64,000 bases of DNA from Flavobacteriaceae bacterium. GTDB taxonomy: Bacteria > Bacteroidota > Bacteroidia > Flavobacteriales > Flavobacteriaceae. The translations under genes were made by a program, and so were the position numbers. The notes under the pieces were generated by a model, which was not told the DNA's origin, did not search any database, and was given only the letters and a program-made list of their open reading frames with translations. Below, one piece after another: positions 1 to 64,000 of this stretch. How positions within the stretch are numbered: the first letter of the stretch is position 1; each line of letters opens with the position of its first letter. The DNA is taken from the NCBI GenBank assembly GCA_002746415.1, contig NVXD01000002.1:62001-126000 (forward strand), written 5' to 3'.

Positions 1-1
1 A

Positions 2-547
2 TATATGTACATTATTTTATTTGGTTGTTGTATTGCCTGTGGCAGTCGTCCAGAAGCAAGAAAGCCTATTAAAGTAAAAACAGCTAGTTATATAAAGGAA
101 TCTGTTGAAAGAAATAAAAAACTGTTGCTATTAGAAGAAAAAATGATTTCTGAAATCATTGAAAAAGATTCCTTTCACTTCTATCAAAATAGTGGCAGTG
201 GTTCATGGTACCATTATATCGCAAAAAATGATACTGCTCAATATCTCCCAAAACTTGATGATTTAGTTACCCTAAATTATAATTTGGTGAGTTTTCATAA
301 TGACACCATTTACGCTGCTGAAGAAATAGGCACAATTACTTATAAAGTAGACAGACAAGAACTATTTCCTGGATTAAGACATAGCGTTAAACTTTTAAAA
401 GAAGGAGAAACGGCAACATTTCTATTTCCTTCTTCATTAGGCTATGGACACCATGGAGATAATAATAAAATAGGAATTAGCGTTCCATTAAAAGCTACAA
501 TTTCAATTTTAAAAATTGAAAAACAAAAAGATAGTATTCAAAATTAA
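2..547 (+). CDS. gldI: GldI-like FKBP-type peptidyl-prolyl isomerase lipoprotein (5' end cut or uncertain)
   Basis: A lipoprotein with one FKBP-type prolyl isomerase domain over its C-terminal two thirds. The FKBP-like signature is visible in 'ELFPGLRHSVKLLKEGE' and 'FPSSLGYGHHGD'. The N-terminus has a hydrophobic stretch ending in an I-A-C-G lipobox, so the mature protein is probably lipidated and faces the periplasm. In flavobacteria GldI is an essential gliding-motility lipoprotein thought to help fold envelope or type IX secretion components. The first ATG is at position 5, but the frame is open to the window edge and the signal peptide lacks its usual basic start, so a few residues are probably missing. 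The next PPIase gene follows after 20 bp and is probably co-transcribed. Confidence 0.85.
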   Translation, partial: YMYIILFGCCIACGSRPEARKPIKVKTASYIKESVERNKKLLLLEEKMISEIIEKDSFHFYQNSGSGSWYHYIAKNDTAQYLPKLDDLVTLNYNLVSFHNDTIYAAEEIGTITYKVDRQELFPGLRHSVKLLKEGETATFLFPSSLGYGHHGDNNKIGISVPLKATISILKIEKQKDSIQN

Positions 548-567
548 ATCAAAAAAAGAAAATCAAA

Positions 568-1677
568 ATGAGAAAATCATATATATTATTTTTATCCATC
601 GTCATAACATTGGTAGGATGTAAATCTGGTCAGTACGCCGATTTGGGTGATGGTATTTTTGCCGGAATACAAACTACAAAAGGAAATATTATTTTAAAAT
701 TGGAGCATGAAAAAACCCCACTAACTGTTGCCAACTTTGTTTCGCTAGCTGAAGGTGACAACGCATTTGTTTCTGATGAGTTTAAAGGTAAAAAATATTA
801 TGACGGATTAATTTTTCATAGGGTAATGAAAGATTTCATGATACAAGGGGGTGACCCACTGGCCAATGGCACAGGTGGTCCTGGATATAAATTCAAGAAT
901 GAATTCCATGATTCTTTAGTTCATAATAGAAAAGGTATTCTGTCTATGGCAAACTCCGGAATTGACACCAATGGCAGTCAATTTTTCATTACGCATAAAG
1001 CAACCCCGTGGTTGGATAATGTTCATTCCGTTTTTGGAGAAGTTATAGCAGGAATGGATGTCTTGGATTCTATAGCCAATGTAGCTGTTGTTGGAAGCAA
1101 TACACCCACAGTGGATATGGTCATGAGTAAGGTTGAAATCATTAGAAATGGTAAGGAAGCTAAAAAATTTGATGCTGTACAAATCATGTCCGATTATTTT
1201 CTAGAAGCAGAAGAAACCATTAAGGCCTTTGAAAAAATGAAATCAGATTTGATTTCAGAATTCGACAAACAAAAAGAGGTTGCTGAAACATTTCCTTCTG
1301 GTTTAAAAATTCATATCATCACTAAAGGTGAAGGGGAACAACCAAAAATTGGACAACAAGTATTGGTAAACTATGCCGGTTGGTTGGAAAACGGAACCTT
1401 ATTTGATACATGCGAAAAAGAAATAGCACAGAAATTTGGAGAATTTGAAAAAATCAATAAAATGCACAGAGGGTCACTCGCTCCATCAACAATGGAATAT
1501 AGCCCTGAAGCACAATTAGCTGCTGGATTTAAAGAAGGCTTGCTTAGCATGAAAGTTGGAGATAAAATTAGGGTGTTCATTCCACCACACTTGGGATATG
1601 GAGATCAAAATTACGGCCCAATTCCTGGAGGATCAAACTTGGTTTTTGATTTGGAAATTATGGATATTGTCCAGTAA
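568..1677 (+). CDS. Cyclophilin-FKBP fusion peptidyl-prolyl isomerase, lipoprotein
   Basis: Two prolyl isomerase folds in one 369-residue protein. A signal peptide with lipobox V-G-C-K (Cys about 18) is followed by a cyclophilin domain at about 30-195, with 'FHRVMKDFMIQGGDP', 'MANSGIDTNGSQFFIT' and 'HSVFGEVIAGMDVLD'. A linker rich in charged residues leads to an FKBP domain at about 255-369, with 'VNYAGWLENGTLFDT' and 'FIPPHLGYGD'. It should act in the periplasm on exported or outer-membrane proteins. It sits 20 bp after the GldI-like gene, and a very strong hairpin follows the stop codon, so the two PPIases probably form the end of one operon. The domain calls are firm; the clients are unknown. 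Confidence 0.93.
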   Translation: MRKSYILFLSIVITLVGCKSGQYADLGDGIFAGIQTTKGNIILKLEHEKTPLTVANFVSLAEGDNAFVSDEFKGKKYYDGLIFHRVMKDFMIQGGDPLANGTGGPGYKFKNEFHDSLVHNRKGILSMANSGIDTNGSQFFITHKATPWLDNVHSVFGEVIAGMDVLDSIANVAVVGSNTPTVDMVMSKVEIIRNGKEAKKFDAVQIMSDYFLEAEETIKAFEKMKSDLISEFDKQKEVAETFPSGLKIHIITKGEGEQPKIGQQVLVNYAGWLENGTLFDTCEKEIAQKFGEFEKINKMHRGSLAPSTMEYSPEAQLAAGFKEGLLSMKVGDKIRVFIPPHLGYGDQNYGPIPGGSNLVFDLEIMDIVQ

Positions 1678-1700
1678 GAATCATACAGCAATTACGGAAG

Positions 1701-1755
1701 AAAAGGCAAGCATGAAAAGAATAAGAAAATATAATTCTTTTCATGCTTGCCTTTT
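1701..1755 (+). terminator. Strong intrinsic terminator hairpin after the PPIase operon
   Basis: Perfect 22-bp inverted repeat (1701-1722 against 1734-1755) with an 11-base loop. The left arm begins AAAAGGCAAG and the right arm ends in a T-rich run. It lies between the PPIase gene and the convergent CBS gene, so it may stop transcripts from both sides. Confidence 0.85.
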
Positions 1756-1788
1756 TCTTTTAAAAATAATGAATTAAAAAGCTAAGGC

Positions 1789-2259
1789 CTATTGATCTCT
1801 CCAGTACTGGGATCTTAATTTCAATGTAGCCTTTAAAATATCTTTTTGAGAAATTTGCCCCACCAAAATACCATTTTTAACAATTGGAAATCTTCGCCTT
1901 TTTGCATTTAAAAATTTATTGGCCGCATCAAAAATATTCATATCACCATCAATGGTCTCCACATTTTTTGCCATTCGATTTTTAATACTAGTATTTTCCA
2001 TAGGCATATTGTAATACCTACTTTCACTGACATGCTTAATGCAGTCACCTTCAGAGATAACTCCAACCAATTCCTTTTTATCATTCACTACCGGACCACC
2101 AGAAATTTTATGATGGATGAGTGCTTCAATTACTTCTTCAAAAGATTGCTCTGCCCTAAATGTTATCAACTCTGTGGTCATATAATCACTTACCTTAAGT
2201 GGGATGTCCACCTCTAATTGTTGATGTCTCCTAGAACCTTGAAAGTTTTTTATCCCCAT
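1789..2259 (-). CDS. CBS-pair domain protein
   Basis: A 156-residue protein made almost entirely of two CBS motifs: the first around 'MTTELITFRAEQSFEEVIEAL', the second around 'AKNVETIDGDMNIFDAANKFL'. Tandem CBS motifs form a Bateman module that usually binds adenine nucleotides or S-adenosyl compounds and senses energy state. No catalytic or membrane domain is attached, so it is a stand-alone sensor or adaptor whose partner cannot be read from the sequence. The start at 2259 gives an about 20-residue basic lead before the first CBS motif. It is convergent with the upstream PPIase operon. Confidence 0.85.
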   Translation of the reverse strand: MGIKNFQGSRRHQQLEVDIPLKVSDYMTTELITFRAEQSFEEVIEALIHHKISGGPVVNDKKELVGVISEGDCIKHVSESRYYNMPMENTSIKNRMAKNVETIDGDMNIFDAANKFLNAKRRRFPIVKNGILVGQISQKDILKATLKLRSQYWRDQ

Positions 2260-2363
2260 GACATTCAGTTTTTGGATTCTCTTAAAGCTACTGAATTTTA
2301 ACGACTTATCCTAAAAATACAGTTGAACGTCATTTTCATACATTTCATCGAAATATGAGGCCA

Positions 2364-3824
2364 TCAACTGGCAGGTGTATGTTGAAGAATCTCCAATAAA
2401 AATTTCCAAAATTTTTGAACAGAGGCAATACTAACTCGTTCGTCTGGAGAATGTGCACCTTCTATGGTGGGGCCAAAACTAATCATATCCATATCTGGAT
2501 AATTCTGTCCTAGAATTCCACATTCCAAACCAGCATGACAAGCAGCGACTTTTGGCTTTTCATTAAAAAGAAGTTCATATTGCGCAATAAGCACCTTTAA
2601 AATATCAGAATCTGGGTTTGGATTCCATCCAGGGTAATTTCCTCCAAAGCTTACTACACAACCAGCAAGTTCAAATGTGGCTTTTAATGCATTTGCCAAA
2701 TCCCACTTTGCAGAATCTACAGAGGAACGTGTTAGGCAGCCTACATGAATTTTTCCATTGCCCACTACTACCCTAGCTACATTATTAGATGTTTCTACCA
2801 AATCTTTTATGGATGCGCTCATTGTATACACTCCATTGTAAGCGCCGTAAATTGCTTTTATTATTTTTTCTTGTGCACTAGCCTCCATTATCCTTTCTGG
2901 AGCACCAATAGGCTTTAATTCGATTAATAGGCCAGGTTCTATAACCGTAAGCTCTTTATTTATAGCTAAACCCCAATCCTTAAAATCATTTTCAAAAGAA
3001 TTTATGTCCAACGTATCTATCACTATTTTTGAAAAGCTCTCGCGTGGTATTGCATTTCTAAGACTTCCTCCGTTAATTTCATTAATTTTAATAGCATATT
3101 GTTCCATTCCGTTGTACAACAGACGGTTCATTATCTTATTAGCATTACCCAAGCCTTTATGTATTTCTATACCACTATGCCCCCCATTTAGTCCTTTTAC
3201 GGTAATTTGATACGCAATAGCATTCTTGTTAACCAATTCCTCGGCATATTCTCCCGTTGCAGTTATATCGACCCCACCTGCGCAACCAATATCTAGCTCA
3301 TCATCCTCTTCCGTATCTAAATTAAGTAGAATTTCTCCTTTCAAAACTCCAGCCTCTAGCCCCATGGCACCGGTCATTCCAGTTTCTTCATCAATAGTAA
3401 ATAACGCTTCCAATGCAGGGTGGGAAATAGTAGTACTTTCCAGCAAAGCCATAATAGCGGCAACTCCCATACCATTATCGGCACCCAAAGTAGTTCCATT
3501 TGCTTTGACCCAATCGCCATCAATATACATTTGTATGCCCTGTGCATCAAAATCAAAATTGGTATCCGTGTTTTTTTGGTGCACCATATCCAAGTGGGAT
3601 TGTAGAGTAATCATTTTTCTTGTTTCCATACCCTTGGAGGCAGGTTTTCTAATAATTACATTGCCAACAGCATCCTTAAACGTTTCCAGTTTTAAGGAGG
3701 TACCAAAATCTAACATAAATTGAATAACTCTTTCTTCTTTTTTTGAAGGGCGTGGAACCGCATTTAAATCTGCAAATTTATTCCAGACAGTTTTGGGTTC
3801 CAATTGACGTATTTCTTTGCTCAT
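2364..3824 (-). CDS. pepD: Aminoacyl-histidine dipeptidase (peptidase M20C)
   Basis: Cytosolic zinc dipeptidase that cleaves Xaa-His and related dipeptides. The 486-residue length fits PepD. Metal and catalytic motifs are in place: 'LQSHLDMVHQ' (His77, Asp79), 'TLGADNGMGVAA' (bridging Asp116), 'TIDEETGMTGAMGL' (catalytic Glu146 and metal Glu147) and 'CHAGLECGIL' near the C-terminus, with the lid/dimerisation domain between. There is no signal peptide. It is transcribed divergently from the DUF3810 gene, with a 73-bp shared promoter region. Family assignment is firm. Confidence 0.95.
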   Translation of the reverse strand: MSKEIRQLEPKTVWNKFADLNAVPRPSKKEERVIQFMLDFGTSLKLETFKDAVGNVIIRKPASKGMETRKMITLQSHLDMVHQKNTDTNFDFDAQGIQMYIDGDWVKANGTTLGADNGMGVAAIMALLESTTISHPALEALFTIDEETGMTGAMGLEAGVLKGEILLNLDTEEDDELDIGCAGGVDITATGEYAEELVNKNAIAYQITVKGLNGGHSGIEIHKGLGNANKIMNRLLYNGMEQYAIKINEINGGSLRNAIPRESFSKIVIDTLDINSFENDFKDWGLAINKELTVIEPGLLIELKPIGAPERIMEASAQEKIIKAIYGAYNGVYTMSASIKDLVETSNNVARVVVGNGKIHVGCLTRSSVDSAKWDLANALKATFELAGCVVSFGGNYPGWNPNPDSDILKVLIAQYELLFNEKPKVAACHAGLECGILGQNYPDMDMISFGPTIEGAHSPDERVSIASVQKFWKFLLEILQHTPAS

Positions 3825-3897
3825 AGTATGTTAAGTTGTAGCCAAAAATAAAGTATTGTAAAGAAATTGTCAGGATTAATTAGCTATTTTTGATTTG

Positions 3898-4965
3898 ATG
3901 AACAATCGAACAAGAAATTACATTGCCTTATCCATAATACCCCAAATCATCTTGGTAAAATGGCTTGGGAGTTATCCAGAATTAGTTGAGAAATATTACA
4001 GTAATGGATTGTATCCATTCATTTCTAAAATATTTAGAACATTATTGGGATGGATTCCTTTTTCAATTGGTGATCTTATCTATACCGCACTGATTTTCAT
4101 TGCAATTAGATATGTATACGTTAACATAAGACGTATAAAAACTCACAAAATAGCTTTCCTAAGAGATGTAAGTTTGGTACTTTCTATATTCTATTTTACA
4201 TTTCATTTAGTTTGGGGGTTTAATTATTATAGAGTGCCCATATCCAAAACTCTGGATTTACAAGAAACCCATTCCTACAATGATTTAATTTTGCTCACGG
4301 AGCGATTGATTGACAAAATAAATGAGACCCAACTCCTCATTACCTTAGATAGTGCTACAATGGTTAAGACGCCATATGATGCCAAAGAGATTTACCAAAA
4401 AACTATTGAAGGGTACAAAAGTTTGGAAAAAGAATATCCCTTTTTAAAATACCATCAACCTAGCATAAAAACATCGCTCTATAGCTTACCCCTAACTTAT
4501 ATGGGATATGGAGGATATTTGAATCCATTTACAAATGAAGCCCAAGTAAATAGCAAACTGCCAAAATTTAGACTTCCTATTGTTAGTGGACATGAGGTAG
4601 GGCATCAAATTGGGTATTCTGCCGAAAATGAGACTAATTTTATAGGGCATTTGGTCACTTATAAAAACAAGGACCCTTATTTTAAATATTCTGCCTATTT
4701 CCACGCCTTGAGTTATTGTCTAAATGACATCAACAGAAAGGACAAAAAATTATTCAAAGAGTTCTATGGGAGACTGAATCTAGGGGTTCAAAAAAACTTT
4801 AAAGAACTTCAAGCTTATTGGGAGCACTATGAAAACCCATTAGAACCCGTTTTCAAATCAATGTTCAACACCTTTTTAAAAGCAAATAACCAGTCAGAAG
4901 GCATTAAAAGTTATAGTTCTGTAGTAACGCTTTTAGTTACGTATCATATGAAAAATAGGTTATAG
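3898..4965 (+). CDS. DUF3810 membrane protein with zinc-protease-like HEVGH motif
   Basis: Membrane protein of the DUF3810 family. Three hydrophobic segments lie in the first about 110 residues (around 8-22, 50-75 and 92-112), then a large soluble part containing 'GHEVGHQIGY' (His232, Glu233, His236) and a downstream E-N-E-T-N-F that could supply the third zinc ligand. This is the gluzincin pattern, so it may be a membrane-anchored metalloprotease, but the family has no proven substrate. I take the ATG at 3898; a TTG just before it also opens the frame. A TATTTTTG box lies six bases upstream. Confidence 0.85.
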   Translation: MNNRTRNYIALSIIPQIILVKWLGSYPELVEKYYSNGLYPFISKIFRTLLGWIPFSIGDLIYTALIFIAIRYVYVNIRRIKTHKIAFLRDVSLVLSIFYFTFHLVWGFNYYRVPISKTLDLQETHSYNDLILLTERLIDKINETQLLITLDSATMVKTPYDAKEIYQKTIEGYKSLEKEYPFLKYHQPSIKTSLYSLPLTYMGYGGYLNPFTNEAQVNSKLPKFRLPIVSGHEVGHQIGYSAENETNFIGHLVTYKNKDPYFKYSAYFHALSYCLNDINRKDKKLFKEFYGRLNLGVQKNFKELQAYWEHYENPLEPVFKSMFNTFLKANNQSEGIKSYSSVVTLLVTYHMKNRL

Positions 4966-5046
4966 AATAAAAAAAGAGTTAATATTTAGATACAATTTCA
5001 TCACTTCCACTATCTTTAGTGTGGCTAATTAACAATAAATTAAAAA

Positions 5047-7995
5047 ATGAAAAAACCATTCTTGGCACTCACCATTCTTTGGTGCAGTGTCTCTTTGTTT
5101 GCACAAGATTATTTTCCAAAAAATGATGGTGTAAAATCAAAGAACAACAATTACACAGCATTTACACATGCAAAAATTTATGTAACTCCAACTCAAGTTC
5201 TAGACAATGCCACATTGCTCATCCAAAATGGCAAAGTTATCCAAGTTGGTAATTCGGTGACCATTCCTAAAAGTTCAGTTATAGTGGATTTGTCTGGAAA
5301 ATCCATTTACCCATCTTTTATTGACATTTATTCAGGTTTTGGGGTAACAAAACCCAAACGTGCACCTGGTAGTGGGAGATCTCCGCAATATGAACCTACC
5401 AGAGAGGGTTTTTATTGGAACGACCATATCATGCCAGAAAATAATGCTATCAGTTCTTTTAAGTATGATGATAAAAAGGCAAAAGAACTACGAGCTGTTG
5501 GTTTTGGGGTAGTAAATTCCCATATCCAAGACGGTATTGCCCGTGGAACTGGGGTTTTGGTTGCACTAAATGGAACAGGAAATGATGGTGACAGGATATT
5601 GGATGACAAATCTGTGCAATACTTTTCCTTTACCAAAAGTGTCGCAAAAAGACAATCATACCCATCATCTCTGATGGGAGCCACAGCGCTTTTACGACAA
5701 CTGTATGCTGATGTTGAGTGGTATGCGAAAGGGAATTCAAAAACCAAAGACCGTTCTATAGAAGCTTTGATAGCAAACAAAGGCTTGGTTCAAATCTTTG
5801 AAGCCAAGGACAAAAACAACATATTGAGGGCAGACAAAATAGGGGATGCCAATAATATTCAATATGCTATTTTAGCAGGTGGAAATGAATATGAGAACAT
5901 TGATGACATCAAAGCAACCAATGCAAAACTAATTCTACCCATAAATTTTCCAGATGCCTATGATGTGTCCAACCCATATGAGGCAGACCATATTACGCTA
6001 CAGGACATGCGAAAATGGAATCAGGCTCCATCCAATCCAAAAGTATTGGCAGACAATGGAATTTCTTTTTCCTTAACCTTATATGATTTAAAATCTGTTT
6101 CTAAATTTAAAAGCAACCTAACCAAAGCGATAACCTATGGTCTTTCAAAAACCAAAGCATTAGAAGCGCTAACAACTGTTCCTGCTGGCATTCTTGGGAA
6201 ATCCAGTACAATAGGGTCGTTACAATCTGGGAGCTATGCCAATTTCTTAATTACATCGGGCGATGTTTTTGAAAAAGAAACCATTCTTTATGAAAATTGG
6301 GTGCAAGGCAATAAGAATGTGATACATGATAAAGGTTTAAAGGACATTCGCGGAGAATATGACCTTACTATCGGAGGGCTTGTTTATGGACTATCCATTA
6401 AAGGGGAGCTTGCCAAACCTAAAATGGAAATTAAACAGGATACCAATACCCTTAAAAGTAAACTGAAGTATAAAAATGATTGGTTGGACTTTTCTTTTAC
6501 AGATGCAGAAAAAAAACTGTATCGTATGACCGGCCTCATCTATAAGGATTCTGATAATTTAAAGGGCAAACTCATATTGCCAAATGGAAATGAAGCTAGT
6601 TTTAATGCCATAAAAACGGCTGCGTTTGCCAAAAAAGAAAAAACAGCCAAAGAAAAAGCAACTCCAGAATTGGTGGCCATTACGTATCCCAACATTGGCT
6701 ACGGATATAAGACAAAGCCCAAACCACAAAATACTTTGTTTAAAAATGCAACAGTATGGACCGGAGAAGATGCTGGCATATTAGAGCACACGGATGTACT
6801 TGTCAGAAATGGTAAAATTGTAAACATTGGAACGAACTTAAATGCCGGAAATGCCATCATAATAGATGCAATTGGCAAACACCTTACTGCTGGTATCGTA
6901 GATGAACACTCACATATTGCAGCCTTGGCCATTAATGAATCTGGACATAATTCTTCTGCGGAAGTAAAAATGACCGATGTTATAGATCCAGAACATATAG
7001 GAATTTATAGAGATTTAGCAGGTGGGGTCACTACCATTCAACTGCTACATGGTTCTGCAAACCCTATTGGTGGGCGTTCTGCCATTCTTAAATTAAAATG
7101 GGGAGAAAGTGCCGATAATCTAATTTATCCCAGTGCTCCAAAATTTATAAAATTTGCTTTGGGTGAAAATGTAAAACAATCCAACTGGCAGAGCTTCTCT
7201 CGTTTTCCACAAACCAGAATGGGTGTGGAACAGGTCCTTGTTGATAATTTCCAGAGGGCAAAGGAATACGATACAAAGAAAAAAAGTGGCCAGACCTATC
7301 GATATGATGAGGAAATGGAAGTATTAGCAGAAATAATTAATGGAGAACGTTTTATTAGCTGTCACTCTTATGTTCAGAGTGAAATTAATATGGTCATGAA
7401 AGTTGCAGAACAATTTGGGTTTAGAGTAAATACATTTACGCACATCCTAGAAGGCTATAAAGTAGCTGATAAAATGGCAGAACACGGTGTTGGTGGTTCA
7501 ACTTTCAGTGATTGGTGGGCTTATAAATATGAAGTAAATGATGCCATCCCCTATAATGCAGCCATTATGCACAATCAAGGGGTTACCGTTGCAATAAATA
7601 GTGATGATGCTGAAATGTCTAGACGATTGAACCAAGAAGCAGCCAAAACGGTCAAGTATGGTGGGTTATCTGAATTGGATGCCTGGAAAACAGTGACCAT
7701 TAATCCTGCAAAATTACTGCATATAGATAATGAGGTAGGTAGTATTAAAAAGGGCAAAGTGGCCGATTTAGTACTGTGGACAGATCATCCCTTATCCGTT
7801 TATGCCAAAGCAGAAAAAACGATGATAGAGGGTGCTATTTATTTTGATTTAGAAAAAGATAAGCAACAACGATTGGCAATTAAAAAAGAGCGAAACACCT
7901 TGGTCAAAATGATGTTGAACGAAAAGAAAAGTGGTGCTAAAACTCAAAGCCCTAAACAAAGCGAAAAAGAGGAATTCAACTGTAATAGTTTATAA
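5047..7995 (+). CDS. Secreted two-domain amidohydrolase, N-terminal half degenerate
   Basis: A 982-residue exported protein with a clear signal peptide (about 1-19, ending near S-L-F-A-Q-D) and two amidohydrolase-superfamily halves. The N-terminal half (about 35-430) keeps the fold signatures, but where the metal-binding HxH should be it reads 'FIDIYSGFG', so it has probably lost catalysis. The C-terminal half (about 600-950) is intact, with 'VDEHSHIAAL' (His621, His623), later His ligands in 'SCHSYVQ' and 'FTHILEGY', and the Asp in 'AINSDDAE'. The reaction is some cyclic-amide or peptide-like hydrolysis in the periplasm; the substrate cannot be named. A second, fully degenerate amidohydrolase follows after 12 bp, suggesting a complex. 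Confidence 0.9.
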   Translation: MKKPFLALTILWCSVSLFAQDYFPKNDGVKSKNNNYTAFTHAKIYVTPTQVLDNATLLIQNGKVIQVGNSVTIPKSSVIVDLSGKSIYPSFIDIYSGFGVTKPKRAPGSGRSPQYEPTREGFYWNDHIMPENNAISSFKYDDKKAKELRAVGFGVVNSHIQDGIARGTGVLVALNGTGNDGDRILDDKSVQYFSFTKSVAKRQSYPSSLMGATALLRQLYADVEWYAKGNSKTKDRSIEALIANKGLVQIFEAKDKNNILRADKIGDANNIQYAILAGGNEYENIDDIKATNAKLILPINFPDAYDVSNPYEADHITLQDMRKWNQAPSNPKVLADNGISFSLTLYDLKSVSKFKSNLTKAITYGLSKTKALEALTTVPAGILGKSSTIGSLQSGSYANFLITSGDVFEKETILYENWVQGNKNVIHDKGLKDIRGEYDLTIGGLVYGLSIKGELAKPKMEIKQDTNTLKSKLKYKNDWLDFSFTDAEKKLYRMTGLIYKDSDNLKGKLILPNGNEASFNAIKTAAFAKKEKTAKEKATPELVAITYPNIGYGYKTKPKPQNTLFKNATVWTGEDAGILEHTDVLVRNGKIVNIGTNLNAGNAIIIDAIGKHLTAGIVDEHSHIAALAINESGHNSSAEVKMTDVIDPEHIGIYRDLAGGVTTIQLLHGSANPIGGRSAILKLKWGESADNLIYPSAPKFIKFALGENVKQSNWQSFSRFPQTRMGVEQVLVDNFQRAKEYDTKKKSGQTYRYDEEMEVLAEIINGERFISCHSYVQSEINMVMKVAEQFGFRVNTFTHILEGYKVADKMAEHGVGGSTFSDWWAYKYEVNDAIPYNAAIMHNQGVTVAINSDDAEMSRRLNQEAAKTVKYGGLSELDAWKTVTINPAKLLHIDNEVGSIKKGKVADLVLWTDHPLSVYAKAEKTMIEGAIYFDLEKDKQQRLAIKKERNTLVKMMLNEKKSGAKTQSPKQSEKEEFNCNSL

Positions 7996-8007
7996 AAAAT
8001 ATTCAAA

Positions 8008-9297
8008 ATGAAAATATCAATAAACATATTAGCACCCTTGCTGCTTGTTTTTATGGGCACAACTTTTGCCCAACAGACTCCAGCTGCAAAACAGACTGAA
8101 GCTATTACAATAACGGGAGCAACTGCCCATATTGGAGATGGTACCGTTATAGAAAATTGCACACTGGTTTTTGAAGATGGAAAAATTACTGGCTTAGGAA
8201 CTGATGTAGCAATCAAGGGAACGGTTATTAATGCAAGTGGAAAACATCTATACCCAGGAATCATTGCCCCGACAAAAGCACTAGGGCTTATTGAAGTAAG
8301 CGCTGTACGGGCTAGTAATGATGATGATGAAATAGGCGATTTAATACCGCACGTGCGTAGTTTAATTGCTTACAATGCCGAATCTAAAGTAGTGGAGAGC
8401 ATGCGTCCCAATGGTGTTCTATTAAGTCAAATAACTCCAATGGGCGGGCGAATTTCAGGAACATCCTCCATTGTACAACTAGATGCATGGAACTGGGAAG
8501 ATGCTGCAATTAAAATAGATGATGGCATTCATCTTAATTGGCCCGGCACCTATAAGAGAGGGCGATGGTGGCTTGGAGAGCCTAGAGGTTTTCAACCTAA
8601 TAAAGACTATCAAAAACAAATTGATAAAGTTTTGGATTTCATCAAAAGTTCTCAAGCATATGGTAAAGATGTCACTAATGAAACCAACTTGGCATTTACT
8701 GCTATGCAAGGGGTTTTTAACGGTTCCCAAAAATTATATGTGTATGCACAGCGGGAAAAGGAAATTATAGATGCCATAACCAACCTCAAAAATTCAGGAA
8801 TCAAAGAAATTGTTCTTGTTGGTGGGTACCAAGCAAATAAGATTACTGCTTTTTTAAAAGAGCATCAGATTCCTGTATTGGTAAATTACACCCATGCGCT
8901 ACCCAATTTTAACGATGATGATTATGACTTTCCATATAAATTACCCAAACTCCTTATGGATGCAGGTATTTTGGTAGGACTACAAAATCATGATGCAGAA
9001 AATTTTCAAACCAGAAACTTACCGTTTTATGCCGGACAAGTAGTAGGACAAGGGCTGGACAAAGAAAAAGCATTACAAATGCTGACTGGAAATACAGCCA
9101 AAATATTGGGCATAGATGATAACTATGGCACGCTATCCGTTGGAAAAAGTGCAACCTTATTTATTTCAGAAGGCGATGCATTGGATATGCGTACAAATAT
9201 TCTGAGTCATGCTTTCATTGATGGGAGAAATATATCTTTGGAAACCCACCAAACAGAACTTTGGAAAAAGTATAGTGAAAAATACAATGGCCAATAA
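8008..9297 (+). CDS. Secreted amidohydrolase-family protein, probable pseudoenzyme
   Basis: A 429-residue exported protein with a signal peptide (about 1-21, cut near F-A-Q-Q). It has the amidohydrolase composite architecture, with the N-terminal beta-sandwich 'TITGATAHIGDGTVIENCTL' and the C-terminal 'ILGIDDNYGTLSVGKSATLFI'. At the HxH site it reads 'YPGIIAPTKALG', so the first two metal ligands are missing, as in the N-terminal half of the gene 12 bp upstream. The two genes are clearly one operon. I infer a non-catalytic subunit or binding partner of the upstream enzyme rather than an independent hydrolase. Confidence 0.85.
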   Translation: MKISINILAPLLLVFMGTTFAQQTPAAKQTEAITITGATAHIGDGTVIENCTLVFEDGKITGLGTDVAIKGTVINASGKHLYPGIIAPTKALGLIEVSAVRASNDDDEIGDLIPHVRSLIAYNAESKVVESMRPNGVLLSQITPMGGRISGTSSIVQLDAWNWEDAAIKIDDGIHLNWPGTYKRGRWWLGEPRGFQPNKDYQKQIDKVLDFIKSSQAYGKDVTNETNLAFTAMQGVFNGSQKLYVYAQREKEIIDAITNLKNSGIKEIVLVGGYQANKITAFLKEHQIPVLVNYTHALPNFNDDDYDFPYKLPKLLMDAGILVGLQNHDAENFQTRNLPFYAGQVVGQGLDKEKALQMLTGNTAKILGIDDNYGTLSVGKSATLFISEGDALDMRTNILSHAFIDGRNISLETHQTELWKKYSEKYNGQ

Positions 9298-9337
9298 AAT
9301 AGGGCTCTTTTTTATTGATTCCCGTACATTTGTAAAC

Positions 9338-10150
9338 ATGGAAGGCAATAAAATTATCAGCAGCACTCAAAACAAGCTGGTAAAAAAAATCATACAATTA
9401 AAAGAAAAGTCCCGTGAACGGAAGAAAACGGGACTTTTTATTCTTGAAGGACTGCGGGAGCTAAAATTGGCAATTAAAGGAAACTATGATATTCAGCAGG
9501 TTTTCTTTTGCTCGACTATTATTTCTGAAGAAGAAATTCACACCTTAATGAGTTCCATTAAATCAGCTCCAGAAGTAATTGAAATTTCTAAGGAAGTGTA
9601 TCAAAAAATAGCCTATCGTGAAACCACGGAAGGTGTTCTAGTTATTGCAAAAGCAAATTCTCATGGCTTAGATGAATTACTCCTTTCTTCTAAAAATCCA
9701 TTAATTTTAGTAGCAGAGGCTCCGGAAAAACCTGGAAATATTGGTGCTTTATTGCGAACAGCGGATGCTGCTAATATTGACGCCGTGCTGATTGCAAACC
9801 CAAAAACTGATTTATATAACCCTAACATTATTCGCTCTAGCGTGGGTTGTATATTTACCACTACAATAGGATTGGGAAGTACAGATGAGATTCTTACATT
9901 TTTAAAAGAAAAAAATATTGCCATTTATTGCGCTGCACTGACAGCATCAATAGCTTATTTAGAGGTAGATTTCTCAACACCTTCAGCGATTGTTGTGGGA
10001 ACAGAATCAACGGGATTAACAGATGATTGGCTCAAAAATGCTACCCAAAACATTATTATTCCAATGCAGGGAGAAATAGATTCTATGAATGTTTCCGTAT
10101 CCGCGGCAATACTTATCTTTGAAGCAAAACGGCAAAGAATATCCAACTAA
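9338..10150 (+). CDS. TrmH/SpoU family RNA 2'-O-methyltransferase
   Basis: SpoU-class SAM-dependent RNA methyltransferase, 270 residues. An N-terminal substrate-binding domain ('LFILEGLRELKLA') is followed by the trefoil-knot SPOUT domain with 'EAPEKPGNIGALLRTADAA', 'NPNIIRSSVGCIF', 'IVVGTESTGLTDDWL' and 'IPMQGEIDSMNVSVSAAIL'. These are the three classic SpoU motifs. The target is a ribose in rRNA or tRNA but cannot be told from sequence. The frame is open upstream to 9209, inside the previous gene, but the ATG at 9338 fits the family start and lies right after a TACATTTG box. Confidence 0.93.
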   Translation: MEGNKIISSTQNKLVKKIIQLKEKSRERKKTGLFILEGLRELKLAIKGNYDIQQVFFCSTIISEEEIHTLMSSIKSAPEVIEISKEVYQKIAYRETTEGVLVIAKANSHGLDELLLSSKNPLILVAEAPEKPGNIGALLRTADAANIDAVLIANPKTDLYNPNIIRSSVGCIFTTTIGLGSTDEILTFLKEKNIAIYCAALTASIAYLEVDFSTPSAIVVGTESTGLTDDWLKNATQNIIIPMQGEIDSMNVSVSAAILIFEAKRQRISN

Positions 10151-10179
10151 ACATATTCCTTTACAATCAATAAATATTT

Positions 10180-11412
10180 ATGGAAAAAAGTTCCTTATTC
10201 TTTATCATAATTGCTATTCTGGTTATTCAGTTTCTATTGGAAACTTTTTTAGATTTTTTAAATTACAAGAGGTATGATGATCCAGTTCCTGAAGAACTTA
10301 ATGACGTTTACGACCATGATGAATATCAAAAATCCCAAGAGTACAAAAAGACCAATTACAGATACGGATTGTTAACGTCCTTCTTCTCTCTCTTTTTAAC
10401 ACTGTCTTTCTTAATTTTTGGAGGTTTTGAGTGGATAGATTCTTTTGTGAGAGAAACCACGACCCAACCTATTTTAATGGCCTTACTTTTCTTTGGTATT
10501 ATTATGATTGGGAGTGATATCATTACAACTCCATTTTCTTATTATCAAACTTTTGTAATCGAAGAAAAATTTGGTTTCAATAAATCCACTAAAAAATTAT
10601 TTATACTAGACAAAATAAAAGGGTGGGTCATGATGGCCATTTTAGGAGGTGGAATATTAGCATTGATTATTTGGTTTTTTCAGACAACCGGTGTCAATTT
10701 TTGGTTATACGCATGGGGATTTATTGCTTTGTTTACTATTTTCATGAACTTGTTCTACAGCAAACTTATTGTGCCTCTTTTTAACAAGCAAACCCCTTTG
10801 GAAGATGGCTCTTTAAAAAGCAAAATTGAAGCATATGCCCAAGAAGTTGGTTTTAAACTGAATAATATTTTTGTTATTGACGGTTCTAAAAGATCCACAA
10901 AGGCAAATGCCTATTTTTCAGGTTTTGGTAAGGAAAAAAGAGTTACACTATATGACACCTTGATCAATGATTTAGAAGAAGATGAAATTGTTGCTGTTTT
11001 AGCACATGAAATAGGGCATTATAAACGAAAACATATCATTTTCAATTTAACTGCATCTATTCTTACTATGGGCATTACACTGTTTGTTTTGTCAATTTTC
11101 GTGAACACTCCAGAAGTATCATTGGCAATTGGGGTTACTCAGCCTAGTTTTCATGCTGCCTTGATTGGATTTGGGATTTTGTACTCGCCTATATCTGAAA
11201 TAACTGGACTGCTAATGAATTATATTTCTAGAAAATTTGAATATCAAGCAGATGATTATGCAAAAAACACCTATGCCGCAGCTCCCTTGATAAGTTCATT
11301 AAAAAAGCTTTCTAAAAACAGTTTAGGTAACCTTACGCCCCACCCATCCTATGTTTTTATGCATTATTCACATCCGCCCTTAATTGCTAGAATACGAAAT
11401 TTAAAGGCATAG
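10180..11412 (+). CDS. M48 family metallopeptidase (Ste24/CAAX protease-like)
   Basis: Integral membrane zinc protease of the Ste24 type, 410 residues with about six to seven hydrophobic segments. The active site is 'LAHEIGHYKRKH' (His276, Glu277, His280), and the third ligand is the Glu in 'EYQADDYA' near residue 360. The N-terminal CAAX-protease segment ('YDDPVPEELNDVYDHDEYQKSQEY') is present. In eukaryotes Ste24 processes prenylated proteins; in bacteria the role is generally membrane-protein quality control. It sits 29 bp after the RNA methyltransferase and 41 bp before the Rsh gene. Confidence 0.93.
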   Translation: MEKSSLFFIIIAILVIQFLLETFLDFLNYKRYDDPVPEELNDVYDHDEYQKSQEYKKTNYRYGLLTSFFSLFLTLSFLIFGGFEWIDSFVRETTTQPILMALLFFGIIMIGSDIITTPFSYYQTFVIEEKFGFNKSTKKLFILDKIKGWVMMAILGGGILALIIWFFQTTGVNFWLYAWGFIALFTIFMNLFYSKLIVPLFNKQTPLEDGSLKSKIEAYAQEVGFKLNNIFVIDGSKRSTKANAYFSGFGKEKRVTLYDTLINDLEEDEIVAVLAHEIGHYKRKHIIFNLTASILTMGITLFVLSIFVNTPEVSLAIGVTQPSFHAALIGFGILYSPISEITGLLMNYISRKFEYQADDYAKNTYAAAPLISSLKKLSKNSLGNLTPHPSYVFMHYSHPPLIARIRNLKA

Positions 11413-11453
11413 AATTTGTTGCCTACTAATAAAGATTGTGGTAATTTTAATAT

Positions 11454-13661
11454 ATGATGACCGAAGCGGACATAATAAAAGAGAACAAAGAAATTACAAA
11501 GCAATACAAGGAATTGCTACGCATAAGTTATCAGTCGCTCACAGCTGCGGACAAGAAACTTATTCGTTCTGCTTTTGATATTGCCGTAGATGCTCATAAG
11601 GAACAAAGAAGAAAATCAGGCGAAGCCTACATATTTCACCCCATAGCGGTAGCAAAAATAGTAGCCTCAGAAATGGGTCTGGATGCTGTTTCCATTGCAT
11701 CTGCCCTATTGCATGATGTGGTTGAAGACAGCTCATACACTTTGGATGACATGGAGCGCATGTTTGGTGAGACTATTGCACGTATTGTTGACGGGCTAAC
11801 AAAAATAGCGCATCTAAAAAAGGATATGAACATATCCCAACAAGCAGAGAATTTTAGAAAAATGCTGTTGACATTAAATGATGACATTAGGGTCATCATC
11901 ATCAAAATTGCCGACCGATACCATAACATGCTCACTTTAGATGCCATGCCTGAGCATAAGCAAGTACAAATGGCATCGGAAACCTTGTACATCTATGCCC
12001 CATTGGCACATAGAATTGGGTTGTACAATATAAAAACACAATTAGAAGATTTAAGCCTAAAATATACAGAATCCGAGGTGTACAATACTATTTTCAATAA
12101 AATAGCAAGCACCAAAGAAGCAAGTGAAAAATATATTGAAGATTTCTCCAATGTCATTCGGGATTCTCTGGATAAGGAAGGGTTAAACTACAATGTTAAG
12201 GGCAGGATGAAGTCCATTTTTTCGATTAGAAAAAAAATGAAGACTCAAAATGTCCCTTTTGAGGAAGTCTATGACAAGTTTGCCATCCGTGTGATATATA
12301 AGTCTGACAAAAAAAACGAGAAATTTTTAGCATGGAAAATATATTCTATTGTTACAGATCATTTCACACCCAATCCAGTTCGACTTCGTGATTGGATTTC
12401 TTCACCAAAATCTACTGGATATGAGGCCTTGCATATTACTGTCATGGGTCCAGAAAAAAGATGGGTAGAAGTACAAATACGCAGTGAGCGCATGCATGAA
12501 ATTGCAGAAAAAGGATATGCCGCCCATTTTAAATACAAGCATGGTGAACAACGTGAGCAGGGCATAGATATGTGGCTTAACCGTTTGCAGGAAGCTTTAG
12601 AAAATTCCAATGCTAATGCAGTTGACTTTGTTGAAGAGTTTAAATTGAACCTTTATTCCAAAGAAATTTTTGTCTTTACACCCAATGGCGAACTAAAGTC
12701 ACTACCAAAAGGGGCAACACCTCTAGATTTCGCATTCCACATACATACAGAGATTGGCATGCATACTCGCGGGGCAAAAGTAAATGGCAAATTAGTCCCC
12801 TTAAATACCCCTTTGAACAGTGGGGATCAAGTAGATATTATTACATCTGACAACTCCAAACCCAATCAAAGTTGGTTGGATTATGCAACAACTGCTAGGG
12901 CCAGATCCAAGATAAAATCATCTCTGCGGGAAGAGAAAAAAGGTGTAGCTCTTGAAGGCAAAGAAATTTTAAGACGAAAATTAAAAACCCAAAAAATAAG
13001 CATCAATGAAAATGTCATTAACAAAATGGTCATTTTCTTTAAACTTAAGACCAGTTTGGACCTGTTTTACCGCGTTGGGAGTGGTACAATAGACAATCTA
13101 CAAATTAAGAATTTTGCATCGTCTTACAGTAACGCGTTCATTAGTTTTTTTAAGAATAGAATTAGAAAGACGCCCATACCTGAAAATATCAACAAAGAAG
13201 AAATAACTTCTAAGTATGATACACTGGTTTTTGGGAACGATGATGAAAAATTACCCTATAAACTTTCCCAATGTTGCAATCCTATACCGGGAGATGGAGT
13301 TTTTGGTTTTGTGACTATAAATGAAGGTATTAAAGTACACAACAACAACTGTCCAAATGCTATTTCCTTACAATCTAACTATGCCTACCGAATTATAAAT
13401 GCAAAATGGGTAGACTCTAGTCAAGAGGAATTTATTGCGGAAATAAAACTTACGGGAATAGATAAACTTGGTCTGGTAAATAATATTACACAAATTATTT
13501 CTGATAATATGCATGTAAACATGCGCAACCTTAACTTTAGTACCGATGGAGGCACCTTTACAGGAAAAATAAAAGTAGTGGTGAAAAACAATACCATTCT
13601 TAATAAATTGACCAATAACTTAAAACGTGTCAACGGTATTGATAAAGTCACTAGAATTTAA
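11454..13661 (+). CDS. rsh: Bifunctional (p)ppGpp synthetase/hydrolase (RelA/SpoT family)
   Basis: Long-form Rsh enzyme, 735 residues, that makes and degrades (p)ppGpp in the stringent response. Domains in order: HD hydrolase (about 40-200) with intact 'IFHPIAVA' and 'LLHDVVEDS'; synthetase (about 240-360) with '[21 protein letters not shown]' split around the G-loop and '[21 protein letters not shown]'; TGS (about 400-460, '[21 protein letters not shown]'); zinc-finger/CC region '[14 protein letters not shown]'; and a C-terminal ACT domain. Both HD and synthetase motifs look complete, so it should be bifunctional. Two overlapping ATG codons (11454 and 11457) make the exact start ambiguous by one residue. 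Confidence 0.95.
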
Positions 13662-13671
13662 ATTTAAAATG

Positions 13672-13679
13672 TACATTTG
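13672..13679 (+). promoter_or_regulatory. Bacteroidota -7 promoter box (TACATTTG) before the Fur-family gene
   Basis: Exact match to TAnnTTTG, 20 bp upstream of the Fur-family start codon and just after the rsh stop. No TTG sits at the expected distance upstream, so only half of the promoter is supported. Confidence 0.4.
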
Positions 13680-13699
13680 CAGAATTAGCATACTTAAAA

Positions 13700-14155
13700 A
13701 TGGCAGTCAATAAAGATCAAGAAGTCGTAAAAAATGTGTTTACCAAATTCCTAGAAGAAAATGGTCATAGAAAAACACCCGAACGCTACGCTATACTTCT
13801 AGAAATTTATGATAGCGATGAGCATTTTGATATAGAATCCCTCTACATCAACATGAAAAATAAAAATTATAGAGTCAGTAGAGCCACACTCTATAATACC
13901 ATTGAGATTTTAATGGATTGTAAGCTGGTAAGAAAGCATCAGTTTGGCAAAAATCAGGCGCAGTATGAAAAATCGTACTTTGATAGGCAGCATGACCATG
14001 TAATCCTTACGGATACTGGTGAAGTTGTAGAATTCTGCGATCCAAGAATACAATCTATAAAGCAAACAATTGAAGAGGTTTTTGATATAACAATCAGCAA
14101 CCACTCACTCTACTTTTACGGGACAAGAAACAAAAAAGAAAACACAAACAACTAA
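13700..14155 (+). CDS. Fur/PerR-family transcriptional repressor lacking the CxxC zinc site
   Basis: A 151-residue Fur-family DNA-binding regulator. The winged helix occupies about 10-80 ('[16 protein letters not shown]', '[13 protein letters not shown]') and the dimerisation domain about 85-140, with '[23 protein letters not shown]' split across the usual metal region. The regulatory-site histidines His98 and His100 are present. Canonical Fur carries a CxxC structural zinc motif just after them; here the positions read L-T-D-T-G and the only cysteines are Cys74 and Cys113. It is 13 bp upstream of purA and probably co-transcribed. Metal specificity (iron, peroxide or other) cannot be decided. 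Confidence 0.9.
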
Positions 14156-14168
14156 CCAAATATTACGC

Positions 14169-15440
14169 ATGGCGGTAGACTTACTACTAGGATTACAATG
14201 GGGAGACGAGGGCAAAGGAAAAATTGTTGATGTACTGACCACAAACTACGATATCATTGCTAGATTTCAAGGAGGACCAAATGCTGGACATACACTCGAG
14301 TTTGATGGTATAAAACACGTTCTACACACTATTCCTTCAGGTATTTTTCATAAAAGCGCAATGAATATAGTTGGTAATGGGGTAGTAATAGACCCTGTTA
14401 TTTTTAAAAAGGAGCTAGACAATCTTAAGAAATTCAATCTTGATATTAAATCCATACTTCTTATTTCTAGAAAGGCACATTTAATTTTACCCACACATAG
14501 ATTGTTGGATGCCGCTTCTGAAGCTGCAAAAGGCAAGGCGAAAATTGGTTCTACCCTTAAAGGTATTGGTCCAACATATATGGACAAAACCGGTAGAAAC
14601 GGTATGCGAGTTGGTGATTTAGAATTATCCAATTGGAAGGAAAAGTATCGTGCTTTAGCCAATAAGCATGAAGCCATGATTGGTTTTTACAATGTTGACA
14701 TTGAATATGACTTGGATGAATTGGAAGCTGATTTCTTTGCTGCTGTAGAAGAATTGAAAAAATTAACATTTATTGATAGCGAAGAATACCTTTTTAATGC
14801 ACAGAAAGAAGGAAAAAAAATATTAGCAGAAGGTGCTCAAGGTTCGTTATTGGATATTGATTTTGGCACATATCCATTTGTAACTTCCTCCAATACAACA
14901 GCCGCAGGGGCATGTACAGGTCTGGGAGTTGCTCCCAATAAAATTGGTGACGTAAAAGGTATTTTTAAAGCGTATACCACTCGTGTAGGCAGTGGTCCTT
15001 TTCCAACAGAACTTTTTGATGAAGATGGGGAAACCATGGGGCGTGTAGGAAATGAATTTGGTGCTACAACAGGTAGGCCTAGACGATGTGGTTGGTTAGA
15101 TTTAGTTGCGCTAAAATATGCGGTACAAATTAATGGGGTAACCGAATTGATGATGATGAAAGGCGACGTATTAAGCGGTTTTAAAAAATTAAAAGTATGT
15201 ACTGCTTATAACTACAAAGGAAAAGAAATATCCCATTTCCCCTATAATATTGAGCCAGAAAATGTAACCCCCATTTATACAGAAATGGATGGTTGGGCAA
15301 AAGACTTGACACAAATGACTACGGCAGATGAATTACCACCTGCCCTAAATGCATATATTGATTTCTTGGAAAAAGAATTGGAAGTACCTATTAAAATTGT
15401 CTCTGTAGGTCCAGATAGGACACAAACAATATATAGATAA
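14169..15440 (+). CDS. purA: Adenylosuccinate synthetase
   Basis: Catalyses IMP + aspartate + GTP to adenylosuccinate, the first committed step of AMP synthesis. It is 423 residues, the normal length. Signature motifs: N-terminal 'LGLQWGDEGKGKIVD' with the catalytic Asp, 'RFQGGPNAGHTL' with the catalytic His, 'GIGPTYMDKTGRNGMRVGDL', 'GAQGSLLDIDFGTYPFVTSS' and the C-terminal base-recognition region 'GRPRRCGWLDLVALKYA'. A stem-loop 56 bp downstream closes the transcript. Cytosolic; assignment firm. Confidence 0.98.
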   Translation: MAVDLLLGLQWGDEGKGKIVDVLTTNYDIIARFQGGPNAGHTLEFDGIKHVLHTIPSGIFHKSAMNIVGNGVVIDPVIFKKELDNLKKFNLDIKSILLISRKAHLILPTHRLLDAASEAAKGKAKIGSTLKGIGPTYMDKTGRNGMRVGDLELSNWKEKYRALANKHEAMIGFYNVDIEYDLDELEADFFAAVEELKKLTFIDSEEYLFNAQKEGKKILAEGAQGSLLDIDFGTYPFVTSSNTTAAGACTGLGVAPNKIGDVKGIFKAYTTRVGSGPFPTELFDEDGETMGRVGNEFGATTGRPRRCGWLDLVALKYAVQINGVTELMMMKGDVLSGFKKLKVCTAYNYKGKEISHFPYNIEPENVTPIYTEMDGWAKDLTQMTTADELPPALNAYIDFLEKELEVPIKIVSVGPDRTQTIYR

Positions 15441-15496
15441 TCTCCCTGTTTAGGAATGTTTATCTCCAAGATTTTATGTTCCTTATCTTCAAAATA

Positions 15497-15537
15497 AAAT
15501 GTTGCTATGAGCGCAGTATGCACCTATAGCAACATTT
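15497..15537 (+). terminator. Stem-loop terminator after purA
   Basis: 12-bp perfect inverted repeat (AAATGTTGCTAT at 15497 paired with 15526-15537), 17-base loop, followed by a T-rich stretch. Confidence 0.65.
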
Positions 15538-15631
15538 CTATTTTGTATTCTTCAACTATCAAATTACTTTGTATATTTAAACGATACTTAACCACCTGCT
15601 TGGTTAGCAGTAATTAAGACCAATATACATT

Positions 15632-16741
15632 ATGATACAGAGATTTTTACTTTCATTTAGCGTCCTTATAGCAATATCATTCAATGCAAAAGCACAGGAT
15701 TCAGCGCCTCTTAAAGTTGGTGTCGTTGGACTAACTCATGACCATGTAGGTTGGATTCTTGGTAGTGAAGACAATGGTGCTATTAAAATTGTTGGCATTG
15801 TGGAGTCGAATCGTGATTTAGCGGAAAAATATGCTAAACAATATGAATATTCCATGAGCATTGTTTTCAATACGATGGAGGAAATGATTTCTGCTACCCA
15901 TCCAGAGGCGGTTACAGCCTTTGGTTCCATATATGAACATTTAGAAGTGGTAGAAACATGTGCGCCAAAAGGGATTCATGTAATGGTGGAAAAACCGTTG
16001 GCAGTTAGTTTGGAACATGCAAAAAAAATGGAAGCACTTGCTCTAAAGCATAATATCCATTTACTCACCAATTATGAGACCACTTGGTATCCTTCCAATC
16101 ACAAATCTTATGAATTGGTAAAATCAGGAGCTATTGGAGATTTACGTAAAGTAGTCGTTAGGGATGGACACAAGGGGCCAATAAAAATAGGAGTCAGTAA
16201 TGAATTTATGGAATGGCTTGGAGACCCTATTCAAAACGGAGGTGGCGCCCTAATGGATTTTGGTTGCTATGGTGCCAATCTAATAACATGGTTACAAAAT
16301 GGCAAAAAACCGAATACTGTGACTGCCGTGACTCAACAACAACAGCCTGAAAACAACCCTAAAGTGGATGACGATGCTACTATCATTTTAACCTACGACA
16401 ATTCTAATGCTGTAATACAAGCCTCATGGAACTGGCCAATTGGAAGAAAAGATATGGAGGTTTATGGGCTTACAGGAGCTATATATGCAGATAATCGCAA
16501 CAATTTACGAGTACAAATATCGGATGGTTATGATGACTATAAAGAAGAATCTTATATCTTGGAAGAACGGCCAGCACCGCTGAATGATCCTTTTGCCTTA
16601 TTAGCGGCAGTAATAAAAAATAAAATTACATTAGAGCCTTTTGACCTTTCTTCATTAGAAAATAATATGGTTGTAATGGAAATTCTTGAGGCAGCATCAG
16701 AAAGTGCAGCAACCAAGAGAACGATTGAAATCAAGAAATAA
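15632..16741 (+). CDS. Secreted Gfo/Idh/MocA-family oxidoreductase
   Basis: NAD(P)-dependent dehydrogenase fold with an N-terminal signal peptide (about 1-21, ending K-A-Q-D), so it is probably periplasmic. The Rossmann part (about 28-150) has 'VGVVGLTHDHVGWIL' and the family's 'MVEKPLAVSLEHAKKMEAL', in which the Lys of EKP is catalytic. The C-terminal alpha/beta domain includes 'GGGALMDFGCYGANL'. Members act on sugars, inositols or glycosides, and secreted versions are common in Bacteroidota. The substrate is not deducible. It is flanked by its own promoter region and appears monocistronic. Confidence 0.9.
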   Translation: MIQRFLLSFSVLIAISFNAKAQDSAPLKVGVVGLTHDHVGWILGSEDNGAIKIVGIVESNRDLAEKYAKQYEYSMSIVFNTMEEMISATHPEAVTAFGSIYEHLEVVETCAPKGIHVMVEKPLAVSLEHAKKMEALALKHNIHLLTNYETTWYPSNHKSYELVKSGAIGDLRKVVVRDGHKGPIKIGVSNEFMEWLGDPIQNGGGALMDFGCYGANLITWLQNGKKPNTVTAVTQQQQPENNPKVDDDATIILTYDNSNAVIQASWNWPIGRKDMEVYGLTGAIYADNRNNLRVQISDGYDDYKEESYILEERPAPLNDPFALLAAVIKNKITLEPFDLSSLENNMVVMEILEAASESAATKRTIEIKK

Positions 16742-16966
16742 ACAAGTCATTTCGAGCAAATTAGATTTCTGTATTCCCAATTAAGAACAATACATATTCA
16801 AGTCGTATGATTCTTCTTTCCATAAACACTTAATTCATTATCTTTATGCAGTGTTATCAATACATAAAAGAAGCGCTCTTCATTAGTTATCACATCAATA
16901 AAACGGGGTAATAATTTAAAATACGGCTCTCCAAAGACATTAGAACTCCCTTGACAGTAAGCAAAA

Positions 16967-17818
16967 ATGACAAAATACAATTCCGACCAATTAGCTGAGG
17001 CAAAAACAAGAAAAGATTTAGTAACCATTGCTAACAAAAGTAATATCAAAATTGAAAAATATTTAAGGAATGCCAGATATGAGTTTGAGTTAGAAAAGTT
17101 ACAAACGGAATTGGTAAATCTTCAACAATGGATTGCACGAAAAAAAATGCGTGTGGTGATTATTTTTGAAGGCAGGGATGCTGCGGGGAAAGGTGGTTCC
17201 ATCAAAAGATACAAAGAGCATTTAAACCCACGTTCCTCAAGAGTTGTGGCATTGGCAAAGCCAACTGAAGTAGAACGCGGACAGTGGTATTTTAGACGTT
17301 ATATAAAAGAACTACCAAATCCCGGGGAAATTGTTTTCTTTGATAGGAGCTGGTACAACCGTGCGGTAGTAGAGCCAGTGATGGGTTTTTGTGATGAAAA
17401 ACAATATCAAAAATTTATGGTTCAGGTACCCGAGTTTGAACATTTATTATATGAGGATAATGTAAAGGTGTTCAAGTTTTGGTTCTCCATCTCTAAAGAA
17501 GAGCAAAAAAAACGATTTGATGCCAGATTGGAGAACCCATTAAAACGTTGGAAATTTAGCCCCGTGGATTTGAAAGGGCAAGAACTTTGGGATAGCTACA
17601 CACATTACAAAGAACAAATGTTTAATAAAACACATACCAACTTTTGCCCATGGACAATTGTAAAGACCAACAATAAAAAAGAAGCTAGATTAGAGAGCAT
17701 GCGATACATTTTATCACAATTTGAATATGAAGGAAAAGGTTCTTCTGAGATAGAGCTTTTACCAGACCCAAACATCATTACCAAGTACCAAAGAAGTGCT
17801 GTTCAGATTGATATTTAA
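16967..17818 (+). CDS. ppk2: Polyphosphate kinase 2 (first of tandem pair)
   Basis: PPK2-family enzyme that transfers phosphate between polyphosphate and nucleotides. P-loop kinase fold with Walker A 'EGRDAAGKGGSIKR' (Glu68-Lys75), Walker B-like 'EIVFFDRSWYNRAVVEPVMGFC' split after 20 residues, and the lid region 'RWKFSPVDLKGQELWDSY'. The 283-residue length fits single-domain PPK2. Whether it prefers ADP, GDP or AMP cannot be read reliably. A second PPK2 starts 8 bp after its stop, so they are co-transcribed. The upstream 225 bp carry no confident gene. Confidence 0.95.
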   Translation: MTKYNSDQLAEAKTRKDLVTIANKSNIKIEKYLRNARYEFELEKLQTELVNLQQWIARKKMRVVIIFEGRDAAGKGGSIKRYKEHLNPRSSRVVALAKPTEVERGQWYFRRYIKELPNPGEIVFFDRSWYNRAVVEPVMGFCDEKQYQKFMVQVPEFEHLLYEDNVKVFKFWFSISKEEQKKRFDARLENPLKRWKFSPVDLKGQELWDSYTHYKEQMFNKTHTNFCPWTIVKTNNKKEARLESMRYILSQFEYEGKGSSEIELLPDPNIITKYQRSAVQIDI

Positions 17819-17826
17819 AGGAGAAA

Positions 17827-18606
17827 ATGAAAAAGACAGAAAAAACGTTGACGGAAGAAGAATTGAATCTACTGAATTCTAAGGTAGGCTTAAAAGCGCT
17901 TTTTAGGAATAAAAAAGTGAATATCAATAAGGTTTTAACTGAAACCAGATATGAAGCTGAATTAAAGAGTTTACAGACAGAATTGATAAAATTGCAAAAT
18001 TGGGTCATAAAAAACAACAAGAAAATTGTAATTCTTTTTGAAGGCAGGGATGCCGCTGGAAAAGGTGGTGCAATTCGAAGAATTACAGAGTATCTCAATC
18101 CCAGACATATTAAAATAGTTGCATTGGATGTCCCTACCAATGATGAAAGAAACCAATGGTTTTTTCAACGCTATGTAAAACAATTACCCAAACCTGGGGA
18201 AATGGTCCTTTTTGATAGAAGTTGGTATAATAGAGCGGTAGTAGAACCTGTCAATGGTTTTTGTACTGATAATGAGTACAAAGTTTTCATGTCACAAGTC
18301 AATGACTTTGAAAAAATGCTGATTCAATCTGATACGTATCTCCTCAAATTCTATTTTTCCATTACAAAAGAAGAGCAAGCAAGTCGGTTTTCCGAAATTA
18401 AAAGAAATCCACTAAAACATTGGAAAATAACTGCTGTTGACGAGAAGGCCCAAGAATTATGGGATGATTATACCCAATACAAGGATGCCATGTTCAAGAC
18501 AACTAATACACCAGAAGTCCCTTGGGTTATTATCAATGCAAATCACAAAATAAGTGCAAGATTAGAGGCGATATCCCGTTTTTTAGCCGCTATTCCTTAT
18601 AAATAG
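17827..18606 (+). CDS. ppk2: Polyphosphate kinase 2 (second of tandem pair)
   Basis: Paralogue of the preceding gene, 259 residues. It keeps Walker A 'EGRDAAGKGGAIRR' (Lys79), 'EMVLFDRSWYNRAVVEPVNG' and the lid 'KHWKITAVDEKAQELWDDY'. It differs at the N-terminus, which has an extra acidic helix, and it lacks the C-terminal 'LLPDPNIITKYQRS' tail of its neighbour. The divergence between the two copies suggests different nucleotide substrates rather than a recent duplication. A small conserved ORF starts directly at its stop codon. Confidence 0.95.
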   Translation: MKKTEKTLTEEELNLLNSKVGLKALFRNKKVNINKVLTETRYEAELKSLQTELIKLQNWVIKNNKKIVILFEGRDAAGKGGAIRRITEYLNPRHIKIVALDVPTNDERNQWFFQRYVKQLPKPGEMVLFDRSWYNRAVVEPVNGFCTDNEYKVFMSQVNDFEKMLIQSDTYLLKFYFSITKEEQASRFSEIKRNPLKHWKITAVDEKAQELWDDYTQYKDAMFKTTNTPEVPWVIINANHKISARLEAISRFLAAIPYK

Positions 18607-18831
18607 ATGCAGCTAAAACACATGAGAAGAATTTTAAAAGAAAAAATAATTGATGTTTGTGAGACTAAAATAAAAGCAAAAGGAGCTACAGTTGGGGTAT
18701 CTTTCTATGCTTTCTTTGCTAACAAGAATGACAATCCAGAATTGTTGATGGAAATGGCCGAATGGTGGATTATGACTCATAAATTAAACCATTTTGAAAA
18801 GGCCGTGAAAATAAAAAGCATGCTAGTATAA
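18607..18831 (+). CDS. Small conserved-looking protein downstream of PPK2 pair
   Basis: A 74-residue ORF beginning immediately after the second PPK2 stop codon; an internal ATG at 18622 is an equally good start. It is basic at the N-terminus ('MRRILKEKIIDVCETKI') and then reads 'VSFYAFFANKNDNPELLMEM' and 'WWIMTHKLNHFEKAVKI', a helical soluble profile with no signal peptide. I recognise no named domain. Its tight coupling and protein-like composition support a real gene, possibly related to the kinases, but no function can be assigned. Confidence 0.65.
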   Translation: MQLKHMRRILKEKIIDVCETKIKAKGATVGVSFYAFFANKNDNPELLMEMAEWWIMTHKLNHFEKAVKIKSMLV

Positions 18832-18990
18832 CTTGTTCTAACGAAACGATTGTGATAGCACATTGTAGACATCCTAAAATGAGGGCAAGCAATTGAATTT
18901 TAAAAACAGCCATACCGCCTCCAATCAAGAAACTGCAAAATGGAAAAACAGTATCTTTAAAACAAATCCTTTTTTAACAACCATAATGCC

Positions 18991-19830
18991 ATGAGTTTCT
19001 CCAGAAAAAATTTCATCAAAACCCTAAGTCTTGGAGCTGTTGCCGCTGGCACCTCTTCTTTTACCAACATAAAAAAAAGCACAAATACAACTGCAAACGA
19101 CCATAAGTTAACCATTGGCCTAGCTTCTTACACCCTAAGAAAATATAGTCTGGACGAGGTTATAGAAATTGCCCAAAGACTAAACATCAAAGATGTGGCA
19201 TTTAAAAGTTTTCATTTGCCGTACGATGCAACCGATGAGCAACTTAAATACATTCGTGATAAGGTAAAAGCTAGAGGTTTAAATCTTTATGGAGGTGGTG
19301 TCATTTACATGAAAACCCCAGAGGATGTTGAAAAATACTTTAATTATGCCAAGACAGCAGGTTTAAAAATGATCATCGGTGCTCCCAATCATGAGCTGTT
19401 ACCACTCATAGAAAAGAAAGTAAAAGAAGTAGATGTGAAATTGGCAATTCACAACCACGGGCCAGAAGATGCTATTTTCCCTTCTCCAAAAAGTGTCTAT
19501 GATAAAATACAGCATTTAGATAAGCGCATTGGACTTTGCATAGACACTGGACATACGTTTAGGCTAAACCTAGACCCTGCCACCGAACTTATGAAGTACA
19601 AAGACCGTCTATTTGATGTTCACATTAAAGATATAGACGAACAAGTAGCAGATGGCAAAAATTTAGAAATTGGGCGTGGAAAAATGGACATCCCAAGTAT
19701 CTTGAGGGCCCTTAAAGAAATTAAATATATGGGCGTATTAGGCTTAGAATATGAAAAAGATGGCGACCATGCCATTTATGGGCTATCAGAATCAGTTGGC
19801 TATGTAAGGGGGATTCTAAAAATGATCTAA
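18991..19830 (+). CDS. Sugar phosphate isomerase/epimerase-family protein with Tat-like signal
   Basis: Xylose isomerase-like TIM-barrel protein, 279 residues. The N-terminus 'MSFSRKNFIKTLSLGAVAAG' resembles a twin-arginine signal with Arg-Lys in place of Arg-Arg, so export in folded form is possible; a tatC gene is in this window. Barrel motifs include 'IGLASYTLRKYSLDEVIEIA', 'LAIHNHGPEDAIF', 'GLCIDTGHTFR' and 'DVHIKDID', whose His, Asp and Glu residues form the usual metal site. It is probably periplasmic and acts on a sugar or sugar derivative. The substrate is unknown. Confidence 0.88.
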   Translation: MSFSRKNFIKTLSLGAVAAGTSSFTNIKKSTNTTANDHKLTIGLASYTLRKYSLDEVIEIAQRLNIKDVAFKSFHLPYDATDEQLKYIRDKVKARGLNLYGGGVIYMKTPEDVEKYFNYAKTAGLKMIIGAPNHELLPLIEKKVKEVDVKLAIHNHGPEDAIFPSPKSVYDKIQHLDKRIGLCIDTGHTFRLNLDPATELMKYKDRLFDVHIKDIDEQVADGKNLEIGRGKMDIPSILRALKEIKYMGVLGLEYEKDGDHAIYGLSESVGYVRGILKMI

Positions 19831-19945
19831 AGCATCATAATACCACTGACTCCAATTAATTCAAATTATCATCAATACATAAAACTATCCTAATCTAGGA
19901 GCTTCATCATATAAAAAATTCTATTTTTGAACAAAATTTTAGCTT

Positions 19946-21652
19946 TTGTACAAATCCATTGTTTTTATTCTGCTTGTTTTTATTTTTATGGCAAGCCATG
20001 CTCAGGAACAACCTCCTGAAGAGAAACAAATCAATATTATCTATGGAGCCAACTTCACCAAGGATGAAGCGAACTTTCCAGGAGCTACCATTTTCAGTAA
20101 AGATGAACATCAGCAAGTTAGATTTGAACACCAAGGTGCGGACCTTTGGTGCGATGTTGCTATTTTCTATCAAAAAGAAAACAAACTAAGGGCAATTGGT
20201 AATATCCTGTTACAACAAGGGGATTCTATTGAAATGACAAGTGGGCATATCGATTATGATGGCAATATAAAACTGGCCAAGGCATGGGACAATGTTGTGC
20301 TCACAAATACAGACATGACCCTAAAGACCGACACCTTAAACTGGGACAGGGAAAAGCAAGAAGCCTACTATGACTATTTTGGAACCGTGATAGATTCTGC
20401 CAATACATTGACCAGTGAAATTGGAAGGTATTTTATGTCCCAAAAAAAATATCAATTTTTGGACAGTGTGCACCTAAAAAACCCAGAATACATCTTAGAT
20501 TCAGAACAATTGGATTATTACACCAATACCAAGAACGCCTACATGTATGGACCATCTACCATTACTGGGGAAACGTATAAAATCTATTGTGAAAGAGGTT
20601 TTTACGATACTAAAATTGAAAGTGGGTATGGCATTAAGAACACAAAAATAAATTACAACGACAGAATTATTGAAGGGGATAGTTTGTTTTTTGATAAAGC
20701 AAGGGAGTTTGCCTCGGCAACAAACAATATTACCGTTACAGATACCATAAACAATAGTATCATCAGGGCTCATTATGCGGAAGTTTTTAAAGCAAAAGAT
20801 TCTGTATTCGCCACCAAAAGAGCAGTAGCAATTAGCGCAGCTCAAGAACCGCTAGATTCACTTTATGTTCATGGTGATACCTTAATGATTACAGGAAAAC
20901 CAGAAGAACGCATTCTTAGAGCTTTTAGTAATGCTAAATTCTTTAAAAACAATTTGAGCGGCAAGTGTGATTCTATACACTCAAATCAAAAAACTGGGCT
21001 TACACAATTAATTACAAATCCTATACTTTGGAATTTGGCAAACCAAATGACAGGTGACAGCATTCATCTTATTTCTGATTTGGAAACAGAAAAAATGGAC
21101 TCATTGAAGGTTATCAATAATGCATTTGTTGTTTCTCTAGATACCATTGGTAATTTAGGGTACAACCAAGCAAAAGGGAAAAATTTATTTGGAAAGTTTA
21201 TTGAAAATGAGTTGAAAATTATAGATCTAGTAAAAAATACGGAAGTCATTTATTATATGTACAATGATGATGATGAACTTGTAGGGATTAATAAGACTAT
21301 TTGTAGTGCCATTAGATTGTTTATGGCAAATAATGACATTCAAGATATTACATTTTTTATTGACCCAGATGGGGATATATTTCCAGAAAAGGAGCTACCT
21401 GAAAACAGTAGAATACTAAAAGGTTTTGTATGGCATGGGGATGAAAGGATTCTAACCAAAGAGGATATTTTTGATGAAGATGACAACAACATTGTATTGC
21501 CCATTATTCGTGGAATAAACAATCCAATAGATAGGGATGCCGAGAAATACGAAAGCCAAGAAAATGAAGATGAGCCAGTAAAAAAGTCCAAGAAAACAAA
21601 TACTGAAGCTACTACCCCTAAAAAAAGACCTACCCTTAAAAAAGCCAACTAA
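19946..21652 (+). CDS. OstA/LptA-like LPS transport protein, TTG start
   Basis: A 568-residue exported protein of the OstA-like family, built of repeated beta-jellyroll segments related to LptA/LptD-N, which bridge LPS from the inner to the outer membrane. Recognisable parts are the signal peptide (about 1-19, ending S-H-A-Q), 'INIIYGANFTKDEANFPGA', 'GDSIEMTSGHIDYDGN' and repeated 'D.L.Y....' patterns to about residue 400. The C-terminal tail is rich in Lys, Thr and Pro. The frame opens only after a TAG at 19940, so the start must be the TTG at 19946; the first in-frame ATG would remove the signal peptide. An aminotransferase gene starts 3 bp downstream. Confidence 0.85.
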   Translation: MYKSIVFILLVFIFMASHAQEQPPEEKQINIIYGANFTKDEANFPGATIFSKDEHQQVRFEHQGADLWCDVAIFYQKENKLRAIGNILLQQGDSIEMTSGHIDYDGNIKLAKAWDNVVLTNTDMTLKTDTLNWDREKQEAYYDYFGTVIDSANTLTSEIGRYFMSQKKYQFLDSVHLKNPEYILDSEQLDYYTNTKNAYMYGPSTITGETYKIYCERGFYDTKIESGYGIKNTKINYNDRIIEGDSLFFDKAREFASATNNITVTDTINNSIIRAHYAEVFKAKDSVFATKRAVAISAAQEPLDSLYVHGDTLMITGKPEERILRAFSNAKFFKNNLSGKCDSIHSNQKTGLTQLITNPILWNLANQMTGDSIHLISDLETEKMDSLKVINNAFVVSLDTIGNLGYNQAKGKNLFGKFIENELKIIDLVKNTEVIYYMYNDDDELVGINKTICSAIRLFMANNDIQDITFFIDPDGDIFPEKELPENSRILKGFVWHGDERILTKEDIFDEDDNNIVLPIIRGINNPIDRDAEKYESQENEDEPVKKSKKTNTEATTPKKRPTLKKAN

Positions 21653-21655
21653 GGA

Positions 21656-22834
21656 ATGAAGGATGATTTTTTAAAATATCAGGCACAAACAAATTCTCAT
21701 CCATTAGCCATGCAAGTTTCTCATGCAAATGGGAGTTATATTTATGATGTTGACGGAAATGTTCATTTAGATTTTGTGGCTGGGGTTTCAGTCTGTAGTT
21801 TAGGTCATTGCCACCCTAAAGTTGTTGCGGCCATACAGCAACAAACAGAAAAGTATATGCATGTGATGGTGTATGGAGAATATATTCAAGAGCCAGCTGT
21901 TGCATATACCAAACTATTAGCTTCCCTCCTACCAAAGTCTCTGAACACCTCCTATTTGGTTAACTCTGGCACAGAAGCCATCGAAGGAGCACTAAAACTA
22001 GCAAGACGTTTTACGGGAAGGTCAGAAATTGTATCTGCAAATAAGGCCTACCATGGAAATACCATGGGTAGCCTAAGCATTATGGGTTATGAGGAACGCA
22101 AAAGCGCTTTTAGACCATTGCTACCAGATGTGTCTTTTATTGAATTTAATTCTGAGACTGATTTAGATAAAATCACAACCAAGACAGCAGCAGTTGTTTT
22201 AGAAACCATACAAGGAGGTGCAGGATTCATACTTCCAGAGAACAATTATCTAAAAAAAGTAAGGGATAAGTGCAGTGAAGTTGGTGCTTTATTAATATTA
22301 GATGAAGTGCAGACAGGGTTTGGACGTACTGGTAAGCTATTTGCTTTTGAACATTATAATTGCATCCCAGATATTCTAGTGGTGGGCAAGGGAATGGCAT
22401 CTGGGTTACCCGTTGGAGCATTTATTGCTTCAAGCCAGTTAATGAAAGTATTACAACACAGTCCAAAATTAGGGCACATTACCACTTTTGGTGGAAATCC
22501 AGTAATTGCTGCTGCCTGTTTGGCAACTTTAAAAGAAATTACAAGCAGTGGTTTGGTTTTATTGACGCTTGAGAAGGAAAAATTGTTTAAAAAGAAATTG
22601 GTACATAAGTACATAAAAGAAATTAGGGGAAAAGGGTTAATGCTCGCTTTGATAATGCCCAATGAGGAAATTGCCAATCAATTAATCCTAAAAAGTGTGA
22701 AGAACAATCTCATTTTATTTTGGTTGTTGTTTGAACCCAAAGCAGTGCGAATATCGCCTCCATTAACCATTTCCAATGAAGAAATTGAAAAAGGATGTGC
22801 TATCATTCTTAAGGTTCTGGATGACCTTAAATAA
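21656..22834 (+). CDS. Class III pyridoxal-phosphate aminotransferase (acetylornithine/aspartate aminotransferase family)
   Basis: PLP enzyme of the ornithine/acetylornithine aminotransferase group, 392 residues. Motifs: 'VNSGTEAIEGALKLARRFTG' for phosphate binding, 'LDEVQTGFGRTGKLFAFEHY' with the PLP-pyridine Asp, 'VVGKGMASGLPVGAFI' with Schiff-base Lys245, and 'TTFGGNPVIAAACL'. The amino donor and acceptor are uncertain, because no arginine-biosynthesis neighbours are present. The start codon is 3 bp after the OstA-like stop, so the two are translated from one message. Confidence 0.93.
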   Translation: MKDDFLKYQAQTNSHPLAMQVSHANGSYIYDVDGNVHLDFVAGVSVCSLGHCHPKVVAAIQQQTEKYMHVMVYGEYIQEPAVAYTKLLASLLPKSLNTSYLVNSGTEAIEGALKLARRFTGRSEIVSANKAYHGNTMGSLSIMGYEERKSAFRPLLPDVSFIEFNSETDLDKITTKTAAVVLETIQGGAGFILPENNYLKKVRDKCSEVGALLILDEVQTGFGRTGKLFAFEHYNCIPDILVVGKGMASGLPVGAFIASSQLMKVLQHSPKLGHITTFGGNPVIAAACLATLKEITSSGLVLLTLEKEKLFKKKLVHKYIKEIRGKGLMLALIMPNEEIANQLILKSVKNNLILFWLLFEPKAVRISPPLTISNEEIEKGCAIILKVLDDLK

Positions 22835-22880
22835 TTTTGTTAACTAAATTGTTAATAATATAGCTCCAAATAAGAAGAGG

Positions 22881-22905
22881 AAATACTCTAAAAGAGTATT
22901 TTTAA
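22881..22905 (+). terminator. Small intrinsic terminator after the aminotransferase
   Basis: 9-bp perfect arms (AAATACTCT / AGAGTATTT) with an AAA loop followed by T-rich sequence. Confidence 0.6.
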
Positions 22906-22932
22906 TTCCATAGTTTAATTAAGTATGTTTCT

Positions 22933-24333
22933 ATGGCATTAGAACCAAGCGAAAGACCAAGCAAATCTATTGTTAAGTTTGAATCCATGCTCAAAACAGA
23001 CGATGTCTATTTTTTTGATGCAGAGGATTTTGAGGATATTATTCACCATTATCTCAATAACGGTAAAGTATCTTTGGCAAAAAAAGCCATAAAAATTGGG
23101 CTTCGACAGCATCCAAACAGAATAGAATTAAAACTATTGAATGTTGAAGTTCATGTGTTTGAGAATAATCTGGAGCTAGCAGAACAACAATTGGACAGCC
23201 TTCAGCTTTTGGATAGCAACAATGAAGAAATCTACATTCAACGTGCAAATATTTATTCTAAAAAAGACAATCATGAAGCTGCGGTAGAGTTGCTTAAAAA
23301 AGCATTAGTGCTTACTGAAAACGATTTTGAAATATTTGCTCTCTTGGGTATGGAGTACTTATTTATGGATAATTACGAAATGGCCAAAGAGAATTTTATA
23401 AAATGCGTTGCTATGGATGAGCAAGATTATGCCTCCTTATACAACGTTATTTATTGCTTTGAGTTTATGGAAGATTTAGATGGTGGCATTCACTATTTAA
23501 ACGATTACCTAGAAAGAAATCCCTATTGTGAAGTGGCCTGGCATCAACTGGGCAAAATGTACTATACAAAAGAAATGTATCCTGAAGCTATTACTGCATT
23601 TGATTTTGCTATAATTTCAGATGAGTCATTTATAGGCCCATATTATGAAAAAGGAAAAGTGCTGGAGAAAATAGGGAAATACAATGAGGCGATTGAGAAT
23701 TATGAGATTACAATAGAAATAGAAGACCCTACATCACATGCATATTTACGCATTGGAAGGTGTCATGAAAAATTAAACAATCATGATTTAGCCAAGCACT
23801 TTTATTATCGTACAGTGCACGAGGACCCATTGCTTGATAAAGGTTGGTTAGCAATTACGGAATTTCATTATGTAAAAAGTGAGTATCAAAAAGCCTTGTA
23901 CTATATTAATAAGGCCATTAATATTGATGAAGAAAACCCTTTATATTGGAAAAAAAGCGGAAAAATATATGCAGCCTTAAAGAATTATTCAGAGGCAGAT
24001 TTTTCTTTTAAACAGACTGTGGAATTAGGCAATTATGATTTGGACACTTGGTTGTATTGGGGAAATGTAACGTACAAAGGAAAGGATCTAAAATCCGCTA
24101 TTCAAATTTTAGAGCAAGGAGTGGAGTTTTACCCAGAAAGTTCTGAATTATATTATAAAATGGCCGGGGTTTATCTGTTGGATAACAATATTGAAGAGGC
24201 CTGTTCCTCTTTAACCAATGCATTGCTATTGAATACTGATGACTTTGCTATTTTCCAGAATGAATTCCCACAGTTCAGTGGTTCAAAAGTGGTAACAGAT
24301 ATTGTCAACGATATTAAAAAAGCTTCCAGATAA
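22933..24333 (+). CDS. Tetratricopeptide repeat protein
   Basis: A 466-residue soluble protein with about ten TPR or TPR-like helix pairs from residue 40 to the end, for example 'PEAITAFDFAIISDESFIGP', 'YNEAIENYEITIEIEDPTSH' and 'YQKALYYINKAINIDEENPL'. No signal peptide or membrane segment is seen, so it is probably a cytoplasmic scaffold. TPR domains mediate protein-protein contacts; no partner is evident. It stands between two envelope-related blocks, 29 bp before the first DUF368 gene. Confidence 0.9.
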   Translation: MALEPSERPSKSIVKFESMLKTDDVYFFDAEDFEDIIHHYLNNGKVSLAKKAIKIGLRQHPNRIELKLLNVEVHVFENNLELAEQQLDSLQLLDSNNEEIYIQRANIYSKKDNHEAAVELLKKALVLTENDFEIFALLGMEYLFMDNYEMAKENFIKCVAMDEQDYASLYNVIYCFEFMEDLDGGIHYLNDYLERNPYCEVAWHQLGKMYYTKEMYPEAITAFDFAIISDESFIGPYYEKGKVLEKIGKYNEAIENYEITIEIEDPTSHAYLRIGRCHEKLNNHDLAKHFYYRTVHEDPLLDKGWLAITEFHYVKSEYQKALYYINKAINIDEENPLYWKKSGKIYAALKNYSEADFSFKQTVELGNYDLDTWLYWGNVTYKGKDLKSAIQILEQGVEFYPESSELYYKMAGVYLLDNNIEEACSSLTNALLLNTDDFAIFQNEFPQFSGSKVVTDIVNDIKKASR

Positions 24334-24362
24334 AAAAACTATTTTTGTTTTTTTTACATCTT

Positions 24363-25283
24363 ATGGAAAACAAAAAAAAAATACAGTACTTTTTTATTAT
24401 GCTTAAAGGAATGGCAATGGGAGCTGCTGATGTTGTTCCAGGAGTGTCTGGAGGTACAATTGCTTTTATTTCAGGAATATATGAAGAACTCATTACGTCA
24501 ATAAATTCCATTGACTTTTCTCTAATTAAAACACTGCGCAAAGAAGGTTTCAAATCTTTTTGGACGCAAATGAACGGTAATTTCCTTTTAGCTCTTTTTT
24601 TAGGCATTATCATCAGTGTAGTTTCATTAGCAAAGTTCATTAGCTGGCTACTGGAGAACCAACCCATACTCTTATGGTCGTTCTTTTTTGGTTTAGTATT
24701 GGCCAGTATCATCATAGTAGGTAAGGCCATAGAAAAATGGAATTTTAGAACCATTCTAATGCTTATCATTGGGGCGTTGATTGCTTACTACATTACACAA
24801 CTGCCCCCATCAGAAAACACTACTAGTTTACCTTTTCTATTTTTATCTGGGGCTTTAGCCATATGCGCTATGATTCTTCCGGGAATATCTGGAGCTTTTA
24901 TCCTTGTACTCTTGGGTTCCTATAAAATTATTTTGGATGCGGTACATGAAAGAGATCTAAAAATTGTAGCAACAGTTGGTTTGGGTGCCATTTTTGGATT
25001 ACTGAGCTTTGCCAAATTATTAAAATGGATGTTTAACCATTACAAAAATCTAACCCTTGCCATTCTAACAGGCTTTATCATTGGCTCATTGAACAAAATA
25101 TGGCCTTGGAAAAAAGTATTGGAAACCAAAATATTTGATGATAAAATCATCCCTATCAAAGAACAAAATATTAGCCCATGGGCGTATGAGGGCGACCATC
25201 ATTTGATGTATGCTATAATCTTAGGGCTCATTGGTTTTTCCTTTATTTTTATACTTGAAAAAGCGGCTTCCAAAAAACAATAA
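24363..25283 (+). CDS. DUF368 membrane protein (PopT-like undecaprenyl-phosphate translocase), copy 1
   Basis: Polytopic membrane protein, about 306 residues, with roughly eight hydrophobic segments and the DUF368 signature 'ADVVPGVSGGTIAFISGIYE' near the N-terminus, repeated as 'MILPGISGAFILVLLGSY' in the second half. These two Pro-Gly re-entrant-like motifs give an inverted-repeat topology. DUF368 proteins (PopT) have been shown in other bacteria to return undecaprenyl phosphate to the cytoplasmic side for envelope synthesis. I use the ATG at 24363; a TTG at 24345 also opens the frame. A second copy follows after 9 bp. Confidence 0.92.
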   Translation: MENKKKIQYFFIMLKGMAMGAADVVPGVSGGTIAFISGIYEELITSINSIDFSLIKTLRKEGFKSFWTQMNGNFLLALFLGIIISVVSLAKFISWLLENQPILLWSFFFGLVLASIIIVGKAIEKWNFRTILMLIIGALIAYYITQLPPSENTTSLPFLFLSGALAICAMILPGISGAFILVLLGSYKIILDAVHERDLKIVATVGLGAIFGLLSFAKLLKWMFNHYKNLTLAILTGFIIGSLNKIWPWKKVLETKIFDDKIIPIKEQNISPWAYEGDHHLMYAIILGLIGFSFIFILEKAASKKQ

Positions 25284-25292
25284 ACAACCACT

Positions 25293-26312
25293 ATGGAGCA
25301 TCCTAGAACATTTATGGATAAATTTTTCCTTGTAATAAAGGGACTGTTCATGGGTGCTGCCAATAAAGTTCCTGGAGTTTCTGGTGGCATTGTTGCCTTT
25401 GTAGGCGGTTTTTATGAAGAATTTATCTATTCACTACAAAGAGTAAATCTTAAAGCGATAAAACTTCTATTTAATGGAAGGTTTAAAAGCTGTTATCGTT
25501 ATATAAACGGCTCGTTTTTATTCTTATTAATTTTTGGGATGCTGGTAAGCTATTTTAGCGTTTCCAGAATATTGGATTTTTTTCTAGCCAAAAAGGAGCT
25601 TCTTGTTTGGGCATCCTTTTTTGGGCTAATTCTAGGCTCAATTTATTATATGGCCAAAAGCTTTGAACATTGGAATAAAAAAACGGTTGTAGCCGGCATC
25701 ATAGGGTTGCTAGTTGGGGTATCCATCAGTTTTTTAAGTCCCGCCAAAGAAAATGATAATTTACTATTTATCTTTTTTTGTGGGATAATAAGTGTATCAG
25801 GCATGACACTACCAGGCCTTTCTGGCTCATTCATCCTTATTCTTCTTGGCAATTATGTTTTACTTTTAGTAGATTCTGTAAACGCATTATACGATACTTT
25901 TTCAGAAATATTTAAGGGAGATTTTAGTTTTATACAAAACAAGGCACGGCTGCATACCTTAAAAATATTATCGGTATTCACATTAGGATCTGTCATAGGG
26001 TTGGTAAGCCTATCTCACCTGTTAAGCTACGTGCTAAAGCACTTTAAACACATTACAACTGCGGTGCTCATTGGTTTTATCACAGGTTCCTTGGGTGTTG
26101 TTTGGCCTTGGAAAATGAAAACGTTAAAAATTAACTTAGATGGTAGTATAGCATTAGATTCTAACGGAAATGAAATTATAACAAATTACAAACGCTATTT
26201 TCCAGATTTTAGCCTTGGAGAATCTTGGTGGGCAATTTTGTGTATGATATTAGGAATAAGCGTATTATTAGGATTGGATTGGTATGGAAAACAAAGAAAA
26301 AAAGACATTTAG
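25293..26312 (+). CDS. DUF368 membrane protein (PopT-like), copy 2
   Basis: Paralogue of the preceding gene, 339 residues, with 'ANKVPGVSGGIVAFVGGFYE' and 'MTLPGLSGSFILILLGNYVL' in the same places. The first acidic residue of the copy-1 signature (A-D-V-V-P) is Asn here (A-N-K-V-P), and a longer loop lies between residues 190 and 215. Having two DUF368 proteins suggests either different lipid-phosphate preferences or a heterodimer. Its 3' end overlaps the start of aroE by 29 bp, so translation of the two is coupled. Confidence 0.92.
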   Translation: MEHPRTFMDKFFLVIKGLFMGAANKVPGVSGGIVAFVGGFYEEFIYSLQRVNLKAIKLLFNGRFKSCYRYINGSFLFLLIFGMLVSYFSVSRILDFFLAKKELLVWASFFGLILGSIYYMAKSFEHWNKKTVVAGIIGLLVGVSISFLSPAKENDNLLFIFFCGIISVSGMTLPGLSGSFILILLGNYVLLLVDSVNALYDTFSEIFKGDFSFIQNKARLHTLKILSVFTLGSVIGLVSLSHLLSYVLKHFKHITTAVLIGFITGSLGVVWPWKMKTLKINLDGSIALDSNGNEIITNYKRYFPDFSLGESWWAILCMILGISVLLGLDWYGKQRKKDI

Positions 26313-27039
26313 ACTTGGCTTGATAGGACGTAATATTTCCTATTCATTTTCCAAGGGATATTTCACAAAGAAATTTAAAGCCTTAGGCTTGAAGCATCAT
26401 TCCTATGAGAATTTTGATTTAAACACTATTGAAGAGTTTGAGGCATTGCTTAAAACAAATAGAGACATAAAAGGTTTTAATGTAACCATTCCCTTTAAAC
26501 AGGCAATTATTCCATATTTGTCAGAAGTGGATTATAAAGCAAATAAAATAGGTGCTGTAAACACCATAAAGTTTACGAAAAATGGTCTAAAAGGGTATAA
26601 TACAGACGTGCATGGGTTTAAAAAATCCCTAGAACCATATTTAAAAAAACAGCACACCAAGGCATTGATCTTAGGAACAGGTGGCGCATCTAAGGCGGTA
26701 GCCTTCGTTTTTGATGAACTGAATATTGCCTATACCTTTGTATCTAGAAATCCTAAACAAAATCAATTGAGGTATAGTGACATCACAAGTGATACCATAA
26801 ACGAATGCACTATTTTGGTTAATTGCACGCCCTTGGGCACACATCCAAACATTACAGATAAACCTGATATTCCCTACGCATATATCCAAGAGAAACACTT
26901 GCTTTTTGACCTCATATACAATCCTGACAAAACTGCTTTCTTAAAAGAAGGGGCATCCAAAGGTGCATCTATTTGTAACGGACTTAAGATGTTAGAACTA
27001 CAAGCAGAAAAGGCATGGGAAATTTGGAACTCCAAATAA
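26284..27039 (+). CDS. aroE: Shikimate dehydrogenase
   Basis: NADP-dependent reduction of 3-dehydroshikimate to shikimate in aromatic amino-acid synthesis. The 251-residue length is slightly short for the family (about 270). Motifs: 'GLIGRNISYSFSKGYF' for substrate binding, 'GFNVTIPFKQAI' with the catalytic Lys, 'GAVNTIKF', 'GYNTDVHGF' with the catalytic Asp, 'LGTGGASKAVAFVFD' as the nucleotide loop, and 'NGLKMLELQAEKAWEIW' at the end. It starts inside the end of the second DUF368 gene. Confidence 0.96.
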   Translation: MENKEKKTFRLGLIGRNISYSFSKGYFTKKFKALGLKHHSYENFDLNTIEEFEALLKTNRDIKGFNVTIPFKQAIIPYLSEVDYKANKIGAVNTIKFTKNGLKGYNTDVHGFKKSLEPYLKKQHTKALILGTGGASKAVAFVFDELNIAYTFVSRNPKQNQLRYSDITSDTINECTILVNCTPLGTHPNITDKPDIPYAYIQEKHLLFDLIYNPDKTAFLKEGASKGASICNGLKMLELQAEKAWEIWNSK

Positions 27040-27154
27040 GCCAAATAAAAGGTGTTCATGAAATGCCGAACGGTTCTTATTAAAAATTATTTTCTTCTAT
27101 GAAACATAGGAATAGCTTATAAACCCAATAATAGGAATCAAAATTTAGGGTTAT

Positions 27155-27162
27155 TACTTTTG
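27155..27162 (+). promoter_or_regulatory. Bacteroidota -7 promoter box (TACTTTTG) before the DUF349 gene
   Basis: Exact TAnnTTTG match 47 bp before the TTG start at 27209. No TTG element at the expected spacing, so support is partial. Confidence 0.35.
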
Positions 27163-27208
27163 CAATTCCCATTGTTGTTAGTATATTAACCTCGCTACAC
27201 GTATAAAA

Positions 27209-29713
27209 TTGAGAAAATTGGAAAAGAAAGACGAGAAACTACAAGAAAATGTAGTAGGAGAAGAAAAATCAGAAACTACCGAAGTAAGCACAAATTCGGA
27301 GAAAAGCACTGAGATTGAAATGAAAGAAGAAGCTGTCGCTGTGGTAAAAGAAAACACCATTGACAATGAGGTAACCCAAACCGATACAAAGCCTGACGAA
27401 AGTACTCCGATAGAAAACAAGGAAGAGGCTGTCTCTGAAGCTACTGAAGCTGTTACAACCGAAATTGAAGAAGCTATGACTGAGGTTGAAGAAAACGCGG
27501 TAGAAGAATCCAAAACAGCAACACCCACTAAGGTTGAAGCTGCAGAGGAAGTTTCTGAAATAAATGAGGAGCCCAAAGGCGAAGAGGAAATTGATGCTAC
27601 TACAAAAACCAAAGAAAGTACCAAGATAGAAAACAAGGAAGAAGGTGCCTCCGAGGCTACAGAACCCGTTGTAGTCAAAATTGAAGAAGCTGTAACTGAG
27701 GTTAACGAAAACACCGCAGAAGAATCCAAATCAGCAGCACCAACCAAGGTTGAAGCTATGGAGGAAGTTTCTGAAATAAATGACAAGCCCAAAGGCGAAG
27801 AGGAAATTGATACCTCTACAAAATCTGAAGAAAACACAAAGGAAGAAGGTACGGATGAAGCCGTTATTGAAGAAATTGAAGAATCCAATGCGGAGGATGC
27901 TGAGGATTCGGATAATCATCAAAGACACCAAATTCCAATATTGGATTACCATTCCTTGTCAATGGAAAATTTAGTAGGTGAGCTGCAACGTTTGATCCGT
28001 AATGAAAAGGTGCAGGCGATTAAAAAACATATAGATGGTATTAAATATGAATTTGACCTTAAGTTTCAAGATTTTTTGGACCACAAAAAGGAAGAATTTA
28101 TAGCTGGTGGCGGCAATGAAATAGATTTTAGATACAATTCCGTTACCAAAAGACAGTTCAATGAAGTGTATTCAGATTACCGTGATAAACGCAATCAATA
28201 TTATAAATCATTAGAACAAAATTTAAAAACCAATCTTACAAAAAGATTGGAAATTATAGAAGAGCTTAAAGGTTTGGTGAATATTGAAGAAGACATCAAC
28301 ACAACCTATAAGAACTTTAAAAACATTCAGGAGAGCTGGCGTAATGCTGGTCCAATTCCTAGAACCCATTACAATAATGTTTGGCGTACCTACCATCATC
28401 ATATAGAAATTTTCTATGATTTTCTTCATCTTAACCGCGAACTACGGGATTTGGATTTTAAGCACAACTTAGAAGAAAAATTAAAAATAGTTGAGCGAGC
28501 AGAAGCATTGGTTCAAATAGAAGATTTAGGGAAAGCTTTCCAAGAATTGCAAACCTTGCATAAAATATGGAAAGAGGATATTGGCCCTGTCGGCAAAGAA
28601 CATAGGGAAGAAATATGGGACCGCTTTAGCAATGCTACCAAAGCCATGCACCAACGCAGGCAAGAATTTTATAAAGATTTAGATAAGTCTTATGAGGTAA
28701 ATCTAGTTAAAAAACATGAAATAATTGCCGCCATTAATGATATAGCTTCTAATGTCTCTACCAACCACAAAGCATTACAACAACAAATAAAAAATGTTGA
28801 AGCATTACGTGATGATTTTTTTAAAGCTGGAAAGGTGCCTCAAAAAGTAAATGAAAAAACATGGGCATCATTTAAAGAAGCGGTTAGGGCCTTTAATCGA
28901 AATAAAAATAACTACTACAAAAATTTAAAAAAGGACCAACAAGAAAATCTGGATAAGAAAAGAGCATTATTGCAACTGGCAACTTCTTTAAAAGATAGTG
29001 AAGAATGGGATACAGCAACTTCTGAAATGAAGCGTATTCAGAGTGAATGGAAAAAAATTGGGCATGTCCCCAGAAAGTTTTCAGATAAAATATGGCATGA
29101 GTTTAAAAATACCTGTAATCATTATTTTGATAGGTTACATTCTCAAAAGAACAGCGCCTACAAAGTAGAGCAGGATAATTTCGAAAAGAAAAGTGCCTGT
29201 ATGGATAAGCTAAAGGCTTTCCAACTGGGAGATAATAGGGATGAAAATCTTACTACCATAAAGCAATTTATCAGTGAGTGGAAAACCTTTGGTAGAGTTC
29301 CATATAACAAAAGGAATATTGATGGTAAGTTCAACAAAATTTTAGATGCTATTTTTAAGAAATTGGATGTTAGTAGGCAAGAATCTGAGCTTTTAAAATA
29401 CGGTAATAAAATACAATCTTTGGCCAAGGCTGACAATCAAAGAGCTATTTCCAATGAAAGGGTTTTTATTAGACGAAAAATGGAAGAGTCTAAAAATGAA
29501 ATCCGTCAATTAGAAAATAACATGCAATTCTTCTCCAGTGCATCGGAGGACAACCCATTGGTTAGAGATGTACTTAAAAACCTGAACAATCATAAAGAAG
29601 CTTTTGAAACATGGAAGGCAAAGCTCAAGAAGCTGAATATCATGGAAAACAACTTGAACAAAGAGCTAGAAGAGCAGGAGGGGGAAGAGGCTGTTTCTTC
29701 TGAAGAAGAATAG
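27209..29713 (+). CDS. DUF349 repeat protein with acidic repetitive N-terminus, TTG start
   Basis: An 834-residue soluble protein. Residues about 1-245 are low-complexity and highly acidic (Glu, Thr, Lys, Ala, Val) and contain a tandem 72-residue repeat. From about 250 on there are about five DUF349 modules, each an alpha-helical unit with a conserved 'W...GP.P' or 'W...G.VP' turn, e.g. 'ESWRNAGPIPRTHYNNVWRT' and 'SEWKKIGHVPRKFSDKIWHE'. The C-terminus is again Glu-rich. DUF349 proteins are widespread in Bacteroidota but have no established role that I can name. An in-frame TAG at 27179 limits the start to the TTG at 27209 or a much later ATG at 27320. Confidence 0.88.
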   Translation: MRKLEKKDEKLQENVVGEEKSETTEVSTNSEKSTEIEMKEEAVAVVKENTIDNEVTQTDTKPDESTPIENKEEAVSEATEAVTTEIEEAMTEVEENAVEESKTATPTKVEAAEEVSEINEEPKGEEEIDATTKTKESTKIENKEEGASEATEPVVVKIEEAVTEVNENTAEESKSAAPTKVEAMEEVSEINDKPKGEEEIDTSTKSEENTKEEGTDEAVIEEIEESNAEDAEDSDNHQRHQIPILDYHSLSMENLVGELQRLIRNEKVQAIKKHIDGIKYEFDLKFQDFLDHKKEEFIAGGGNEIDFRYNSVTKRQFNEVYSDYRDKRNQYYKSLEQNLKTNLTKRLEIIEELKGLVNIEEDINTTYKNFKNIQESWRNAGPIPRTHYNNVWRTYHHHIEIFYDFLHLNRELRDLDFKHNLEEKLKIVERAEALVQIEDLGKAFQELQTLHKIWKEDIGPVGKEHREEIWDRFSNATKAMHQRRQEFYKDLDKSYEVNLVKKHEIIAAINDIASNVSTNHKALQQQIKNVEALRDDFFKAGKVPQKVNEKTWASFKEAVRAFNRNKNNYYKNLKKDQQENLDKKRALLQLATSLKDSEEWDTATSEMKRIQSEWKKIGHVPRKFSDKIWHEFKNTCNHYFDRLHSQKNSAYKVEQDNFEKKSACMDKLKAFQLGDNRDENLTTIKQFISEWKTFGRVPYNKRNIDGKFNKILDAIFKKLDVSRQESELLKYGNKIQSLAKADNQRAISNERVFIRRKMEESKNEIRQLENNMQFFSSASEDNPLVRDVLKNLNNHKEAFETWKAKLKKLNIMENNLNKELEEQEGEEAVSSEEE
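27413..27844 (+). repeat. Two tandem 216-bp in-frame repeats inside the DUF349 gene
   Basis: Copy one spans 27413-27628 and copy two 27629-27844. Each encodes 72 residues beginning E-N-K-E-E and ending around K-E-S-T-K-I or E-E-N-T-K. The copies differ at scattered codons, so the duplication is not brand new, but the period of exactly 72 codons is clear. Confidence 0.85.
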
Positions 29714-29777
29714 TCAATCTTTTTACACCAAGCAAGGGGTTCAATTTGATTATTTCCCTATGTATAGTAGAAAATAT

Positions 29778-29841
29778 GCAAGCTTTTCCTGCTTTAGAAA
29801 GGAAAGTTTGCAATGTATTTAGGGTCATTTTTCAATGACCC
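29778..29841. terminator. Two hairpins between convergent DUF349 and rny genes
   Basis: First hairpin at 29778-29811 (about 11 pairs, two of them G-T). Second at 29822-29841, a perfect 8-bp stem GGGTCATT/AATGACCC with a TTTC loop. T-runs are weak, so they may act as bidirectional transcript ends. Confidence 0.5.
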
Positions 29842-29846
29842 GTATT

Positions 29847-31418
29847 TTACTTAGCCACATTCACAGCTCTAGTCTCACGTATTACAGTAACTTTTACCTG
29901 TCCAGGATATGTCATATCCGTTTGTATTTTTTGTGATATTTCAAAAGATAGTTGTGCAGCCTTATCATCACTTACTTTCTCACTTTCTACAATTACCCTA
30001 AGTTCTCTACCTGCCTGTATCGCATAGGCTTTTTGCACACCACCAAAACCAAAGGCAATATCTTCAAGGTCTTTTAATCGTTGTATATATGAATCTAGCA
30101 CCTGTCTTCTAGCACCAGGACGGGCACCACTAATGGCATCACATACTTGTACAATAGGAGATATGAGGGTTTTCATTTCTATTTCATCATGGTGAGCACC
30201 TATGGCATTGCAAACATCTGGCTTTTCTCCATACTTCTCTGCCCATTGCATCCCTAAAATAGCATGTGGAGTTTCCACTTCTGACTCGGTATTGGGTACT
30301 TTACCAATATCATGCAATAGCCCTGCACGTTTGGCTACTTTTGGGTTTAATCCCAATTCTGCCGCCATTACTCCACAAAGTTTAGCAACTTCCCTAGAGT
30401 GTTGCAATAAGTTTTGTCCATAAGAAGAACGGTATTTCATTCGCCCAACTGCTCTAATAAGTTCTGGGTGCAGTCCGTGTATTCCCAAATCTATTACTGT
30501 ACGCTTGCCAACCTCAACAATCTCTTGTTCTATTTGCTTTTCAGTCTTCTTTACTATTTCCTCTATACGTGCCGGGTGTATTCGTCCATCGGTCACCAAT
30601 TTATGCAGTGATAATCTTGCGACCTCTCTTCTAACAGAATCAAAACACGAAAGTATAATTGCCTCAGGTGTATCATCTACAATAATTTCAACTCCTGTGG
30701 CTGATTCCAATGCGCGGATATTTCTACCTTCCCTACCAATAATTCTACCCTTTACATCATCAGACTCTAAATTAAATACAGACACACAATTCTCTACTGC
30801 TTCTTCGGTGCCAATACGCTGTATTGTCTGTACTACAATTTTTCTAGCATCTTGTTCAGCAGTTAATTTAGCCTCTTCCATTATGGACTGAGTATATGCC
30901 ATGGCATCAGATTTTGCCGTCTCTTTTAAGGATTCCAGCAATTGAGCTTTTGCATCCTCCGCAGACAATCCCGAAATAACCTCGAGTTGTTGTACTTGGT
31001 TCTTATGCAGCTTTTCAAGTTCTGATTGTTTTTTATCATAGAAGTCACTCTTATAATTTACATCCTTTATTTTGACTTCTAACTGCTCATTGAGTCTTTT
31101 ACTTTTAGAAAGTTCATTGCTTATTTGTGACTCTTTATCTCTTGTGCGTTTCTCCGCCTCTCCTATTTTTTTATCCTTATTATTGATTACCTTTTCATGT
31201 TCTGCTTTTAACTCTAAAAATTTTTCTCTTGCCTGAAACATTTTATCCTTCTTAATGCTTTCCCCTTCAATATTTGCACTTTTTAAAATAGAAGAAGCCT
31301 CTTTTTTTGCTTCGGATATAGTTTTGGATGCTTTGCCTTTTTCCATAAATTTTGCAATAACAAATCCGATTGCAAGGCCTATGATAGCGATTATTATCAA
31401 TAATGTATTAGTGTCCAT
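29847..31418 (-). CDS. rny: Ribonuclease Y
   Basis: Membrane-anchored endoribonuclease that starts mRNA decay, 523 residues. Layout: one N-terminal membrane helix (about 4-22, '[20 protein letters not shown]'), a long coiled coil (about 28-190) rich in Glu and Lys, a KH RNA-binding domain (about 215-280, '[20 protein letters not shown]'), then the HD phosphohydrolase domain (about 340-430) with '[12 protein letters not shown]' and 'AHHDE'. All catalytic motifs are present. It lies on the minus strand downstream of zapA and the 6S RNA. Confidence 0.97.
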
Positions 31419-31437
31419 AGTTATTAGAATTAATTAT

Positions 31438-31606
31438 AAAAAAAAACCCACATTGATGGAAGTTTTGTACAAACTCCAATAAACAGGTTTAGGGCTACAA
31501 AGCTGCTCAAGGATCCTTTACTAGAAGGCTTGCTTTTACAACCTAAACTCACCCTTCTTAAACAAATTAGCGTTGAGTTTGTCAAAATAATTACCAATGT
31601 GGGCAG
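31438..31606 (-). ncRNA. ssrS: 6S RNA (RNA polymerase regulator)
   Basis: About 160-nt structured RNA on the minus strand between zapA and rny. In plus coordinates the closing stem is CCCACATTG (31447-31455) with 31595-31603, 9 perfect pairs. Next inward is ACAAACTC (31469-31476) with 31575-31582, then GTTTAGG (31487-31493) with 31542-31548, separated by unpaired bubbles. A run of nine T on the RNA strand (31438-31446) follows the 3' arm. A long rod with a central bubble is the 6S architecture, which mimics an open promoter and holds the housekeeping polymerase in stationary phase. The position next to zapA is also the classic ssrS location. The exact ends and its promoter are uncertain; it may be processed from the zapA transcript. 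Confidence 0.75.
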
Positions 31607-31630
31607 TAACTTTATTTTATTTAAAAGAAC

Positions 31631-31927
31631 TTATTTTATACTAAGCTTAGTATTTACTAAATTATCTAATGCCTTTAAGCGCTCGGTAACATCTTTGGTA
31701 TCCTCCAACTGATCTATCCCTTTTTGCTCTATTTTAGAAGCAAACTGGAGTGCGCACATAGCCAACACATCCTGTTTGTCCCTAACGGCATAATTTTGTT
31801 CAAATTTCTTAGCCAACTGCTCTATATTCTTTGCAGCTTTTCGCAATCCTTCTTCTTGACTAGGGTCAATAGTTAAGGGATATACTCTGTCCGCAATGGA
31901 AAGCTTTATTTTCAGCTTTTCGGCCAT
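31631..31927 (-). CDS. zapA: Cell division protein ZapA
   Basis: A 98-residue FtsZ-ring stabiliser. The N-terminal beta-hairpin region 'KLKIKLSIADRVYPLTIDPS' is followed by 'EEGLRKAAKNIEQLAKKFEQ' and a C-terminal helix that should form the dimer coiled coil. It promotes bundling of FtsZ filaments at mid-cell. It follows the coiled-coil gene by 21 bp on the minus strand, and its stop lies only about 27 bp before the 6S RNA stem, so all three may share a transcript. Confidence 0.93.
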   Translation of the reverse strand: MAEKLKIKLSIADRVYPLTIDPSQEEGLRKAAKNIEQLAKKFEQNYAVRDKQDVLAMCALQFASKIEQKGIDQLEDTKDVTERLKALDNLVNTKLSIK

Positions 31928-31948
31928 ACTATTCTTTGAACATTTACT

Positions 31949-32239
31949 TTACTCAGCTAGTTGGGTAATACAATGGTCCAACTCTCTGATTAATGTATTT
32001 ATTTTATACTTAGCTTCTGTTTTGTTTGTACTACCACCCAGCATTGAGCTTGCCATTTTAAGTGAATTGTATTTTTCCTCCCACTCATTTATAGAAGTTG
32101 TTGTTGTTGTCTGCTCTTTCTTCACAGTCACCAATTCTTCTTCCAAGTTAACATTAGCTTGGTTAAGCAATTCTAATTTTTGCAATAACTTACTAATCTT
32201 ACTTTCTAAAGAATCAACAATATCAACTAATTCACTCAT
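31949..32239 (-). CDS. Small coiled-coil protein, probable ZapA partner (ZapB-like role)
   Basis: A 96-residue soluble protein, mostly a heptad coiled coil from about 1 to 65 ('VDSLESKISKLLQKLELLNQ'), ending in a conserved-looking helix 'KYKINTLIRELDHCITQLAE'. It is the first gene of the zapA transcript and has a strong promoter directly upstream. Sequence similarity to E. coli ZapB is not something I can assert; the role as a division-ring partner is inferred from position, size and coiled coil. Confidence 0.8.
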   Translation of the reverse strand: MSELVDIVDSLESKISKLLQKLELLNQANVNLEEELVTVKKEQTTTTTSINEWEEKYNSLKMASSMLGGSTNKTEAKYKINTLIRELDHCITQLAE

Positions 32240-32263
32240 TTACAAACTGCAATGCGTTTTACA

Positions 32264-32294
32264 CAAAGTTAACGTACATCTTACGACTTAGCAA
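32264..32294 (-). promoter_or_regulatory. Bacteroidota promoter for the zapB-like/zapA/6S transcript
   Basis: On the minus strand a TTG (plus 32292-32294) is followed after 20 bp by TAACTTTG (plus 32264-32271), matching the TTG-(19-21)-TAnnTTTG consensus. The coiled-coil gene starts 25 bp downstream. Confidence 0.7.
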
Positions 32295-32382
32295 TACTTT
32301 TATCATTTATTCTTAAAGTAATACTTTAATCTCCTAGTGAGAGCATACACTCCTTGGGTTCTACATTTTAACAAGGATAGGG

Positions 32383-32414
32383 TTGCATCATTTCAATCGG
32401 TTTAATTACTTTCG
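32383..32414 (+). promoter_or_regulatory. Bacteroidota promoter for the M23 peptidase gene
   Basis: TTG at 32383-32385, 21-bp spacer, then TACTTTCG at 32407-32414 (one mismatch to TAnnTTTG). The ATG follows 18 bp later. Confidence 0.55.
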
Positions 32415-32432
32415 TAGCAACTTATTTATATT

Positions 32433-34124
32433 ATGAGAATATTCTTTTTAACGCTTCTACTCCTTTTTTCCATTTTTGCCCAATCCCAAAAAAAGTATCC
32501 ACAAGATATTTTTAGCTCTCCTTTAGATATCCCTATAGTACTGGCTGGCACATTTGGGGAGTTACGCTCAAATCATTTTCATTCTGGCATAGATATTAAA
32601 ACACAACAACGTCAAGGGTTACCTGTTTATGCAATTAGTGATGGAACAGTCACAAGGATAAAAATTTCTATTTGGGGATATGGAAAGGTTTTGTACGTTG
32701 CGCATCCAAATGGATATACTTCTGTATATGCTCATCTACAAAAGTTTTCCCCAGAAATTGAAGCATACATTAGAAAAGTACAGTATCATAAAAAATCCTA
32801 TGAAGTTGAAGTGTTTCCAAATTTTGGAGAACTTAAAATAGAAAAAGGAAGCTTGCTATCATATTCAGGCAATACAGGGGGTTCTTCTGGACCCCACCTT
32901 CATTTTGAGATACGAAGTAGTATTACCGAAAAACCAACCAACCCGCTGCTATATGGCTATGAGGTAAGTGATGCCACAAACCCATCATTATTAGGCTTAT
33001 ATGGTTACCCTCTATCTGATGACTCCCAACTAAATCAAAGTAAAGAAAAAGTACAAATCAATTTCACCAAACAAGCCGATGGCAGCTTTTTAGCGGATAA
33101 AGTACATGCAATTGGCACTATAGGGTTTGGTTTTAATGCTTTTGACAGACAAGACTTAGCCGCCAATAAAAACGGAGTCTATGCAGTAAAACAATTGGTT
33201 AATGGTAAAGTATTTAGCGCCTATGATTTTGAAACCTTTTCTTTTACTGAAACCAGATATATCAACACTTTTATAGATTATGCACATTTGGGAAAGCACA
33301 AACAGCGCATACAGCAATGTTTTAAAGCCCCTGGCAATAGATTAGGCATCTATACTACCTTGTACAATGAGGGGAAAATTTCTGTTAAAGATGGACTGAG
33401 TTATACTGTGGAAATACTAATTTCCGATATAGCAGGAAATCTTACTAAAGTAATCATTCCGGTTGAAGGAAAAAGGCAAAAGATTAAAATTGAAAAAGAA
33501 AATGTACAAACAGGAAATTACCTTATTGCAAAGAAACCAAACACTTATGATTTAGGTATAGCGCAAGTCTATTTCCCTGCTAATACATTTTACGAGGATT
33601 TTTATATTGATATAGAAAAAGGCAAGGACACTATCACCATTCACAATAACCAAGTACCCGCCCATAGAAATTTCACCATAACATTTGATACTTCTAGATA
33701 TTCCGCAGAAGAACGCAAGCAACTTTATATTGCGCGATTAAATCGTAAAATGGAACCAAATTATACGACTACTTATAAAAGAGGAACAACATTTACTGCA
33801 CGTACTAGGAATCTTGGTACCTACATATTGGCAAAAGATACAATAGCTCCAAAAATAAGTCCTAAAAATTTCAAGGAAAAACAATGGCTAAACAACTATA
33901 GGTATTTAGGTGTTCGTATTTCTGATGACCTTAGCGGAATCGACACCTATTCCGCAACGCTAAACGGGGAATGGATTTTAATGGAATATGAACCCAAAAC
34001 CAAAACTTTGACCTATAATTTTGATGATAAAATTTTGGATAAAAAACAATGTACACTAAAAGTAATCGTTACTGATAATGTAGGGAATTCTAGTACCTTT
34101 ATCAGTACGTTTTTCAGAAAATAA
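32433..34124 (+). CDS. M23-family peptidase, exported
   Basis: A 563-residue periplasmic or outer-membrane-associated protein with a signal peptide (about 1-19, ending Q-S-Q-K). The LytM/M23 endopeptidase domain is at about 40-185. Zinc ligands are visible as 'SNHFHSGIDI' (His and Asp) and 'GSSGPHLHFEIRS' (HxH), so it should cut peptidoglycan cross-bridges or be a close relative. The remaining about 380 residues are beta-rich with no named domain I recognise. A TonB-dependent receptor gene begins 4 bp after the stop. Confidence 0.92.
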   Translation: MRIFFLTLLLLFSIFAQSQKKYPQDIFSSPLDIPIVLAGTFGELRSNHFHSGIDIKTQQRQGLPVYAISDGTVTRIKISIWGYGKVLYVAHPNGYTSVYAHLQKFSPEIEAYIRKVQYHKKSYEVEVFPNFGELKIEKGSLLSYSGNTGGSSGPHLHFEIRSSITEKPTNPLLYGYEVSDATNPSLLGLYGYPLSDDSQLNQSKEKVQINFTKQADGSFLADKVHAIGTIGFGFNAFDRQDLAANKNGVYAVKQLVNGKVFSAYDFETFSFTETRYINTFIDYAHLGKHKQRIQQCFKAPGNRLGIYTTLYNEGKISVKDGLSYTVEILISDIAGNLTKVIIPVEGKRQKIKIEKENVQTGNYLIAKKPNTYDLGIAQVYFPANTFYEDFYIDIEKGKDTITIHNNQVPAHRNFTITFDTSRYSAEERKQLYIARLNRKMEPNYTTTYKRGTTFTARTRNLGTYILAKDTIAPKISPKNFKEKQWLNNYRYLGVRISDDLSGIDTYSATLNGEWILMEYEPKTKTLTYNFDDKILDKKQCTLKVIVTDNVGNSSTFISTFFRK

Positions 34125-34128
34125 ACCA

Positions 34129-36597
34129 TTGAAGTGTTTTAAACTTATTTCTAACATACTTATTTTTTGCTGCTTAGGTATCTGCAATGCCCAAACAGCA
34201 ACAATTACGGGGGTGGTTTTAGATGAAAACAATAATCCCTTATCTAACGTAAATATATCCACTATTACAAATGGTGTTTCTACGGATATAAATGGATTCT
34301 ATTTTTTACAAATTATATCCGATACCAAAACCTTCATTACCTTTTCCCATATTGGTCATAAAAATGTAGTGTTGGAAAACCTCATTCTTAACTCAAATGA
34401 AACCTTTGAGTTCAACCCCGTCATGAAAACCAATGTAACACAAATAGATGGCGTTGTGGTTACTCCTGAGGGTAAAAAAATCTTAAAAGGCATTACTAAT
34501 ATTCCTCCAGAACTAGTAAGGCATATTCCTGGTGCCAATGCGGGTGTCGAAAACATCTTAAAACTATTACCAGGGGTATCTTCTAATAATGAATTGAGCA
34601 CCCAATATGCAGTCCGCGGCGGCAACTATGATGAGAATCTGGTATATGTAAATGAAATTGAAGTCTATCGCCCTTTTTTAATTCGTTCTGGGCAGCAAGA
34701 AGGCCTAAGCTTTGTCAATAGTAATATGGTACAGGGCTTAACATTTTCACCTGGAGGTTTTCAGGCAAAATATGGTGACAAACTATCCTCGGTACTGGAT
34801 ATCACGTATAAAAACCCTGTTTCCTTTGGAGTCCAAATTAATGCCAATTTATTGGGTGCCAGTGCCACTTTAGAAACTATAAATAAAAACAAACGGTTTT
34901 CCAGTATTACAGGTATTCGCTATAGAGACAATAGTTTATTTGTTAATAGCAAACAGACAAAAACCAATTTTAATCCAACCTATATCGATTTTCAAAACTT
35001 TTTGACTTATCGATTTTCCAATAAATTTCATTTGAATTTTTTGGGCAATATTTCACTCAACCATTACCAAAATGAACCCCTCACCAGACAGACAAATTTT
35101 GGAACTTTCAATAATCCAAGAGCATTATTGGTCTATTATCAAGGTCAAGAAAACAATAAGTTCAATACTACCCTTGGGGCATTTAAAGGAAGTTATTATT
35201 TAAATGACAACACTACTTTAAAACTAATAACATCTTTGTATCATACCACGGAAGAAGAATATTCAGATATCATTGCCCAGTACGAATTAGGGGAGGTAAA
35301 TACAGATTTGGGAAGCGAAGATTTGGGCGAAGTAACTTCTTCAAGAGGTATTGGCTCTCAATTTAATAGAACAAGAAATGATTTGAATGCCCTTATCTTC
35401 AATCTGTCCCACAAAGGAAATCATTCCACAGAAAACAAAACATTGGAATGGGGAATTAAATATACACATGAAGATATTAGAGATCAATTAAGAGAATCTG
35501 AGTTTATTGATTCTGCGGGGTTTTTCATTAGACCTCCAAATCCTAATTTCATCAATAATGAGCCTGATGTTCCTTTTGACGCACCCATAGTGCCTTATGA
35601 AGGGGTACAATCGCAAAACTTTTTAAAAACTAATCGGTTTTCTGGTTTTATCCAATATGGTATGCGTACCGTATGGAAAAAAAATGACATCTATTACAAC
35701 ATTGGCATTAGGTCACAGCATTGGATTACAAGTGGCGTGGATATTACCAAAACTTCACATACTACTTTTAGCCCAAGAGCTCAATTTACCATAAAGCCAA
35801 GCTGGGAGAAAGACATGCTTTTTAGGTTTTCCACTGGAGCATATCATCAACCTCCATTTTACAGAGAGTTAAGAGATATTACGGGTGCAGTTATACCTAA
35901 TGTAAAAGCACAAAAATCAGTACATTTTGTGCTGGGCAATGAGTATAGTTTTATTCTCTGGGACAGGCCTTTTAAACTGATTAGTGAAACTTATTATAAA
36001 AAATTGAGCAATGTTAACCCCTATACCCTAGAAGATGTAAGAATAAGATATGCCGCAAACAACAATGCCAAGGCCTATGTCTATGGAGCAGAAGTAAGGT
36101 TAAATGGTGCTTTTGTCCCTGGAACTGAGTCATGGGTGAGTTTAGGATATTTAAAAACGGAAGAAAACATAAATGGTAGAGGGAACATTGCTAGACCAAC
36201 GGATCAACGGTTAAAATTGGGTATTCTTTTCCAAGATTATATCCCTAGCATACCCAACCTAAAAATGCATCTGAACTTAGTTTACAATACAGGATTGCCA
36301 GGAGGATCTCCAAGTTATGCTGATCCATATATTTTTCAGTCCAGATTAAGGGATTATAAGAGGGCAGATTTAGGAATTTCCCATATTTTTGTAAACGCAA
36401 ACAATTTATACCCAGAAAACCATTGGTTACATGGTTTTAAGGAATTGAGTGTGGGTTTTGAAATTTTTAATTTATTTAATAATCAAAATTCCATAACCAA
36501 TACTTGGGTTAGGGATATAGAAAGCAAACAACAATTTGCCATACCCAATTTCATGACCACTAGGGTTTTGAACCTAAAACTGAATATAAGATTTTGA
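34129..36597 (+). CDS. TonB-dependent outer-membrane receptor, TTG start
   Basis: An 822-residue outer-membrane beta-barrel. A signal peptide (about 1-22, ending C-N-A-Q) leads to a carboxypeptidase-regulatory-like beta domain (about 24-100, 'ATITGVVLDENNNPLSNVNI'). A plug domain follows (about 110-220, 'AGVENILKLLPGVSSNNE' and 'YAVRGGNYDENLVYVNEIEV'), then the barrel, ending in an aromatic residue (R-F). The substrate is unknown; no SusD partner or siderophore gene is adjacent. The only plausible start is the TTG at 34129, 4 bp after the M23 stop, which implies coupled expression. Confidence 0.93.
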   Translation: MKCFKLISNILIFCCLGICNAQTATITGVVLDENNNPLSNVNISTITNGVSTDINGFYFLQIISDTKTFITFSHIGHKNVVLENLILNSNETFEFNPVMKTNVTQIDGVVVTPEGKKILKGITNIPPELVRHIPGANAGVENILKLLPGVSSNNELSTQYAVRGGNYDENLVYVNEIEVYRPFLIRSGQQEGLSFVNSNMVQGLTFSPGGFQAKYGDKLSSVLDITYKNPVSFGVQINANLLGASATLETINKNKRFSSITGIRYRDNSLFVNSKQTKTNFNPTYIDFQNFLTYRFSNKFHLNFLGNISLNHYQNEPLTRQTNFGTFNNPRALLVYYQGQENNKFNTTLGAFKGSYYLNDNTTLKLITSLYHTTEEEYSDIIAQYELGEVNTDLGSEDLGEVTSSRGIGSQFNRTRNDLNALIFNLSHKGNHSTENKTLEWGIKYTHEDIRDQLRESEFIDSAGFFIRPPNPNFINNEPDVPFDAPIVPYEGVQSQNFLKTNRFSGFIQYGMRTVWKKNDIYYNIGIRSQHWITSGVDITKTSHTTFSPRAQFTIKPSWEKDMLFRFSTGAYHQPPFYRELRDITGAVIPNVKAQKSVHFVLGNEYSFILWDRPFKLISETYYKKLSNVNPYTLEDVRIRYAANNNAKAYVYGAEVRLNGAFVPGTESWVSLGYLKTEENINGRGNIARPTDQRLKLGILFQDYIPSIPNLKMHLNLVYNTGLPGGSPSYADPYIFQSRLRDYKRADLGISHIFVNANNLYPENHWLHGFKELSVGFEIFNLFNNQNSITNTWVRDIESKQQFAIPNFMTTRVLNLKLNIRF

Positions 36598-36598
36598 T

Positions 36599-37252
36599 AT
36601 GAAAAAGATTATGTTGTCCATATTATTCATTAGTACCATGAGTCTTCATGCGCAAAAGAATATATATGAAAGTGGACGTTTTGATGCTTTGAGCAAAGAC
36701 CATAAGGTTTTAGCCATAATTCCATTTCTTACAAATTTGGACTTGAAAGAGAGCTTCTCCACCAAACAAATTAAAGAATTGGAAGAAAAAGAGGGGCATG
36801 CGGTACAGGATGCTTTTGAAACTTATTTTTCTAGAAGAAAGAAAAGAAAAAAATTCTCTGTAGAGTTTCAGAATATTAAAAACACCAATGCTATTCTGGC
36901 GCAGAATAATATTAGTTATAAAAATTTAGACATATACACCATAAAACAACTTTCAAAGATTTTAGGGGTAGATGGTATCATCAGTGGCAATATAGACCTC
37001 AATATCCTGCTTTCAAAAGGTGTAACCACGGAAATGAGCTTTGTTGATTATATTATGGGTGCTGCTAATTATGGTAGAATTGGGATAAAAATAAGTGACG
37101 GGGATTCTGGAAAATTACTTTGGAAATATGAAAAGGAAATCAATAAAAAATCAGGTAAAAACACAACGGCTCTTATTGATGGTATGATGAAAAAAGCTAC
37201 CAAAAAATTCCCCTACGAGAAAGAAAGACCGCGAGCCCGTAAGAAAAATTAA
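36599..37252 (+). CDS. Exported protein of unknown function
   Basis: A 217-residue protein with a signal peptide (about 1-18, ending S-L-H-A-Q). The mature part reads 'HKVLAIIPFLTNLDLKESFS', 'LSKILGVDGIISGNIDLNIL' and 'ISDGDSGKLLWKYEKEINKK', a pattern like periplasmic proteins that build an alpha/beta fold resembling the TolB-N/CsgG-type nucleotide-binding-like domain, but I would not name it. It begins 1 bp after the TonB receptor stop and ends overlapping the convergent cysteine desulfurase by 4 bp. Confidence 0.82.
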   Translation: MKKIMLSILFISTMSLHAQKNIYESGRFDALSKDHKVLAIIPFLTNLDLKESFSTKQIKELEEKEGHAVQDAFETYFSRRKKRKKFSVEFQNIKNTNAILAQNNISYKNLDIYTIKQLSKILGVDGIISGNIDLNILLSKGVTTEMSFVDYIMGAANYGRIGIKISDGDSGKLLWKYEKEINKKSGKNTTALIDGMMKKATKKFPYEKERPRARKKN

Positions 37253-38397
37253 TTTTCAGCAAATTCTTTTAAAGTGCCAATTACATAATCCAATTCCTCT
37301 TTTGTATTGTATTTAGAAAATGAAAAGCGAAGTGATGGCTTTTTCATATCCTCTTCGTCCAAAATTTCTGTCAACACATGTGAACCTTGGTCACTTCCAG
37401 ATTGGCAAGCACTACCTTTAGAACACGCTATTCCTTTAATATCCAAATGAAATAGTAACATTAAAGACTTTTCTGAACTAAATGGTAAACAGACATTGAC
37501 AAGAGTATAGGTGCTTTTCTGCAGGTTTCCAGAATGCCCATTGAACTTTACTTGTGGTAATTCTGATTTTATTTTCTCCATAAAATAAATCTTCAACTCT
37601 TCCACATAAGTCTTCTCTTGCTCCAAATTATCATAAGCCGAAACAAATGCTTCTTCTAGACCAACTATATTATGAAAAGCTTCTGTTCCTGCCCTAAATC
37701 CACGTTCCTGTGACCCACCAAAAATCATAGGTCTTAATCCACTATTTCTTTTTAAATATGCAAAGCCAATCCCTTTTGGCCCATGAAATTTATGTGCCGC
37801 AGCCGTCATAAAATCAATTTGCACCTTTTGCACATCCCATGGATAATGCCCAACTGACTGCACGGTATCAGAATGAAAAAAAGCATTGTTTTCCTTACAA
37901 ATATTACCAATGGCAACAATATCAATCATATTGCCAATTTCATTGTTGACATGCATAAGGCTTACCAATTTTTTGGTATCATCTTGCTGCAGTAATTCAC
38001 TTAAATGAGAAAGTATTGGGTTTCCAAAATCATCCAAATTCACAAAATGCAATGCAATTCCATGCTCCCTTGCCAATTCCTCAACCGTATGCAATACCGC
38101 ATGATGTTCAATTTTAGAGGTAATTATTGTCTTAACACCTAAATCCCTAACAGCTCCATTTAGAATCATATTATCTGCCTCTGTTCCACCAGAAGTAAAT
38201 ATAATTTCAGAAGGGTGCGCATTCAAATATTTTGCAATGACCTTGCGTGCTTTTTCAATTGCGGTTTTAGCAGACCTTCCAAAACTATGAGTGGAGGATG
38301 GATTGCCATAAAAATTTGCCATGGCATCCTGCATTCTCACAAGAACTCCCTCCCTGATTTGCGTAGTGGCCGCATTGTCAAGATAGATTTTTTTCAT
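37249..38397 (-). CDS. Cysteine desulfurase (NifS/IscS-like)
   Basis: PLP-dependent release of sulfur from cysteine for iron-sulfur clusters or tRNA thiolation, 382 residues. Motifs: 'YLDNAATTQIREGV' at the N-terminus, 'TSGGTEADNMIL', the PLP-lysine region 'TAAAHKFHGPKGIGF' and the mobile loop with the active cysteine 'SKGSACQSGSDQGSHVLTE'. It is a group I NifS/IscS type rather than SufS, judging by the longer cysteine loop. No isc scaffold genes are adjacent. Convergent with the exported protein gene. Confidence 0.94.
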   Translation of the reverse strand: MKKIYLDNAATTQIREGVLVRMQDAMANFYGNPSSTHSFGRSAKTAIEKARKVIAKYLNAHPSEIIFTSGGTEADNMILNGAVRDLGVKTIITSKIEHHAVLHTVEELAREHGIALHFVNLDDFGNPILSHLSELLQQDDTKKLVSLMHVNNEIGNMIDIVAIGNICKENNAFFHSDTVQSVGHYPWDVQKVQIDFMTAAAHKFHGPKGIGFAYLKRNSGLRPMIFGGSQERGFRAGTEAFHNIVGLEEAFVSAYDNLEQEKTYVEELKIYFMEKIKSELPQVKFNGHSGNLQKSTYTLVNVCLPFSSEKSLMLLFHLDIKGIACSKGSACQSGSDQGSHVLTEILDEEDMKKPSLRFSFSKYNTKEELDYVIGTLKEFAEN

Positions 38398-38508
38398 TAC
38401 CTTATATCGGTTTATAACGCATCAAAATTACTTCAAATAAAGTTAATTTCTAGCTAAATGAAATGAAACCTATAGGAATATCCCTATTATTTGCTTTAAA
38501 TTTGGGCT

Positions 38509-39015
38509 ATGAAAAAAATTCTTGCATTTTGGTTGCTAGTATTGCTAGCTGCCTGTGATGATGGCGACCTACAAATAGAAGTGTTGGATTTTGATGAAAG
38601 TACAATTCAATTTTGTGAAACCGCGTCCTTAGGCTCGACTATCTTTTTTAAAATAAATGATGACGAAGCCTTGATCCTGGAGCTACAAAGTGGATTACTA
38701 AAAAGCGAAGCATCAGATGGCGTTATTTCAAGTACAGTTCCAGGGAGCTCTAAAATTACGTATCGCATTTTTTCTGACAAAGTATCTAAAGATTATTTCT
38801 GCAATGAAATACCCTTGACAGAACCCGCAGTATTAAATGAAATTATAGCCGAAGGTGGCGAAGTATTAATAACAACAATATTAGCTGAAGATGGGGAATC
38901 TTATGAACATAAAATTGAACTAAGTGGCATTTCATTAGTCACTGAAAATGGTAGCCGTATTACCGATTTAAGAATCAATGATTATGGCACCATCACCACC
39001 AGTATTGGCAACTAA
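38509..39015 (+). CDS. Lipoprotein of unknown function
   Basis: A 168-residue lipoprotein with signal and lipobox L-A-A-C-D (Cys about 16), followed by Asp residues, the usual flavobacterial surface-export context. The mature part is acidic and beta-rich ('STIFFKINDDEALILELQSG', 'TVPGSSKITYRIFSDKVSKD') with no domain I recognise. A TAAATTTG promoter box lies 4 bp upstream of the ATG, so the message is nearly leaderless. Its 3' end overlaps the convergent Smr gene by 4 bp. Confidence 0.82.
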   Translation: MKKILAFWLLVLLAACDDGDLQIEVLDFDESTIQFCETASLGSTIFFKINDDEALILELQSGLLKSEASDGVISSTVPGSSKITYRIFSDKVSKDYFCNEIPLTEPAVLNEIIAEGGEVLITTILAEDGESYEHKIELSGISLVTENGSRITDLRINDYGTITTSIGN

Positions 39016-39557
39016 CTTTTCTGGTAAATGTATACTTCTGTGGCTCCCATGCCATATTTCTGATAGTCAGCATCGTAATATTTTACATTTTCATATCGTC
39101 TAAAAAGATAGTAAAGCTCTTCTTTAAGAACACCTTCTCCCACACCGTGTATAAAAACCACTTTTTGTATTCGTTTGCCAATAGCAAATTCCAATTGTCG
39201 CTTGGCGGTTTCTAATTGTAGATTAAGCATTTCATAATTGCTTAGACCCTTACTAAATTTCACTAGGTGCTGAATGTGTAAATCCACCTCCATCTTGGGA
39301 ACATTACGTTCCTTTGGCTTAACCGGTTGCTGCCTTCGTTTTTTGCCGATTTCTTTTTCCTTTTTCACCTGTGCAACCTCATAATTGGTCACTGATATAT
39401 CTTCCATATCAGTTTTCACAAGCTCGGAAGGGGTGTAGTTTATTTGAAAACCGTCCTCGGTTTCAATACAGACCAAACTTCCATCAAGACCAATTACGGT
39501 ACCTCTAATAGTCTCATCAAGCACCTCTACCCTATCTCCTATTTTATATTGACTCAT
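39012..39557 (-). CDS. DUF2027/Smr-domain protein
   Basis: About 181 residues. The N-terminal part 'YKIGDRVEVLDETIRGTVIG' is a small beta-barrel (DUF2027-like/KOW-like), followed by a basic linker. The C-terminal Smr domain (about 95-181, 'EVDLHIQHLVKFSKGLSNYE' and 'VVFIHGVGEGVLKEELYYLF') carries the DLH and H-G-x-G motifs of Smr nucleases found in MutS2. Smr domains bind or nick DNA or act on stalled ribosomes. The start at 39557 fits the conserved opening and overlaps the upstream small membrane gene by 14 bp. Confidence 0.88.
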   Translation of the reverse strand: MSQYKIGDRVEVLDETIRGTVIGLDGSLVCIETEDGFQINYTPSELVKTDMEDISVTNYEVAQVKKEKEIGKKRRQQPVKPKERNVPKMEVDLHIQHLVKFSKGLSNYEMLNLQLETAKRQLEFAIGKRIQKVVFIHGVGEGVLKEELYYLFRRYENVKYYDADYQKYGMGATEVYIYQKS

Positions 39558-39741
39558 CTTCATCAGACTCCTTATTGTTAATTTCACCGGACCACAACTG
39601 GGTGGTATTATAGATTCCCAACATTAATAAAACAATACCCACAGCAAGTGCATATTCTTTTTGAACAAAATGCTTTCCAAAACCCATAACCAAAGCACCG
39701 ATTACGATTAGAATAAAATAAATGATTCTTTTTGTTTTCAT
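39544..39741 (-). CDS. Small membrane protein upstream of the Smr gene
   Basis: 65 residues with two membrane helices (about 5-22 and 30-48), then a polar acidic tail ending 'NNKESDEDESI'. The ATG at 39741 precedes a basic 'MKTKRIIY' start and is preferred over an upstream in-frame ATG at 39798 that would add a non-hydrophobic lead. No known domain. Its end overlaps the Smr gene, so they form one operon; it is divergent from the DUF2752 cluster. Confidence 0.75.
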   Translation of the reverse strand: MKTKRIIYFILIVIGALVMGFGKHFVQKEYALAVGIVLLMLGIYNTTQLWSGEINNKESDEDESI

Positions 39742-39786
39742 ACCCTCAAAAATAATGGTATTTTTCGGTCTAAGAATACTAGTGTA

Positions 39787-40092
39787 ATGAAATTGCAATT
39801 GTTGGCTTTTTTAGTCGTATCTGAAAAATACATGCTACCCTGCCTCAATAAAAGAATATTTGGGATAGAGTGCCCAGGATGTGGCCTGCAACGATCTATG
39901 GCTTTTTTGTTAAAAGGAGATTTTTTGGAAGCATTTAAAATGTACCCAGCTATTTATACCCTTATATTATTGTTCAGCTTTCTCATGATAAACAACTTTG
40001 TTAAAATCAAACACGCCAATAAAATTATAATTGGCTTAAGTATATCTAGTGTCGTCCTAATATTAACCAACTATATTTTAAAATTTATCTAA
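39787..40092 (+). CDS. DUF2752 membrane protein
   Basis: 101 residues. The family motif is 'GIECPGCGLQRSMAFLLKGD', a CPxCG pair before two membrane helices (about 57-73 and 80-97). DUF2752 is a conserved uncharacterised membrane family; the paired cysteines suggest metal or redox chemistry, but this is unproven. The ATG at 39787 is used; an internal ATG (Met16, just before L-P-C-L-N-K) matches the family opening as well. It leads a three-gene cluster of small Cys-containing membrane proteins. Confidence 0.85.
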   Translation: MKLQLLAFLVVSEKYMLPCLNKRIFGIECPGCGLQRSMAFLLKGDFLEAFKMYPAIYTLILLFSFLMINNFVKIKHANKIIIGLSISSVVLILTNYILKFI

Positions 40093-40105
40093 TAACTTAC
40101 TAATT

Positions 40106-40441
40106 ATGGAACAACAAAAACTACCAAATGGAGTGCTTATTATTGTTTTGGGAATTTTCGGTTTTCTGTGCTGCTGCACAGGGATTCTTGGAGTTATACC
40201 CGCAGGAATTGGCTTTTACCTAGCAAGTAAATCAGGAATATTATACAAAGAAAATCCAGATGCATATGATAATTTTAGTCAAATTAAAACTGGGAAAATA
40301 ATTTGCTTAATAGCTTTGATACTCAGCGCTTTAATGACCGCAAGATGGGGTTATGTTATTTTTGAAATGGGTGGAGTATCCGATTTGATTGAAGAATTTA
40401 GAAAGGCCTATGCTGAAGGCATGGAGCAGTACCAAGAATAA
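40106..40441 (+). CDS. CCC-motif small membrane protein
   Basis: 111 residues with two to three membrane helices. The motif 'GIFGFLCCCTGILGVIPAGI' puts three consecutive cysteines in the first helix, and the polar loop 'ENPDAYDNFSQIKTGKI' is shared with the next gene. The acidic C-terminal tail is cytoplasmic or periplasmic, which I cannot decide. The family is uncharacterised and typical of flavobacteria. It is 13 bp after DUF2752. Confidence 0.85.
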   Translation: MEQQKLPNGVLIIVLGIFGFLCCCTGILGVIPAGIGFYLASKSGILYKENPDAYDNFSQIKTGKIICLIALILSALMTARWGYVIFEMGGVSDLIEEFRKAYAEGMEQYQE

Positions 40442-40463
40442 ATTAACACATAATTAAATATAT

Positions 40464-40766
40464 ATGAATCAACAACCTTTACCTGGAGCTAGTGCTGCAT
40501 TGACAATGGGAATCCTTTCTATTGTTGGGTCTCTTTTTTGCTGTGGGCCATTTGCAATAATATTCAGTATTATTGGATTATCTAAAGCAAAAAGTGCGGA
40601 AAGAATTCATCATGAAAACCCAGGTGAATATTCTGGTTTTGAAAATGTAAAAACCAGTAAAATACTTTCCTATATTGGATTAGGATTATCTCTTATTATG
40701 CTACTCTTCCTCATCTTATACTTTGGGGTGATTATAGCCATGATATCGTCAGGTAATTTCAATTAA
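40464..40766 (+). CDS. CCC-motif-related small membrane protein
   Basis: 100 residues, a paralogue of the previous gene. It reads 'SIVGSLFCCGPFAIIFSIIG' (two cysteines, not three) and shares the loop 'ENPGEYSGFENVKTSKI'. Two membrane helices flank that loop. A terminator shared with the convergent recQ gene follows 36 bp later. Function unknown; probably acts with its neighbour. Confidence 0.83.
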   Translation: MNQQPLPGASAALTMGILSIVGSLFCCGPFAIIFSIIGLSKAKSAERIHHENPGEYSGFENVKTSKILSYIGLGLSLIMLLFLILYFGVIIAMISSGNFN

Positions 40767-40801
40767 AACTAAAAGCATTCAATAATCTGAATGATTTTGA
40801 T

Positions 40802-40834
40802 AAAAAAAGCCACTCTAATCGAGTGGCTTTTTTT
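40802..40834. terminator. Bidirectional intrinsic terminator between the CCC-motif cluster and recQ
   Basis: Arms of seven A plus GCCACTC and GAGTGGC plus seven T with a five-base loop. U-tracts are present on both strands, so it can end both convergent transcripts. Confidence 0.9.
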
Positions 40835-40852
40835 ATTTAGTTTTCTTATGAA

Positions 40853-43048
40853 TCAATTTGCAACTTCGCTCATGAATTTTAAACGATACATTCTAAGTTC
40901 TTCCTCTTCATAATCCCCATCAAACTCTTCCATAGCAGTTTCAATAGTATCATTTTCAGCTTCTAAAAAATACTCATGGATTTCTTCTTGTTGATCTTCA
41001 TCTAAAATTTCATCAATCCAATAACCAATATTTAATTTTGTACCACTAAACACTATTTGCTCCATAGCTTTCACCAAGGCATCCAGTTCCAACCCTTTTG
41101 CAGCTGCTATATCACTCAAGGGCAATTTCCTATCCACATTTTGTATGATGTATAATTTTAAAGCTGAATTAGCTCCTGTACTCTTAACCACCAAATCATC
41201 TGGTCTAAACACATCATTCTCTTCTACATAGGTGGCTATTAATGCAATAAATGACTTTCCATACTTTTTAGCCTTTCCTTCTCCTACACCATGAATATTC
41301 ACCAATTCTACCATGGAAATTGGGTATTTTAGTGACATATCATCTAAAGAAGGGTCCTGAAAAATTACAAATGGAGGCACGTCCAACTTGGTAGCTTCTT
41401 TCTTTCTTAAACTTTTAAGCATTCTTAGCAATTTTTCATCAGCTACACCCCCACCAGATTTAGCAGCACTTACTATCGCATCATCATTTTCTTTATTGTA
41501 AACATGGTCCTTGGTCATCATAAAAGTACTAGGACTTGCAAGATATTCATCCCCCATCGGAGTTACGTGCAGTACACCATATCGCTCTATTTCCTTTTTG
41601 ATATACCCAGTAACCAAAGTTTGGCGTATTAATGCCATCCAATAATTTCCTGGCTTATTGGAACCAATACCAAAAAACTCCTTTTCATTTGTTTTATGGG
41701 AAGAAATAAGTGCATTTACACTGCCTTCCAAAGTTTTTACAATTTCTTTGGATTTAAATTTTTCTTTAGTTCCCTTTATTACGGAGATAAGTTTTACTAC
41801 ATCATCCTTGGCTTCTTCTCTTGGTTTAGGGTTTCTGGCATTATCGTCCATATCAGCTCCGGCACCATTTACCCCATCAAACTCCTCACCAAAATAATGA
41901 AGAATAAATTTTCTTCTGGACATGGATGTTTCCGCGAAGGCAACGATTTCTTGCAAGAGTGCATTTCCAATCTCTTGCTCGGCCACTGGTTTCCCAGACA
42001 TAAATTTTTCCAATTTCTCTATATCCTTATAGGAATAGAATGCAAGGCAATGCCCTTCACCATCATCTCTACCTGCTCTTCCCGTCTCCTGATAATAACT
42101 TTCTATACTTTTGGGAATATCATGATGAATTACAAAACGAACATCTGGCTTGTCTATCCCCATACCAAAAGCAATTGTCGCCACAACGACATTTACATCT
42201 TCCATCAAAAACATATCTTGATACTTGGATCTTGTCTTTGCGTCAAATCCTGCGTGATAAGGAACAGCACTCACACCATTTACTTGTAGTACCTGGGCCA
42301 ATTCTTCTACTTTTTTTCTACTAAGGCAATAAATTATTCCAGATTTACCCTCATTTTGTTTTACAAAACGAATGATATCTGCCTCCACATTTTGGGTTTT
42401 TGGTCGTACTTCATAAAAAAGATTTGGCCTATTAAAAGACGCTTTAAAAACTTTAGCGCCAACAATGCCCAAATTCTTGATAATATCTTCCTGAACCTTT
42501 TCTGTAGCTGTCGCCGTAAGCCCAATAATAGGGATATTATCTCCCAAACGATTAATGATGTTTTTTAAATTCCTGTATTCTGGTCTAAAATCATGACCCC
42601 ATTCAGAAATACAATGAGCTTCATCTATTGCTACAAATGAAACTTTCACTGATCGCAAGAACTCTACATTCTCATCTTTGGTCAATGATTCTGGAGCTAC
42701 ATACAATAACTTGGTTACTCCTCTTGTAATATCCTCTTTTACAATTTTAACTTCGGTTTTAGTCAGGGAGGAGTTTAGCACATGCGCTATACCGTGTTCA
42801 GATGACACTCCACGAAGTGCATCAACCTGATTTTTCATTAATGCAATTAACGGAGAAACTACAATAGCTGTTCCCTCTTGCATTAACGCTGGAAGTTGAA
42901 AACAAAGGGATTTACCACCACCTGTAGGCATAATAACAAAAGTATCATTCCCTTGAATTATGTTGCTAATTACGTCTTCCTGAAGGCCTTTAAACTTTGT
43001 AAAGCCAAAATATTTCTTCAATGATGCGTGTATATCAATTTTACTCAA
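40853..43048 (-). CDS. recQ: ATP-dependent DNA helicase RecQ, TTG start
   Basis: 3'-5' DNA helicase for recombination and repair, 731 residues, longer than E. coli RecQ (about 610). Domains: helicase core with Walker A 'IMPTGGGKSLCFQLPALMQE', DEAH box 'VAIDEAHCISEWGHDFRPEY', motif IV-VI 'GMGIDKPDVRFVIHHDIPKS' and 'YYQETGRAGRDDGEGHC'. A winged-helix RQC domain (about 400-520) and an HRDC-like helical region follow, then an acidic tail. The zinc-binding cysteines of canonical RQC are not evident. The minus-strand start codon is TTG (plus 43046-43048), with no ATG nearby. Confidence 0.93.
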   Translation of the reverse strand: MSKIDIHASLKKYFGFTKFKGLQEDVISNIIQGNDTFVIMPTGGGKSLCFQLPALMQEGTAIVVSPLIALMKNQVDALRGVSSEHGIAHVLNSSLTKTEVKIVKEDITRGVTKLLYVAPESLTKDENVEFLRSVKVSFVAIDEAHCISEWGHDFRPEYRNLKNIINRLGDNIPIIGLTATATEKVQEDIIKNLGIVGAKVFKASFNRPNLFYEVRPKTQNVEADIIRFVKQNEGKSGIIYCLSRKKVEELAQVLQVNGVSAVPYHAGFDAKTRSKYQDMFLMEDVNVVVATIAFGMGIDKPDVRFVIHHDIPKSIESYYQETGRAGRDDGEGHCLAFYSYKDIEKLEKFMSGKPVAEQEIGNALLQEIVAFAETSMSRRKFILHYFGEEFDGVNGAGADMDDNARNPKPREEAKDDVVKLISVIKGTKEKFKSKEIVKTLEGSVNALISSHKTNEKEFFGIGSNKPGNYWMALIRQTLVTGYIKKEIERYGVLHVTPMGDEYLASPSTFMMTKDHVYNKENDDAIVSAAKSGGGVADEKLLRMLKSLRKKEATKLDVPPFVIFQDPSLDDMSLKYPISMVELVNIHGVGEGKAKKYGKSFIALIATYVEENDVFRPDDLVVKSTGANSALKLYIIQNVDRKLPLSDIAAAKGLELDALVKAMEQIVFSGTKLNIGYWIDEILDEDQQEEIHEYFLEAENDTIETAMEEFDGDYEEEELRMYRLKFMSEVAN

Positions 43049-43201
43049 ACTAATATTTTCTTTAATTTTTATAGTGAATACTCTTGGTCAGCAGTTGGTT
43101 ATAGCTTAACGTTCTTAAGATAACGTTTTTTCAGCATTTAAAAAACAGATGTGTTAATTTTTTTAACATAATATATAAACATGTCCTAAAATAAGTTTAT
43201 G

Positions 43202-43209
43202 TAATTTTG
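43202..43209 (+). promoter_or_regulatory. Bacteroidota -7 promoter box (TAATTTTG) before kdsD
   Basis: Exact TAnnTTTG match in the recQ/kdsD divergent region, 56 bp before the kdsD start. No upstream TTG at the consensus spacing. Confidence 0.35.
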
Positions 43210-43265
43210 TTATTTAAATATAATACATTCTTTTAGGAATTCAACCACAAAATTTAAGAATTACT

Positions 43266-44231
43266 TTGAGCAATACTCAAGCTATATTAGACATAGCAAG
43301 GAAAACCATTGAAACTGAGGGGGAAGCTATACATCATTTAGCTACTCTATTAAATGATGAATTTTCCAAAGCTGTAAATTGCATTTTAGAGTCAAACGGC
43401 AGGGTTATAGTCACTGGCGTGGGCAAAAGTGCCATTATTGCCTCAAAAATAGTGGCTACCTTGAATTCTACTGGAACTCCTGCAATATTTATGCATGCCG
43501 CAGATGCCATTCATGGAGATTTAGGAACCATTCAAAAGAATGATGTTGTCATCTGCATCTCCAAAAGTGGTAATACCGCAGAAATAAAGGCATTGGTTCC
43601 TCTTATTAAAAGGGGAGGAAATATATTAATTGGCATGACAGGAGGTTTGGATTCATACCTTTCCAAACAATCCAATTTCACATTAAATACCTATGTAAAA
43701 AAAGAAGCTTGTCCAAATGGACTCGCGCCAACCACAAGCACAACAGCGCAAATGGTCATGGGAGACGCACTTGCTATTTCCCTATTAAAACTAAAAGGTT
43801 TTGACAGTAAAGATTTTGCTCAATACCACCCTGGAGGAGCTTTAGGGAAAAAATTATACCTCTCTGTAAAGGATATAGTTGCAAACAACATGGTTCCGCA
43901 AGTAGCGATTACTGCTCCTGTAAAAGAGGTGATTGTAGAAATTTCGGAAAAAATGTTGGGTGTAACCGCTGTGATGCAAGACAGTAAAATTGTAGGTGTG
44001 GTCACAGACGGTGATATTCGTAGAATGTTAAATAAACATGACAATATAGGTAAACTTACGGCAAAGGATATTATGTCAGAAAGCCCAAAAACCATAAATG
44101 CAGAAATACTTGCAGTAAAAGCATTGGAAATAATGCAAGAAAAAGAAATAACTCAATTATTAGCTGTTGAAAACGGCAAATATATTGGTGTTGTACATAT
44201 ACATAATTTAATAAATGAGGGCATTTTATAA
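43266..44231 (+). CDS. kdsD: Arabinose-5-phosphate isomerase (KpsF/GutQ family), TTG start
   Basis: Converts ribulose-5-phosphate to arabinose-5-phosphate for Kdo and LPS synthesis, 321 residues. An SIS domain (about 30-180) has 'VIVTGVGKSAIIASKIVATL', 'CISKSGNTAEIKALVPLI' and 'TTSTTAQMVMGDALAISLL'. Two CBS motifs follow (about 200-320, 'GVVTDGDIRRMLNKHDNIGK'). The start is TTG at 43266, with no ATG in the vicinity. Its stop overlaps the tatC start codon (TAATG), so translation is coupled. Confidence 0.94.
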   Translation: MSNTQAILDIARKTIETEGEAIHHLATLLNDEFSKAVNCILESNGRVIVTGVGKSAIIASKIVATLNSTGTPAIFMHAADAIHGDLGTIQKNDVVICISKSGNTAEIKALVPLIKRGGNILIGMTGGLDSYLSKQSNFTLNTYVKKEACPNGLAPTTSTTAQMVMGDALAISLLKLKGFDSKDFAQYHPGGALGKKLYLSVKDIVANNMVPQVAITAPVKEVIVEISEKMLGVTAVMQDSKIVGVVTDGDIRRMLNKHDNIGKLTAKDIMSESPKTINAEILAVKALEIMQEKEITQLLAVENGKYIGVVHIHNLINEGIL

Positions 44232-45073
44232 TGGCAAAAACTGAAAGCACCACTCAAGATGAAATGTCTTTTTTAGACCATTTAGAGGAATTGAGATGGC
44301 ATTTAATACGATCTACACTTGCAATAGTCATTCTTGGCTCTGTTGCCTTTTTAATGAAAGGTTTTATTTTTGACACCCTTCTTTTTGGTCCATCTAAAAT
44401 GGATTTTCCAACATATGAGCTATTTTGTACTATAGCTACTTTTCTTGGTTTCGATTCAGCCTTTTGTTCTGATGAGCTTCCATTTACGATACAAAGTCGA
44501 CTTATGTCTGGTCAATTCTCAGCGCACATCTGGACATCCATATGGGCAGGGTTTATAGTTGGTTTTCCATATGTACTGTATGAAATGTGGAAGTTCATTA
44601 GTCCAGGATTACATGAGAAAGAGTTAAAAAATTCAAGAGGCTTCATCATTATAGCATCACTTTTATTTTTTACCGGGGTACTTTTCGGTTATTATGTAGT
44701 AGCTCCTCTATCCATTAACTTTTTAGGTACATATCAAGTAAGTGAACGGGTATTGAATGAATTTGATCTTAGTTCCTATATTGGCACAATAAGATCTTCT
44801 GTGATTGCATGTGGCATATTATTTGAACTCCCTATTATTATTTACTTTTTGACTAAAGTAGGATTGGTAACCCCTGAAATTCTTAGGAAATACAGAAAAA
44901 TAGCCTTGGTGGTTGTATTGATACTCTCTGCGGTAATTACGCCGCCCGACATAGCGAGCCAAGTTGTAGTATCGGTCCCTATTTTAATACTATACCAAGT
45001 CAGCATCTATATTTCAAAAATGGTGTTGAAAAAAGAGGCCAAAAGAGCAAAGAAAGGATTAAAAACCAAGTAA
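44231..45073 (+). CDS. tatC: Sec-independent protein translocase TatC
   Basis: Core of the twin-arginine export system, 280 residues with six membrane helices. Signature features: N-terminal 'MSFLDHLEELRWHLIRS' with the conserved Glu, 'FVSPGL'-like 'KFISPGLHEKELKNSRGF', and 'VTPEILRKYRKIALVVVLIL'. It recognises the Arg-Arg signal. The insertion between helices 1 and 2 is about 40 residues longer than in E. coli, common in Bacteroidota. It overlaps kdsD by one base and probably shares a transcript with it. Confidence 0.95.
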   Translation: MAKTESTTQDEMSFLDHLEELRWHLIRSTLAIVILGSVAFLMKGFIFDTLLFGPSKMDFPTYELFCTIATFLGFDSAFCSDELPFTIQSRLMSGQFSAHIWTSIWAGFIVGFPYVLYEMWKFISPGLHEKELKNSRGFIIIASLLFFTGVLFGYYVVAPLSINFLGTYQVSERVLNEFDLSSYIGTIRSSVIACGILFELPIIIYFLTKVGLVTPEILRKYRKIALVVVLILSAVITPPDIASQVVVSVPILILYQVSIYISKMVLKKEAKRAKKGLKTK

Positions 45074-45163
45074 AATAAACTTTAAAACAACAAGGTTAAT
45101 TCTTTTGTAATTCCTTTTCGTTAAAAAAATTATGGCTTAGTTTTGAAAGCCAACAAAATAAAA

Positions 45164-45904
45164 ATGAAACTACGAGCAGAAAACATAATGAAGGCCTATA
45201 GAGGCCGAAGAGTGGTAAGAGGCATTTCCCTAGAGGTAAATCAAGGTGAAATTGTTGGATTATTGGGACCTAACGGGGCTGGTAAAACCACATCCTTTTA
45301 TATGATTGTTGGGCTAGTAAAACCTAATGGAGGAAAAATCTTCTTAGATAATATGGAAATCACCAATTTCCCAATGTATAAAAGAGCCCAGCATGGCATA
45401 GGATACTTAGCACAAGAAGCTTCGATTTTTAGAAAGCTAAGTGTTGAAAAAAATATCATGAGTGTGCTGCAATTGACCAAACTTAGCAAGAAAGAGCAGC
45501 ATATGAAAATGGAGTCTCTCATTGAAGAATTTGGATTAGGACATATTCGTAAAAACCGTGGAGATTTATTATCAGGTGGAGAGCGTAGACGTACTGAAAT
45601 TGCCCGTGCATTGGCTACAGACCCAAATTTCATCCTATTAGATGAGCCTTTTGCTGGGGTAGACCCAGTTGCTGTAGAGGATATTCAGCGTATTGTAGCC
45701 CAATTAAAAAGCAAAAATATAGGCATCCTTATTACCGACCATAATGTACAAGAAACATTGGCCATTACAGAACGTTCCTATCTTATGTTTGAAGGTGGTA
45801 TTCTAAAATCTGGGGAACCAGAGGAATTGGCCGCCGATGAAATGGTGCGAAAAGTATATTTAGGTCAAAACTTTGAACTCCGTAAAAAGAAGCTGGATTT
45901 TTAA
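45164..45904 (+). CDS. lptB: LPS export ABC transporter ATP-binding protein LptB
   Basis: ATPase of the LptBFG complex that extracts LPS from the inner membrane, 246 residues from the ATG at 45164. Walker A '[16 protein letters not shown]' (about 35-43), Q-loop '[15 protein letters not shown]', signature '[16 protein letters not shown]', Walker B '[19 protein letters not shown]' and the H-loop '[11 protein letters not shown]' match LptB rather than other ABC proteins. A TTG 21 bp upstream also opens the frame but adds atypical residues. Functionally linked to the OstA-like gene at 19.9 kb. Confidence 0.93.
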
Positions 45905-45915
45905 ACAACAGTTAT

Positions 45916-45948
45916 ATCTGTATTGAATAAAATTCTATTCATACAGAT
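45916..45948. terminator. Hairpin between convergent lptB and creatininase-like genes
   Basis: Inverted repeat starting ATCTGTAT with 13 paired bases and one bulge; the right arm overlaps the last codons of the minus-strand gene. Confidence 0.5.
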
Positions 45949-46705
45949 TATCAATATTGGCTTTTGCAACATCAAGCATTAGAGTCGCCATTTTTTCACA
46001 AACAGCAGTAAAGAAACGTTTTCCTTTTTCTGAAGTGGACTCCATTGGGTTCCCTACACCTGTATCCTCACTTATTTGAGACCAAGGTCGTTCTGTCCAA
46101 GCCCATGGTTCAGAAAATGCCTTAATTTTATTTTTCTTTTCTTTTCCAGCACCCCATTCCTTTTTAGGCAATACCAAATCAGGTGTTAAATAAAGTACAA
46201 GGCTGGTTTCCATCTCATCAGCATGATCACCAGAATTTTCAAAATAAAGGGTTTTGTCCAATGATTTAAACCAGTCTGTGACACAAATGAACATTTTTGG
46301 GTATTTTAATCCTAGCTCCCTAACTATAGCTTTCCAATTATTACCACCATGGCTATTAAGAATCATTAATTTATAAACCCCTTGCCTATTCAATACTTCA
46401 ATAATATCACATAAGATGGCAAATTGGGTACTTGGATTTAGATTTATGTCCAAATAAATATCTGATTGCCCTGAATTTACCCCAAATGGAATAACAGGCA
46501 AAACAATTACTTTTGCACCTTTCTCCCAAGCTATTCTTGCAGATTCTGCAGCAATTGCCTCTCCTTCAATATTATCCGTAGCATAGGGCAAATGAAAATT
46601 ATGAGCTTCAGTTGCCCCCCAAGGCAAAACTGCCAGTTCAATTTCCTCCTCTTTAAGATGTTTCCAGTTGGTCTCGGCTAATATATAGGGTCTTATCATA
46701 TTCAT
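45935..46705 (-). CDS. Creatininase-family metal-dependent amidohydrolase
   Basis: 256-residue creatininase-fold protein. Metal and active-site motifs: 'LPWGATEAHNFHLPYATDN' (the family's E-x-H-G-x-H-L-P region, here E-A-H-N-F-H-L-P) and 'LNSHGGNNWKAIVREL', with a Glu in 'DHADEMETSLVLYL'. Family members open cyclic amides (creatinine, mycofactocin or pterin-like substrates). No creatine pathway genes are nearby, so the substrate is unknown. No signal peptide. Confidence 0.9.
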   Translation of the reverse strand: MNMIRPYILAETNWKHLKEEEIELAVLPWGATEAHNFHLPYATDNIEGEAIAAESARIAWEKGAKVIVLPVIPFGVNSGQSDIYLDINLNPSTQFAILCDIIEVLNRQGVYKLMILNSHGGNNWKAIVRELGLKYPKMFICVTDWFKSLDKTLYFENSGDHADEMETSLVLYLTPDLVLPKKEWGAGKEKKNKIKAFSEPWAWTERPWSQISEDTGVGNPMESTSEKGKRFFTAVCEKMATLMLDVAKANIDNLYE

Positions 46706-46759
46706 TAAATTACGAGTATCTAATTTACAATTACACTACAATATAGGCCATTAACCACA

Positions 46760-47509
46760 CTAGGTCTTTGCAGTTCCTATATTTGTCACAATGGAACTCA
46801 AAATATAAAAAGTAATAATTAAAGGCACCGCTAAAAATTTTAAGGTAATTAGAAGCACTACACTTACAATGATAAATATATAACGCAAAGCATTATCCTT
46901 AAAGCTCCAGTTTTTAAATTTTAACGCAAAAAGTGCAATTTTAGCGTTTAACAGATAGCAACTTAGCAATGTTGTTCCAATCAAAAACAATGGGTTCAAA
47001 ATAATACTATTGAGGGTATCATTGTTATGGTATAATAATATTAAAGGCAAGGAAATAATCATTAAGGCATTCGCCGGTGTTGGCAAACCAATAAATGAAG
47101 ACGTTTGGTTTTCATCCAAATTAAACTTTGCCAATCGATAGGCCGAGGCCATTGTAATAAAAAACCCTAAAAATGACAAGGGGGTTACTTCCACTCCCAT
47201 CCAATTTACCGTACTATCAATTCCTAAGTAGTTCCAACCACCTCCGATGGACATGTTTAACAATTGAAACATAATTATTCCAGGAACCAATCCACTAGTA
47301 ATTACATCTGCCAAAGAATCTAGTTGCAGACCCAGTTCACTCTGCACTTTTAATGCCCTAGCTGCTAATCCATCAAAGAAATCAAATAACACCCCAACAA
47401 CAAAAAAGAGGGCAGCAAGCTCTAATTGGTTCTGAACCGCAAATACGGCAGCTATACAGCCGCATAAAACATTGAGTAAGGTTATAATATTGGGGATATA
47501 TCTTTTCAT
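46760..47509 (-). CDS. pssA: CDP-diacylglycerol--serine O-phosphatidyltransferase
   Basis: Makes phosphatidylserine, the precursor of phosphatidylethanolamine, 249 residues from the ATG at 47509. The CDP-alcohol transferase motif D-G-x2-A-R-x8-G-x3-D-x3-D is visible as 'FDGLAARALKVQSELGLQLD' followed by S-L-A-D. About seven membrane helices follow from 'NIITLLNVLCGCIAAVFAVQ'. Reading the frame further upstream adds 32 residues that do not fit the family start. Divergent from the Lnb-like gene. Confidence 0.93.
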   Translation of the reverse strand: MKRYIPNIITLLNVLCGCIAAVFAVQNQLELAALFFVVGVLFDFFDGLAARALKVQSELGLQLDSLADVITSGLVPGIIMFQLLNMSIGGGWNYLGIDSTVNWMGVEVTPLSFLGFFITMASAYRLAKFNLDENQTSSFIGLPTPANALMIISLPLILLYHNNDTLNSIILNPLFLIGTTLLSCYLLNAKIALFALKFKNWSFKDNALRYIFIIVSVVLLITLKFLAVPLIITFYILSSIVTNIGTAKT

Positions 47510-47610
47510 ATTGTCTATTTTCCCAAAAATAACACAAATTTTTATTGGAAATGGCCATCTAGACACATCCTTAAAAAATTTATTTAGATATTTGTTTAGC
47601 AACATACCAG

Positions 47611-48792
47611 ATGAAACAACAACTTCTTTTCACCATTTCCCTATTCTTTATAGTAAGTTCAGTATGCTCACAAGCTCCTGATTTATCGCCAAAATCGTAC
47701 ATCAGCGTTATCACCTGTGGTTCTGGTGAAGATTTGTACACGTCTTTTGGACATAGTGCTTTTAGGGTACAAGACTCCGTTTTGGGAATAGACGTGGTGT
47801 ACAACTACGGTACTTTTGATTTCAATGCGCCAAACTTCTATACGAAATTTGCCGGAGGACAATTACTGTACACCTTAAGCAGAAGTCGGTTTGAAAATTT
47901 CCTATACTCCTATGAGTTAGAAAAAAGATGGGTCAAAGAACAAATTTTGAATCTGACTTTAGAAGAGAAAAATAATTTATTTAACTATTTAGAAAACAAT
48001 TATTTACCTGAGAACAGAGGGTATAATTATGACTTCTTTTTTGACAATTGCTCAACAAAAAAAATAGATATTTTAACGGAAGTATATGGCGATAAGGTTG
48101 TTTTTAGGGATGATCATTTAGAGGAACAATACAGTTTTAGGGAACTAATTCGTCAAAAAGTAAAAACCAATACTTGGGGTGGATTTGGGATAGATTTGGC
48201 CTTAGGATCTGTGATTGATGAAAAGGCTACTTCAATAGAGCATACCTATCTCCCAGATTATTTAATGAGGCAGCTGAATCATACTGATTTCAAAGGAAAA
48301 CCTCTCGTACAAAGGGAACGCACAATTTTAGATTTTGAAGAAAAAAATGGTACTCCTTATTTTTTAGGTTCTCCTCTATTTTGGATATTGTTATTCTTAT
48401 TATTTGTAGTTAGCATTACGTATATAGACCATAAAAATAAGGTTAGAAGCAGAGGATTGGATTTTTTCCTATTTTTCACAACAGGAGTCATCGGACTAGT
48501 CATTATTTTTCTTTGGTTTTTTACTGATCATAGTGCCACAGCAGGCAATTTTAATATACTCTGGGGTTTTGCCCCAAACTTAGCCATTGCGTTTCTTACT
48601 GCGCGAAAAAACAGGCTGCCAAATTGGTTTGATAAATATTTATGGGTCTTAGGAACCTTATTATTACTTACCATTATTTTATGGCTATTAGGTACTCAAT
48701 TATTTTCTCCGCTAATTATTCCAATTTTGCTTGCATTGGGAATAAGATATCTATTTTTGCACCACACCTTCAAAAAAGGTGAATTGGTCTAA
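47611..48792 (+). CDS. DUF4105/Lnb-type lipoprotein N-acylation protein
   Basis: A 393-residue protein with a signal peptide (about 1-20, ending V-C-S-Q), a periplasmic N-terminal domain (about 25-250) and a C-terminal membrane part of four to five helices (about 255-385). The periplasmic domain has 'TCGSGEDLYTSFGHSAFRVQ' and 'YDFFFDNCSTKKIDILTEVY', the Cys and His pattern of the DUF4105 (Lnb N-terminal) family. From family knowledge, Lnb acylates lipoprotein N-termini in Bacteroidota lacking Lnt. The assignment rests on domain layout; I cannot check identity. Confidence 0.85.
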   Translation: MKQQLLFTISLFFIVSSVCSQAPDLSPKSYISVITCGSGEDLYTSFGHSAFRVQDSVLGIDVVYNYGTFDFNAPNFYTKFAGGQLLYTLSRSRFENFLYSYELEKRWVKEQILNLTLEEKNNLFNYLENNYLPENRGYNYDFFFDNCSTKKIDILTEVYGDKVVFRDDHLEEQYSFRELIRQKVKTNTWGGFGIDLALGSVIDEKATSIEHTYLPDYLMRQLNHTDFKGKPLVQRERTILDFEEKNGTPYFLGSPLFWILLFLLFVVSITYIDHKNKVRSRGLDFFLFFTTGVIGLVIIFLWFFTDHSATAGNFNILWGFAPNLAIAFLTARKNRLPNWFDKYLWVLGTLLLLTIILWLLGTQLFSPLIIPILLALGIRYLFLHHTFKKGELV

Positions 48793-48805
48793 TCCACAAA
48801 ACTGA

Positions 48806-50692
48806 ATGAATCTCCTTACTGTAGAAAATATTGCCAAATCTTATGGCGAACTAGTTTTATTTGAAAAGCTGTCCTTTGGCATTAACAAAGGTCAAAAAAT
48901 AGCCTTGATTGCCAAAAATGGCACTGGAAAAACATCAATTCTTAATATCTTATCAGGAAAGGACACTCCCGATACTGGTAAAGTGAATTATAGAAAAGGT
49001 ATTAAAATCTCTTTCCTAGACCAAGAACCAGAATTTAATGATGAGCTAACCATTGAACAGACCATTTTAGGTTCGGGAAACGAGGTTATAAAAGCTATTG
49101 CTGACTATGAACATGCATTGGCGCATCCTGAGAATGAAGAAGGCTATCAAAAAGCTTTTGAGGATATGGAACGTCTCGATGCATGGGATTTTGAGACCCA
49201 ATACAAACAAATTCTATTTAAGTTAAAATTAGAAGATTTAACCGTAAGGGTTGGTCTATTATCTGGAGGCCAGAAAAAAAGATTAGCTCTTGCAGGTGCG
49301 CTCATAAACAAACCTGATCTATTGGTCTTGGATGAACCTACCAACCACTTGGATTTGGAAATGATTGAATGGCTAGAGCATTATTTTGCAAAAGAGAACA
49401 TGACACTTTTTATGGTAACACACGACCGTTATTTCTTAGAAAGAGTCTGTAATGAAATGATTGAGTTGGATAATGGCAAATTATACCCATACAAAGGAAA
49501 TTATTCCTATTATTTAGAAAAGAAAGATGCACGTATAGAACAAGAAGCTATTGAGCACCATAAATCCAAACTCCTGTTTAAAAAAGAGCTCGGTTGGATG
49601 CGGAAACAACCCAAAGCCAGAACTACAAAATCTAAATCTAGAATAGACGACTTTCATGCTATCAAGGAAAAGGCAAGTCAACGTAGAAAAGACCATGTGA
49701 TTCAGTTAGAAATCAATATGGAGCGTATGGGCAGTAAAGTTTTGGAGCTTCATAATGTATGTAAATCTTATCCTGATAAGCTTATTCTGGATAAGTTCAA
49801 TTACAATTTCCTAAAAGGAGAGCGTATCGGTATAATTGGCAAAAACGGTACTGGAAAATCTACATTTCTCAACATTATCACAAACCAAGATGTGCCGGAC
49901 AAAGGTAAAGTTGTTATTGGTGACACAATAAAATTTGGCTATTACACCCAAAAAGGAATTGTCATAAAAGAAGGTCAAAAAGTTATTGAGGTAATACGGG
50001 AGTTTGGAGATTTCATTCCACTAAAAAAAGGAAAACAAATCTCTGCCCAGCAACTCTTAGAACGTTTTCTTTTTGACAGAAAAAAACAATATGATTTTGT
50101 TGAAAAATTAAGTGGTGGAGAACGTAAACGCCTTTACCTCTGTACAGTTCTCATTCAAAACCCTAACTTTTTAATTCTTGATGAACCTACAAATGACCTG
50201 GACATTGTAACACTCAATGTACTTGAGAACTTTTTGTTGGATTTCCCTGGTTGTCTTATGGTGGTTTCCCACGACCGCTATTTTATGGATAAAATTGTAG
50301 ACCATCTTTTTGTTTTTAGAGGTGATGGAGTTGTAGAAAATTTCCCTGGGAACTATTCAGATTATAGAACATATGAAGATAGTGTCCTGTTGGATAAACG
50401 AGCTAAAAAAAACAAACCAATAGTAGTAGAAGAGGTTCCAGTTAAAAACACCTGGAAAAACGAGGGACAAACCAAAAAGCTCTCCTATAATGATCAGAAA
50501 GAGTTCAATAGGTTAGAAAAAGACATTCAGAAATTAGAGGAAGAGAAGGTACTTGTCCAAAACAAATTTTCTGATGGTGCACTCTCTGGAAAAGAAATCG
50601 ATGCCCTTTCTATAGAATTAAAAGAAATTAAAGGTGCTTTAGAGGCTAAAACGGAACGTTGGTTTGAGCTCTCATCGATTATGGAAGGTTAA
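48806..50692 (+). CDS. ABC-F family ATPase (Uup-like ribosome-associated factor)
   Basis: A 628-residue soluble protein with two ABC cassettes and no membrane segment. Walker A sites 'AKNGTGKTSILNILSG' (first) and 'GKNGTGKSTFLNIITN' (second), signatures 'LLSGGQKKRLALAGAL' and 'KLSGGERKRLYLCTVL', and Walker B 'LLVLDEPTNHLDLEMIEWLE' and 'FLILDEPTNDLDIVTLNVLE'. The interdomain linker and C-terminal coiled coil (about 545-620) resemble Uup. ABC-F proteins act on the ribosome or resolve DNA/RNA structures. It starts 13 bp after the Lnb-like gene. Confidence 0.94.
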   Translation: MNLLTVENIAKSYGELVLFEKLSFGINKGQKIALIAKNGTGKTSILNILSGKDTPDTGKVNYRKGIKISFLDQEPEFNDELTIEQTILGSGNEVIKAIADYEHALAHPENEEGYQKAFEDMERLDAWDFETQYKQILFKLKLEDLTVRVGLLSGGQKKRLALAGALINKPDLLVLDEPTNHLDLEMIEWLEHYFAKENMTLFMVTHDRYFLERVCNEMIELDNGKLYPYKGNYSYYLEKKDARIEQEAIEHHKSKLLFKKELGWMRKQPKARTTKSKSRIDDFHAIKEKASQRRKDHVIQLEINMERMGSKVLELHNVCKSYPDKLILDKFNYNFLKGERIGIIGKNGTGKSTFLNIITNQDVPDKGKVVIGDTIKFGYYTQKGIVIKEGQKVIEVIREFGDFIPLKKGKQISAQQLLERFLFDRKKQYDFVEKLSGGERKRLYLCTVLIQNPNFLILDEPTNDLDIVTLNVLENFLLDFPGCLMVVSHDRYFMDKIVDHLFVFRGDGVVENFPGNYSDYRTYEDSVLLDKRAKKNKPIVVEEVPVKNTWKNEGQTKKLSYNDQKEFNRLEKDIQKLEEEKVLVQNKFSDGALSGKEIDALSIELKEIKGALEAKTERWFELSSIMEG

Positions 50693-50701
50693 TTATAACT
50701 T

Positions 50702-51190
50702 ATGTATTTTTTTATTGCATACCTGAAATTTTTGTGGAACTCCACCAATCAACATGGTGTACATTCTCCATTCATTTATAGCTATGTAACCAAATGTTTA
50801 TACTCCAAAAATCAATATGCTACGGCCAAAGCCATAAATGTATTGTTAAAAAGCATCGCATATTTTAAAGTAAAAAATGCCTTAATACCTCCTAAGGATG
50901 AAAACATCATGGATGAAATCACAACTCACTTTACAAATATTCATTTTGATAGAAGTCCTTTTGATATCCTTTATTTTGATACACCAAATCATGTCTCATT
51001 AAAAATGGACAATATTCACAATGACACCATGGTTATTGTAAATGGCATTCATCATACTTCAAGAAATACTGCTGCTTGGGAGGGAGTAAAGAATAACGAG
51101 TTGGTTACAATTACAATTGATATGTTTTATTGTGGGGTTGTATTTTTTAGAAAAGAACAAGTAAAACAGCATTTTAAGATTCGGATATAA
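50702..51190 (+). CDS. Shortened relative of a class I SAM methyltransferase, SAM site missing
   Basis: A 162-residue protein that begins 'YLKFLWNSTNQHGVHSPFIY' and ends 'TITIDMFYCGVVFFRKEQVK'. From memory, both ends match a flavobacterial methyltransferase family of about 240-260 residues. The middle, which should carry the glycine-rich SAM-binding motif, is shortened, and no G-x-G-x-G pattern is visible; 'FDILYFDTPNH' and 'NDTMVIVNGIHHTSRNTAAW' keep the later strands. It may be a pseudoenzyme or a decaying gene, though it has no stop or frameshift. It starts 9 bp after the ABC-F gene. Confidence 0.75.
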   Translation: MYFFIAYLKFLWNSTNQHGVHSPFIYSYVTKCLYSKNQYATAKAINVLLKSIAYFKVKNALIPPKDENIMDEITTHFTNIHFDRSPFDILYFDTPNHVSLKMDNIHNDTMVIVNGIHHTSRNTAAWEGVKNNELVTITIDMFYCGVVFFRKEQVKQHFKIRI

Positions 51191-51226
51191 TGCAGTACAT
51201 TTAATTCTATAAAAACATACATTATT

Positions 51227-51361
51227 ATGAGTAAATATTCTGTTTATATTGTGCTAGGAGCACTTGCTATACTTTATTTTTTAGTAAAAATGAACGGTGG
51301 TAAACGAAAAAAAGATAGAAAATCCAGAAAGTTTATGGATGGTAAACACAAACATGACTAA
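51227..51361 (+). CDS. Small single-pass membrane protein with basic tail (44 aa)
   Basis: 44 codons: one membrane helix 'YSVYIVLGALAILYFLVKM' near the N-terminus followed by a strongly basic tail (G-G-K-R-K-K-D-R-K-S-R-K) ending K-H-K-H-D. The Asn/Gly/Lys switch after the helix predicts the tail is cytoplasmic. It lies 36 bp after the methyltransferase relative. No homologue is known to me; codon use and topology support a real gene. Confidence 0.55.
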   Translation: MSKYSVYIVLGALAILYFLVKMNGGKRKKDRKSRKFMDGKHKHD

Positions 51362-51429
51362 TATCAATTTTACTTTCAATATATTGGTTTTCCATTATTT
51401 AAATTAGAACGCAAACTTAATCCGGAGCA

Positions 51430-52005
51430 ATGAAAATCTATACTAAAACTGGAGATAAAGGCACTACTTCCCTATTTGGTGGAACTCGTGTTGCAAAGCA
51501 TCACATTAGAATTGAAGCCTATGGAACCATTGACGAGCTGAACTCTTGGCTAGGGCTCATCCGTGACCAAGAAATAGATGTACACTCACAAGAAATACTG
51601 ACCATAATTCAATCCAATCTTTTTACCATAGGGGCAATTTTGGCAACAGACCCAAAAAAGGCGATTTTAAAAAATGGAAAGGAGCGCCTAAATATTTCCA
51701 AGATAAGTTCAACTGATATTGATCTATTGGAAAAAGAAATAGATGCTATGAATGCTTCCTTACCCAAAATGACTCATTTTATTCTTCCGGGAGGACATCA
51801 AACGGTGTCATACTGTCATATTGCTCGCACTGTTTGCAGAAGAGCAGAAAGACAAGCAGTGCTTTTATATGAAAAAGTCACTTTTGAAGATTCCGTAATA
51901 GCCTATATCAATAGACTTTCCGACTATCTTTTTGTCTTGGCACGAAAATTGTCCAAAGACTTGAAGGTGAAAGAAATTAATTGGATTCCAAATGAAAAAC
52001 ACTAA
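51430..52005 (+). CDS. Cob(I)alamin adenosyltransferase (PduO/MMAB type)
   Basis: Transfers the adenosyl group of ATP to cobalamin to form adenosylcobalamin, 191 residues. Motifs: 'YTKTGDKGTTSLFGGTRVAK' (ATP site), 'IEAYGTIDELNSWLGLIRD', 'FILPGGHQTVSYCHIARTVC' with 'RRAERQAV' and 'YINRLSDYLFVLARKLS'. It forms a trimer of helical bundles. It probably serves a B12-dependent mutase elsewhere; no cobalamin pathway genes are adjacent. Confidence 0.95.
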   Translation: MKIYTKTGDKGTTSLFGGTRVAKHHIRIEAYGTIDELNSWLGLIRDQEIDVHSQEILTIIQSNLFTIGAILATDPKKAILKNGKERLNISKISSTDIDLLEKEIDAMNASLPKMTHFILPGGHQTVSYCHIARTVCRRAERQAVLLYEKVTFEDSVIAYINRLSDYLFVLARKLSKDLKVKEINWIPNEKH

Positions 52006-52085
52006 TAATTCTTTGATTTCTTCGTTATCAAACTATTAAAGCAACTATAATTTTATTGAATAGTCAAAAATAATTGCAAAATAAC

Positions 52086-52115
52086 TTGCCTATTACCTTT
52101 AAAAATTTACATTTG
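52086..52115 (+). promoter_or_regulatory. Consensus Bacteroidota promoter for the DUF2795 gene
   Basis: TTG at 52086-52088, 19-bp spacer, TACATTTG at 52108-52115. The DUF2795 ATG follows 27 bp later; this promoter also argues against the longer open frame starting at 52074. Confidence 0.75.
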
Positions 52116-52142
52116 CAAAAATTTCAAAATCAAACTAGTACA

Positions 52143-52367
52143 ATGTATTGGACTTTAGAATTAGCATCTTATTTAAGTGATGCACCGTGGCCAGCCACAA
52201 AAGATGAATTAATAGATTACTCCATTAGAACTGGAGCTCCCTTAGAAGTTGTAGAAAACTTGCAATCTATGGAAGAAGAAGGTGGGGAAATTTATGAATC
52301 TATAGAAGAAATATGGCCAGATTATCCGACTGAGGAGGATTATCTCTGGAACGAAGACGAGTATTAA
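52143..52367 (+). CDS. DUF2795 small acidic protein
   Basis: 74 residues, acidic, beginning 'MYWTLELASYLSDAPWPATK' and 'DELIDYSIRTGAPLEVVENL', the DUF2795 pattern. The C-terminus is rich in Glu, Asp and aromatic residues (D-Y-P-T-E-E-D-Y-L-W-N-E-D-E-Y). The function is unknown; the family is small, cytosolic and widespread in Bacteroidota. The start at 52143 is chosen over an upstream in-frame codon because a consensus promoter lies within the longer reading. Confidence 0.85.
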   Translation: MYWTLELASYLSDAPWPATKDELIDYSIRTGAPLEVVENLQSMEEEGGEIYESIEEIWPDYPTEEDYLWNEDEY

Positions 52368-52394
52368 TAACATTATTACAAACCGAAATACACT

Positions 52395-52423
52395 AAAAAA
52401 GTCTCATTTGAGGCTTTTTTTTT
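52395..52423 (+). terminator. Intrinsic terminator after the DUF2795 gene
   Basis: Six A plus GTCTCA pairs with TGAGGC plus T-run (nine T, 52415-52423), with one G-T pair. Classic A-run/stem/T-run shape. Confidence 0.8.
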
Positions 52424-52494
52424 ATGTAATTTTGACAGCATGGCAGAAGTTCATACCTACTATGAGACTGGAATGCCTTTTGCAATAAAACATG

Positions 52495-52519
52495 GGTTAC
52501 CATTAATTTAATGGTAACC
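52495..52519. promoter_or_regulatory. Perfect 25-bp palindrome upstream of secA (operator or leader hairpin)
   Basis: Arms GGTTACCATTA and its complement separated by ATT, 61 bp before the secA ATG and just upstream of a TACATTTA box at 52554-52561. There is no T-run, so it is not a simple terminator. It overlaps the end of a 23-codon ORF (52440-52511) preceded by a TAATTTTG box at 52427-52434. Confidence 0.5.
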
Positions 52520-52579
52520 GAACAACATATAAAATTGTGCATTTTTAATCTTGTACATTTAAAAAAATAAATCAAAATT

Positions 52580-55500
52580 ATGAGTTTTATAAATTCCGTA
52601 CTTAAGGTTTTTGTTGGTGATAAATCACAGAAAGATGTAAAAGAGCTACAACCTTTAGTAGATAAGATAAAATCCTTTGAAAAAGAACTTGATGGATTAA
52701 GCCATGATGCTCTTAGACAAAAAACAGATGACTTTAAACTACTAATAAAAGAGGGTTACAAAGATATCAGTGAAAAAATAGATCAATTAAATGAGGAAGT
52801 TAAAAATTCCACTGATATTGATAAAAAAGAAGAGCTCTATATAGAAATAGATACACTTAATGAGGAAATCTATCAACGTTCTCAAAATACTCTTGATGAC
52901 CTCTTACCCGAAGCCTTTGCTGTAGTGAAAGAAACCGCTAAACGGTTTGTCAACAATAAAACACTTACAGTTATAGCAAGCGAGTTTGATAGAGAACTTT
53001 CCGGTACTGCTGACTATATAACCTTAGAAGGTGACAATGCAATTTGGAAAAACTCTTGGAATGCTGCTGGTAAAGAAGTGACTTGGGATATGATCCATTA
53101 TGACGTACAATTAATTGGCGGTATTTGTTTGCATCAAGGAAAAATTGCAGAAATGCATACTGGTGAGGGAAAAACCCTTGTAGCTACCTTACCAATGTAC
53201 TTAAACGCCCTAACTGGCAATGGAACGCATTTGGTAACCGTGAATGATTATTTGGCAAAAAGAGATAGTGCATGGATGGCTCCAATATTTGAATTTCATG
53301 GCCTTTCTGTAGCTTGTATAGACAAACACAATCCAAATTCTGATGGAAGAAGAGCTGCCTATAATGCAGACATTACCTATGGCACCAATAACGAGTTTGG
53401 TTTTGATTACCTAAGGGACAATATGGCCCACACCCCTAGTGATCTTGTTCAACGCCCGCATTATTATGCAATTGTGGATGAGGTAGATTCTGTATTAATT
53501 GATGATGCCCGTACTCCATTGATTATTTCTGGTCCTGTACCAGAAGGTGATCGGCATGAGTTTAATGAGTTAAAACCCAAAGTTGGTGAAATTGTACATA
53601 AACAAAGGCAATTTTTAACAGGCGTTCTGGCTGAAGCAAAAAAATTGATTGCTGATGGAGATACCAAAGAAGGTGGTTTTTTGCTGCTTAGAGTGCATAG
53701 AGGATTGCCAAAGAACAAGGCACTTATCAAATTTTTAAGTGAAGAAGGCATAAAGCTGCTGCTACAAAAAACTGAAAATTTTTATATGCAGGACAACAAT
53801 AGGGAAATGCCTAAGGTGGATGAAGAACTATTGTTTGTAATCGATGAAAAAAACAATCAAATTGAGCTTTCGGATAAAGGAGTGGAATATATCTCTGGAG
53901 AACAGGACAAAGATTTCTTTGTGATGCCAGATATTGGTGGAGAAATTGCAATGATTGAAAATCAAAATCTAGAAATAGAAAAAGAGGCTGAACTCAAAGA
54001 TGAGCTTTTCAAAAATTTCGCTATTAAAAGTGAGCGTATTCATACCATGAGCCAATTGTTAAAGGCATATACCCTCTTTGAAAAAGACGTGGAATATGTG
54101 GTGATGGACAATAAGGTCATGATTGTAGATGAGCAAACTGGTCGTATTATGGATGGGCGTAGATACTCAGATGGTTTGCACCAAGCTATAGAGGCCAAGG
54201 AGAATGTGAAAATTGAGGCCTTGACCCAAACTTTTGCTACAGTTACCTTGCAGAATTACTTTAGGATGTACAAAAAATTGTCTGGAATGACGGGTACTGC
54301 GGTTACAGAAGCTGGTGAATTCTGGGAAATCTATAAATTGGATGTCATGGAAATTCCTACCAACAGACCAATTGTAAGGGATGATAGACAAGATTTAATT
54401 TATAAGACCAAAAGAGAAAAATACAATGCTATTATTGATGAAGTAACCAAATTATCACAATCTGGGAGACCGGTATTGATAGGTACTACATCAGTTGAAA
54501 TTTCAGAACTACTCTCTAGGATGTTAGGCATTAGAAAAATACCTCATAATGTCTTGAATGCCAAACTACATAAAAAAGAGGCAGATATTGTAGCGGAAGC
54601 TGGTAATGCAGGTATTGTGACCATAGCGACAAACATGGCCGGTAGAGGAACAGATATTAAGCTTATAGCTACCGTAAAAGATGCTGGTGGACTTGCCATA
54701 GTAGGTACGGAAAGACATGATTCCAGAAGAGTAGACAGGCAGTTAAGAGGTCGTTCAGGGAGACAGGGAGATCCAGGAAGCTCACAATTTTACGTTTCAT
54801 TGGAAGATAACCTAATGCGACTGTTTGGTTCTGATAAAGTTGCCAAAATGATGGATAGAATGGGCTTGGAAGAAGGTGAGGTCATTCAACATTCCATGAT
54901 GACCAAATCCATAGAGCGTGCCCAGAAAAAAGTAGAGGAAAATAACTTTGGGGTTCGGAAACGTTTATTGGAGTATGATGATGTCATGAACGCACAACGA
55001 GAGGTTGTGTATAAACGTAGAAGACATGCTTTACAGGGAGAACGGCTCAAGGTAGATATTGCCAACATGATTTATGATACCTGCGAGGTAATTGCAGATA
55101 CCAATAAAGGTGCAAATGATTTTAAGAATTTTGAATTTGAACTTATCAAGTACTTCTCCATCACATCTCCAGTTTCAGAAGATGAATTTGAAAAATTGGG
55201 GGTTCAGGAAATAGCAATTAAATTATACTCGGATGCCTACAAGCATTATCAAGATAAAATGGAGCGTAGTGCCACTACTGCGTTTCCTGTCATAAAAAAA
55301 GTATATGAAGACAGTGCTAATAAATTTGAACGTATTGTTGTTCCTTTTACTGATGGGGTAAAATCCTTAAACGTTGTAACCAATCTTAAGAAAGCCTATG
55401 AAAGTAATGGCAAACAATTGGTGACCGATTTTGAAAAAAATATCACTTTGGCTATTATTGATGATTCATGGAAAACCCATTTACGTAAAATGGATGAGTT

Positions 55501-55942
55501 GAAACAATCTGTCCAATTGGCAGTTCATGAACAAAAGGATCCTTTATTAATCTACAAATTTGAAGCTTTTGAACTTTTTAAAAGTGTGATGGATAAAGTA
55601 AATAAAGAAGTCATCTCTTTCTTGTTTAAAGGAGAGCTACCTTCAGAAAACACATCCAATATACATGAAGCAGGAACTGCAAACAGACCAAAAGAAAAAT
55701 TGCAGACTAGTAAAGAGGAAATCCCTAATAGTGATGAATTAGCAGCAAAAAATAGAGCAGTTGGTCAAAACCAAGGAGGAAGACCACCCATTACTGAAAC
55801 TATTGTAAGAGAAAAACCAAAAATTGGCAGAAATGATCGGGTCACTATTAAAAATGTAATGTCCGGAGAAAGTAAAACTGTAAAATACAAACAAGCTGAA
55901 CCCCTTATAAATAAAGGTGAATGGGTTCTAATTGAGAATTAG
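52580..55942 (+). CDS. secA: Preprotein translocase ATPase SecA
   Basis: Motor of the Sec pathway, 1120 residues, about 220 longer than E. coli SecA. NBD1 has Walker A '[20 protein letters not shown]' and the DEVD box '[20 protein letters not shown]'; NBD2 has '[20 protein letters not shown]' and '[20 protein letters not shown]'. Extra sequence lies at about 340-430, between NBD1 and the preprotein cross-linking region. The C-terminus lacks the CxCx8CH zinc motif and ends in '[20 protein letters not shown]', a basic beta segment. These are typical Bacteroidota deviations. It starts at an ATG downstream of a long leader. Confidence 0.98.
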   Translation: [1120 protein letters not shown]

Positions 55943-55971
55943 CAGTAAAAAATTCCATATAAAAAAGCTAG

Positions 55972-56009
55972 TCAAAAAACGGTAATCAATTTAGGTTACC
56001 GTTTTTTGA
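55972..56009 (+). terminator. Intrinsic terminator after secA
   Basis: 14-bp perfect arms (TCAAAAAACGGTAA with 55996-56009), 10-base loop; the right arm ends in a T-run. Confidence 0.85.
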
Positions 56010-56125
56010 TTTTATGCCCAAACATATGTAGCTTTATTGAAAATATTTTCGTTAATTCGATTGCTTAAAATTAAACCGCCTTTTTGGCCTTCCCTAAGGT
56101 TTAAAAATAAAATGCAAAATAAATT

Positions 56126-57340
56126 ATGCAGCAACCTTCACTGGACAAAGAGCGTTTAAAAGACAAAACCGCCTTAGCATACAGGGTAAATTATTTTTCC
56201 TCTGTTTTCTCCCTTTTGTTCTTTTTAATTTGCATTAATATCTTGAATATACAGGGGGTAATTCCTATCATATTTATGCTGTTTGGTCTTGCAAATTTGT
56301 TGAACAATTTTTTGCATAGGTATCATAAAAATTTATTTGCAACCTATATCGTAACTTCTGTATCTGCCCTTATTGGTGGAACTTTTATTACCCTTTTTAG
56401 TGGCGGCATCAACAGTCCTTTTATTTTTATATTAGCACTTGTTGTATTCTCAGCGTACGCAACAACAAGGTTATTTGGTAAAATATATGTCTATATAAGT
56501 TTATTGATAATTGTCTTAATTTACGTGTTGAGCCTTCCGCAATATGTAATATTTCCTAATACAGTTCCTCCAGAGTCCAAAAACCTATTTAGCTTATGCG
56601 CCATATTATTTATGGTATTTATTCTTGGTAGTATCGTAGCTAAATATCTTTCCAAAGTACACCATAATCTTTACAGGTCGAAAAAAGAACTTGTACAACA
56701 AATCAATGAAAAAGAAACCTTACTAAAAGAAATACATCATAGGGTAAAAAATAATTTACAGACCATATCTAGTTTATTGAGCCTACAATCCAACAATATT
56801 GAGGACAAAAAAATGAAAAGCCTCATCAAAAGCAGTCAGAACCGTGTTATATCCATGGCAATGATACATGAGATGCTCTACATGCGCGACGATATTTCTA
56901 AAATTGACTACAAATCTTATGTGATAGAACTTTGTGAATATTTAATACGATCCGTAAAAGGCCATGACAGCAATATAAAACTGAATGTAGAAATATGCGA
57001 TGTAAATCTGGATATAAATACCTCTATTCCACTTGGCTTATTAATTAACGAAATCATTACCAACACCCTCAAGTATGGTATAAAAGGGACAGATAAGGGT
57101 GATATATATATATCCCTAAAAAGAGATGGTGATAAAAATTGTATCTTAAAAATAGGTGATAATGGCATTGGTTATCCAGATAAAATAAGTTATGAAAATA
57201 CCAGGTCGCTTGGATTAAAGCTTATACAAAATTTAACACGACAACTCCAGGGCACTATCATTAGGGATTTCTCAAAAAAGGGAACCCATTATATTATTAG
57301 CTTCAAAGAAATTAGTGAACATTTCCCTTCAAATACTTAA
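56126..57340 (+). CDS. Membrane sensor histidine kinase, HisKA_2 type
   Basis: 404 residues. Six hydrophobic segments (about 18-180) form an integral-membrane sensor without a periplasmic domain. The HisKA_2 dimerisation helix 'LLKEIHHRVKNNLQTISSLL' carries the phospho-accepting His, and the ATPase has the N-box 'LGLLINEIITNTLKYGIKGT' and 'LKIGDNGIGYPDKISYENTR'. It is a two-component kinase whose response regulator is not next to it. The signal sensed is unknown. It has its own intergenic region on both sides. Confidence 0.92.
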   Translation: MQQPSLDKERLKDKTALAYRVNYFSSVFSLLFFLICINILNIQGVIPIIFMLFGLANLLNNFLHRYHKNLFATYIVTSVSALIGGTFITLFSGGINSPFIFILALVVFSAYATTRLFGKIYVYISLLIIVLIYVLSLPQYVIFPNTVPPESKNLFSLCAILFMVFILGSIVAKYLSKVHHNLYRSKKELVQQINEKETLLKEIHHRVKNNLQTISSLLSLQSNNIEDKKMKSLIKSSQNRVISMAMIHEMLYMRDDISKIDYKSYVIELCEYLIRSVKGHDSNIKLNVEICDVNLDINTSIPLGLLINEIITNTLKYGIKGTDKGDIYISLKRDGDKNCILKIGDNGIGYPDKISYENTRSLGLKLIQNLTRQLQGTIIRDFSKKGTHYIISFKEISEHFPSNT

Positions 57341-57448
57341 AGTCAAATAAAAAATCAATTTTAATTCATAGTTTTTCTTTGGCCAAAAGGATTCAATCCC
57401 AATTGATTATTCCTATATTTAGTTCAGCTAATTCAAAAGAATATTAGA

Positions 57449-59962
57449 ATGCTGAAAAAATTACTCCTTATAGCTTTATTATTGGGTTCATCCCTTTATA
57501 GCCAAGACTACTTTTTAAAAAAATTCCAACCTTTCAATCAAAATATACCATCTCCAGAACAGTTTTTGGGTTATGGTATTGGAGAACGCCATACAAGACA
57601 TGATTTAATCGTGGCGTACTTGGAAAAATTAGCTGAAATATCAGATAGGGCATCCATATACCAATATGGCACAACCCATGAAGGGAGAAAATTGATCATG
57701 CTAACAATTACTACACCACAAAATCTATCCAATCTAGAACACATCAAGCGACAACATTTGGCTTTTACAGACCCCAATTTAAATGTCACCAATCAGGCAG
57801 AGGTTCCTGTATTTATCAATTTGGGGTATAATGTGCATGGCAATGAGCCATCGAGCTCAGAGGCGGCTTTATTAACCGCTTATACACTTATTGCTTCCAA
57901 CAATCCGGAAATAACAAACTACTTGGATCATGCCGTTATTTTTATTGATCCTACCATTAATCCAGATGGTAGAGATCGCCACACCCAATGGGCAAATATG
58001 TATCAAGGCAATCCATTGGTAGCCGACCCTCAGGATGCCGAACATAACGAATACTGGCCAATGGGGCGTACCAATCATTACTGGTTTGATTTAAACCGAG
58101 ATTGGCTCTTAGGCATCAATCCAGAAAGTAGAGGCAAATTAAAGTGGTATCACGAGTGGTACCCCAATGTGGTCACAGATTTTCATGAAATGGGCAGCCA
58201 AAGCAGCTATTTTTTTGAGCCCATGAAAACCAATGCATCCTTAGATCCAATCATGCCGAAAGAAAACTATGAAGACCTCAACACTCTTTTCGGGAATTAC
58301 TATGCCAAGGCATTGGACAGTATTGGTTCTTTTTATTTTACTAAAGAGGTTTTTGATGGCACCTACCCTGGCTATGGTTCTTCCTATCCAGATTTGCAAG
58401 GAGGTCTTGCCTTATTGTTTGAACAAGCTAGTTCCAGAGGACATAAACAAACCACAGCTTTTGGAGAAATCACTTTTCCATTTACCATTCGCAACCAATA
58501 TATCTCTAGCGTCACCACTATTAAAGCAGCCGTAGAGAACAAGGAGTATCTCAACACATACCAACAAAAATTCTTCAAAAGTGCTTTGACCAATGCGGCC
58601 AGCAATAAAATAAAAGGGTATAAATTTGAGGATAATTACGATGCTAACAGAGTTAAAGCATTCATTGACAAATTATTATTGCATAAAATTGATGTATACA
58701 AATCCGGAAATTCATTTTTGGTTCCCACCAAGCAACCCCAGTACAGAATGGTGCAAACCATGTTTGAGACGTATGACAAATACCAAGATAGTGTTTATTA
58801 TGATGCTTCTTCTTGGTCTTTGGCCAACTTCTATAATATGAAGTATAAAACTGTTAGTTCGGTGAACACAGATGAGAAGATACTGTCAACGGACGATCTT
58901 GTAACTGTTGCTCCCGTTCAAAAATCGTCATATGCGTATGTCATAGATTGGGACGACTACAATGCACCAGCGGTTTTGTATGAATTACAATCAAAAGGAT
59001 TGGTCTTATCTTCCTCTTTTAAACCTTTTACTGCAAAAATTGGAACTATGGAAAAATCTTTCAATTATGGTTCCTTGGTGCTTCCGGTAAGTCTTCAAAA
59101 GAAAAGCCCTGAAGCTATATATAAGTTACTTGTAGCGGTACAGAAAAAATACAAAGTTCCCATGTATGCAATAGGAACAGGCTATAATATAAATGGAATT
59201 GATTTGGGAAGCACATCCATACGGCCAGTAACCAAGCCTAAGGCCGCCATGTTAATAGGAAATGGAGTACGATCATATGAAGCTGGTGAAGTATGGCATT
59301 TATTGGATACGAGAATGCATATGCCTATTACTAAAATCCCAATACGAAACTTTAATAGCTCCAAATTTGACAAGTACAATACACTTGTATTGGTTTCTGG
59401 TAAATATGTTTTCACAAAAAAACAGCAGGAAAAAATAAAGGCATGGGTAAGTAAAGGAAACACACTCATTACTATTGGCACTGCTTCCAAATGGGTCATT
59501 GACAAGAAATTGGTGAAAGAGAAATTAACTAAAAAGGTAAAAGATTCTTCAAAAATCGCATTCCGTAAACCTTATGTGGATGCAAAGGAGAATATTGGAA
59601 AAGAGAGTGTTGGAGGAGTAATTTTAAAGGTCGATTTGGATATTTCACATCCACTTGCTTTTGGATATCATGATACTTCCATTCCTGTTTATAAAAACAA
59701 TACTGTGTGGTTGTCCCCAAGCAAAAACGAGTATGCTACTGTGGCGAAATACGCTCCCAATCCACATATTGATGGTTTTATCACTGAAAAAAATATGAAT
59801 GAATTTCTGAAACCCTCTGCCTCCATTATTGTAAGTACTGTAGGAAGTGGAAGAGTAATTTTATTTGCTGATAACCCAAACTTTAGAGGCTCATGGTACG
59901 GCACTAATCGGTTGTTCCTAAACGCCCTCTTTTTAGGAGACAAAATAAGAGTCCCTAAATAA
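57449..59962 (+). CDS. M14-family zinc carboxypeptidase, exported
   Basis: 837 residues with a signal peptide (about 1-19, ending S-L-Y-S-Q-D). The M14 domain (about 45-380) has zinc ligands in 'NLGYNVHGNEPSSSEAALLT' (HxxE) and 'VVTDFHEMGSQSSYFFEP' (His), with the catalytic Glu in 'ALLFEQASSRGHK'. The C-terminal about 300 residues are an alpha/beta region resembling class I glutamine-amidotransferase-like folds ('AMLIGNGVRSYEAGEVWHLL'), probably structural. It is likely a periplasmic or surface peptidase; specificity unknown. Confidence 0.93.
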   Translation: MLKKLLLIALLLGSSLYSQDYFLKKFQPFNQNIPSPEQFLGYGIGERHTRHDLIVAYLEKLAEISDRASIYQYGTTHEGRKLIMLTITTPQNLSNLEHIKRQHLAFTDPNLNVTNQAEVPVFINLGYNVHGNEPSSSEAALLTAYTLIASNNPEITNYLDHAVIFIDPTINPDGRDRHTQWANMYQGNPLVADPQDAEHNEYWPMGRTNHYWFDLNRDWLLGINPESRGKLKWYHEWYPNVVTDFHEMGSQSSYFFEPMKTNASLDPIMPKENYEDLNTLFGNYYAKALDSIGSFYFTKEVFDGTYPGYGSSYPDLQGGLALLFEQASSRGHKQTTAFGEITFPFTIRNQYISSVTTIKAAVENKEYLNTYQQKFFKSALTNAASNKIKGYKFEDNYDANRVKAFIDKLLLHKIDVYKSGNSFLVPTKQPQYRMVQTMFETYDKYQDSVYYDASSWSLANFYNMKYKTVSSVNTDEKILSTDDLVTVAPVQKSSYAYVIDWDDYNAPAVLYELQSKGLVLSSSFKPFTAKIGTMEKSFNYGSLVLPVSLQKKSPEAIYKLLVAVQKKYKVPMYAIGTGYNINGIDLGSTSIRPVTKPKAAMLIGNGVRSYEAGEVWHLLDTRMHMPITKIPIRNFNSSKFDKYNTLVLVSGKYVFTKKQQEKIKAWVSKGNTLITIGTASKWVIDKKLVKEKLTKKVKDSSKIAFRKPYVDAKENIGKESVGGVILKVDLDISHPLAFGYHDTSIPVYKNNTVWLSPSKNEYATVAKYAPNPHIDGFITEKNMNEFLKPSASIIVSTVGSGRVILFADNPNFRGSWYGTNRLFLNALFLGDKIRVPK

Positions 59963-60296
59963 TATACCCAGAAAATAATCAAATAAGCATGCTTATGCTA
60001 TTTTTCAACAGGAGTTTCTCATTAATTGAGTTACACACTGGTAGCAGAGTGTTCCATGGCAAACACCATCATTCCCTTGCCAAAAAATGCTTCCATGCAT
60101 GACTTTTGGACTTAAGATGAAATTTCGCATGCCTCTCACTAACCTCTGATTCACAATGATTTAAACCCCTATTTCTTCTTAAAATATCAAAAACACATAT
60201 TCACTACCACTTATTACTTTTGGTGCCTTTCTGATTTTCATATGTTGTAAAATTGTCCCTTAATATTTAATTATAACATTTAAAATCATTTAGTTC
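59963..60296. other. 334-bp gap without a convincing gene
   Basis: Holds a 14-bp palindrome at 59983-59996, a stretch with visibly higher G+C (about 60010-60160) than other gaps in this window, and a TACTTTTG box at 60215-60222 that could drive the lipoprotein gene downstream. On the minus strand of the G+C-richer stretch there is a short open frame without known similarity. I see no RNA gene or complete ORF. Confidence 0.5.
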
Positions 60297-60941
60297 ATGA
60301 AAAAGTATTTCTATTTATTAGTAGTTTGTTGCGTATTTATTGCGTCGTGCCATAAAGACGATGATGATGCGTCAAAAAGGGGGGGCAAAGCAAATAACAT
60401 CTTTTGTTTTTGATACAAGTAAAAATAAAAGTCTTGGCACGGTAAAAGTCACTTTCGATAAGGCAAAAAAAACCATAAGCGTAGAAGTTCCTTTTGGTAC
60501 AAATGTGACCAAGTTAAATCCTATTATCAAAATTTCTAAAGGCGCTACAATAAACCCTAAAGGAGCACAAGATTTTACCAAACCAGTAACATACACAGTT
60601 ACTGCAGCCAACAAAGCAATATCAAAATATGTGGTAACGGTACTCGTGGATAAAAACATTGGAAACAAGATTCTAAAATTTTCCTTTGAGAAATCTAAAA
60701 ATACTGCATTGAACAATGATATTGTAGGCAAAATAGATGGAAAAAAAATACAATATCTCTAAATGTTCCCTCTGGTACGGTTGTAACCAAATTAGAGCCC
60801 ACTATTGAAATTCCTGAAGGATCCACAATAAGTCCCTCAGGAGTGCAAAATTTTAACACAATGATAACTTATACAGTTACCGCAAAAGACAAAACAAGCT
60901 CTACTAAATATAATGTAACGGTACTGGTAAATAAAAGCTAA
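60297..60941 (+). pseudogene. Lipoprotein with two DUF5018-like repeats, broken by two compensating frameshifts
   Basis: Reads as a 214-codon lipoprotein only if two homopolymers are corrected. Frame one (60297 on) gives the lipobox signal 'MKKYFYLLVVCCVFIASCHK'. At a run of seven G (60379-60385) one base too many moves the rest out of frame. The middle frame encodes the first repeat, 'ITSFVFDTSKNKSLGTVKVT' to 'YTVTAANKAISKYVVTVLVD'. At eight A (60741-60748) one base too few is corrected and the second repeat resumes in the original frame to a TAA at 60939. Both repeats look like cadherin-type DUF5018 beta-sandwiches. This could be a real pseudogene, a phase-variable surface protein or two sequencing errors. 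Confidence 0.75.
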
Positions 60942-61003
60942 CTAAAAGAGTTTTTACATAGCATAAAAATAATTCAACCAATATCATTGGATGAAACATT
61001 AAC

Positions 61004-61040
61004 AGCATCCCTTTAACACATTTAAAGGGGTGCTTTTTTT
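61004..61040 (+). terminator. Intrinsic terminator after the lipoprotein gene
   Basis: 13-bp stem starting AGCATCCCTTTAA (one T-G pair) and a seven-T run at 61034-61040. Confidence 0.85.
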
Positions 61041-61191
61041 GAAGTTTGAATGAACGATAATTTAACAGTCCATAAAACTCTCATATAACTTACCAGCTGA
61101 AGCAAAGGCAATGCCATTATCCAGAATAATACCCATTTTAATAATTTCCACTGCATAATAAAAGATTTAAGGTTATGTGTAATACTAATAT

Positions 61192-61410
61192 TTAAGCCAA
61201 TTTAGCTTTGTTAGCCTTGGTTCTAAAAGACAAGGCTTTCTTTACACTAGAGTTTTTAAACTTGTACAAACGTGCTACTGATGTTTCGTTAACTTCAGAA
61301 ACTTCAACAGTCACTTCTACCGCATCAACCTTAGTGTCATTCTTAGCATCTTGCGCTTGTGCAGCTAGTCCGATAAAAAGAACAAAAATTAAAGTGATGA
61401 TGGTTTTCAT
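61192..61410 (-). CDS. Small exported peptide, copy A
   Basis: 72 residues: signal peptide 'MKTIITLIFVLFIGLAAQAQ' then a 52-residue mature part with an acidic first half (V-E-V-T-V-E-V-S-E-V-N-E) and a basic end 'RLYKFKNSSVKKALSFRTKA' finishing N-K-A-K-L-A. No known domain; a family of short secreted flavobacterial peptides ending in this kind of motif exists to my knowledge. It differs from copy B (62194-62412) at three residues only. It lies in a direct repeat with a conserved upstream region. Confidence 0.8.
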   Translation of the reverse strand: MKTIITLIFVLFIGLAAQAQDAKNDTKVDAVEVTVEVSEVNETSVARLYKFKNSSVKKALSFRTKANKAKLA

Positions 61411-61426
61411 GATATTGGGTTTGTTA

Positions 61427-61449
61427 CACTATTAGAACGCCCAATAGTG
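61427..61449 (-). promoter_or_regulatory. Leader hairpin upstream of peptide copy A
   Basis: Inverted repeat CACTATT / AATAGTG with a nine-base loop, 17 bp before the start codon, repeated at 62429-62451 in the other copy. Probably a 5'-UTR stem, protecting or regulatory. Confidence 0.45.
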
Positions 61450-61560
61450 TATCTAGACCCGTTGTGAATCGCTGAAACCCCTTATTATTCGGTATCTGTC
61501 CGCTTATCTGTTAAAGTGCAAAAAATGCTCGGTGAACACACCAAACCCCTAAATCATGTG

Positions 61561-61586
61561 ACCGATGTTATGTGTCATTTACCGAT
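61561..61586 (-). promoter_or_regulatory. Phased ATCGGT repeats upstream of peptide copy A (operator-like)
   Basis: On the transcribed strand ATCGGT occurs twice with a 20-bp period (plus ACCGAT at 61561 and 61581). Two inverted TCGGT (plus) copies lie 40 bp apart at 61489 and 61529. All four are kept in the second repeat copy. The 337-bp gap 61411-61747 otherwise holds only this region and the leader of the DUF4345 gene. Confidence 0.45.
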
Positions 61587-61747
61587 AGGTATAACAACTG
61601 AAATCTATAAAGTCATGCGATTATCTAGAAACAAATTGGAGATATGAGCTATATTTATATAGAATTAAGGTGTTATGGATACTTAAATGGAATGTTAGCC
61701 AAAAATATTTCTAATAAAGACTGTCTTAAAATCAAAATATAAGGAAA

Positions 61748-62170
61748 ATGTCAAATCAAGAAAAACCTGTAAAGGTCAGAAACAGTATTATACTACATTT
61801 AGCCATATCTGCAGCTATAGTAATTGTTGTTGGATTAATTTATGGAATTTATCCAAGTAAAATTATGCCATTGGTATTTGATTTTAAGGTCGAGTCTCTA
61901 GAATTGAAAAATATGCTAAGAGCCATAATGGGGTTGTACCTTGGATTGGGAATATATTGGGTTATTGGAATCATTAAACCTGCTCATTGGCGAACTGCAA
62001 CATTAACTAACGTAATTTTTATGGGAGGCTTGGCATTTGGAAGAACAATAAGCACTCTATTTGACGGTATTTCTGAACAATTTACAACTGCTTTAGTCCT
62101 AGAGATATTACTTATGATTTGGGGCATTCAAAACTTAAAAAAAGATAAGAGGAGTATCTCAATTAATTAA
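61748..62170 (+). CDS. DUF4345 membrane protein
   Basis: 140 residues with four membrane helices (about 14-32, 55-75, 85-102 and 112-130), 'LRAIMGLYLGLGIYWVIGII' and 'NVIFMGGLAFGRTISTLFDG' being typical of the DUF4345 family. No function is established. It sits on the plus strand between the two direct-repeat copies, so recombination between them would delete it. Confidence 0.88.
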   Translation: MSNQEKPVKVRNSIILHLAISAAIVIVVGLIYGIYPSKIMPLVFDFKVESLELKNMLRAIMGLYLGLGIYWVIGIIKPAHWRTATLTNVIFMGGLAFGRTISTLFDGISEQFTTALVLEILLMIWGIQNLKKDKRSISIN

Positions 62171-62193
62171 GGATATATTATAAGGACATCCTA

Positions 62194-62412
62194 TTAAGCC
62201 AATTTAGCTTTGTTAGCCTTAGTTCTAAAAGACAAAGCTTTCTTTACACTAGAATTTTTAAACTTGTACAAACGTGCTACTGAAGTTTCGTTAGCTTCAG
62301 AAACTTCAACAATCACTTCTACCGCATCAACCTTAGTATCAATCTTAGCATCTTGCGCTTGTGCAGCTAGTCCGATAAAAAGAACAAAAATTAAAGTGAT
62401 GATGGTTTTCAT
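62194..62412 (-). CDS. Small exported peptide, copy B
   Basis: 72 residues, the same layout as copy A: signal peptide ending A-Q-A-Q, acidic middle, basic C-terminal 'RLYKFKNSSVKKALSFRTKA'. Differences from copy A are Asn to Ile after D-A-K, Thr to Ile in V-E-V-x-V-E-V and Val to Ala in S-E-x-N-E. All fall in the mature acidic part; the signal and C-terminal motif are identical. A recent duplication is inferred. Confidence 0.8.
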   Translation of the reverse strand: MKTIITLIFVLFIGLAAQAQDAKIDTKVDAVEVIVEVSEANETSVARLYKFKNSSVKKALSFRTKANKAKLA

Positions 62413-62562
62413 GATATTGGGTTTGTTACACTATTAGAACGCCCAATAGTGTATTTAGGCCCGTTGTGAATCGCTGAAACCCCTTATTACTCGGTATCTG
62501 CCCAGTTATCTGTTAAAGTGCAAAAAATGCTCGGTGAACATACCATACCCCTAAATCATGTG

Positions 62563-62588
62563 ACCGATGTTCTGGGTTGTTTACCGAT
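62563..62588 (-). promoter_or_regulatory. Phased ATCGGT repeats upstream of peptide copy B (operator-like)
   Basis: Plus-strand ACCGAT at 62563 and 62583 (20-bp period) with TCGGT at 62491 and 62531. The spacer between the ATCGGT pair differs from copy A at several bases while the hexamers are unchanged. Confidence 0.45.
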
Positions 62589-62650
62589 AGATGTAACAAT
62601 AGAAATTCATCATATTATCTAAAAACACCAACTTTCATCAATATATATCT

Positions 62651-64000
62651 TTAATTCCCCTCCTTTCGCAATACTTCTAAAGGGGGGCTATTTAAAACAG
62701 AGCGGCTATTGCTCAATCCAATGAATAACACCAGTAATGTAATTGCTGGCATTACAATTAAAAAGGGCACCCAGGAAGGCACAAATGGGGTTTCAAAAAC
62801 AAAACTGGCCAACAATTGGCTACTAACCAAGGACAATAAAACCCCTAAACCACTACCCAATAGTCCCAAATACAGGTATTCCAAGGCTGTAATTCTTAAT
62901 ATCTGTTTGCTTTTGGCACCTAAAGTGCGCAACAATACACTTTCTTTTATTCGTTGGTATTTACTGTTTCGCACAGAACCTATCAGCACAATAACACCTG
63001 TAAGGATACTAAAAAAGGCCATAAAATTGATTGCCCAAGAAATTTTGTCCAAAATCCCTTCAATAAGACTCATCAGCTGCCGTAAATCTAAAATGGAGAC
63101 ATTAGGGAATTTCCCAACCAGTTCTCGTTGAAGGTTAGCAGAAGTAGCCTCATCTGGCGCATGGGTAGTCAATACATGAAATTGTGGTGCATTTTCCAAC
63201 ACATTCGATGGGAATACAATGGAGAAATTTAATTGCAAGCGCCCCCAATCAACAGTTCGTATATTATCCACCACTGTTTCCATTAATACTCCTTGTACAT
63301 TAAATATCATAGCATCTCCCACTTCCACCTGGGCATCTCTAGCCACATTATCGGATAACGAAATGGGTACAGGGCCGTCCGTTGTACTTTTAGAAAACCA
63401 TTCTCCCCCAACAAGAGTCTCTGAAGCAATCAAGGAATCTCTATAAGTAACCCTAAATTCATGGTTCAAAATCCATTGATTAATGGTGGAAGTAGTATCT
63501 GCCCTAATGTCGTTCGCTAACCTTCCTTCAATACTATGCACACGCATGGTAACAATGGGAATGTTATCAAGTATAGGTAAGCCTTTTGGGGTTATACTAT
63601 TTGCAACTGCCTCTTTTTGATTGGTCTGTACATCAAACAAAATAATATTCGGTGTATTAGCGCTACTTTCCAAGGTGGCCTTTGCTAATAAAAAGTCTTT
63701 GGTGAAATATAACGTACTAATTAAAAAAGCCCCCACACCTATAGTAAGAATCAATACCATGGTCTGGTTGTTGGGTCGAAAGAGATTCAACAAGCTTTGG
63801 CGTGCCGTAAAACTCCAAGAAATAGGGAAGTATTTTTTAATGGCCTTCATAAACAAACTTGCAAACCCTGCCAATACCGAAAAGGTAATCAGAATACCAA
63901 CTACAAAAGACAGCGCATATTTCCAATTTTCTAAAAGCCATAATGAAAATAGAAAAGTGAATAATACAATAATTCCCAAAACCACTAATCCTGCCTTTTT
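62651..64000 (-). CDS. FtsX-family ABC transporter permease (C-terminal part, cut by window edge)
   Basis: About 449 residues of the C-terminal part of a large permease of the FtsX/MacB-like (YbbP) type; the frame stays open to position 64000, so the start lies outside. Seen: two membrane helices, then a helix in 'NNQTMVLILTIGVGAFLIST', a large extracytoplasmic domain (about 105-305) and three final helices around 'AINFMAFFSILTGVIVLIGS', 'LEYLYLGLLGSGLGVLLSLV' and 'VPFLIVMPAITLLVLFIGLS'. The last residues (P-P-L-E-V-L-R-K-E-G) are the usual FtsX end. It probably pairs with an ABC ATPase and an accessory protein to export or transport lipids, peptides or lipoproteins. Confidence 0.9.
   Translation of the reverse strand, partial: KKAGLVVLGIIVLFTFLFSLWLLENWKYALSFVVGILITFSVLAGFASLFMKAIKKYFPISWSFTARQSLLNLFRPNNQTMVLILTIGVGAFLISTLYFTKDFLLAKATLESSANTPNIILFDVQTNQKEAVANSITPKGLPILDNIPIVTMRVHSIEGRLANDIRADTTSTINQWILNHEFRVTYRDSLIASETLVGGEWFSKSTTDGPVPISLSDNVARDAQVEVGDAMIFNVQGVLMETVVDNIRTVDWGRLQLNFSIVFPSNVLENAPQFHVLTTHAPDEATSANLQRELVGKFPNVSILDLRQLMSLIEGILDKISWAINFMAFFSILTGVIVLIGSVRNSKYQRIKESVLLRTLGAKSKQILRITALEYLYLGLLGSGLGVLLSLVSSQLLASFVFETPFVPSWVPFLIVMPAITLLVLFIGLSNSRSVLNSPPLEVLRKEGN

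Follow-up and report, generated by a model that had tools for sequence, protein, structure and literature searches.

The locus lies on contig C35, part of a 3.82-Mb draft genome (36 contigs, completeness 96.75) whose gene content and homologues point to the Flavobacteriaceae. At 60297-60941 on the forward strand of the window (the whole 64-kb stretch of DNA that was analysed), three-frame translation revealed one gene of 645 bp with two breaks in its reading frame, the first in a run of seven G residues (G7) and the second in a run of eight A residues (A8) (Table 1). From the ATG at 60297, frame 0 encodes 38 residues, MKKYFYLLVVCCVFIASCHKDDDDASKRGGKANNIFCF, followed by a TGA stop codon at 60411-60413; the initial annotation had placed this stop after about 39 residues. 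The frame +1 segment, AKQITSFVF...VGKIDGKK, begins with GCA at 60385, the last G of G7, and runs to A8, after which frame 0 resumes (TISLNVPSGT...VLVNKS) and is closed by a TAA codon. When both shifts are allowed for, a clean protein of 214 residues is obtained, which ends in the starting frame as had been annotated.

Table 1. Features of the broken lipoprotein gene and its surroundings (window positions unless a contig is given).
Feature	Position	Strand	Evidence
Promoter candidate TACTTTTG, a weak match to TAnnTTTG	60215..60222	+	Pattern scan
Start codon, lipoprotein signal peptide, Cys18 (60348-60350), export motif C-H-K-D-D-D-D and linker; frame 0	60297..60378	+	Translation; C-X-K-(D/E)2 motif of PMC5080379; N-terminus in common with L162
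G7 run, first break, frame 0 to frame +1	60379..60385	+	Translation, codon-usage model, tblastn
Ig-like (DUF5018-type) domain 1, frame +1	60385..60657	+	Pfam PF16410 below cut-off, AlphaFold2, Foldseek, phmmer
Opening strands of domain 2, also frame +1	60658..60740	+	Translation, homologue alignment, tblastn
A8 run, second break, frame +1 to frame 0	60741..60748	+	Translation, codon-usage model, tblastn
Remainder of Ig-like domain 2, frame 0, up to TAA (60939-60941)	60749..60941	+	Translation, Pfam, homologue alignment
Intrinsic terminator, 13-pair stem then T run, apparently intact	61004..61040	+	Folding z-score -4.18
Cassette coding a 72-aa secreted protein	61192-61640 and 62194-62627	-	
Further copies of the cassette	C35:128669-129065 and 129449-129795		

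A codon-usage model trained on the 207 other genes of contig C35 gave the three segments scores of -0.08, 0.33 and 0.20 bits per codon in their predicted frames, and all other frames scored -1.08 or less. In tblastn of homologues the frame changed at exactly G7 and A8. The opposite frameshifts previously proposed at these two runs are thus seen in translation, codon usage and homology alike, and apart from them the frame mosaic contains neither an in-frame stop nor a third lesion. It had also been proposed that a correction of one base in each run restores the gene. This holds for A8, where the most plausible reading is a single missing base, as homologues preserve the D-x-x-x-K-T-I-S spacing; at G7, one base too many and two too few fit the frame equally. 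G7 is the sole run of seven or more G residues within the window, and A8, read in frame +1, forms A AAA AAA, a -1 slippery heptamer. Shortly 5' of G7, ATGATGATG in frame +1 is a possible start of a leaderless 133-residue product (60361-60762, forward strand), which would hold domain 1 without a signal peptide and is probably incidental.

The promoter candidate upstream of the gene matches the Bacteroidota -7 motif TAnnTTTG; in the pattern scan it was not accompanied by a TTG at the customary -33 spacing. RNA structure around G7 and A8 was no better than that of shuffled sequences (z = -0.46 downstream of A8), and an Rfam scan of the locus gave no match. Beyond the terminator lie cassettes coding for a 72-aa small secreted protein (MKTIITLIFVLFIGLAAQAQDAK...), each with a long, conserved block upstream. 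Four copies were found, 77-92% identical to the first, and the matching region of a congener (L046:7262-8497) holds at least three related copies.

The N-terminus can be read directly as a signal peptide and lipobox cysteine, Cys18, followed by an acidic stretch (MKKYFYLLVVCCVFIASC-HKDDDD). The optimal surface-export signal C-X-K-(D/E)2 was established in Capnocytophaga (PMC5080379). With a signal peptide, a lipobox cysteine and this motif adjoining it, the product is predicted to be a surface-exposed Bacteroidota lipoprotein, and the lipoprotein assignment of the initial annotation is borne out. The two beta-sandwich repeats described there proved to be Ig-like domains of the DUF5018 type. 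Against Pfam PF16410, the domain 1 piece scored 28.7 bits (E=7.8e-7) and the domain 2 piece 20.5 bits, both under the gathering score of 38.2; both repeats are related to DUF5018 by sequence, yet they are not filed as DUF5018. A phmmer comparison matched domain 1 to an Ig-like domain of the levan-binding surface protein Bt1761 (PDB 8a9y), with E=1.9e-11. An AlphaFold2 model built for domain 1 (pLDDT 89.9, pTM 0.78) was matched by Foldseek to 8a9y, 8aa2 and 3hbz, which are Bt1761 and related Bacteroides secreted proteins, with a TMq of about 0.77. In both sequence and predicted fold, domain 1 is therefore similar to the Ig-like stalk domains of surface glycan-binding proteins (SGBPs). Bt1761 is SGBP-lev of the Bacteroides thetaiotaomicron levan utilisome (PDB 8a9y, 8aa0, 8aa2; PMC7618045), where two Ig-like domains form the lipidated N-terminal part beneath the ligand-binding domain. 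In contrast, the gene studied here is frame-broken and ends after domain 2. Read across its breaks, it is a predicted lipoprotein whose pair of Ig-like, DUF5018-type domains has its homologue in the SGBP stalk.

The closest homologues share 40-48% identity with this protein, and their frames are open over about 430-725 codons. Those that were read, L008 from the congener (genome G001, labelled as the same genus) and L162 and L163 from genome G182, carry similar Ig-like repeats at 42-47% identity, and L162 and L163 also have an N-terminus of the same style (MKKYFY...SC-x-KDDD). However, all three are open frames of about 605-615 residues in which two or three Ig-like repeats are followed by a C-terminal LRR domain, whereas the window gene has no LRR, and a search downstream of it found no LRR remnant. 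A stand-alone two-domain lipoprotein of 210 aa, L047 from Larkinella arboricola, has an intact frame and agrees in overall architecture and length with the window gene once both breaks are bridged. In genome G182, several large Ig-stalk genes (loci L157 and L161-L169) together hold 14 or more matching repeats, an expanded surface family of which L162 and L163, the members read, end in LRRs. At the corresponding site of the congener, where the aligned flank is 74% identical at the DNA level, there is an amidohydrolase and the window gene is absent; since the domain pair also occurs in a single copy in its own genome, the gene is accessory. A DNA search for an orthologue in 60 relatives returned only short, spurious matches, so neither dN/dS nor an ancestral run length could be derived.

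Single-base changes in homopolymer length explain both breaks and leave a clean protein across them, as would be expected if an intact gene had suffered two sequencing or assembly errors. The completeness of the genome is slightly low, and according to the GeneTack authors, singleton frameshifts with homology support are mostly errors (PMC3711429). To gauge the error rate we used one 278-kb contig, C35, and the matching stretch of the congener as a proxy. No frameshift was found in the 170 genes (162 kb) common to both, even though these hold 39 A/T runs with a length of 8 bases or more and 7 G/C runs with a length of 6 or more. The stops that did turn up in this comparison were not frameshifts, most lying 5' of the true start codons or within shadow ORFs, and an apparent split of an ABC permease near C35:126000 was an artefact of the locus boundary and the window edge. 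Other coding runs of G7 to G9 are also in frame. The error explanation would require two independent errors within one 645-bp gene, which could occur but is unlikely because frames elsewhere are clean. We regard it as highly improbable that the gene is instead recoded, with -1 slippage of the ribosome or RNA polymerase at A8 rescuing domain 2 and some further way past G7. A8 is placed in the right frame for -1 slippage, transcriptional insertions climb steeply with the length of A/T runs (PMC5574713), and a comparable rescue was proposed in Blochmannia (PMC3017870), where single-base indels likewise occur in runs of otherwise open genes. The Blochmannia runs, however, are poly-A/T and open to transcriptional rescue, whereas the first break here is poly-G, and in E. 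coli and Buchnera transcriptional insertions were absent from G/C runs (PMC5574713), so that G7 remains a block. The RNA downstream of A8 has no unusual structure, and neither run is a conserved feature of the relatives read. Rescue at the RNA level thus appears conceivable at A8, not at G7.

The initial annotation had suggested that slippage in such runs switches the protein on and off. The gene would then be a phase-variable (contingency) locus for a surface lipoprotein, sequenced here while OFF, with slipped-strand mispairing in G7, and possibly A8, toggling expression. The surface-exposed class of the protein, the position of poly-G directly after the lipobox and the opposite shifts in an otherwise intact frame are all consistent with this, as is a second lipoprotein in the genome, L074, with an in-frame G7 in its linker. 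Contingency tracts are expected to be long, polymorphic and repeated among surface genes. The two tracts here are short, and a functional gene would need the two in register at once. The genome contains 27 distinct runs of seven or more G, as compared to about 40 expected from base composition by a rough estimate; 21 of the 26 others lie inside open ORFs of at least 185 aa, and no gene was found broken by any of these runs. Such runs in the congener are likewise nearly always in open frames. Among the relatives identified, none carries an out-of-frame tract at this domain, and literature searches for a poly-G-switched lipoprotein from Flavobacteriia returned none. Poly-G after the lipobox was also considered as a genus-wide design; it occurs at three sites in the genome (the window, L074 and L102) and possibly at one in the congener (L114), all in open frames except the one in the window, and the idea was set aside. 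With neither an excess of tracts nor a related out-of-frame tract, the suggested switch is unsupported and we consider it doubtful. Its more elaborate form, in which G7 would decide whether the lipoprotein is made and the slippery A8 whether it presents one Ig-like domain or two, is very unlikely.

The locus is probably a recently inactivated gene, that is, a pseudogene of an accessory, surface-anchored stalk lipoprotein, since homology extends across disabling frame breaks. In its intact form, the protein would have been lipidated at Cys18 and brought to the cell surface by the C-H-K-D-D signal, bearing two Ig-like stalk domains of the type that holds ligand-binding domains at a distance from the outer membrane. 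Slippage during replication may then have altered the length of one homopolymer and abolished the full-length product, either by an early end or by loss of domain 2, and the second run may have slipped later, under relaxed selection. Which run slipped first cannot be told from the sequence, and by our own estimate there is about a one-in-two chance that two single-base slips are of opposite sign. The present sequence would yield only the short remnant. The frame mosaic is precise and otherwise free of lesions, and the missing LRR, present in L008, L162 and L163, is consistent with a remnant, although, given the existence of L047, the lack of an LRR need not point to decay. Against inactivation, the terminator looks intact, and because there is no in-frame stop or third lesion, decay would have to be young. 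However, one new stop is expected for about every 25 substitutions in this gene sequence, and the lack of stops therefore limits the age only weakly.

As a young pseudogene, the locus would have little importance beyond annotation, where it should appear as one broken lipoprotein gene rather than as separate hypothetical ORFs. A genuine switch would provide an example from Flavobacteriia of poly-G control over a surface stalk protein, and with two tracts at work, a single gene could give rise to OFF, short and long surface forms.
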